A DNA stretch of 32,175 nt from Clostridiisalibacter paucivorans DSM 22131 (GTDB taxonomy: Bacteria; Bacillota; Clostridia; Tissierellales; Clostridiisalibacteraceae), in contig NZ_JHVL01000041.1 of the NCBI RefSeq assembly GCF_000620125.1, positions 1 through 32,175 of the forward strand, given 5' to 3'. The number at the start of each line of letters is the position of its first letter. Position 1 is the first letter of the stretch. This document shows positions 1-32,175 of this stretch, in pieces. A model generated the notes under the pieces. It saw only the letters and a program-made list of their open reading frames with translations. It was not told the DNA's origin and made no database searches. The position numbers and the translations under genes are program-made.

Positions 1-192
1 AGGAAAGCCTTGTTTCAAGCTGCTTTAGTAGCTTCTTTTAATGACCCTGTACTAAATGCTTATTATCTTAAGAAACGTGGTGAAGGTAAACACCACCTTA
101 CTTGCATTGGTGCTGTTTCAAGAAAAATGTGCAATATTATTTACGCTGTGCTTAAAAATCAGGCTCCTTATGAAGTAAGGCTAAATGAATAA
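1..192 (+). CDS. IS110-family transposase, C-terminal fragment (cut by window edge)
   Basis: The reading frame is open from base 1 and ends at a TAA at 190-192, so the gene begins upstream of the window. The visible 63 residues match the tail of the Transposase_20 domain of IS110-type DEDD recombinases: a conserved KRGEGKHH motif followed by a GAVSRKMCNIIYAVL helix and a short NQAPYE end. These enzymes move IS110 elements by a site-specific mechanism and usually leave no terminal inverted repeats, so no element end can be placed by eye. It is convergent with flgK and lies where flgL would normally follow flgK. Whether the full copy is intact cannot be seen here. Confidence 0.85.
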   Translation, partial: RKALFQAALVASFNDPVLNAYYLKKRGEGKHHLTCIGAVSRKMCNIIYAVLKNQAPYEVRLNE

Positions 193-341
193 ATCTAACT
201 TATCTTATTTTTAAATACTATCTTTTAAACTCTTGTAATTTACAAGTCTTATTTGTTGTGCTCTTTTTAAATATTAAAATTCTAAAAATTATTTTATTTA
301 ATGACTTGACTTTTAATAGTTGGTCTTTCTATTAAGAAAAA

Positions 342-424
342 TAGTCTGTAGTCCGTAGCACAACAATAAGAACTAAAGGTTCTTTACTACGAACTACCAA
401 CTACCGACTACGAACTACTAACTA
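342..424. repeat. Palindromic GTAGT/ACTAC repeat, copy 1
   Basis: The left arm reads tagtctgtagtccgtagc and the right arm is a run of ACTAC units (ctacgaactaccaactac and onward), roughly reverse complementary. It ends 6 bases from the flgK stop codon. The centre (AAGAACTAAAGGTTCTTT) is a small hairpin that replaces the GAAATCC core of the better copies. The remainder of the gap (193-341) is AT-rich with no recognisable gene; it holds only a small dyad, cttgtaatttacaag, near 233-247. Confidence 0.75.
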
Positions 425-430
425 AAAAAA

Positions 431-2302
431 TTACCTTCCAACTTTCCCTGTCCTATTAACTACTATATCTATCATTTCATCTATTACATTTATTACCCTT
501 GAGTTTGCCACATATGAGTGTTGATATTTGAGCATATTGGTCATCTCCTCATCCAAAGACACTCCAGATATAGCCCTTCTTTTACTGTCTACTTCTCCCC
601 TTATTATCGCATTATTATCCATCATATTGACTGCTTCATTAGCAGCTACTCCCATACTTGATATTATATCTCTATAATAATTATCACTATTTACTTCAGA
701 AAACATATATTCTTCCCGTAATTTAGAAATTAACTCTGCCTGCTTTCCATCTCCCCTATCTCCAGTAGATGATGCCGCTATATTATTTAATGAGTCCATT
801 TCCTTACTAACCATTATGTTTCCAGCTTCTATAGGTCTACTAGGATCTATAGCAACAAAGAAATCAAGCCCTGTTTCTCCAGTCAATGTATTTCCCTGTC
901 TATGCACATAATTCATATTTCTAGCTATAGTATTTACAAATGCATTTAATTTTTTCTTCATCATAGGTATTACTTCTCTAAAGCTACTTACTTTGCCCAT
1001 ATGTCTACTAACAGTATTTGTAGTTTCTTGAGACAACTCTTTCGCCGTTACATCATCTTTATTAAATACTCTTCCTCCTGTGGCATCACTCACTTTGCTC
1101 CATTTAGACATGTTGCCTTCAGTTGTTATTATTGAAACAGATACCCCAGAGTTTTTAAGGATCTCTAGATTTTTAGAGGTTACATCGCTAGGTGGACCAT
1201 CGTATGAAACTATAATTTTCTTATGAAACAAATCTCCTTCTTCATATTGATTTGACTGTACATAGGATACTAAATCATCTAAACTTCCAGTAGTAAACCC
1301 TTCCTCATTGATTTGAATATCCCCTAGTCCTCTATTTTGTATATCAGTGTCATAGTCAGATTTATCCCCATAGCTTCCGAAAAACGTCACTTCTACATCG
1401 TCATTTACCGTCCCATTTCCATCTTTTATAATTGTATCTTTTACATTGCCTCTAGATTCCAATAGACCTAAGAGCTCTCCACCTCTTAAATCTACCATCT
1501 CAGGATTACCTTTTTTTATTGTATCCTTCCAATATATATCTACATAGGAACTACCATCTATCTCTGCTGAAATCTCACTGTATTCATTCCCATTTACAAT
1601 ATGTTTTCCACCTACGGAAATATTTACTGTCCCTGTATTGTCTTCATAATACTCTATATTTATCATTTGTGAGAGTTCATCTATAAGTTGATTTCTCCTA
1701 TCTCTATAATCATTGGCAGCTATGCCTCCAGCCTCTATTCCTCTTATATTAAAATTCAAATTGGCTATCTCTTCAGATATAGCATTTATCCTATTTACTC
1801 CATCCTTTATATCTTTATTAAGATTTATTTGAAGGCTGTCCAATTGTTCATATAGATGATTTACTGTCTCTGTAAATGCAATACCCCGTTCCTTAACCAT
1901 TCCCCTTATAGTAAGATTATCAGGATCTTTGGATAATTCCTCCCAACTATTCCAAAACTGATCCATCACCTTTTGAACTCCACTATCAGAAACTTCATTA
2001 AATATATCTTGGACCTGTTCAAATACACTATTCTTGGCAGTCCAATATCCATAATCCTTGGAATAATCTCTATATTTCATATCTAAAAATGAATCTCTAA
2101 TTTGTCTTATCTCCTGTACGTCAACCCCTCTCCCAATTTCAAAGTTTCCATATCTTCCATATTTAGACGCCGATTGTATGACTTGTTGTCTCACATAATT
2201 GGGATTATTTACATTTGATATATTATGGGATGTGGTATCTAATGCCCTTTTATTTGCTATAAGTCCAGATATTGCTATAGAAAGTCCCGAAAACCCCGAC
2301 AT
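431..2302 (-). CDS. flgK: Flagellar hook-associated protein 1 (FlgK) with an inserted vWA-like segment
   Basis: FlgK forms the first hook-filament junction ring of the flagellum and is exported through the flagellar type III apparatus. The N-terminal rod-type helix (GLSIAISGLIANKRALDTTS, about residues 6-25, followed by HNISNVNNPNYVRQ) and the C-terminal helix (SLDEEMTNMLKYQHSYVAN, about 582-600) are diagnostic. At 623 residues it is longer than the roughly 500-550 usual for this family. The extra part, about residues 300-430, lies after the GGELLGLLESR motif and resembles the second half of a von Willebrand A fold (KKIIVSYDGPPSD, then SGVSVSIITT, then DATGGRVF). A good AGGAGG-type site (aaagaggaggtagaagt) precedes the ATG. 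It is the last visible gene of a flgM-flgN-flgK unit. Confidence 0.95.
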   Translation of the reverse strand: MSGFSGLSIAISGLIANKRALDTTSHNISNVNNPNYVRQQVIQSASKYGRYGNFEIGRGVDVQEIRQIRDSFLDMKYRDYSKDYGYWTAKNSVFEQVQDIFNEVSDSGVQKVMDQFWNSWEELSKDPDNLTIRGMVKERGIAFTETVNHLYEQLDSLQINLNKDIKDGVNRINAISEEIANLNFNIRGIEAGGIAANDYRDRRNQLIDELSQMINIEYYEDNTGTVNISVGGKHIVNGNEYSEISAEIDGSSYVDIYWKDTIKKGNPEMVDLRGGELLGLLESRGNVKDTIIKDGNGTVNDDVEVTFFGSYGDKSDYDTDIQNRGLGDIQINEEGFTTGSLDDLVSYVQSNQYEEGDLFHKKIIVSYDGPPSDVTSKNLEILKNSGVSVSIITTEGNMSKWSKVSDATGGRVFNKDDVTAKELSQETTNTVSRHMGKVSSFREVIPMMKKKLNAFVNTIARNMNYVHRQGNTLTGETGLDFFVAIDPSRPIEAGNIMVSKEMDSLNNIAASSTGDRGDGKQAELISKLREEYMFSEVNSDNYYRDIISSMGVAANEAVNMMDNNAIIRGEVDSKRRAISGVSLDEEMTNMLKYQHSYVANSRVINVIDEMIDIVVNRTGKVGR

Positions 2303-2334
2303 ACTTCTACCTCCTCTTTTTGCTTCTTAGATAA

Positions 2335-2399
2335 TTCATAGTTGATAGCAGAAATCCTATGGATTTCTACTATTTACTACTAACTAATAACTACTAACT
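2335..2399. repeat. Palindromic GTAGT/ACTAC repeat, copy 2
   Basis: It contains the GAAATCC-tat-GGATTTC hairpin core (2351-2367) followed by ACTAC/CTAAC units (tactaactaataactactaac). The copy lies between flgN and flgK and ends about 5 bases from the flgN stop codon. The left arm is shortened. Confidence 0.8.
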
Positions 2400-2403
2400 T
2401 TAT

Positions 2404-2901
2404 TCATGCTTTTGCATCAAAAAGATTCTTATTTTGTTTGCCTTTTTGATTATTCACCTTATCACTATATGTATTCTCACTTGAAGCATTGGTCATAAGA
2501 TTTAAATTAAAATTAATATACTCCAGAGAATCTTTTATAAGTGCATTATTTAAATCATTTTTTTCTTTAAGCTCATTAAGGATTTGTATAAAATCATCCC
2601 TCATTTTTTCCAAATGCACCTTGTCTTTTTGGTCTAATCTCTCTAACACCTTTGACACATTGATATCATCATTGGTTAAACCTAATTCCTCCATAATCAT
2701 ATCGACAATTTCTGTTCTGGTATCTTCTAGCTTTCCAATATTTATTATAATCTCTTGTTCTATATGGGTAATATTATCTAATTCTTTTATATCTCCTTTA
2801 GTAATAACATCTCTTTTTTTATTTGCAAGATCAACCATATCTCTATATAAATCCATTTCATTTGTTAAAATATCCTTCAAATCTGAAACCAATTTTTTCA
2901 A
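2404..2901 (-). CDS. flgN: FlgN-type flagellar export chaperone
   Basis: FlgN binds the hook-associated proteins FlgK and FlgL in the cytoplasm and hands them to the flagellar export gate. The protein is about 165 residues, almost wholly helical and charged, with the family pattern of an N-terminal helix containing LxxEMDLYRDMVDLANKKRD and a later MIMEELGL stretch; no membrane or signal segment is seen. I place the start at a TTG (2901), because AGGTGG lies 8 bases upstream of it; the GTG at 2913 has no site of its own and would itself be part of that ribosome binding site. The gene follows flgM with a 16-base gap and precedes flgK, the usual order. Confidence 0.85.
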   Translation of the reverse strand: MKKLVSDLKDILTNEMDLYRDMVDLANKKRDVITKGDIKELDNITHIEQEIIINIGKLEDTRTEIVDMIMEELGLTNDDINVSKVLERLDQKDKVHLEKMRDDFIQILNELKEKNDLNNALIKDSLEYINFNLNLMTNASSENTYSDKVNNQKGKQNKNLFDAKA

Positions 2902-2917
2902 ATTATCCACCACCTGA

Positions 2918-3208
2918 TTAAATCTTTGTATCGATACCTATATTTTCGAATATCTTTTCTACTATCTTGCCTGAGTCCACATTATATGTCCCTGATTTTA
3001 TCTGATTTTTAATTTCATCAACCTTTTCCTGCCTTACATCTGGTACTTTTTTCAAAGCATTCATGGCTACTTGAAAATCTTTACCTTTACTAGATATATT
3101 GATTTTATCTGATTTACTAATTAAATTTGTCTTTTTTATATCTTTTGCATCCATTTGTTTTTTATATAATTTCATTGTCTTGTGAACATTATTGTTAAAT
3201 ATTTTCAT
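2918..3208 (-). CDS. flgM: Negative regulator of flagellin synthesis, anti-sigma-28 factor FlgM
   Basis: FlgM holds the flagellar sigma factor SigD/FliA inactive until the hook is complete, when it is exported or otherwise removed. The 96-residue product shows the family layout: a disordered N-terminus (MKIFNNNVHKTMKLYKK), a KINISSKGKDFQVAMNALKK segment, and the sigma-binding C-terminal helices (RQEKVDEIKNQIKSGTYNVD, then IVEKIFENIG). An open frame continues 11 codons further upstream, but GGAAGGTGGGG lies just before the ATG at 3208, which fixes the start there. It follows yvyF and is followed by flgN. Confidence 0.93.
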   Translation of the reverse strand: MKIFNNNVHKTMKLYKKQMDAKDIKKTNLISKSDKINISSKGKDFQVAMNALKKVPDVRQEKVDEIKNQIKSGTYNVDSGKIVEKIFENIGIDTKI

Positions 3209-3278
3209 AAAAAACCCCACCTTCCCCGATTCTTCTATCATTATTATCGGTAAAGATGGGATTAAACTTTAAGCTTTT

Positions 3279-3680
3279 TTATTTTTTATGTCTATCTGCT
3301 ATATGCATCCTTTCATTTCCTGCTTTATGACTATCTCTTTTAGGTGAGATAGAGCTCTTTAATTCCCTTTCTATCTCAACGGCACATTTATCACAAAATC
3401 TACCAGTCTTGATGGATACCCCACACCTTTCACATTCCAATATGAGGTTTTTAGATCCATCTTTTAATTCAAGCCTTCCTTCTTTTAAATATCTAAGGAT
3501 CTTCTTTTCTGACACCTCTGTTTCTTCAGATACCATTTGTATTGTTGCATTGGGATTATCATACAAATAATCCTTAACCTTTTGAAAATCTATCTCATCT
3601 TCTTTTCTACATGTTGGGCATATCTTAAAGCCATCATATTGATATATTTTTCCACATTTTCGACAATTTCTAACATCCAT
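3279..3680 (-). CDS. yvyF: YvyF-type flagellar operon protein with two zinc ribbons
   Basis: This is the conserved flagellar-operon protein found between comFC and flgM in Firmicutes (TIGR03826 type). It has an N-terminal CxxC pair (CRKCG, then CPTCRKE, about residues 6-25), a central MerR-like helix-turn-helix (IQMVSEETEVSEKKILRYLK, about 47-66) and a second Cys pair (CERCG, then CDKC, about 83-98). The biochemical role is unsettled; in Bacillus the homologue has been linked to flagellar gene control. AGGGAGGT precedes the ATG. The Cys residues for metal binding are all present. Confidence 0.88.
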   Translation of the reverse strand: MDVRNCRKCGKIYQYDGFKICPTCRKEDEIDFQKVKDYLYDNPNATIQMVSEETEVSEKKILRYLKEGRLELKDGSKNLILECERCGVSIKTGRFCDKCAVEIERELKSSISPKRDSHKAGNERMHIADRHKK

Positions 3681-3702
3681 ATTTTTACCTCCCTTGTTAT
3701 TA

Positions 3703-3745
3703 ATTCATAGTCCGTAGCTCGTAGTTCGTAGTTAGAAACTAAAAA
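3703..3745. repeat. Palindromic GTAGT/ACTAC repeat, copy 3 (half element, contains the comFC stop)
   Basis: The sequence is ttcatagtccgtagctcg then tagttcgtagttagaaac, the left arm of the family without the hairpin core or right arm. The TAA stop of comFC (3732-3734) lies inside the repeat, so the repeat supplies the end of that gene. Confidence 0.7.
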
Positions 3746-4466
3746 CTGCCCTTGCTATAGTTAGTACATATACCTTTTTTCCTCCAGCTTCTTTCAATAT
3801 TTTACTACATTCATTTACTGTAGCACCTGTAGTAAATACATCGTCAATTAATAGTATTTCTTTATTTTTAAATATTTCACCTTTCTTTACTTTAAATGCC
3901 CCCTTTACATTTTTCAGTCTTTCAATTTTGTCAAGTTTGTTTTGAGCTGTTGTATCTATCTTTTTTATCAACCTTTTATCTATTATAGGCTTGTCTATAA
4001 TCTTAGATATATACTTTGCCAATAATAAAGACTGATTAAACCCTCTATTAATCCATCTTTTTCTATGCAATGGAACTGGAACTATTATATCAAAACTATC
4101 CATATCTTCCTCTATCAATTTTTTCATCATCATAGGACCAAATACCTTATACATATATGGCTTTTTATTGTATTTATACCTATGTATTGCCTCCTTTATT
4201 CTTCCCTCATATACAACGGGAGCTATAGCCCTATCAAAATATCTTTTAAATTGGATACACTCATGACATATATGGGGTATATATCCCTTCTCTAAGGGTT
4301 TGCCACATATAGAACATATATGATCTCCAATCCTATTTATATGTTTTCTACATAGGGGACATATATGATCTTCTATACCTGTAGTATAATATTCATCACA
4401 GATAAAACAAACTCCTTCTTCAGGATAAATAAGATTTATACATGCATTTAAATATTCTTTTATCAT
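3732..4466 (-). CDS. comFC: ComF-family phosphoribosyltransferase-like protein (ComFC)
   Basis: ComFC-type proteins help DNA uptake during natural transformation and are also present in non-competent bacteria, where they may act in DNA metabolism. The N-terminal 75 residues carry a multi-CxxC zinc-binding module (CFICD, CPLC, CSIC, CHEC). The rest is a type I PRTase fold with the PRPP-binding motif LLIDDVFTTGATVNE (about 206-220) and the IVPVPLHRKRWINRGFNQS segment. The gene starts 7 bases after the recD2 stop, and that stop codon overlaps its ribosome binding site (TAGGGATATTATG), so the two are translationally linked. Length 244 is normal. Confidence 0.93.
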   Translation of the reverse strand: MIKEYLNACINLIYPEEGVCFICDEYYTTGIEDHICPLCRKHINRIGDHICSICGKPLEKGYIPHICHECIQFKRYFDRAIAPVVYEGRIKEAIHRYKYNKKPYMYKVFGPMMMKKLIEEDMDSFDIIVPVPLHRKRWINRGFNQSLLLAKYISKIIDKPIIDKRLIKKIDTTAQNKLDKIERLKNVKGAFKVKKGEIFKNKEILLIDDVFTTGATVNECSKILKEAGGKKVYVLTIARAVFSF

Positions 4467-4473
4467 AATATCC

Positions 4474-6702
4474 CTACTTATTTACAAATATATTGAATAT
4501 ATTGAATATCCTATTGTCTAATGCCGAATATCTCTTATTGATTCTATTATTTTTTATCATCATATACAGATATCTCTCCATTCCCACTAATACCACCAGT
4601 TCCCTAGCCCTTGTTACTGCAGTATATAGTAAATTCCTAGTAAGTAACATCGGAGGCCCCCAGCATATAGGTATAATTACCACTGGAAATTCACTTCCCT
4701 GACTCTTATGTATAGTCGTAGCATATGCCAATTTCAATTCATCTAATTGTCCAAAGGGATAATTTACCTCTCTATTATCATCAAACTGGACCATAACCTC
4801 TCCTTCTTCATCATCTATTCCCATTATATATCCAAAATCTCCATTAAATACTCCCTCTCCCTCTTCAACAGTACCATCATCTTTATACTGCTTCCATTTA
4901 GTCCTATAATTATTTTTTACCTGCATTATCTTATCTCCAACTCTAAAAAACTGGTCACCTTGCTTTTTCTCGTCTTTATAACTGGCTTCAGGATTCAATG
5001 TCCTTTGAAGGTTTTGATTTAAAGAGTTTACTCCTACATCTCCTTTTTTCATTGGAGTAAGCACTTGTATATCCTTTAATGGGTCATACCCATTAAAATT
5101 AGGAAGTCTATCTTTACATAGTCCTAGTATTGTATCCAATATTTTTTGAGGGTTATTCTGTCTAATAAAGAAAAAATCCTTATCCCTTACATTTAGTCTT
5201 GGTGGCTCTCCTTTATTTATTTTATGAGCATTGACTACTATCATGCTCTCTTGTGCCTGTCTAAAGATTTCATTTAATTCTACTACCTTTATTATTCCAC
5301 TATCTATTATATCCCGTAACACATTTCCTGGCCCCACAGAAGGTAATTGATCCACATCCCCCACCAGTATGAGCCGTGTTCCTGGCATTATGGCCTTTGA
5401 TAGACTATTCATCAAAAGTATATCTACCATAGATACTTCATCCACTATAATGACATCGGTATCTAGGGGACTCTCCTCATTCTTTCCAAAGGCCATTTCT
5501 CCCATATCATCCATAAAACTATATTCCAATAACCTATGGAGAGTTCTAGCCTCTTTCCCTGTGGCCTCACTCATCCTCTTAGCTGCTCTTCCGGTAGGAG
5601 CAGCTAATTCTATATCATATCCCTGTGATTCCAACAGTTTTATTATACTATTTATTGTGGTAGTTTTACCAGTTCCAGGCCCCCCAGTTACTATTAATAC
5701 TCCATTTAATAATGCCTCTTTTATAGCTTCCTTCTGATTTTCTGCATATCTTATACCTGACTTTTGTTCCAATTCAACTATTTGTTGATCTATATCCATA
5801 TCTACTTCATTAAGTTCAACCCTAGAAAGCTCTACCAATTTCTTGCTTACATTTACTTCTGCATAATAAAATGGTATATAATATACACAAATCTCACCAT
5901 CTATATCTTCTAATTTTAAATGCTGCTTTAATGCTAACTCCTTTATACTCTCTTCTATATATATTTTTTCCACTTTTAAAATCTCTACAGCCTTATCCAA
6001 AAGTATTTCTTTGGGTATATATGTATGTCCAGAAGTAGAAGAATCCATGAGCACATATTTTACTCCTGCATTTATTCTATATTTAGAATTATGTTGTATC
6101 CCCATGGACTGAGCTATATTATCTGCCATTTTAAACCCTATTCCAAATATATCTTCAACTAGACGATATGGATTCTCTTTTACTTTAGATATAGTTTCAT
6201 TGCCATATTTTTTATATATCTTTATTCCATATGTGGGACTTATCCCATATCCCTGTAAGAATAACATAACATCCTTAAGTTCCCTTTGTTCTTGAAATGC
6301 CTCTGCTATACGGTTGGCCTTTTTTTCTCCTATACCAGATATTTCTTTAAGCCTATGGGGGGAATATTGAAGTATTTCCAATGCCTCTGTTCCAAAGGTA
6401 TTCACTATATTTTTTGCTGTTTTAGGTCCTATGCCAGATATCAATCCAGAAGAAAGATACCTTTCTATCCCCTTTAATGTTGCAGGAATTACTTCTGTAT
6501 ACACCTCTACTTTAAGTTGTTCTCCATAACTGGGATGCTGTTCCCATTGTCCATGTATCTCCAATGTCTCACCTATATTGAGCATAGGCATTACACCTAC
6601 TATAGTTACCACATCTTCATCATTTTCTAATATTGCTACAGTATATCCATTGGATTCATTCTGAAATATTATTTCTTCTACTGTTCCTTGTACACTAACC
6701 AA
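4474..6702 (-). CDS. recD2: RecD2-type ATP-dependent DNA helicase
   Basis: RecD2 is a 5'-3' superfamily 1B helicase that acts in DNA repair and replication-fork handling without RecBC. The product is 742 residues, the usual size. In order are an OB-like N-terminus (VQGTVEEIIFQ), helix-hairpin-helix motifs (SGLISGIGPKTAKNI and LKEISGIGEKKANRI), Walker A (VTGGPGTGKTTT), Walker B (VIIVDEVSMVD) and the C-terminal TTIHKSQGSEFP motif. The frame is open for 73 more codons upstream, but that part is low-complexity and lacks homology; GGGGGT lies before a TTG at 6700-6702, directly ahead of the conserved VSVQGTVEEI, so I start there. It heads the recD2-comFC-yvyF-flg unit. Confidence 0.95.
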   Translation of the reverse strand: MVSVQGTVEEIIFQNESNGYTVAILENDEDVVTIVGVMPMLNIGETLEIHGQWEQHPSYGEQLKVEVYTEVIPATLKGIERYLSSGLISGIGPKTAKNIVNTFGTEALEILQYSPHRLKEISGIGEKKANRIAEAFQEQRELKDVMLFLQGYGISPTYGIKIYKKYGNETISKVKENPYRLVEDIFGIGFKMADNIAQSMGIQHNSKYRINAGVKYVLMDSSTSGHTYIPKEILLDKAVEILKVEKIYIEESIKELALKQHLKLEDIDGEICVYYIPFYYAEVNVSKKLVELSRVELNEVDMDIDQQIVELEQKSGIRYAENQKEAIKEALLNGVLIVTGGPGTGKTTTINSIIKLLESQGYDIELAAPTGRAAKRMSEATGKEARTLHRLLEYSFMDDMGEMAFGKNEESPLDTDVIIVDEVSMVDILLMNSLSKAIMPGTRLILVGDVDQLPSVGPGNVLRDIIDSGIIKVVELNEIFRQAQESMIVVNAHKINKGEPPRLNVRDKDFFFIRQNNPQKILDTILGLCKDRLPNFNGYDPLKDIQVLTPMKKGDVGVNSLNQNLQRTLNPEASYKDEKKQGDQFFRVGDKIMQVKNNYRTKWKQYKDDGTVEEGEGVFNGDFGYIMGIDDEEGEVMVQFDDNREVNYPFGQLDELKLAYATTIHKSQGSEFPVVIIPICWGPPMLLTRNLLYTAVTRARELVVLVGMERYLYMMIKNNRINKRYSALDNRIFNIFNIFVNK

Positions 6703-6790
6703 AATATATACCCCCGAACCATCATATTTTAATATTATTATAGCATATTTAATCCAATATTTCGTAGTATTAGAATTTCTATCGTAACTA

Positions 6791-6819
6791 TTGTAAATGA
6801 ACATATGTTTGTTTATAAT
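6791..6819 (+). promoter_or_regulatory. Likely sigma-A promoter of the ComK-like gene
   Basis: A -35-like TTGTAA (6791-6796) is separated by 17 bases from a perfect -10 TATAAT (6814-6819). The start of transcription would be near 6826, leaving a very short leader in which GGAGGTG (6828-6834) is almost at the 5' end. Confidence 0.55.
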
Positions 6820-6841
6820 GTAGGTATGGAGGTGTTTATAT

Positions 6842-7435
6842 ATGGAAAAAATAGAATATTTAATCAACAGTTGTATTATGGCTATTGTCCCTGAATATGT
6901 AAAAAACAAGGGCAATGCCATGTTGGTTATAACTAAAAACAGCTCTCCAGTTTACATATATAGAAGATTAGTTACAGTTCTAAGGTGGATTGGTAAATAT
7001 TTTTTTATAGATATATCTGCTGCAAAAAGATTTTCACGTGATGTATTGGGACATAGTAATATAGTACCTATTCCCTTTAACATAAAAAATATATTTATTC
7101 CATTAAAAGTCAGAAGCACCCTATCTAAAAACGATAGTGCCTTTGGATATTTTAATATGTCATATATAAAAGATATAAAAAAACAAGGAGAGCAAGTATT
7201 TGTCTCCTTGGATAACGATATTGATATACAAATTATACAAAGATACGAAACTGCCAAAAGACATTTTAATGACGGGGAAATTATACAACGTATATATAAT
7301 AATAGACAATATGCATATCTCGTTATGGAAGATTCTGCAGATTTTTATAAAAAATTTAATCAACCCGCTACTAAAGGAGATATAGCTTCATTGAGAAATG
7401 AGATAATAGACCTATTAAATACTATCTCCAAATAA
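6842..7435 (+). CDS. ComK-like regulatory protein
   Basis: The 197-residue product follows the layout of ComK, the competence transcription factor of Bacillus. It has an opening YLINSCIMAIVPE (Bacillus: YEVNGATIAVLPE), a central VPIPFNIKNIFIPLKVRS (Bacillus: KPPIMVDPSNQIFLFPTLS), then a GYFNMSYIKDIK stretch, a VFVSLDNDIDI strand and a charged tail. ComK binds AT-box DNA and drives late competence genes such as comF. The CxxxGSSYxGR segment of Bacillus ComK is replaced by a diverged WIGKYFFIDISAAKRFS. GGAGGTG lies 7 bases before the ATG. It diverges from recD2-comFC and so lies beside a comF-type gene. I judge the homology by pattern alone; function in competence is inference. Confidence 0.55.
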   Translation: MEKIEYLINSCIMAIVPEYVKNKGNAMLVITKNSSPVYIYRRLVTVLRWIGKYFFIDISAAKRFSRDVLGHSNIVPIPFNIKNIFIPLKVRSTLSKNDSAFGYFNMSYIKDIKKQGEQVFVSLDNDIDIQIIQRYETAKRHFNDGEIIQRIYNNRQYAYLVMEDSADFYKKFNQPATKGDIASLRNEIIDLLNTISK

Positions 7436-7440
7436 AAAAA

Positions 7441-7527
7441 TATAAAATAAATTAGCAGTTAGTAGTTTAACGATAAAATCCATAGGATTTGCCCCTTCAA
7501 CTACTAACTGCCAACTATTAACTAATT
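7441..7527. repeat. Palindromic GTAGT/ACTAC repeat, copy 4
   Basis: The left arm is gcagttagtagttt, the core is AAATCC-at-AGGATTT (about 7477-7490), and the right arm is aactactaactgccaac. It fills the gap between two convergent genes and ends two bases from the DUF2922 stop codon. Confidence 0.8.
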
Positions 7528-7528
7528 A

Positions 7529-7747
7529 CTATACTTCTAGCTCCTCTACTTGAGTTGTTATAATCTTTGCACTGTCAATAGATACTATATCTCCACCTGA
7601 AGAATTAAATATACCAGTTGATATGATATTATTCATCACTTCAGTTACTTCCTTTGTTGTCAACTCTTCCTTAGGATCATCTATAGACATCCTTGTGGTC
7701 TTATTGCCTGCATTTAGAAATACCATTTGAAGTTTGGATTCTGGCAT
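7529..7747 (-). CDS. DUF2922 family small protein
   Basis: The product is a 72-residue protein of the DUF2922 type: an LQMVFLNAGNKTTRMSIDDP start, a TTKEVTEVMNNIISTGIF helix, and a final strand (DSAKIITTQVEELEV). The family has no established function and commonly pairs with DUF1659 genes in Firmicutes. GGGAGGTGA precedes the ATG at 7747; the frame extends five codons further but has no site there. It lies 40 bases after the DUF1659 gene, in the same orientation behind a sigma-like gene. Confidence 0.8.
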   Translation of the reverse strand: MPESKLQMVFLNAGNKTTRMSIDDPKEELTTKEVTEVMNNIISTGIFNSSGGDIVSIDSAKIITTQVEELEV

Positions 7748-7787
7748 TATTTCACCTCCCATATATATTTTTCGTTACATAGTTACA

Positions 7788-8015
7788 TTAAACTTCTTCT
7801 AATTCTACTTCATTAATTCGCTTTACACCCACTAAGTCATTTTTTTGTAAACCCATCATAGTAGTAGCAACCAAATATACATCTTCATCGGTGGCATCAG
7901 CCTTGACTCTAGAAAATGTCTTTGACCTAATTATGGGATTATTCTTGTCATCAAGACCCATATTCAATTGCACTTTAATCTTAGACTCATTGGAAATAGC
8001 ATTTACAGCCATCAT
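7788..8015 (-). CDS. DUF1659 family small protein
   Basis: The product has 75 residues with the DUF1659 pattern: KIKVQLNMGLDDKNNPIIRS, then KTFSRVKADATDEDVYLVA, then an LQKNDLVGVKRI strand. No function is established. Two ATG codons in tandem follow GGGGGTGAG; the second (8012) has slightly better spacing, so the true product may lack the first Met. The gene is 38 bases downstream of the sigma-like gene and probably shares its transcript. Confidence 0.82.
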   Translation of the reverse strand: MMAVNAISNESKIKVQLNMGLDDKNNPIIRSKTFSRVKADATDEDVYLVATTMMGLQKNDLVGVKRINEVELEEV

Positions 8016-8053
8016 CTCACCCCCTTCCTTTCATTACATATATAGAATGGGGG

Positions 8054-8620
8054 TTAAATATTTACTATGCTTTGTAATTTTTTTATTGCTACTTTTTTTG
8101 TATTCACTACAGTCCTATAGCTTATACCTAGTCTTTCTGCTATTTCCACCATTGTTATACCATCAATATAAAACATCTCAATTATTTCTTTTTGTCTCTT
8201 GGTCAATTCAGATATCGCCCTATTAAGCACAACCAATTCTTGATTCCTTATCAATATATGGTCTATACTAGGTATATCATCTTTTAGTGTATCTATAATC
8301 TCTATTTGCTCATCTGTTGATATGGTCTGATTCAGAGATATAGCTATCTTTTTAGTCTTATGTTTATCTAAATAATGATACCTAAGCATTGTCTTTACAT
8401 ATCCTAAAAATTCCGTCTGTCTATGGGAACTGTACTCATTTATACATCTCAGTACCACTTCAAATCCCCCTTGAATCAAATCATCATATTGTTTTGTATC
8501 ATTGAAATATCTCCTTATAGAGGATAATATCAATGGTTTTAGTCTCAATATCAATTTTCCCTTAGCGTCTATATCACCTAATTTAGATTTTATAACCAAT
8601 TCATTTATCTCTTCATACAT
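8054..8620 (-). CDS. Sigma-70 family RNA polymerase sigma factor (small, group 4/5-like)
   Basis: The 188-residue protein has an N-terminal region 1/2-like part (INELVIKSKLGDIDAKGKL, then YDDLIQGGFEVVLRCINEY) and a region 4 helix-turn-helix near the C-terminus (LTKRQKEIIEMFYIDG, then MVEIAERLGISYRTVVNTKK). Regions 2 and 4 without a full region 3 fit a specialised sigma factor, similar in architecture to TcdR/UviA/BotR-type or SigH-like factors. GGAGGT lies 7 bases upstream of the ATG at 8620. The frame is open for 19 more codons upstream, but those codons fall in a hairpin that contains the binding site, so I use 8620. It precedes DUF1659 and DUF2922 genes. Which promoters it serves is unknown. 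Confidence 0.85.
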   Translation of the reverse strand: MYEEINELVIKSKLGDIDAKGKLILRLKPLILSSIRRYFNDTKQYDDLIQGGFEVVLRCINEYSSHRQTEFLGYVKTMLRYHYLDKHKTKKIAISLNQTISTDEQIEIIDTLKDDIPSIDHILIRNQELVVLNRAISELTKRQKEIIEMFYIDGITMVEIAERLGISYRTVVNTKKVAIKKLQSIVNI

Positions 8621-8694
8621 AAAGAATACCTCCATATATTTGAAAAGGCCCTTTCTATTTACCGGCACCTTCATCATATATGGAGGTATTCTTT
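8621..8694 (-). promoter_or_regulatory. Long hairpin covering the sigma gene's ribosome binding site
   Basis: Two perfect 19-base inverted arms, aaagaatacctccatatat at 8621-8639 and its reverse complement at 8676-8694, flank a 36-base loop. In the sigma transcript the 3' arm contains GGAGGT and ends immediately before the ATG at 8620, so pairing would hide the ribosome binding site. The loop contains a further small palindrome (AAAGGGCCTTTT). On the plus strand the outer arm is followed by a T-run, so a terminator for antisense transcription is an alternative reading. Confidence 0.65.
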
Positions 8695-8736
8695 TTTTAA
8701 AATTAAGACTTTATTTAAGTATAAGTAGTAGTTACA

Positions 8737-9921
8737 CTATTTAAGTGCTTTTTTTAATACATCTACCTTGTCTAATCTCTCCCAAGGTAAATCTATATCT
8801 GTTCTTCCAAAATGTCCATATGCTGCTACTTGTCTATATAAAGGTCTTCTTAGGTCTAAATCTCTTATTATTGCAGCAGGTCTTAAATCGAAGTTTTCTC
8901 GTACTAGCTCTTCTATTTTTGTCTCTGATATCTTTCCAGTTCCAAAGGTATCTACCAATACTGATACTGGTTGGGCTACTCCTATGGCATATGCTAATTG
9001 TAGTTCACATTTGTCTGCTAACCCTGCAGCTACTATATTTTTTGCTACATATCTTGCAGCATATGTGGCTGATCTATCAACTTTAGTTGGATCTTTACCT
9101 GAAAATGCTCCACCACCATGTTTAGCATATCCTCCATAAGTATCTACTATTATCTTTCTTCCAGTAAGGCCTGAATCCCCTTGGGGACCTCCTATTACAA
9201 ATCTGCCAGTAGGATTTATATAGTATTTAGTTCCATCGTCTAATAATTCTTCAGGTACTATTGTCTTTATAACGTATTCTTTCATATCTCTCTCTATAGT
9301 ATCTAGAGATACATCTGGACTATGTTGAGTTGATATAACTATGGTATCTATCCTTACAGGTTTATTCCCTTCATATTCCACAGTAACTTGAGTTTTGCCA
9401 TCGGGCCTCAAATAATTCAATGTCCCATCTTTCCTTATTTCAGTAAGCCTTCTTGCCAATTTATGGGCAAGAGATATAGGAAGTGGCATATATTCTGGAG
9501 TTTCATTGCATGCATATCCAAACATTATACCCTGGTCCCCTGCTCCTATACTATTTATCTTATCTTCCATAGTTCCTCTTTTGCTCTCCAATGCTTCATC
9601 TACACCCATGGCTATATCCGTTGACTGCTCATCTATAGCTGTAAGTACAGCGCATGTCTCACCATCAAACCCATATTTAGCTCTATCGTATCCTATATCT
9701 TTTATTGTTTGTCTAACCACCTTTGGTATGTCCACATAACAATTAGTAGATATTTCACCATTTACCAATACTAATCCCGTAGTAACTGCCGTCTCACATG
9801 CAACCCTTGCTTGTGGGTCTTCTGATAATATAGCATCTAGCACTGAATCAGATATTTGGTCACATATCTTATCTGGATGTCCTTCAGTAACTGACTCAGA
9901 AGTAAATAACCATTTTCTCAT
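8737..9921 (-). CDS. metK: S-adenosylmethionine synthetase
   Basis: MetK makes S-adenosylmethionine from methionine and ATP in the cytoplasm. The family marks are all present: [20 protein letters not shown] near the N-terminus, [12 protein letters not shown] (about 125-136), [20 protein letters not shown], and [17 protein letters not shown] (about 270). Length, 394 residues, is normal. A GTG and an ATG lie in tandem; AGGAGG is 7 bases from the ATG and only 4 from the GTG, so I start at 9921. A SAM-I riboswitch with its own terminator lies upstream and should shut the gene down when S-adenosylmethionine is plentiful. Confidence 0.98.
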
Positions 9922-9952
9922 CACAATACCTCCTCTTAAATATCTTTAAAAT

Positions 9953-10111
9953 AAAAACCCCTTCCTAAAGGAAGAGGTATGTACTTACCATATAGACCTC
10001 ATCTTCCAGAATACATATTCTGTGGGATTTAGCACCTTCATATTGAATATTGGTTGCCGGGTTTCATCGGGCCCATTCCCTCCACCTCTCTTGATAAGGT
10101 ATCAAGATTTT
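9953..10111 (-). promoter_or_regulatory. SAM-I (S-box) riboswitch with terminator, upstream of metK
   Basis: Read on the minus strand, the leader contains the S-box consensus blocks in order: CTTATCAAGAGAGGTGGAGG, GGGCCCGATGAAACCCGGCA, and AAGGTGCTAAATCCC. It ends in a stem with GGAAGGGG followed by a TTTTTATTTT tract (about 9953-9980), which is the expression-platform terminator. Ligand binding is known to favour termination in this family. Confidence 0.96.
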
Positions 10112-10203
10112 TTATTTGATTTTATCATGCACATACTATCATATTATTATGTATCATGTCAATATCATATTGTCTTAAAATTCATCCATTTCATACAAAT
10201 AGT

Positions 10204-10368
10204 CTATGGTTCATACGGATCTTCTTCATAATCAAATTCATATTTTTTAAATCTAGATTTATTAGTAAATGTTTTCTTTTTACCCTTATTTATGCCTTTT
10301 AATCTATCATAGTCATCTTCTTCATAATCAAAATCTCGTTTATATCTTTTGTATTTTTTATATCCCAT
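10204..10368 (-). CDS. Small charged protein with an internal repeat, unknown function
   Basis: This 54-residue frame starts at an ATG with GGGAGAGAAG just upstream and ends at TAG. It carries two similar blocks, RYKRDFDYEEDDYD (about 8-21) and RFKKYEFDYEEDPYE (about 39-53), separated by a lysine-rich linker. Alternating basic and acidic/aromatic composition suggests a disordered, nucleic-acid- or spore-associated protein, but I recognise no family. It is 90 bases downstream of the yfcE-type gene with no clear terminator between, so it may belong to that operon. The repeat and the ribosome binding site support it as real. Confidence 0.6.
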   Translation of the reverse strand: MGYKKYKRYKRDFDYEEDDYDRLKGINKGKKKTFTNKSRFKKYEFDYEEDPYEP

Positions 10369-10458
10369 ATACTTCTCTCCCATTTAATCAAATAATTTCA
10401 TATACACTATCTATTAATTTCTATAAATTATTTTCCTCTATTCTACGGACTATATAAC

Positions 10459-10941
10459 CTAGTTCTCTTTAACTTCTACTATTTCCACCGTTATATTGTC
10501 ATCTATTTCCAACAATCCATAGGTCTTTTTATTTGCATTTCTAGGAGATGATATGCTCCCTGGATTTAAAAATATTACTCCCTCATGCTTTTCTACCATT
10601 GGGATATGGGTATGACCAAAAATAGCTATATGAGACTTAGTCTCCAATGCCTTATAATACAGAGCATTTAAATCCCATTTTACATTGTATTTATGTCCAT
10701 GGGTAATAAATAGGGTATAACCATCTATATCTAAAATTTTTTCCAATGGAGTATGTATATCTTCAAAATCACAATTTCCCTTTACATTTATTATTTCTTT
10801 ATCTGTGATCTTCTTTAACTTTTGAGCATCTATTGTATTATCACCAAGATGTATTATCATGTCTATATCTTCATTTTCTCTTATCCCTATAAGCATGTCT
10901 TCTATTACACCATGGGAATCGCTAAATACTAGTATCTTCAC
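10459..10941 (-). CDS. YfcE/MJ0936-type metallophosphodiesterase
   Basis: The 160-residue protein has the full set of calcineurin-like metal-binding motifs: DSHG (8-11), HLGDN (about 31-35), GNCD (about 55-58), THGHKYN (about 80-86) and GHTHIP (about 109-114). Members hydrolyse phosphodiesters in vitro; the Bacillus counterpart in this position is YsnB. The start is a GTG at 10941 and the gene overlaps the end of rdgB by 20 bases, indicating coupled translation. It is the fourth gene of the gerM-rph-rdgB-yfcE order known from Bacillus. Confidence 0.92.
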   Translation of the reverse strand: MKILVFSDSHGVIEDMLIGIRENEDIDMIIHLGDNTIDAQKLKKITDKEIINVKGNCDFEDIHTPLEKILDIDGYTLFITHGHKYNVKWDLNALYYKALETKSHIAIFGHTHIPMVEKHEGVIFLNPGSISSPRNANKKTYGLLEIDDNITVEIVEVKEN

Positions 10942-11545
10942 CCTTAATCATCCTTTGTAGTTCTTCCTTAAGTGCATTCAATGCTCTAGCCCTGTGACTT
11001 ACTCTATTTTTTATATCTTCTCCCAATTCAGCAAATGTCTTTTCATATCCTTCTACAATAAACAATGGATCATATCCAAATCCTTGACTCCCTTTGGGTT
11101 GAAATCCAATATATCCTTCACATTGACCTTCTACAGTCTTAACAGATTTATCTTCAAAAACTATGGCTATAACTGTTTTAAATGCCGCTTTTCTTTTATC
11201 TAAAGATATATCCTTTAATTCCTTCAACAGTTTATCATTATTATCCTTATATGTTACATTTTCACCTGCATATCGAGCAGAATATACACCAGGCCTTCCA
11301 TCTAATGCATCCACAAATAAACCTGTATCATCCGCTATTACTATGCCATCAACATGCTTAGATATTTCCACTGCCTTTTTTATTGCATTCTCTGCTAAAG
11401 TTTCCTTGTCTTCTATTACTTCAATATTGTCCAATCCCATATCATCTTTTGAAACTATATCAAACTGCAAACCTTTAAGTACATATTTGATCTCTTGTAT
11501 TTTATCTTTATTTCCACTGGCAACTATTATCTTCTTATTTTTCAT
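10922..11545 (-). CDS. rdgB: XTP/dITP diphosphatase (non-canonical purine NTP pyrophosphatase)
   Basis: This HAM1/RdgB-type enzyme hydrolyses XTP, dITP and ITP to their monophosphates and so keeps damaged purines out of DNA and RNA. Visible motifs are the N-terminal IIVASGNKDKIQEIK (5-19), the catalytic ADDTGLFVDALDGRPGVYSA (about 72-91) and the GFGYDPLFIVEGYEKTFAEL segment (about 156-175), followed by NRVSHRARAL. Length 207 is close to family norm. It follows rph after 21 bases, and AGGAG lies before the ATG. Confidence 0.96.
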   Translation of the reverse strand: MKNKKIIVASGNKDKIQEIKYVLKGLQFDIVSKDDMGLDNIEVIEDKETLAENAIKKAVEISKHVDGIVIADDTGLFVDALDGRPGVYSARYAGENVTYKDNNDKLLKELKDISLDKRKAAFKTVIAIVFEDKSVKTVEGQCEGYIGFQPKGSQGFGYDPLFIVEGYEKTFAELGEDIKNRVSHRARALNALKEELQRMIKGEDTSI

Positions 11546-11566
11546 ACACTTCTCCTTCAGTAACCT

Positions 11567-12310
11567 TTATTTTTCTTTCATCTTTGGTATTATATCCGTT
11601 AATATCCCTTTTTGGATATTTATAAGTTCCATATTTCCCAACTCTGCCAACCTTAACAACTCATTTAATTCTTCCCTTGAAAAAGGACATTCTTCACCTG
11701 TTCCCTGTACTTCTACAAATTTACCATCTTCTGCCATTACTACGTTCATGTCTACCATAGCATTAGAATCTTCTTCATAGCATAAATCTAATATTGGATT
11801 ATTATCTACTATACCTACACTTATGGCCGCCAAAAATTTTTTAACAGGTATATGGGTTATCTCTCCTTTTTCCAATAATATATGTAATGCATCCATCAAT
11901 GCTACAAACCCTCCTGTTATTGAAGCTGTTCTTGTTCCTCCATCTGCTTGAATTACATCACAGTCTATCCATATAGTTCTCTCTCCAAGCACATCTAAAT
12001 CCACAACAGACCTGATAGCCCTACCTATCAATCTCTTTATCTCTTGAGTTCTTCCCTCTAATTTACCCCTGCTTGCCTCTCTTCTCTTTCTTGTAATCGT
12101 TGATGATGGTAACATTGAGTACTCAGCTGTAACCCATCCAGTACCCTTTCCCTTTAAAAATGGTGGTACTCTATCTTCAATCATAGCCGAACATATTACC
12201 TTTGTATCTCCCATCTCTATAAGTACTGAACCCTGAGGATGTTTCAAAAAATTCCTTGTTATATTCACCTTTCTTATTTCATCAAATTTTCTTCCATCTA
12301 TTCTTTTCAT
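11567..12310 (-). CDS. rph: Ribonuclease PH
   Basis: RNase PH trims the 3' ends of tRNA precursors by phosphorolysis. The sequence opens with [20 protein letters not shown] and carries [20 protein letters not shown] (about 69-88), the phosphate-site-like block [20 protein letters not shown] (about 117-136) and a C-terminal [20 protein letters not shown] stretch. Length 247 is normal and the C-terminus is not truncated. It follows the GerM-type gene and precedes rdgB, matching the Bacillus order gerM-rph-ysnA-ysnB. Confidence 0.97.
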
Positions 12311-12427
12311 ATCATTTAGCCTCTCCTATCTATTGTTTATCATATTGTTCACTATTATAATAATATCAAAATTTAATTCTTTTTTCCATAGTTCTAAATG
12401 GTAGCTATAGATGTCCCTACAAATAAA

Positions 12428-12474
12428 TAGTCCATAGTTCGCAGCTAATTCTAACTACGAACTATGAACAACTA
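12428..12474. repeat. Palindromic GTAGT/ACTAC repeat, copy 5 (short)
   Basis: The arms catagttcg and cgaactatg pair exactly around agctaattctaacta-type centre sequence, with further aacaacta at the end. It sits 5 bases from the stop of the GerM-type gene, in the 168-base gap before rph. The GAAATCC core is absent. Confidence 0.6.
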
Positions 12475-12478
12475 TGTC

Positions 12479-13504
12479 TCAATATTCATTGGCAAAAACA
12501 GGTACGGTGGTTGGTTCTGATACCTCTATCCCTGTTTCCTCTAAAGAAACACCGTTTATCATGATTTTAACACTATCTATAGGAGATATCTCCTTTAGTG
12601 TCAATGCTATATTCCTAGTCATAGAATCTACTACATATTGGTCTTTGATATAGCTTAAAGAATCTTCAGTAAGATTTATATATGCCACTCCATCTCTTAT
12701 ATCTAGTCCCCTAAAAGACACCTCTGATGGTATGTCTGTATAAAGAGACGAGTCCGATGGTGGTCCATCAAAAAGCTTATTGAGTGCAGAGTAACCAGTA
12801 TCGTCCTGTGTAGATGTAGGTATTGTTAAAGGTACATAATATTCATATTCACCATTAGTCGTTCCCTTATAATATACCACAACCTTTGAATTTCCATCCA
12901 TCTCTTCATTTACCATATTTATATCTTCTCTTTCCAAAGGATTTCTGATATCTGTACCAAATTTCATGGCATCTAAATATTCACCATCCACCATCAACCT
13001 TACCTTAGATATAGAAGGAAATTCTGTAAGTGTATATACTATACCTTTTACTAGACTGTATTCATCTTGTTCATCATTGTAATTTAATACTTCTCTAGAA
13101 AAGTTCACCTTACAAAGTCCAGTATCTTGATCGATAGCCATACCTATTACTTCAGTCCCTGATGGTATTATGGGATTAAGACCTATATCCTTTATATCGT
13201 CTCGTATTGCAGGACTGTCGGTTATATTCCTAAGTGCTGCCTTTCCTATACCTTCCTCCCATGGAATTTGTCTTTTCACTGGGACTATGTATCCTGCTTC
13301 TGTCTTATAATACAATACTGTATCTCTCATACTGTCATCGTTTTGTATCTCAAATATATTCTCATCACTTCTGACCATCTCAACCTCTGGTTCCTCTTCA
13401 TCTTTAACTATCATTCCCTTTACTGTATCTATTACACCACAACCCGTTAATGATATAAGTATCAAAACTGCCATTAAAATTGAAATTACTTTTTTAGTGC
13501 TCAT
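12479..13504 (-). CDS. gerM: GerM-type spore germination/sporulation lipoprotein
   Basis: The 341-residue protein has a lipoprotein signal (LISLTGCG, lipobox Cys at about residue 22) and two GerMN domains: about residues 60-185 (VLYYKTEAGYIVPVKRQIPW, ending near VRLMVDGEYLD) and about 205-325 (VVYYKGTTNGEYEYYVPLTI, ending near VKIMINGVSLE). In Bacillus GerM stabilises the SpoIIIAH-SpoIIQ channel during engulfment and affects germination. Each domain keeps its GTEVIGM- or LDIRDGVAYINL-type strand. It heads the gene order gerM-rph-rdgB-yfcE. An ATG at 13504 follows a GGGGG site (aaagggggtatagc). Confidence 0.92.
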   Translation of the reverse strand: MSTKKVISILMAVLILISLTGCGVIDTVKGMIVKDEEEPEVEMVRSDENIFEIQNDDSMRDTVLYYKTEAGYIVPVKRQIPWEEGIGKAALRNITDSPAIRDDIKDIGLNPIIPSGTEVIGMAIDQDTGLCKVNFSREVLNYNDEQDEYSLVKGIVYTLTEFPSISKVRLMVDGEYLDAMKFGTDIRNPLEREDINMVNEEMDGNSKVVVYYKGTTNGEYEYYVPLTIPTSTQDDTGYSALNKLFDGPPSDSSLYTDIPSEVSFRGLDIRDGVAYINLTEDSLSYIKDQYVVDSMTRNIALTLKEISPIDSVKIMINGVSLEETGIEVSEPTTVPVFANEY

Positions 13505-13582
13505 GCTATACCCCCTTTACTAATATTAAAAATTACTCACCCATTCCTTTATAAATTATATTAGTTAGGGGGCTATTCTATG

Positions 13583-14119
13583 CTATTTCTTTTTTATCTT
13601 TGTAATCTTTGTAAAATACCCACCTTTTATATATTTTGCATCACTTACTGTTATAAATGCTTCATTATCTAAATTGTCAATAATTTGACGTAAATTATTG
13701 ATATTTTTCCTTTTAAGAGTTATTTTCAGTATTTTTCTTACTCCTTCTTTACCTTGGCCCTCTAACACTGTAACTCCAAATCCATTATCTCTTAAATCCT
13801 CTATTATATTATCTACATTTTCATTACTTTTTAGTATAATCTGAGCTGTTATATCTCCTAAAGCCATCTTTTCTTCTATATATCCTCCCACATAATTTCC
13901 ACATGCAAATCCCAATGCATAAAATAGTATATTTCCTATGTCATCTAATTGTTTTACTACAGTAGCCAATGCCATTGTATAGATTATAATTTCAAAAAAT
14001 CCTATCAAAGCAGCCTGGGTCTTCCTTCCTTGAACTACCATTATAGTCCTAATTGTTCCCATGGACACATCAATTACCCTAGCCATAAAAATAGTCAAAT
14101 AACCTAAAAAAACACTCAC
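13583..14119 (-). CDS. UPF0316 membrane protein (DUF5698 plus DUF2179)
   Basis: The 178-residue protein has three predicted membrane helices in the first 95 residues (YLTIFMARVIDVSMGTIRTI, AALIGFFEIIIYTMALATVV, NILFYALGFACGNYVGGYIE) and a C-terminal cytosolic DUF2179 domain (about 95-170, AQIILKSNENVDNIIEDLRD, then FGVTVLEGQGKEG). DUF2179 resembles small ligand-binding domains of other membrane proteins; no substrate is established. AAGGGGGAA lies before the start. Confidence 0.9.
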   Translation of the reverse strand: MSVFLGYLTIFMARVIDVSMGTIRTIMVVQGRKTQAALIGFFEIIIYTMALATVVKQLDDIGNILFYALGFACGNYVGGYIEEKMALGDITAQIILKSNENVDNIIEDLRDNGFGVTVLEGQGKEGVRKILKITLKRKNINNLRQIIDNLDNEAFITVSDAKYIKGGYFTKITKIKKK

Positions 14120-14243
14120 AAATTATTCCCCCTTAAAGTTTTTAAAATGGTGTCTTTTTTATGTATACCCTAATAGATATTCTATATTCTATATAGACAA
14201 GGTATTGACAAACATACAGTTATAATGAAGGTATAAAATAAAA

Positions 14244-14338
14244 GTTAGTAGTTCGTAGCTAGTAGTTAGTAGTTGATGGTGGAAATCCTCTGGATTTCCA
14301 CCATCAACTACTAACTATTTACTACTATCTACTAACTA
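14244..14338. repeat. Palindromic GTAGT/ACTAC repeat, copy 6 (best hairpin)
   Basis: This is the cleanest copy. Bases 14264-14288 and 14292-14316 are perfect 25-base inverted arms with a three-base TCT loop, with GAAATCC/GGATTTC at the tip. The outer part is agttagtagttcgtagctag on the left and ctactatctactaacta on the right. It ends 10 bases from the amidase stop codon. No T-run follows. Confidence 0.88.
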
Positions 14339-14347
14339 TAATATATA

Positions 14348-16414
14348 CTATTTAAAATATTCCAATAGTCCATTTGCCAATGCCTCTACTGCTTCATCAT
14401 GATACTTATCAGTAACTATCTTCTTTTCTTCAGCAGGATTAGTTACAAATCCTAATTCTACTAATGCTGCAACCATTTTAGATTCCCTTACTACAACTAT
14501 TGTAGGTTTCTTCAATATTCCCTTATCATTCATTCCTAAACCTTTTAAAAGTGCATTATGCATTGTTTCAGCAAATGGATAATTATCGCCCTGTTTTACA
14601 TCGCTATTATATGCAGGACAATACAGTGTTTGAATTCCAGCTATATCTTTATATCCTTCTGAAGTACTAGGCATTGCATTGAAGTGTATACTTACAAAGG
14701 CATCTGCATCAGCATCATTGGCTATATCTGTCCTTTCATATAGTCCTACATACTCATCCTTATCCCTGGTGAGTACAGTTTTGAAGCCCAATTCCTTTAA
14801 CCTCTTTTCCAATTTAAGTGCTACCTTTAATGTAAGTTCCTTTTCCTTATATCCTGTTGTGGGTGCTATTGTACCAGGATGTTTTCCACCATGACCTGGG
14901 TCTATTACTATAATCTTATCTCTATGCCCTTGTTCACCTGGCAGTTGTTGATTATCCTTCATAAATCCTATCTCTATATCATCAGTTATAGATGCCGACT
15001 TTATATCATAGGATATATCATCTTTGAATCTTATAGAAATCCTTTTAAAATCTCCTTGGCCTTCTACTTTTATGTCCTTTACCAACTCATCATCTACTAG
15101 CTCTACTCCATCTTTTATATTTATTTTATCCTTTGGCGCTTCTATTTCCATTGTATTTCTATTTCTATCATAACTTGCATAGTATTTTGTCTGTCTATCT
15201 GATTCAATAGATATCAACGCCTCTCCATTTTCCATTTTATAATCTATTCCATCTATTTTACTGTCATCTACATATACTATTAATCTATTGTCAAGGATCT
15301 CTGTTTCAAAATTTGGTCGTTCATCTAAATCTTCAATGTCTAAAACTACCCTTACTATCTTATCCTTTGTATCATAAAAACTATCTGGTTCAAATTGAGA
15401 AGTCCTTACTCCCTTTATATAATCATTATGAATATCATATTCATAATTTTTATCTTCCAAAAAGGAATCCAACATATCTATAACTATTCTATCAGGATTT
15501 GCTAATCTCATCATATTGTACTCAGGCTTGTTAGTATTATGTATTACTACTGCCTCTCTACCATCTATTTCTTCTAAAGTTATATCCTCTAATTGATTTT
15601 CAAAAGATATAGTCAATTTCTTATTGTCCTGGGAGTTCTGTATATTGTATCCCACATATCTATCCAATTCTATAACTAATCTTGTAGTATCGGGATTTAT
15701 TGAAAATTGTGATGCCCTTATCTCCTTTATAGGATACTTATTGACTTCTTTTTCAAATAATTTTTCACCATTTAAATCATTATCTATCAAACTCAAATTA
15801 CTATTGGGAACATCTATTACTAATCTATAAGGGTCTTCCAAATACATCGCTTTATGTGTAATAGGTCCCGTTGTGTCCAATACTATCTTTGGTAATCCCT
15901 CTTTATCGTCTATATCTATTCCTGTTATTTTCTCTTCTTCAAATTTTATTATTGCAGCCCAATTTTTTTGGTCCCATCCTACTTCAAATCCCAATGCTTC
16001 AGATACAAATCTCAAAGGCACCATGGTTCTACTATTGATTATTTTAGGAGGAATATTATATGGCATATCTTTAACCTGTCCATCAATAACCACCTTAGGA
16101 CTGTCTATTTTTATAACAATCTGCCTATCTGCTGTGTTGATCTCCACTTCCCTATCATCTTGAAACCATTCCACATCTGCATTTAAATAATTAGCTACAA
16201 ATCTTACAGGCACTAGAGTTCTTCCTTCATAAATTACCGATGGAACATCAGATTTTATGGGTTCTCCATTTACAAGTACATTTACTTCTTTTACTTGTGT
16301 CAACTTTCCGTCCAATTTTACCTTTACAAATTCTGGTTGATATTCTGCATAAGACAAAGATAACATTCCTAGCATCAAACTTAATATCAGTATTACAGCA
16401 ATTATTTTTTTCAT
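14348..16414 (-). CDS. Cell-wall N-acetylmuramoyl-L-alanine amidase with stalk-like and AMIN domains
   Basis: The 688-residue secreted enzyme cuts the amide bond between muramic acid and the stem peptide. A signal peptide (MKKIIAVILILSLMLGMLSL) is followed by two copper-amine-oxidase-N-like stalk repeats (GRTLVPVRFVANYLNADVEW and SRTMVPLRFVSEALGFEVGW), several AMIN-type beta domains, and a C-terminal Amidase_3 domain of about 180 residues. Zinc ligands are visible in IDPGHGG, KEKELTLKVA and VSIHFNA, and the catalytic Glu in LVELGFVTNP. The frame continues 29 codons upstream, but GGAAGGAG lies just before the ATG at 16414, which also begins the signal peptide, so I start there. It may act in cell separation or sporulation. 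Confidence 0.95.
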   Translation of the reverse strand: MKKIIAVILILSLMLGMLSLSYAEYQPEFVKVKLDGKLTQVKEVNVLVNGEPIKSDVPSVIYEGRTLVPVRFVANYLNADVEWFQDDREVEINTADRQIVIKIDSPKVVIDGQVKDMPYNIPPKIINSRTMVPLRFVSEALGFEVGWDQKNWAAIIKFEEEKITGIDIDDKEGLPKIVLDTTGPITHKAMYLEDPYRLVIDVPNSNLSLIDNDLNGEKLFEKEVNKYPIKEIRASQFSINPDTTRLVIELDRYVGYNIQNSQDNKKLTISFENQLEDITLEEIDGREAVVIHNTNKPEYNMMRLANPDRIVIDMLDSFLEDKNYEYDIHNDYIKGVRTSQFEPDSFYDTKDKIVRVVLDIEDLDERPNFETEILDNRLIVYVDDSKIDGIDYKMENGEALISIESDRQTKYYASYDRNRNTMEIEAPKDKINIKDGVELVDDELVKDIKVEGQGDFKRISIRFKDDISYDIKSASITDDIEIGFMKDNQQLPGEQGHRDKIIVIDPGHGGKHPGTIAPTTGYKEKELTLKVALKLEKRLKELGFKTVLTRDKDEYVGLYERTDIANDADADAFVSIHFNAMPSTSEGYKDIAGIQTLYCPAYNSDVKQGDNYPFAETMHNALLKGLGMNDKGILKKPTIVVVRESKMVAALVELGFVTNPAEEKKIVTDKYHDEAVEALANGLLEYFK

Positions 16415-16501
16415 CTCTTCTCCTTCCCATATGTAGTATTTAATAAATAATCTAGTCATCAGTGTTTTTCTGTCAATTTTTTCTATGAAAGTTAAATTCA
16501 T

Positions 16502-16553
16502 AAAAAAATAAGATGATATTTACATCTTCTAAATCTATTTATATCATCTTATT
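16502..16553 (-). terminator. Intrinsic terminator downstream of the AIR-synthase-like gene
   Basis: Perfect 13-base arms (16507-16519 and 16541-16553, AATAAGATGATAT and its complement) enclose a 21-base loop. On the minus strand the second arm runs into TTTTTTTA, as expected for a terminator of the gene at 16605-17591. The stem is AT-rich and therefore moderately weak. Confidence 0.6.
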
Positions 16554-16604
16554 AAACATTATGTCAACTGATATCAAGTTTTGTAATATAATCTTAAAAT
16601 AACT

Positions 16605-17591
16605 TCATATAACCTTATATAGTTCATCACTAGATGGAGGATCTACTGTAATTACTTCCCCACTTATACTCTTCATGTTTACACCTGTTTCTACTATTTC
16701 ACCAATCTCTGACACCATAATATTTTCTTTATTCAATGCTCTTTTTATTTCTTCTGCAATTCCTCCCTTGCATATGATTAGCATACTTCCACTGGAAATA
16801 AGCCTAAGGGGATTTATATCTAATAGTCCGCATATTTTTTTGCTTATATTATCAATAGGTATACTATCTTGATATACCATTATGCCTTTATTGATGGCCT
16901 TTGATGCCTCCCAAACTGCTCCCAATACGCCTCCCTCTGTAATATCATGCATATAGTCTACTCCTATTTCTCCACAAATAATGCCCTCTTTTACCACACT
17001 TATATTGTCCATCATAGATTGTGCCTTTTGAATATCCTCTTCAGAAATGCTATCTTTTAGCTTGTCCATTAGCTCAGTAGATATTATTGCAGTGCCCTCT
17101 AATCCTGCTGTCTTGGTGATTAACACCCTATCTCCCAATTCTATTTCAGAAGCATTCATAATCTTAGATTTTAATTGCTTTCCTATTACCGTTGTAGATA
17201 TGACCATCTGGTTAACTGCTCTAGTTATCTCAGTATGTCCTCCTATTATCTCAACATTTAATAATTTCGCTGCTTTTCCTGCTTCTTTCATAACCCTTTC
17301 TATATCTTTTTCTGTAGTATCTTCTGGTGCCATTATTGTCATTAATATACCTATGGGTTCTGCTCCATTAGATGCCACATCATTGCAAGAGATATTTATT
17401 GCCAACTTTCCTATATCCTTTGTAGCTCCTGTTATAGGGTCTGTAGACACTACGCAGCCATAATCTCCAAAATCTATCACTGAACAATCTTCACCTACTG
17501 CTGCCCTAGACATTACCTCTTTTCTCTTGTGCTCTATGTTTTTAAATACTAATCTTTCTAAAACATCGTTGGGCAATTTCCCTATTTCCAT
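16605..17591 (-). CDS. AIR synthase-related protein (HypE/ThiL/PurM fold)
   Basis: The 328-residue protein has the two-domain fold shared by PurM, SelD, ThiL and HypE. The N-terminal half contains VGEDCSVIDFGDYGCVVSTD and KLAINISCNDVASNGAEPIG, the usual metal- and ATP-site strands; the second half contains MHDITEGGVLGAVWEASKAI. It resembles HypE most, but no other hyp genes are nearby and the conserved C-terminal PRIC-type Cys of HypE is absent (it ends in SSDELYKVI), so a role in hydrogenase maturation is not supported. GGGGGG lies 7 bases before the ATG at 17591; the frame is open 17 codons further. Confidence 0.88.
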   Translation of the reverse strand: MEIGKLPNDVLERLVFKNIEHKRKEVMSRAAVGEDCSVIDFGDYGCVVSTDPITGATKDIGKLAINISCNDVASNGAEPIGILMTIMAPEDTTEKDIERVMKEAGKAAKLLNVEIIGGHTEITRAVNQMVISTTVIGKQLKSKIMNASEIELGDRVLITKTAGLEGTAIISTELMDKLKDSISEEDIQKAQSMMDNISVVKEGIICGEIGVDYMHDITEGGVLGAVWEASKAINKGIMVYQDSIPIDNISKKICGLLDINPLRLISSGSMLIICKGGIAEEIKRALNKENIMVSEIGEIVETGVNMKSISGEVITVDPPSSDELYKVI

Positions 17592-17628
17592 GATTTTCCC
17601 CCCATTGTTTGCTATTTTTAAATATATA

Positions 17629-18231
17629 CTAGCTATATACATCTTTACATTGATCTATATTTATAATCCTATGATCTGTTACTATAGCTATAGGATAAAT
17701 ATTCTCTGCAGGAATATCACCTAAAATTAATACCTCTTCATCGTATCCCTTTGATTTATCTTTTCTTAACTTTAAATTTTCTTTAAAGCTCAATGACGTA
17801 TCCCAATATGTTTTTATATTTTCCATCCCAATTTCATCTATATAATTTTTACAGTATTTAAAACCATCTATATCCTTTAATATAAATGGCTCATATATCT
17901 CATTAGCCAGATTTTCATTGGCTATCCATGCATTATCAATATCTATCTTTACCCCCAATAGCACACTATGGGAATGCCAGGTATTAAATGTCCCAAAATT
18001 CATACTACAAAATATAGCCCTTTGACGCATTACCCAGTGGGGTATATTATCTGGTTTAAAATCATCCATAAACTTATGGAATTCTACATATTTAGTCTCA
18101 TATGTATTTTTGTCATCATATTTTATGCCATTTTTCAATATATTTCTCAAATCTACTATATCTACTATATGATATACAAGTCCTGTCTCTGTATAATCGG
18201 GTAATAACAATTTTAAATCTTCCCCTCTCAT
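17629..18231 (-). CDS. Unknown protein with faint ADP-ribosyltransferase-like features
   Basis: I do not recognise this 200-residue protein firmly. It opens with TGLVYHIVDIVDLRNILKNG (about residues 16-35), close to the YHxT-like plus IL-x-NG start of DarT/KptA-type ADP-ribosyltransferase folds, has a central HSHSVLLGVKID strand, and ends with DEEVLILGDIPAENIYPI (about 165-182), where the E could match the catalytic Glu. No antitoxin-like partner is adjacent. The ATG at 18231 has AAAAAGG directly against it, and a TTG seven codons inside has GAGGGG at better spacing, so the start is uncertain. It is followed after 37 bases by the AIR-synthase-like gene. A dyad lies about 42-60 bases upstream. 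Confidence 0.7.
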   Translation of the reverse strand: MRGEDLKLLLPDYTETGLVYHIVDIVDLRNILKNGIKYDDKNTYETKYVEFHKFMDDFKPDNIPHWVMRQRAIFCSMNFGTFNTWHSHSVLLGVKIDIDNAWIANENLANEIYEPFILKDIDGFKYCKNYIDEIGMENIKTYWDTSLSFKENLKLRKDKSKGYDEEVLILGDIPAENIYPIAIVTDHRIINIDQCKDVYS

Positions 18232-18272
18232 CCTTTTTGTTTTTACCCATTTAGTATCTTCTATTTGTCTAT

Positions 18273-18290
18273 TTTGTATTCAAATACAAA
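18273..18290. promoter_or_regulatory. Perfect 8-base dyad, possible operator
   Basis: TTTGTATT and AATACAAA flank a two-base CA centre. It lies in the 178-base space between two divergent genes (starts at 18231 and 18410). The dyad shape suggests a regulator site, but no cognate regulator is evident and AT-rich sequence can yield such dyads by chance. Confidence 0.3.
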
Positions 18291-18409
18291 TCTCTTTATC
18301 TTAATATATGATATCACATTACCCATACATTGTTAATTACAGTTTTTAGTTATATAGCTATAAATAATATCTTAAATTAGGGACAAAATATTATAGAGGT
18401 GATCTGGAA

Positions 18410-18556
18410 ATGACTATAAATTGTGTGGAATCCTGCGTATACCAATATAATGGTATTTGTACCCTTACCCACATAACTAAACCCACTGGAGAAATAAAAT
18501 CAGGTTGTCCATACTTTAAAAGTAAAAAGAAGAAAACCCAAAAACCAGACCCCTAA
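18410..18556 (+). CDS. Small Cys-rich protein, unknown function
   Basis: This 48-residue frame has GAGGTGAT 9 bases before the ATG and ends at TAA. It has four Cys in the pattern CVESCVYQYNGICTL (residues 5-19) and SGCPYF (about 32-37), followed by a basic KSKKKKTQK tail. Small clostridial proteins with this CxxxCxYxxxGxC, CxYF pattern are widespread and often misnamed hydroxymyristoyl-ACP dehydratase; a metal-binding role is likely but unproven. It ends inside a strong terminator hairpin. Confidence 0.7.
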   Translation: MTINCVESCVYQYNGICTLTHITKPTGEIKSGCPYFKSKKKKTQKPDP

Positions 18557-18569
18557 GGTCTGGTTTTTC
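18541..18569. terminator. Bidirectional intrinsic terminator between convergent genes
   Basis: AAACCAGACC (18542-18551) pairs with GGTCTGGTTT (18557-18566) around a CCTAA loop, which includes the stop of the small Cys-rich gene. A T-run follows on the plus strand and an imperfect one on the minus strand, so it can serve both the plus gene and the gene at 18570-18806. Confidence 0.88.
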
Positions 18570-18806
18570 CTACTCCTCCATTTCTCCCATTAAACTCATT
18601 ATATTATTTGTAGTATTTATTGCCTCTTGCATTATATCCTTCAAATTGGTAAAATAATCAGAAATCTCATCATCTTTATCGGTACCATTGTTATTTGATG
18701 TCAAAAGCATCTCCACACTGTTTAGATGGTCCATATTGTCCCAATTATTGTCTTCTATATATTTGAGCTCATTTATTACATTTTCCAAACTCTGCATATC
18801 ATCCAT
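18570..18806 (-). CDS. Small acidic helical protein, unknown function
   Basis: The 78-residue protein is acidic and helical with an asparagine-rich middle (LLTSNNNGTDKDDE) and a hydrophobic C-terminal helix (NTTNNIMSLMGEMEE). I recognise no domain. AAGGAGGAAG precedes the ATG at normal spacing. The gene is convergent with the small Cys-rich gene across a terminator and lies 84 bases downstream of the ArsA-type gene, in the same orientation. Confidence 0.65.
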   Translation of the reverse strand: MDDMQSLENVINELKYIEDNNWDNMDHLNSVEMLLTSNNNGTDKDDEISDYFTNLKDIMQEAINTTNNIMSLMGEMEE

Positions 18807-18890
18807 GCTTTCTTCCTCCTTATTCCATAGTATATTCTATTATTCCTCATTTTCATTAGAATATGTAATCAGTAAATAGAAGTTGGAGGT

Positions 18891-19826
18891 CTATAAAAAA
18901 TCCTTAAAATATGGAGATATCTCATCAATATTTTTTGCCTCCATATCATCTTGAAGCATTGGCAACGTTATTATTTTTTTATCTTTAAAGCTCTCTTTTA
19001 TTATACTTATATATTCCTTTTCTTTAGTTTTCTTTTTAATCCAAAAATCATCTTTTAAATCTGTCGGTAATATTCTATTTACTATGAGATAGTTTACCGA
19101 TAGATTATATTTTTTTAATACATTGATCGCCTTCTTTGTTTCTTCTATAGGTAATCTCTCTGCATTTAATACAAATACAAAACTCAATCTCTCTTCATCA
19201 ATTATAATCTTCCTTGCTCTTTCCATATTTTCCTTTCGCCTATTTAATATCTTTAAAATTGGATCTTCATTTATTAACTCTTCATCCTTTTTTCTATCGT
19301 CTGATACCATCTGTTTAAGTTTTATTATCTTTCTTCTTCTTTTCAATAATGAGTCTATCCATCCCCCCAGTAATTCTGGTAATGAAAGTAATCTTATAGT
19401 ATGACCTGTAGGAGCTGTATCAAAAATTATCCTATCATATTCATTGGACTTTTCATTAATTATTTCTACCATTTTATCGAACATCGCTGATTCTTGAGTA
19501 CCTGGTGATATAGCTGCTGCATCTAATTGTCTTTTTATTTCTTCTAGTATTATGGGGCTTATTATCCTAGATAAATTTTTTCTAATACCGTCTATATATT
19601 TTTCACTTTCACGGTCGGCATCTATCTCTATGCTATATAAATTTTCCCTTAATTTAACAACATCTGAACCTATCTCTGTTTCAAATATATCCGATGTTGA
19701 ATGGGCAGGGTCAGTAGACACCAATAAAGTCTTTTCTCCTTGATTGGCACAGTGAATAGCAAATGCAGCAGAACAAGTGGTCTTACCTACTCCTCCCTTT
19801 CCTCCAAAAAAAACTATCTTTTTCAT
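18891..19826 (-). CDS. ArsA-family ATPase (Get3-like)
   Basis: The 311-residue protein is a single-domain ArsA/Get3-type ATPase. It carries the deviant Walker A GGKGGVGKTTCSAAFAIH (about 6-23 from the chosen start), the switch I motif STDPAHSTSDIFET, and a switch II FDTAPTGHTIRLLSLPE (about 135-151). In archaea and eukaryotes such proteins handle tail-anchored membrane proteins, and in plasmid operons they power arsenite export; no arsB or arsR partner is adjacent here, so arsenic resistance is not supported. The start at 19826 has GGGAG 9 bases upstream; an ATG three codons earlier sits against that site. The gene upstream (19887-20177) may be its partner. Confidence 0.92.
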   Translation of the reverse strand: MKKIVFFGGKGGVGKTTCSAAFAIHCANQGEKTLLVSTDPAHSTSDIFETEIGSDVVKLRENLYSIEIDADRESEKYIDGIRKNLSRIISPIILEEIKRQLDAAAISPGTQESAMFDKMVEIINEKSNEYDRIIFDTAPTGHTIRLLSLPELLGGWIDSLLKRRRKIIKLKQMVSDDRKKDEELINEDPILKILNRRKENMERARKIIIDEERLSFVFVLNAERLPIEETKKAINVLKKYNLSVNYLIVNRILPTDLKDDFWIKKKTKEKEYISIIKESFKDKKIITLPMLQDDMEAKNIDEISPYFKDFL

Positions 19827-19886
19827 ACTGATCATCTCCCATATGAAAGTATTAGACTACAATATAGTTAATTAACAACCTAGATA

Positions 19887-20177
19887 TCAAGGGTCCATAT
19901 CATAGTCACCAAATTTATCTTCCCAAATACTCTTTCTATCGGACATTTTTTTACTCCATCTCTCCATGTCTTCTGCTAAATAAGGCAATATTTCCAATGT
20001 ATAATAGCTTATACTTATGGGTATTCCCAAATTATCTGCAAAACATATGAGCATAAAATTATCTATCTCATCATCTATTTCATTTTCTATCATACCCTTA
20101 GATTTGCGTTTTAAATCGGTGGCCCCTTGAAAGAACATCTTGAAATTTTCAACAATTTCCTTAATTCTATCCCACAT
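19887..20177 (-). CDS. Small unknown protein upstream of the ArsA-type gene
   Basis: The 96-residue protein is hydrophilic and helical with an acidic stretch (ENEIDDEIDNFMLICFADNL) and a segment rich in hydrophobics and aromatics (GIPISISYYTLEILPYLAED). I recognise no family. AAAGGTGGGATAG lies before the ATG. It is 60 bases upstream of the ArsA-type ATPase in the same orientation and so may be co-expressed with it; one reading is a small partner of the ATPase. Confidence 0.7.
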   Translation of the reverse strand: MWDRIKEIVENFKMFFQGATDLKRKSKGMIENEIDDEIDNFMLICFADNLGIPISISYYTLEILPYLAEDMERWSKKMSDRKSIWEDKFGDYDMDP

Positions 20178-20231
20178 CTCTATCCCACCTTTCTACAGTA
20201 TATATTTTAATAACTTTAAAAAGCATATTTA

Positions 20232-20735
20232 TCAAATAAATGTTACATATCTTAACATAAAAGAGATAAAATTTCTTATACAATGAATCCAAAACACAAC
20301 CCCAAAAGCAGAGAAATCCTTCTTTTTATAAAGTATATATGAATATGCTAATAATAATCCTATTATGAATCCAAAGAAAATATATAATACACTATAGCTA
20401 TGTGAAATCCCAAATATCAATGCTGAAACAATGACAATGATTATATTTTTGCCTTTGAAATAATTTATTGAACTTAATATCTCAATAACTCCATATTGAA
20501 ATATTAATGTCTCTATTATTGGAGCAACTATGGACACTGTTATAAATTGTGCCAATAAAGAAGTCCTTGTTATACTAACTGGAGCATTCATAGAACCAAT
20601 ATATTTTTCATATAAATAAAATAATGGTATCAAAGGTATAAATATTAAGTAGGTAAATACTACAATTAATACAATAAATTTTACAGGTGATAAGGTCTTT
20701 AAATAGTTATGTATTTTATTAAAAGTTTCTACCAT
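20232..20735 (-). CDS. CPBP-type membrane protein (CAAX protease-like), diverged motif
   Basis: The 167-residue protein has about five membrane helices and follows the CPBP/Abi layout: motif 1 region APIIETLIFQYGVIEIL (about 93-110), motif 2 FGISHSY with its His, and motif 3 HCIRNF. The usual EExxxR of motif 1 is ETLIFQ here, so the second Glu and the Arg are both replaced. That raises doubt about intramembrane protease activity. Homologues include bacteriocin-immunity and signalling proteases, but no bacteriocin genes are adjacent. A GGGGG-type site (taaagggggaaaat) precedes the ATG. Confidence 0.7.
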   Translation of the reverse strand: MVETFNKIHNYLKTLSPVKFIVLIVVFTYLIFIPLIPLFYLYEKYIGSMNAPVSITRTSLLAQFITVSIVAPIIETLIFQYGVIEILSSINYFKGKNIIIVIVSALIFGISHSYSVLYIFFGFIIGLLLAYSYILYKKKDFSAFGVVFWIHCIRNFISFMLRYVTFI

Positions 20736-20840
20736 TATTTTCCCCCTTTAATCCTATTTTATCAAACTAATAGATTACCTGTCCAAAGTATTCAAAAATC
20801 CTATCTACAAAAGCTTTGTTATCCAAAGACATAATATAAA

Positions 20841-20939
20841 ACAGTTAGTAGTTCGTAGCTAGTAGTTAGTAGTTGATGGTGGAAATCCTATGGATTTCAT
20901 CATTATACTACTAGCTACTAACAATTAACTACTAACTGT
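20841..20939. repeat. Palindromic GTAGT/ACTAC repeat, copy 7
   Basis: The ends are acagttagtagtt and aactactaactgt, exactly inverted. Inside is gttcgtagctagtagttag, then gatggtggaaatcctatgg, then the core GGATTTC. It lies 76 bases from the cstA stop codon, in the 279-base gap before the CPBP-type gene; the rest of that gap shows no gene. Confidence 0.88.
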
Positions 20940-21014
20940 CTTCATTCAGCTCAGTAACTGTTCCCATACCTTTGTTATTAGGCTAAAGATATGAAACAGC
21001 ACTTGAAAATTTTA

Positions 21015-22637
21015 TTAAGCTTTATTTTTTTCTTTAGGTGTTGGTGATGTAAGCACCTTGTATGACTGGCCTATAAGGATCAATGCCAATATGAAAAGTG
21101 CTATGGCAAAACCTACTAATAAATAATTGCTATTTGCAATATTTGCCTTTATCAACAATACTAATGCAGTAAGGGTTACAGCAAACATAAATATCATAGG
21201 TATTATAGTCATAGAATTGGAACTTCCTCTATTTTTTAACCATGCTGCCAATGCTAATAGAGCCAATGCTGCCAATAATTGGTTAGCAGATCCAAATAAT
21301 GGCCATACTTTACTCCAACCTACTACTGCCAATCCTCCACCAAGGATAACTGTTATAATAGTTGAAACAAATCTATTGGTTACTAATATACTCTGCTTTT
21401 CCTTAGTTTCATCTTCAAAGAATTCTTGGAATATGAATCTACCAAGTCTAGTAGCAGTATCCAAACTTGTAAGTGCAAATGCAGATATCGCCAATGCAAC
21501 AAATGACTTTCCAGCCACAAAATCTATACCAAACTTTGTCATAAATGTTCCTACCCCATCAGAAAACACATTTACAGGACCACCGTTGGATAATAATGTA
21601 GCTAATTTGTCCTTTCCTATATAAGCAGCTGTTACCAATGCGATTGCAGCTAAAGCACCCTCTATAAGCATACTACCATAACCAATAAGCTTAGTATCTG
21701 CTTCATTATCTACCTGTTTTGCAGTAGTTCCTGAACCCACCAATGAGTGGAATCCTGATATGGCACCACAAGCAATTGTTATAAATAACATTGGAAATAG
21801 GAATTGTCCGTTTCCTAAATTAAATGATGTATATGCTGGTAATTGTATTTCAGGTCTATATAATATCAATCCTAATACAGCCCCTGCCATCATTGCATAT
21901 AATAAATAAGAATTTAAATAATCTCTCGGTTGTAATAATATCCAAACTGGTGTAACTGATGCTATAAATATATATACTAGTATGATTGCAATCCATGTAT
22001 TTCTTGAAAGTATCAATGGGTTATGCATCCCAAAATAAATACTTGCAAATAATAAAATAACTCCAAATACTGTTCCTATGCCCAAAGGCACACCTTTTCT
22101 ATAAACGAAAAATCCAAATACTATTGCCAATATAATAAATAATACAGAAGATGTAGCTGCCTCTGGAACACTAACAAAGGTATTGGCCACTATATTTGTA
22201 AATGCAGCAATAACCAAAAGTAGTGTCAACCAAGCAAATATAGAGAATAATTTTTTCCCTGATTTACCAATATTGGCCTCTATAATCTGACCAACTGATT
22301 TTCCACCATGTCTTACAGATGCAAATACTGATCCAAAGTCATGCACTCCACCAAAGAATATACTTCCTATTATTATCCATAACATAACAGGAATCCATCC
22401 AAATATGGCGGCTGCAATAGGTCCTACTATTGGTCCTGCACCTGCTATAGAAGCAAAGTGATGTCCCAATAATACTGGTGCCTTTGCTGGAACATAATCT
22501 ACTCCATCACCCATGGTATGTGCTGGTGTTGGTTTAGATGGGTCTATTCCCCATTTCTTGCTTAACCACGCACCATATGTGGCATAAGCAACAATAAAAA
22601 TAAAGATAGTAAAAATTACTAAAGCTAATGCACTCAT
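21015..22637 (-). CDS. cstA: CstA-family carbon starvation/peptide or pyruvate transporter
   Basis: The 540-residue protein has about 15 membrane helices and the CstA signatures: the N-terminal PSKPTPAHTMGDGVDYVPAK, LLGHHFASIAGAGPIVGPIA (57-76), FGGVHDFGSVFASVRHGGKS and SGFHSLVGSGTTAKQVDNEA. CstA-type carriers import peptides or pyruvate under carbon limitation. It is shorter than the roughly 700-residue Escherichia coli form and ends after the conserved core, as in many Firmicutes. TTAAGGAGGT precedes the ATG. It lies 26 bases after an unknown gene in the same direction. Confidence 0.95.
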   Translation of the reverse strand: MSALALVIFTIFIFIVAYATYGAWLSKKWGIDPSKPTPAHTMGDGVDYVPAKAPVLLGHHFASIAGAGPIVGPIAAAIFGWIPVMLWIIIGSIFFGGVHDFGSVFASVRHGGKSVGQIIEANIGKSGKKLFSIFAWLTLLLVIAAFTNIVANTFVSVPEAATSSVLFIILAIVFGFFVYRKGVPLGIGTVFGVILLFASIYFGMHNPLILSRNTWIAIILVYIFIASVTPVWILLQPRDYLNSYLLYAMMAGAVLGLILYRPEIQLPAYTSFNLGNGQFLFPMLFITIACGAISGFHSLVGSGTTAKQVDNEADTKLIGYGSMLIEGALAAIALVTAAYIGKDKLATLLSNGGPVNVFSDGVGTFMTKFGIDFVAGKSFVALAISAFALTSLDTATRLGRFIFQEFFEDETKEKQSILVTNRFVSTIITVILGGGLAVVGWSKVWPLFGSANQLLAALALLALAAWLKNRGSSNSMTIIPMIFMFAVTLTALVLLIKANIANSNYLLVGFAIALFILALILIGQSYKVLTSPTPKEKNKA

Positions 22638-22663
22638 GATATAACCTCCTTAATATATTTATT

Positions 22664-23158
22664 TTAAGGCTGATAAAATTTACCAACCTTTTTAGCCTTT
22701 TTACTAGTTAAAACCTTTTCATCATCTACACAAACCAGTACTAACCTTATGTCTACCCATCCTTTTAGGCCAAATGCAAAACCTTTATGATATTTGAATT
22801 TTTTTACTTTATCTAATATTTCTTGAGCAATTTGACCTTTAGTTACTATTATGCCTGTAATCATGGAAGACATATGTTCTTCATCAGGTTTTACATGAAA
22901 TTGAACTAGATCTTTAAGTACATCAATAAATCTATCTAAGCTAAACAAATCTAGGCTATCAAAATACTTTAAAAAACAATGTTCATTATTCTCAAAGGCA
23001 TATATAGTTGCTGATTTCATAACCATATATCTTTCGTTTCTCAAATTATATTTAGCGTACATATCGAAGGTTAAATCATTATATCTGTAATCTTCTGTTA
23101 TATCGAAATTTTTAGATAGTCTTTTTTTTATACTATCCTTATACTTTTTAAATTCCAT
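22664..23158 (-). CDS. Conserved unknown protein upstream of cstA
   Basis: The 164-residue protein is soluble, with an N-terminal basic helix (MEFKKYKDSIKKRLSKNFDI), a mixed alpha/beta middle (ATIYAFENNEHCFLKYF), and a C-terminal strand pair (KGWVDIRLVLVCVDDEKVLT). I do not recognise a named family with confidence. The ATG at 23158 has AGTGGTGAT upstream; the frame extends 16 codons more without a site. Tight spacing (26 bases) to cstA suggests a shared transcript and possibly a regulatory or accessory role in transport. Confidence 0.7.
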   Translation of the reverse strand: MEFKKYKDSIKKRLSKNFDITEDYRYNDLTFDMYAKYNLRNERYMVMKSATIYAFENNEHCFLKYFDSLDLFSLDRFIDVLKDLVQFHVKPDEEHMSSMITGIIVTKGQIAQEILDKVKKFKYHKGFAFGLKGWVDIRLVLVCVDDEKVLTSKKAKKVGKFYQP

Positions 23159-23284
23159 AATATCACCACTATCTCTATATAGTATGAAAGTACTATTTAA
23201 TTCCATTTTAGTTCATAACTTTATGAAAGTTTATACTTTTTGTATCGAATGCATAATGTAGTGTATGAAATGCAATATTTCAGT

Positions 23285-23998
23285 TTAATATGCAATATAT
23301 GATTCTAATTTTTTCCTATATACACTCAAATTATATTCATTTCTTTCGTCTTGTGGTATATTTATCCCAATTTTATCTAATATAAACATAGGCGGTCCCG
23401 TAACTACAAAAATTTCATCAGACATAATAAGGGCTTCATCTATATCATGGGTAACCAATATAGATAGCTTCTGTTGTTTTTTCCAATTATTCAAAATTAG
23501 ATTTATCAATCTTTTCTTTATATTTAAATCCAATCCTTTAAAGGGTTCATCCATTATCAAAATATCTCCATCATATGCCAATGCCCTAGCTATAGAAACC
23601 CTTCTTTTCATTCCTCCACTTAGTTCATGAGGATATGTATTCCCGAAATTTTTTAGTCCTACTTTTTCTAGGTACTCATTGGCTATATCTATTTTTTGTC
23701 CACAATCTAATTCGTTCTTCAATACAAAAATAATGTTCTCCATTGCAGTATCCCATGGCAATAGCCTATCTTCTTGAAATATATAAGAAAATGTAATGTC
23801 TTTTATACCTTTTATAAAACCTCTGTCATAAGACTCTATGCCTGTAATAATATTTAATAATGTAGTTTTCCCACAACCTGATGGTCCAAAAATACATACT
23901 ACTCCACTCTCTCTAAAGGACATATTAAATTTATCTAATACATTTACATTATTATATTTTTTATTTAGCTTATCCAATTCAATATTCAACTGTATCAT
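23285..23998 (-). CDS. ABC transporter ATP-binding protein (SsuB/TauB type)
   Basis: The 237-residue ATPase powers an importer. It shows Walker A FGPSGCGKTTLLN (about 37-49), Q-loop FQEDRLLPWDTAMEN, signature LSGGMKRRVSIARALA (about 124-139), Walker B ILIMDEPFKGLD and switch His in THDIDEA. DRLLPWDTA is typical of nitrate/sulfonate/taurine-type systems. The first ATG overlaps the stop of the permease gene by 4 bases; a TTG three codons on has a better-spaced GAGG and is an alternative start. It is the last gene of the three-gene unit. Confidence 0.95.
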   Translation of the reverse strand: MIQLNIELDKLNKKYNNVNVLDKFNMSFRESGVVCIFGPSGCGKTTLLNIITGIESYDRGFIKGIKDITFSYIFQEDRLLPWDTAMENIIFVLKNELDCGQKIDIANEYLEKVGLKNFGNTYPHELSGGMKRRVSIARALAYDGDILIMDEPFKGLDLNIKKRLINLILNNWKKQQKLSILVTHDIDEALIMSDEIFVVTGPPMFILDKIGINIPQDERNEYNLSVYRKKLESYIAY

Positions 23999-24762
23999 CC
24001 TCGCTGTTTTTTATATGTCAAATTATTTATAAAATAAGAAAAAGTTTTTTCAAAAGATATACTCAAGATTATGACCATCAATGTCCATGCAAAAAGCTCC
24101 TGGGTCTCCAAATATACCTTTGCATTATATAAATTGGCCCCTATAGAATACTTGGGATTACTTAATACTTCTGCTGCTACAGTAGCCTTCCACCCCAATC
24201 CTAATGATGTCATACTTCCTGCTGCAAAATATGGAATTATTGAGGGTATATATATTTTCATTAGAATGGACATTCTTTTAACCCTATAAACCTTTGCCAT
24301 TTGCAAAAGTTCATTATCTACATTTCTTACCCCCTGAACCACATTGGTCCATATTATTGGAAAGCATATGAGAAAACCTATAAATATAGGCACATTTCCC
24401 GAAGAAAACCACAATAATGCAATAATAATAAATGACATAACTGGAGTAGATTTTATGGTATTCATTACAGGATATATGAATGTATATATATATTTATTAA
24501 TACCAGATAAAACACCTAGTATTAACCCTAAAATTACAGATATCATAAATCCAATAATCACTCTAATGACAGATATCAATACAGAAATCCAGAATCCACC
24601 ACTAAATATTAATTTTTTAAGCATTAAAAATACTCCCATGGGAGAAGGGAGAAATAATTCCCTATTTATAATCAGATATAATATCTCCCATATCAGTATC
24701 CAAAATATAATAACTCCTGTATTTATTAAAATTTGTTTTATCTTAATAGTATAATCCTTCAT
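23995..24762 (-). CDS. ABC transporter permease (SsuC type)
   Basis: The 255-residue membrane protein has about six helices and the EAA loop (GWKATVAAEVLSNPKYSIGA, about 190-209) that contacts the ATPase. It belongs to the nitrate/sulfonate/bicarbonate/taurine permease group. The frame is open for 13 more codons upstream, inside the preceding gene, but GGAGGA lies before the ATG at 24762. It overlaps the end of the binding-protein gene by 20 bases, so the genes are translationally coupled. Confidence 0.93.
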   Translation of the reverse strand: MKDYTIKIKQILINTGVIIFWILIWEILYLIINRELFLPSPMGVFLMLKKLIFSGGFWISVLISVIRVIIGFMISVILGLILGVLSGINKYIYTFIYPVMNTIKSTPVMSFIIIALLWFSSGNVPIFIGFLICFPIIWTNVVQGVRNVDNELLQMAKVYRVKRMSILMKIYIPSIIPYFAAGSMTSLGLGWKATVAAEVLSNPKYSIGANLYNAKVYLETQELFAWTLMVIILSISFEKTFSYFINNLTYKKQRG

Positions 24763-25717
24763 CAGGAATTTTTCCTCCAACAGATTTTGGATTGAAATCA
24801 TATAGTATCCTTATAAATTTATCCACCATATCTTTAGCCTCTTGACCATCAATATATACTATATTACTATAAGGCAATGCCTTCTGTGCTATAGCAGCAT
24901 TTGGTAATATCTTAAACTTCTCTATAAGGTCTGCCGCTTCTTTGTTGTTTTCATTTACCCATTGTACTGAATTATCATATTCTTTTAAGAAATTATCTAC
25001 TATTTCTTTATTGTTTTCAGCATATTCCTTCCTTACTACAATACATCCCATGGCTAATTGACTATTGCCTTCTGTTACCTTATTCCACTCTTCCGTCATA
25101 TCAAGGGCAATCCTCAAGTCTTCATTTTTCATAATTGCAGTAGTTACATGGGGCTGAGGTAATAATGCAATATTAACATCTCCAGATGCAGCAGCTGCTG
25201 CTAACTCACTATGCTGTAACGTAAAATCTATTTCTACATCATTCATTGGGTCAATATCATTTTCTTTTAATATATAACTCAATGCATAGTCTGGAGTAGC
25301 ACCCTTACCACTGGCATTTATTTTCTTACCCTTTAAATCTTCAACAGTTTCTATTTCATTTCCATTTTCCAATACGTATAATACTCCCAAGGTATTTATA
25401 GCAGCTAATTTCACCTCTCCTTCAGTTTTATTATATAGTACAGCTGCCATATTACTAGGCACTGCTGCAATATCAACCTCTCCATTGGTAATCTTACCTA
25501 TCATATCATCGGGTGCACCTAATACTGTAAAATTATAATTGATATTATTCTCCTTACTCTCATTATCCTCCATCAATTTAACCATGCCCATACCTGTAGG
25601 TCCTTTCAATGTGGCTACATTTAATGTAGCATCTTCTGTTATTCCAGTATTATTTGAACACCCTATAACAGAAAAAATTAATACAAATATTAATAATATG
25701 TAAATCAACCTTTTCAA
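24743..25717 (-). CDS. ABC transporter substrate-binding lipoprotein (NMT1/SsuA type)
   Basis: The 324-residue lipoprotein carries a signal with lipobox SVIGCSNN (Cys near residue 20) and the two-lobe binding fold: TLNVATLKGPTGMGMVKLME, the DDMIGKITNGEVDIAAVPSN hinge segment and LKGKKINASGKGATPDYALS. The fold is that of periplasmic binding proteins for sulfonates, nitrate, taurine and thiamine precursors; the ligand cannot be told from sequence, and no upstream riboswitch is seen. The start is TTG at 25717, with AGGAGGGG 8 bases upstream. Confidence 0.93.
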   Translation of the reverse strand: MKRLIYILLIFVLIFSVIGCSNNTGITEDATLNVATLKGPTGMGMVKLMEDNESKENNINYNFTVLGAPDDMIGKITNGEVDIAAVPSNMAAVLYNKTEGEVKLAAINTLGVLYVLENGNEIETVEDLKGKKINASGKGATPDYALSYILKENDIDPMNDVEIDFTLQHSELAAAAASGDVNIALLPQPHVTTAIMKNEDLRIALDMTEEWNKVTEGNSQLAMGCIVVRKEYAENNKEIVDNFLKEYDNSVQWVNENNKEAADLIEKFKILPNAAIAQKALPYSNIVYIDGQEAKDMVDKFIRILYDFNPKSVGGKIPDEGLYY

Positions 25718-25800
25718 ATAAAACCCCTCCTATTAATTTTTATTTTCTATATGTATTATTTCTAACCCAATATATCAAATTCCTTCAAATTTAAAAAAGC

Positions 25801-25815
25801 GGACACTATAGTCCA
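25801..25815. repeat. 15-base direct repeat, left copy (ggacactatagtcca)
   Basis: This 15-mer is identical to 25992-26006 and contains the palindrome ACTATAGT. The pair brackets 176 bases that include repeat copy 8. It could be a target-site duplication, or a pair of operator half-sites. The 302-base gap 25718-26019 otherwise holds no gene. Confidence 0.7.
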
Positions 25816-25883
25816 TCTAGATTATTAACAAAGATACAATTATGACAAGAATATAAAACAAAGAACTATTTTCTAGAATTTAT

Positions 25884-25976
25884 AGAGATATAAAAAAAGT
25901 TAGTAGTTAGCTTAATGCTGGAATCTATAAGACCTCCACCATTAACTACCAACTACTAACTACTTTTATATCTCTG
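25884..25976. repeat. Palindromic GTAGT/ACTAC repeat, copy 8
   Basis: The ends are inverted (agagatataaaaaaagttag at left, tacttttatatctct at right) around arms with agttagtagttag and aactaccaactactaac. The core is diverged. It lies 44 bases from the rubrerythrin stop codon, between the flanking 15-mer direct repeats. Confidence 0.8.
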
Positions 25977-25991
25977 CCATTAAACTAATGT

Positions 25992-26006
25992 GGACACTAT
26001 AGTCCA
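25992..26006. repeat. 15-base direct repeat, right copy (ggacactatagtcca)
   Basis: This copy is identical to the left one and lies 14 bases from the rubrerythrin stop. Confidence 0.7.
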
Positions 26007-26019
26007 CTATTATATGATC

Positions 26020-26568
26020 TTATTTAAATGCTGTAAATCTATCTGCTTTTGCACCACAGATTGGACATTTGTCTGGGGCATCCCCTTCCACAGTATACCC
26101 ACATATATCACAAACTTGTATATCTCCTATTTCATAATCTTTTTCTTGGTCTACTGCATCCTTTGCCTTTGCAAATAAATCAGCATGGGTCTTTTCTGCT
26201 TCATATGCATATCTAATAGAAATAAGTGCTTGTTTTTCCCCTTGCATTTCAGCCACAGCCTTAAATGCTGGATACATTTGTCCCACTTCATAGTTTTCTC
26301 CATCTATAGCACCTTGAAGGTTTTCAGATGTTGGTCCCAAGCCAAATCCAGCGCCAGAAGTCACAGAGAAATCACCTTTAACGTCCTTCATAGCCCTAAA
26401 ATGATTGGTAGCATGTACCTCTTCTGCATAGGAAATAGCTCTAAATAGTCTAGCTACATTAGGGAATCCCTCACTTTCAGCCTTTTTACCCCATACTCTA
26501 TATCTCATATGAGCTTGACTTTCTCCTCCAAAAGCTGATCTCAAATTTTGAGCAGTCATATCATTCAT
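26020..26568 (-). CDS. rbr: Rubrerythrin
   Basis: Rubrerythrin reduces hydrogen peroxide in anaerobes using electrons from rubredoxin-type carriers. The 182-residue protein has the ferritin-like four-helix part with its diiron Glu/His ligands (FGGESQAHMRYRVW, EEVHATNHFRAM, GENYEVGQMYP, YAYEAEKTHADLF) and a C-terminal rubredoxin-like zinc-ribbon (CDICGYTVEGDAPDKCPICG). It is in the normal size range. AGGAGG lies before the ATG. An ArsR-family regulator gene lies 135 bases upstream in the same direction, which suggests redox or metal control. Confidence 0.97.
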   Translation of the reverse strand: MNDMTAQNLRSAFGGESQAHMRYRVWGKKAESEGFPNVARLFRAISYAEEVHATNHFRAMKDVKGDFSVTSGAGFGLGPTSENLQGAIDGENYEVGQMYPAFKAVAEMQGEKQALISIRYAYEAEKTHADLFAKAKDAVDQEKDYEIGDIQVCDICGYTVEGDAPDKCPICGAKADRFTAFK

Positions 26569-26703
26569 ATTTATACATCCTCCTTAATTTATTATTAATT
26601 TATTAAAATCTATTATTCACACACAATATATTTAATACCCATAATGATATATATTAAACAAAAAATATATAATCACATAATCAAATAATCATATATTTTA
26701 TTT

Positions 26704-26988
26704 TTAAAAAAGTGCAGCTATAATTTTTTTTACGTCTTCATCTACTACATAGTATTGAACTTCAATCCCATTTCTTACGCCCTCTACTATACCTGCAGCT
26801 TTTAATTTAGACAAATGCTGAGAGATAGTAGATTGGGGAATAGCTAAACAACTCTGCATCTTAGACACATTTCTTCCCTGTTCTTCCATAAGCCCTTTTA
26901 CTATACACAATCTTACAGGATGAGATATTGCCTTTAAAAGCTGTGCCTTTTGCTCTAATACATCTCTTTGTCTATCTATTTCATTAAT
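26704..26988 (-). CDS. ArsR-family winged-helix regulator with a likely ATT start
   Basis: The protein is a winged-helix repressor of the ArsR type: LLKAISHPVRLCIVKGLMEE, then the recognition helix part AIPQSTISQHLSKLKAAGIV (about 50-69) and a C-terminal beta wing and helix (NGIEVQYYVVDEDVKKIIAA). The in-frame open sequence reaches an ATT at 26986-26988 with AGAGGTG seven bases before it. The next upstream codons are CTT and a TGA stop, and the first ordinary start downstream (TTG at 26910) would delete helix 1. I therefore give 94 residues with an AUU start. Two Cys (LCIV, QSCLAIP) could be sensor residues; no canonical ELCVCD metal motif is present. It precedes rubrerythrin. Confidence 0.78.
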   Translation of the reverse strand: MNEIDRQRDVLEQKAQLLKAISHPVRLCIVKGLMEEQGRNVSKMQSCLAIPQSTISQHLSKLKAAGIVEGVRNGIEVQYYVVDEDVKKIIAALF

Positions 26989-27021
26989 AAGTCATCACCT
27001 CTTATACATCTTTATATTTGA

Positions 27022-27054
27022 ATATTACAATATTGACATCTCTATGTCAATATT
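27022..27054 (-). promoter_or_regulatory. Promoter of the ArsR-family gene overlapping a palindromic operator
   Basis: A perfect 11-base dyad, AATATTGACAT at 27029-27039 and its complement at 27044-27054 with a CTCT spacer, contains on the minus strand a TTGACA -35 (27045-27050). A TAATAT -10 follows after 17 bases (27022-27027). Transcription would start near 27015, about 27 bases before the proposed ATT start. The overlap predicts autorepression by the encoded regulator. Confidence 0.7.
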
Positions 27055-27105
27055 AAATCATATCCTGAATTGGCTTTTTCTAATTGTCATTAAGAATACT
27101 TTATC

Positions 27106-27134
27106 TTGATTTTACCAAGTAATTATATTATATT
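27106..27134 (+). promoter_or_regulatory. Likely sigma-A promoter of the DUF1576 gene
   Basis: TTGATT (27106-27111) and TATATT (27129-27134) are 17 bases apart, and the start of transcription would be near 27141, 30 bases before the gene. Confidence 0.5.
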
Positions 27135-27170
27135 AAAATAAAATGATATTTTCTATAGAGAGGTGATTTT

Positions 27171-28421
27171 TTGATACAAAGAAAATTAAAAATGGATGAA
27201 AAACAAAAGATTTCTATCCTATCTTTTCTACCCCTTATGTTTATTATTTTGGCCTTTTATTTCGATTCTCCTACCAATATAATCAAAGGACTATATCAAA
27301 TAGTAATAAATCCAGATTTATTATTAACCGATTATATAGCTGTTGGAGGTGCTGGAGCCACATTAATAAATTCGGCTATTCTTACCCTTATAAATATATA
27401 TATACTCTATAAATTAAATATTAAAATAACTGGATTACCTATTGCTGCCATTTTTACAATAGCTGGTTTTTCTTTTTTCGGTAAAAATATTGTAAATGTT
27501 TGGCCTATATATATCGGTGGATATCTTTATTGTAAACATCAAGGTGTTAAATTTAAGAGTATCGCTCTAATAATCATGTTCGGTACTGCTTTAGCTCCAT
27601 TAGTTAGTCAATTGATGTATGGAACAACCCTTTCTGATCCCATCGCATTATTAGTAGGAATAACCTTGGGTATATTAACAGGATTCATTTTGCCTACTTT
27701 AGCCTCTCATATGATAAGATTTCACGACGGATACAATCTCTATAATGTAGGATTTACTGCAGGAGTTATAGGTACTGTGATTATATCCATTCTCAGAAGT
27801 TATGGTGCAATTATAGAAGCTCAAATGATAATTTCAAAAGAATATGATCTCTTTTTTAAATTGTTTTTTACATTTTTTTCTTTATTATTACTTTTTATTG
27901 GTTATTGGATGAATGGAAAAAGTTTAAATGGATATAGAGAATTATTATGGTATTCTGGAAGAACAGTAACAGATTTTACCCAATTGACCTCATATGGAAT
28001 TACCTTTATTAATATGGGAATCATGGGAATGATCTCATTGATTTATATAATTATGTCTGGTGGTATAATAAATGGCCCCATTATAGGTGGTATATTAACA
28101 GTTATGGGATTTAGTGCCTTTGGTAAGCACCCTAAAAATACAATTCCAATACTCCTTGGAGTGTATATGGCTACACTTACAAAGCTCTGGGAACCAAATT
28201 CCACCGCAGTTATTATTGCTGGACTATTCGGTACCACATTGGCCCCTATTCCTGGAACATATGGTTGGGGTGTAGGTATATTGACAGGTTTTCTCCATTT
28301 GTCTGTAGTTATGAATGTGGGGTATCTCCATGGTGGGATAAATCTATACAACAATGGCTTTGCTGGAGGTATAGTAGCAGGTGTTTTGACTCCAATAATG
28401 GATGCCTTCACTAAAGACTAA
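27171..28421 (+). CDS. DUF1576 multi-pass membrane protein with two homologous halves
   Basis: The 416-residue protein has about ten membrane helices. The two halves look homologous: GFSFFGK (99-105), FGTALAPL (137-144) and HDGYNLYNVGF (185-195) recur as GFSAFGK (313-319), FGTTLAPI (353-360) and HGGINLYNNGF (387-397). Such internal duplication is usual for transporters and channels, but no substrate is established for DUF1576. GAGAGGTGAT precedes a TTG start. It is divergent from the ArsR-family gene and precedes an unknown gene after 46 bases. Confidence 0.88.
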   Translation: MIQRKLKMDEKQKISILSFLPLMFIILAFYFDSPTNIIKGLYQIVINPDLLLTDYIAVGGAGATLINSAILTLINIYILYKLNIKITGLPIAAIFTIAGFSFFGKNIVNVWPIYIGGYLYCKHQGVKFKSIALIIMFGTALAPLVSQLMYGTTLSDPIALLVGITLGILTGFILPTLASHMIRFHDGYNLYNVGFTAGVIGTVIISILRSYGAIIEAQMIISKEYDLFFKLFFTFFSLLLLFIGYWMNGKSLNGYRELLWYSGRTVTDFTQLTSYGITFINMGIMGMISLIYIIMSGGIINGPIIGGILTVMGFSAFGKHPKNTIPILLGVYMATLTKLWEPNSTAVIIAGLFGTTLAPIPGTYGWGVGILTGFLHLSVVMNVGYLHGGINLYNNGFAGGIVAGVLTPIMDAFTKD

Positions 28422-28467
28422 TTATCATATATAATATAGTATAAAATAAAAGGAGGATGTTTCCTAA

Positions 28468-28809
28468 ATGAAACACGAGATTAAAAAAGTTTCTAAAATT
28501 TTAGACGAACTTACTACTTTTTTCTTTACTAAAGGTGCCAAAAATATAGACGTCTCCATCAGCGATCAAGATGAATACTTCAAAATATCTTGTAAAGTTG
28601 ATAATATAGACTGCTCTGATTTTAGAGTGAAAAAAATATCTGAGTTATTAAATCAACCTCGTCAGCCCGAAATGGAAGCATACTATTGGGAGCTTACTGG
28701 TGAATGTGATACAGATACAGAGCTAAGCCTTGTGGGAATGATGGTAGATAAGGCAGAAATAAGCTTCAAAGGTGTCTCGCTTTCGATAGTATTATATAGA
28801 TATAAGTAG
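28468..28809 (+). CDS. Conserved unknown protein downstream of DUF1576
   Basis: The 113-residue protein is soluble with an alpha/beta pattern: helix (EIKKVSKILDELTTFFFTKG), then strand DVSISDQDEYFKISCKVDNI, then a helix ending in MEAYYWELTG, and a last pair of strands (KGVSLSIVLYRYK). I recognise no family with certainty. AAAGGAGG lies before the ATG. It ends exactly where repeat copy 9 begins, followed by a strong terminator at 28861-28888, so it closes an operon with the DUF1576 gene. Confidence 0.75.
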   Translation: MKHEIKKVSKILDELTTFFFTKGAKNIDVSISDQDEYFKISCKVDNIDCSDFRVKKISELLNQPRQPEMEAYYWELTGECDTDTELSLVGMMVDKAEISFKGVSLSIVLYRYK

Positions 28810-28846
28810 AGTTAGTTAGTAGGTATTAACCATTAACTACTAACTT
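28809..28846. repeat. Palindromic GTAGT/ACTAC repeat, copy 9 (short)
   Basis: The sequence agttagttagtaggta and aaccattaactactaact are roughly inverted around a small centre. It begins at the stop codon of the preceding gene. It lacks the GAAATCC core. Confidence 0.65.
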
Positions 28847-28860
28847 TTCTCGTTAACTGT

Positions 28861-28888
28861 GATGGAATAATATATTCCATCTTTTTTT
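28861..28888 (+). terminator. Intrinsic terminator of the DUF1576 operon
   Basis: GATGGAATA and TATTCCATC pair around a three-base ATA loop and are followed directly by TTTTTTT. Confidence 0.9.
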
Positions 28889-28966
28889 ATTTTTTGTATC
28901 ATCACAATAAAACTTTTATCTCATAGTATATTACTATAAAGAAATATACTTTGGGAGGAATCTAAT

Positions 28967-29155
28967 ATGAATGATTATTATAGTCAACGACAACATTATT
29001 ATGAGCCAAATATGAGACCAAAATATAAATTGGCCCATGCCTATGTGCCATATCAAGTCTTAAATAGAATCTATACACCTAGAGAGGCTCTATGCAGAGG
29101 GACTCTCTTTCCTGAATTATTTATGCCCTATAAAAAAAGCAGAAAGGATTGTTAG
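28967..29155 (+). CDS. cotJA: Spore coat-associated protein CotJA
   Basis: CotJA is a small inner-coat protein made in the mother cell during sporulation. The 62-residue product has the family signature LAHAYVPYQVLNRIYTPREA (about 22-41) and GTLFPELFMPY (about 45-55). A possible SigE-type promoter lies upstream (ACAATAAAA near 28904 and CATAGTATAT at 28922-28931), which I cannot confirm. GGGAGGA precedes the ATG. It is followed by cotJB after 12 bases. Confidence 0.93.
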   Translation: MNDYYSQRQHYYEPNMRPKYKLAHAYVPYQVLNRIYTPREALCRGTLFPELFMPYKKSRKDC

Positions 29156-29167
29156 GAGGTAATATAT

Positions 29168-29431
29168 ATGAGGAGAGAACAGTTAGATTTATTAGTAAAA
29201 TTGATGGAAATAGAGTTCTGTCTCCTTGAGACAGCTCTATATTTAGATACTCATCCAACAGATGAGAGGGCCCTTAGACTTCATAACGACTTTTCAAAAC
29301 GATGTAAAGAAATAGAAGATATGTATACTTCTAAGTATGGCCCCATAAGAAATTCACAAATGAGTGATTGCCCTTGGCAATATATTAAGAGTCCTTGGCC
29401 TTGGGAAATAGACTATTGTGGATGTAATTAA
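29168..29431 (+). CDS. cotJB: Spore coat protein CotJB
   Basis: The 87-residue product matches the CotJB pattern: LLVKLMEIEFCLLETALYLD, HPTDERALRLHNDF, and the aromatic C-terminus CPWQYIKSPWPWEIDYCGCN. It sits between cotJA and cotJC and probably assembles with CotJC in the coat. A TAGGAGGT site overlaps the end of cotJA. Confidence 0.93.
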   Translation: MRREQLDLLVKLMEIEFCLLETALYLDTHPTDERALRLHNDFSKRCKEIEDMYTSKYGPIRNSQMSDCPWQYIKSPWPWEIDYCGCN

Positions 29432-29443
29432 GGAGGTTAAATT

Positions 29444-30016
29444 ATGTGGATATACGAGAAAAAGATACAATACCCAATAAGGGTAGATTCATGTAACCCT
29501 ACCCTAGCAGCTATGATTTTAGAACAATTTGGTGGAGCTGATGGTGAACTATCTGCTGGTATAAGATACCTCACCCAAAGATGGTCTATGCCCACTGATC
29601 AAGCAAAAGGAATCCTTACAGATATAGGTACAGAGGAACTAGCCCACTGGGAAATGATTGGTACTATAGTTTGGAAACTTATAAAAGATGCCCCCATAGA
29701 AAAAATCAAAGGCACTCCCTTTGAAGCCCATTATGCAAATCATGGAAAAAGTCCGTTCCCCCATGATGCAGCTGGAGTTCCATGGACTGCTACCTTTATT
29801 CAATCAAAGGATGACCCCATAGCAGATATTCATGATAATATGGCAGCAGAACAAAAGGCTAGAGCAACCTATGAACACCTTATAAATCTAAGTGACGACC
29901 CTGGAGTGATTGACTCATTAAGATTCTTAAGAGAAAGAGAAGTTGTACACTATCAAAGATTCGGCGAGACTCTAAGGATAGTGGAAGAATATAAAGATAG
30001 TAAGAGATATTATTAG
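29444..30016 (+). CDS. cotJC: CotJC manganese catalase-like spore coat protein
   Basis: The 190-residue protein is a ferritin-like manganese catalase relative. It has the diiron/dimanganese-type helices with Glu/His: LEQFGGADGELSAGIRYLTQ, GTEELAHWEMIGTIVW and HYQRFGETLRIVEEY. It follows cotJB with AAGGAGG at the start and is 12 bases downstream. Its stop codon lies at the edge of repeat copy 10. A catalase-type function in protecting the spore is inferred from the family. Confidence 0.94.
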   Translation: MWIYEKKIQYPIRVDSCNPTLAAMILEQFGGADGELSAGIRYLTQRWSMPTDQAKGILTDIGTEELAHWEMIGTIVWKLIKDAPIEKIKGTPFEAHYANHGKSPFPHDAAGVPWTATFIQSKDDPIADIHDNMAAEQKARATYEHLINLSDDPGVIDSLRFLREREVVHYQRFGETLRIVEEYKDSKRYY

Positions 30017-30110
30017 TTAGTAGTTCGTAGCTAGTAGTTCGTAGTCGATGGTGGAAATCCTATGGATTTCATCATTAAACTAATAACTACTAGCTACTTA
30101 CTAATAACTT
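30012..30110. repeat. Palindromic GTAGT/ACTAC repeat, copy 10 (contains the cotJC stop)
   Basis: The left arm is attagttagtagttcgtagc, the middle is gatggtggaaatcctatgg with the GGATTTC core, and the right arm ends in ctacttactaataact. The cotJC TAG at 30014-30016 lies inside it. It fills the gap between convergent cotJC and trpB. Confidence 0.88.
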
Positions 30111-30123
30111 TACTGTATATTTT

Positions 30124-31320
30124 TCAATAATCTAAAATTCCCTTTTCTAGCATACCCTTTACTTGTTCCACATCTTTATCCCCTCTACCAGACAGATTGA
30201 TTATAATTATATCATCCTTGGAAAGCTTCCTAGCAAGTTCAACTCCATATGCTATGGCATGGGCACTTTCTATTGCAGGAATTATGCCCTCACTATTACT
30301 TAATAACATGAATGCATCTATTGCTTCCTTATCAGTTATCGATACATACTCTGCCCTTCCACTGGCTTTATAGTAGCTATGTTCTGGACCTATTCCTGGG
30401 TAGTCTAACCCTGCTGCTATAGAGTATACTGGCAATGGCTCTCCACATTCATCTTCAAGAGTATAGCATTTGAAACCATGAATAATACCCACTTTCCCTT
30501 TAGATATAGAAGCAGCATGTTCACAAGTATTTAACCCTTTCCCAGCAGGCTCTACACCTATGATCTTTACATCTTTGTCTCCTACAAAGGGATGGAAAAT
30601 ACCTATTGCATTACTTCCACCGCCTACACATGCTACTACATAATTAGGTAATCTCCCTTCCACCTCTAATATCTGTTTTCTAGCCTCTTTTCCTATAATG
30701 GATTGGAACTCTCTTACTATTGTAGGATATGGGTGAGGGCCCACTGCCGAACCTAACAAATAAAAAGTATTTTCAGCATTTTTAATTAAATCTTCCAATG
30801 CTTCATCTACAGCATCCTTTAAAGTAGCCGTTCCTCTAGTTACAGGGATTACCTTTGCCCCTAATAATTCCATTCTAAAGACATTTAATGATTGCCGTTT
30901 TGTATCTACTTCACCCATATATATAGTGCAATCCAAATCCAGTAATGCACAAGCTGTTGCTGTAGCAACTCCATGTTGTCCTGCTCCCGTTTCTGCTATT
31001 ACTCTTTTTTTACCCATCCTTTTAGCTATAAGCGCCTGACCAATAGCATTATTTATCTTATGGGCACCAGTATGATTTAAATCCTCTCTCTTTAAATAAA
31101 TTTTTCCTCCACCTGCTTTTTCAGTTAACTTTTCTGCAAAATATAGAGGATTTTCTCTACCTATATACTGCTTATGATAATATTTAAGTTCTTCTAAAAA
31201 CTTATCATCTTCCATACACTCATAAAACTTATTTTCCACTTCCTTTAGTATCTCCTTTAATTCATCTGGTACATATGCCCCACCAAACTCTCCAAAATAT
31301 CCATCACTTTTTCTAATCAT
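30124..31320 (-). CDS. trpB: Tryptophan synthase beta subunit, standing alone
   Basis: TrpB joins indole and serine to tryptophan using PLP. The 398-residue protein is of the TrpB1 type: [14 protein letters not shown], the PLP-lysine motif [17 protein letters not shown] (about 76-92), [17 protein letters not shown], the phosphate-binding [15 protein letters not shown] (about 231-245), and [18 protein letters not shown] near the end. No trpA or other trp gene is in the window, so this copy may salvage indole or depend on a distant partner. GGGGGT precedes the ATG. A T-box leader upstream controls it. Confidence 0.97.
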
Positions 31321-31361
31321 TTTTATTTACCCCCTTAAAATTTAACAATAATATAAAATAA

Positions 31362-31610
31362 AAAATCCCCTATATGCATATACGCATATAGAGGACGATT
31401 ATTTACACCGCGGTACCACCTCAATAATTACAATTGTAACCACTTATTTCAGATACGGGACTATCATAAATATCCGATATCCTATCTCTATAACGGGAGA
31501 GTACCGTGTTTGCCTACTATAATTCAGCTCCAACTCATAAGCCCATTCAATATATTATCAAATATTCGGATTCCACCACCCCGAACTCTCTATAATTTTT
31601 TAATATATCT
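31362..31610 (-). promoter_or_regulatory. T-box riboswitch with terminator, upstream of trpB (Trp specifier)
   Basis: Read on the minus strand, stem I begins with AGAGAGTTCGGGGTGGTGG, a UGG lies in the expected specifier region (31543-31545, context GAATGGGC), and the T-box sequence AGGTGGTACCGCGG is at 31408-31421. A terminator stem of TCCTCTATATGC type with a TTTTTTATTTT tail is at 31352-31396. UGG is the tryptophan codon, so uncharged tRNA-Trp should permit transcription. Confidence 0.95.
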
Positions 31611-31793
31611 ACTATCCTTAATCAAAGTTTTATTTTATATTATTTTTAGTCATTATAATATTACTTGTCTAATATGTCAACTAAATTCTTTCATTTTTAT
31701 AATCATAAAACTAAGGTATAATCAAAATTCTCTAAGATTTAACCACTCTTCAACATATATCCTAGAAAGATACATCAGTGCTTCTTTATTATT

Positions 31794-32175
31794 GGGGCTG
31801 TTTCATAACTGATTAATCAGTTATGAAACACCTCTTTTATTATGTTCAAGTTAACAACTGAAGTACCTAAGTTTCAATAAATTCAAATATATTTTTCTTA
31901 GCCTAATTTTAGGTATAGCAAACAAAACTTAAATATTTTTAAGGTTTATTCTATTTATTATATTTTTTATAATTAAATTGCCTCTTTATATTTCACGAAA
32001 CCCAGTTTATTAGATTTCATTTTATTACTTAATTTTTTTATATTTATGGCAAAACTTAATAATTTCATCTCTGCAACGATTTTTTCCATACTCCTATGTC
32101 TAAATCTTAAATATCTCATTCCTGATTTTATATATGAAAATATTCCTTCAGCTTGAATTGAACGATTAAGTCTTT
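31794..32175 (-). mobile_element. IS1182-type element, 3' end (cut by window edge)
   Basis: The visible 382 bases hold the end of a transposase (31973-32175) and a terminal region with a perfect 30-base palindrome (31800-31829, arms GTTTCATAACTGATT) next to GGGGCTGTTTC, which looks like a terminal inverted repeat. Between 31830 and 31972 there is no gene. The other end lies past the window. Confidence 0.75.
31973..32175 (-). CDS. IS1182-type transposase, C-terminal part (start outside window)
   Basis: The frame enters from the right edge and ends at TAA (31973-31975). The 66 visible residues match the end of DDE transposases of the IS1182 type: RLNRSIQAEGIFSYIKSGMR, then RFRHRSMEKIVAEMKLLSFA, then INIKKLSNK. 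The E in QAEGIF fits the catalytic Glu of the DDE triad. Whether the full copy is intact cannot be seen. Confidence 0.82.
   Translation of the reverse strand, partial: RLNRSIQAEGIFSYIKSGMRYLRFRHRSMEKIVAEMKLLSFAINIKKLSNKMKSNKLGFVKYKEAI

Follow-up and report, generated by a model that had tools for sequence, protein, structure and literature searches.

A hairpin with arms of 19 bp encloses the ribosome binding site (RBS) of a sigma factor gene in Clostridiisalibacter paucivorans DSM 22131. Sequence comparison, folding predictions and analogy with known systems together suggest that this stem probably blocks translation only of RNA that reads through from the upstream metK gene, sparing the RNA that is transcribed from the gene's own promoter. 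The 5' arm is predicted, from the sequences of related loci, to be promoter DNA that is absent from the gene's own mRNA. The features concerned are listed below in transcriptional order; the window denotes the whole stretch of 32,175 nucleotides that was analysed.

9957..10100, minus strand: SAM riboswitch (9996-10100) and terminator (9978-9957) upstream of metK; Rfam RF00162, 90.2 bits
8737..9924, minus strand: metK (S-adenosylmethionine synthetase); its stop codon is followed after about 61 nt by the -10 box, with no terminator in the interval
8708..8720, minus strand: upstream dyad ACTT-N5-AAGT, -54 to -42; column conservation in 59 loci, alignment and pattern match
8696..8701, minus strand: -35-like TTTAAA; in relatives T is almost constant at -35/-34, in fixed register
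8676..8694, minus strand: 5' arm of the 19-bp stem, from sequence and fold; covers -28 to -10 of the promoter, from the spacer halfway into the -10 box
8673..8678, minus strand: -10 box TATGAT; T, A and T invariant in the alignment, distance from the leader core tested unforced
8666..8666, minus strand: predicted sigma transcription start (+1 = G8666), a purine, 7 bases after the -10 box
8662..8666, minus strand: P1 core GCCGG, at the 5' end predicted for the mRNA; CCTAGG, CCCGGG, CCGG or GCTAGC in relatives
8644..8654, minus strand: P2 palindrome AAAGGGCCTTT in the own-promoter leader, from leader comparison
8621..8639, minus strand: 3' arm of the 19-bp stem, from sequence and fold; +28 to +46, containing the SD GGAGG (8633-8629)
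8054..8620, minus strand: sigma-70 family sigma factor gene, 188 aa; Pfam Sigma70_r2 and r4_2, TIGR02937
7788..8015, minus strand: DUF1659 gene of the sigma operon; PF07872, 80.1 bits
7529..7747, minus strand: DUF2922 gene of the sigma operon; PF11148, 90.8 bits

The 19-bp Hairpin

The arms on the minus strand are AAAGAATACCTCCATATAT (8694-8676) and ATATATGGAGGTATTCTTT (8639-8621); as exact reverse complements they form 19 of 19 pairs around a loop of 36 bases, and the sigma ATG (8620-8618) adjoins the end of the 3' arm. Sequence and fold thereby bear out an earlier sequence-only reading, which had described exact 19-base arms and a 3' arm that carries GGAGGT and abuts the start codon. The hairpin is real and lies far beyond chance: the fold of 8735-8600 yields -39.4 kcal/mol compared with -19.4 ± 3.4 for dinucleotide shuffles (z -5.9, with 0 of 200 shuffles as good), and uninterrupted complementarity to the SD region runs to 19 bases in the window, at most 8 in 58 related loci and 6–10 in shuffles.

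The 19-bp arms were absent from all 58 related Tissierellales loci compared, the window being the only one of the 59 loci in which a complementary arm was found. The hairpin is thus known from one genome only, and selection on it is not demonstrable by covariation. A mobile repeat was ruled out as its source because the sole match to the hairpin stretch in the whole genome is the stretch itself, unlike the dispersed repeats elsewhere in the window. The latter are imperfect inverted repeats (7452-7514, 12430-12469, 14238-14342, 20838-20942, 25884-25975 and 30015-30109), several of which share AGTTAGTAGTT and GGAAATCC / GGATTTC, and they resemble a small mobile palindromic repeat family. An invertible promoter switch seems improbable: the loop is very short and is oriented as it is in every relative.

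Promoter and Predicted Transcription Start

Of 249 genomes searched from the order Tissierellales, 90 gave the sigma gene at E <= 1e-25, and a previously undescribed promoter-leader, common to 59 Tissierellales loci, lies upstream of it. Across most relatives the conserved part corresponds to the loop region and not to the arms, and it shows the order TANNNT, six bases, a purine, CC(TA)GG or CCGG, GGNAATA, a palindrome and the SD. In the 59-locus table the search pattern itself imposed TA...T and the purine, and the conservation of those columns therefore rests on two other alignments or tests. One of these, an alignment of 27 leaders anchored on the CC..GG core only, with the -10 columns not required, has the T, A and T of the -10 hexamer as its sole invariant columns. 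The other applied core-only anchoring to 89 loci, in 64 of which the CC..GG core is present; TANNNT occurs at the expected offset from the core in 59 of the 64 (53 at one offset and 6 one base away), with 24 and 22 loci at two secondary offsets five bases to either side and 0–8 elsewhere. Of the 64 core-bearing loci, 60 have a purine at the predicted +1.

In the window the promoter reads TTTAAA-17-TATGAT and was also chosen by a promoter scan. We infer that transcription starts at about 8666, inside the loop, and that the own-promoter sigma mRNA would consequently lack the 5' arm. A start within the loop had been named in the sequence-only reading as an observation that would speak against it, and such a start is now predicted by the comparison. 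The -35 match is weak, which leaves room for a start further upstream. The promoter spacer is poorly conserved among relatives and free to vary. Upstream of the -10 box, two features that were not criteria for locus selection keep a fixed register in the relatives: T at -35/-34 and, at -55 to -41, the dyad GANTT-N5-AANTC, whose counterpart in the window (8720-8708, minus strand) is likely to be a regulator site. Searches of the organism's own genome with patterns and models of P1 plus promoter found only the sigma site clearly above background and, given this single clear site, a shared regulon of the sigma factor was dismissed.

metK, Terminators and Accessibility of the SD

The SAM riboswitch and its terminator control metK and hence any read-through from it. 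In nineteen of the 59 promoter-bearing loci, including the window, metK lies on the same strand no more than 260 nt upstream. All 18 such relatives have an intrinsic terminator between metK and the sigma gene, 13 of them identified by scan and five by eye from folds with U-tracts (L006, L007, L017, L047 and L096). Scan and folds revealed no intrinsic terminator in the metK-sigma interval of the window, where the gap (61 nt) is the shortest among the 19 loci, and because of this missing terminator we assume read-through from metK. Ribosomes translating metK reach their stop codon about 43 nt short of the 5' arm and, judging from the sequence, should not open the stem.

The cost of opening the SD was obtained by partition-function folding, with the read-through RNA starting in metK and the own RNA at 8666. 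The predicted values are 18.9 kcal/mol for the read-through RNA and 5.1 for the own-promoter RNA, and the difference of 13.8 is the largest of the 59 loci, the next being 7.2. In the predicted read-through RNA the SD bases are unpaired with probability 0.00 and they are still fully paired at 70 °C. This predicted stability excludes an RNA thermometer, and with it the heat that had earlier been proposed as one opener of the stem. The own-promoter leader is itself predicted to be moderately folded over the SD. Rfam searches with the sigma leader of the window and of 11 related loci gave no family at gathering score, the sub-threshold matches being to unrelated families, and a known riboswitch or leader family was dismissed on these grounds.

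Proposed Role and Alternative Readings

In the mechanism that we favour, sigma mRNA from the own promoter would start at about 8666, without the 5' arm and with a usable SD. Low SAM would let RNA polymerase past the riboswitch, and transcription would continue beyond metK into the sigma gene. The resulting read-through RNA would carry both arms and fold into the 19-bp stem, ribosome binding would be blocked, and the sigma factor would not be produced from metK transcripts. Stem formation would be limited to RNA from upstream, such as metK read-through, because the own mRNA would lack the 5' arm, and the stem may in this way do the insulating job of the relatives' intrinsic terminator. The proposal made from the sequence alone, that the hairpin hides the RBS, would hold for RNA beginning upstream of 8694, but the view of such RNA as the main sigma mRNA is probably wrong.

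That earlier view implies a gate, with sigma mRNA starting upstream of 8694 and the stem being opened by a protein, a ligand or translation of an in-frame ORF. The stem does cover the SD exactly and end at the start codon, and the in-frame ORF which had been noted is present (207 aa, 8054-8677) and crosses the stem. However, its first ATG (8677), which takes two bases from the end of the 5' arm, is preceded by no SD and comes before the predicted transcription start, so that it would not be on the own-promoter mRNA. Taken with a conserved promoter that places +1 inside the loop, an arm found in no relative, a stem predicted to be intact at 70 °C and the lack of an Rfam family at gathering score, this makes a translational gate unlikely. 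It is also improbable that the stem acts on the RNA itself, as a weak terminator or an RNase III site ending or cutting the metK read-through RNA. It occupies the place of the relatives' terminators, its 3' arm is U-rich downstream of GGAGG (UAUUCUUU) and a T-run follows the stem on the opposite strand, but the loop of 36 bases and the A+T-rich stem are unfavourable, and on the minus strand the terminator scan made no call at the stem and no U-tract follows it.

The hairpin could, further, have arisen by a recent template-switch mutation in which the SD region was copied backwards into the promoter spacer, without a selected role. Perfect arms without a compensated mismatch, their occurrence in one genome only and a spacer that is free to vary are all consistent with such an event. 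We nevertheless consider this unlikely, given that the hairpin coincides with the only missing terminator among the 19 metK-linked loci, exactly covers the SD and reaches to the start codon, and leaves the -10 box intact.

Comparison with Known Systems

The hairpin arrangement has already been described for B. subtilis sigG and for T4 gene e, and the present locus would, by analogy in its mode of action, be another instance. For sigG, a hairpin of 20+ pairs was proposed to block translation of the spoIIGA-sigE read-through RNA and is not formed from PsigG (PMC5942855). Both cases concern a sigma gene with an RBS hairpin only in RNA from upstream, by prediction in the window, and a second, short RBS hairpin in the own-promoter leader of sigG (PMC5942855) has predicted counterparts in most of the relatives studied here. 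Unlike sigG, the present gene encodes another sigma factor, its upstream neighbour is metK under a SAM riboswitch, and relatives of the locus use a terminator instead. In T4 gene e (lysozyme), an RBS-sequestering stem contains the late promoters in its 5' strand; the early read-through RNA is silent and the late RNA well translated, and the leaders of soc, 49 and I-TevI stand beside that of gene e as close known systems (PMC3014915). The window shares with these systems an SD predicted to lie in a long stem of upstream-started RNA and, as in gene e, a promoter within the 5' strand of the stem, here a predicted one; the T4 genes are phage timing genes whereas the sigma gene is chromosomal. For the IS10 and IS50 transposases, RNA entering from outside folds over the RBS and own-promoter RNA does not. 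They differ from the present case in belonging to mobile elements, with the arm being the element's terminal repeat.

The Conserved Leader Palindromes

P2 is centred near +20 and is palindromic in nearly all loci despite differing sequence, with variants including GGAAGGCGCCTTCC, GATGAGTACTCATC, AGGGACGTCCCT, GAGAGCGCTCTC and GAAAGCTAGCTTTC. Pairing of its left and right halves averages -9.66 kcal/mol within a locus versus -5.13 ± 0.30 for halves exchanged among the loci, and pairing of the right half with the SD gives -7.67 versus -6.69 ± 0.19 when swapped, contrasts that ignore relatedness and are not probabilities. For 27 distinct P2 sequences, selected solely by their outer pairs, Watson-Crick pairing extends to the two central pairs in 21 and 22 sequences. 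Since central pairs are needless for a hairpin loop, P2 may be a dimer DNA site or an RNA-RNA contact, besides or in place of a translation switch. The P2 of the window has a right half that pairs weakly with the SD (-3.7), and the usual short SD hairpin is thus reduced there.

Searches with a profile of the element gave roughly one strong site in each genome, nearly always preceding the sigma gene, and the matches at E <= 1e-5 among 391 sampled genomes of the class were confined to Tissierellales. A similar promoter-leader lies directly before DUF1659-type genes at four loci (L167, L168, L174 and L178), whose genomes are outside the list of those with a close sigma relative at E <= 1e-25. We tentatively consider it possible that the Tissierellales sigma gene is governed by a previously undescribed cis-element composed of the upstream dyad, the palindrome P1 at the start site and, at about +20, a P2 that remains self-complementary through its centre as its sequence changes and whose right half is also able to pair with the SD; the element might act as a two-state leader or a dimer-binding site and form a module with a ComK-like regulator.

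Neighbouring Genes

Domain matches agree with the earlier description of a sigma factor gene followed by DUF1659 and DUF2922 genes. At two loci that were read in genome G014 (L066 and L067, contig C1), the DUF1659/DUF2922 genes lie upstream, not downstream, of the sigma gene, and this genome carries four paralogous copies of the sigma factor. A ComK-like gene (6842-7435, plus strand; Pfam ComK 26.0 bits, cut-off 22.3) is convergent with the sigma operon of the window. Homologues, with Pfam scores on both sides of the cut-off, occur near the sigma gene in 50 of the 90 loci, including those without metK, DUF1659 and DUF2922. The sigma and ComK-like genes possibly constitute a competence module. 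A literature search yielded one incidental mention of DUF1659 and no paper on both Tissierellales and ComK. Elsewhere, the window carries a T-box leader (31388-31634, minus strand; 124.2 bits).

Significance

After sigG, this would be a second sigma factor gene that is seemingly shielded from its neighbour's transcription by folding and not by termination, and the locus offers a natural comparison, with a terminator in 18 relatives and a hairpin in the one that lacks a terminator. The conserved leader is less explained than the hairpin and is the more interesting part: a promoter-leader found so far only within the Tissierellales, adjoining a ComK-like gene and directly testable.
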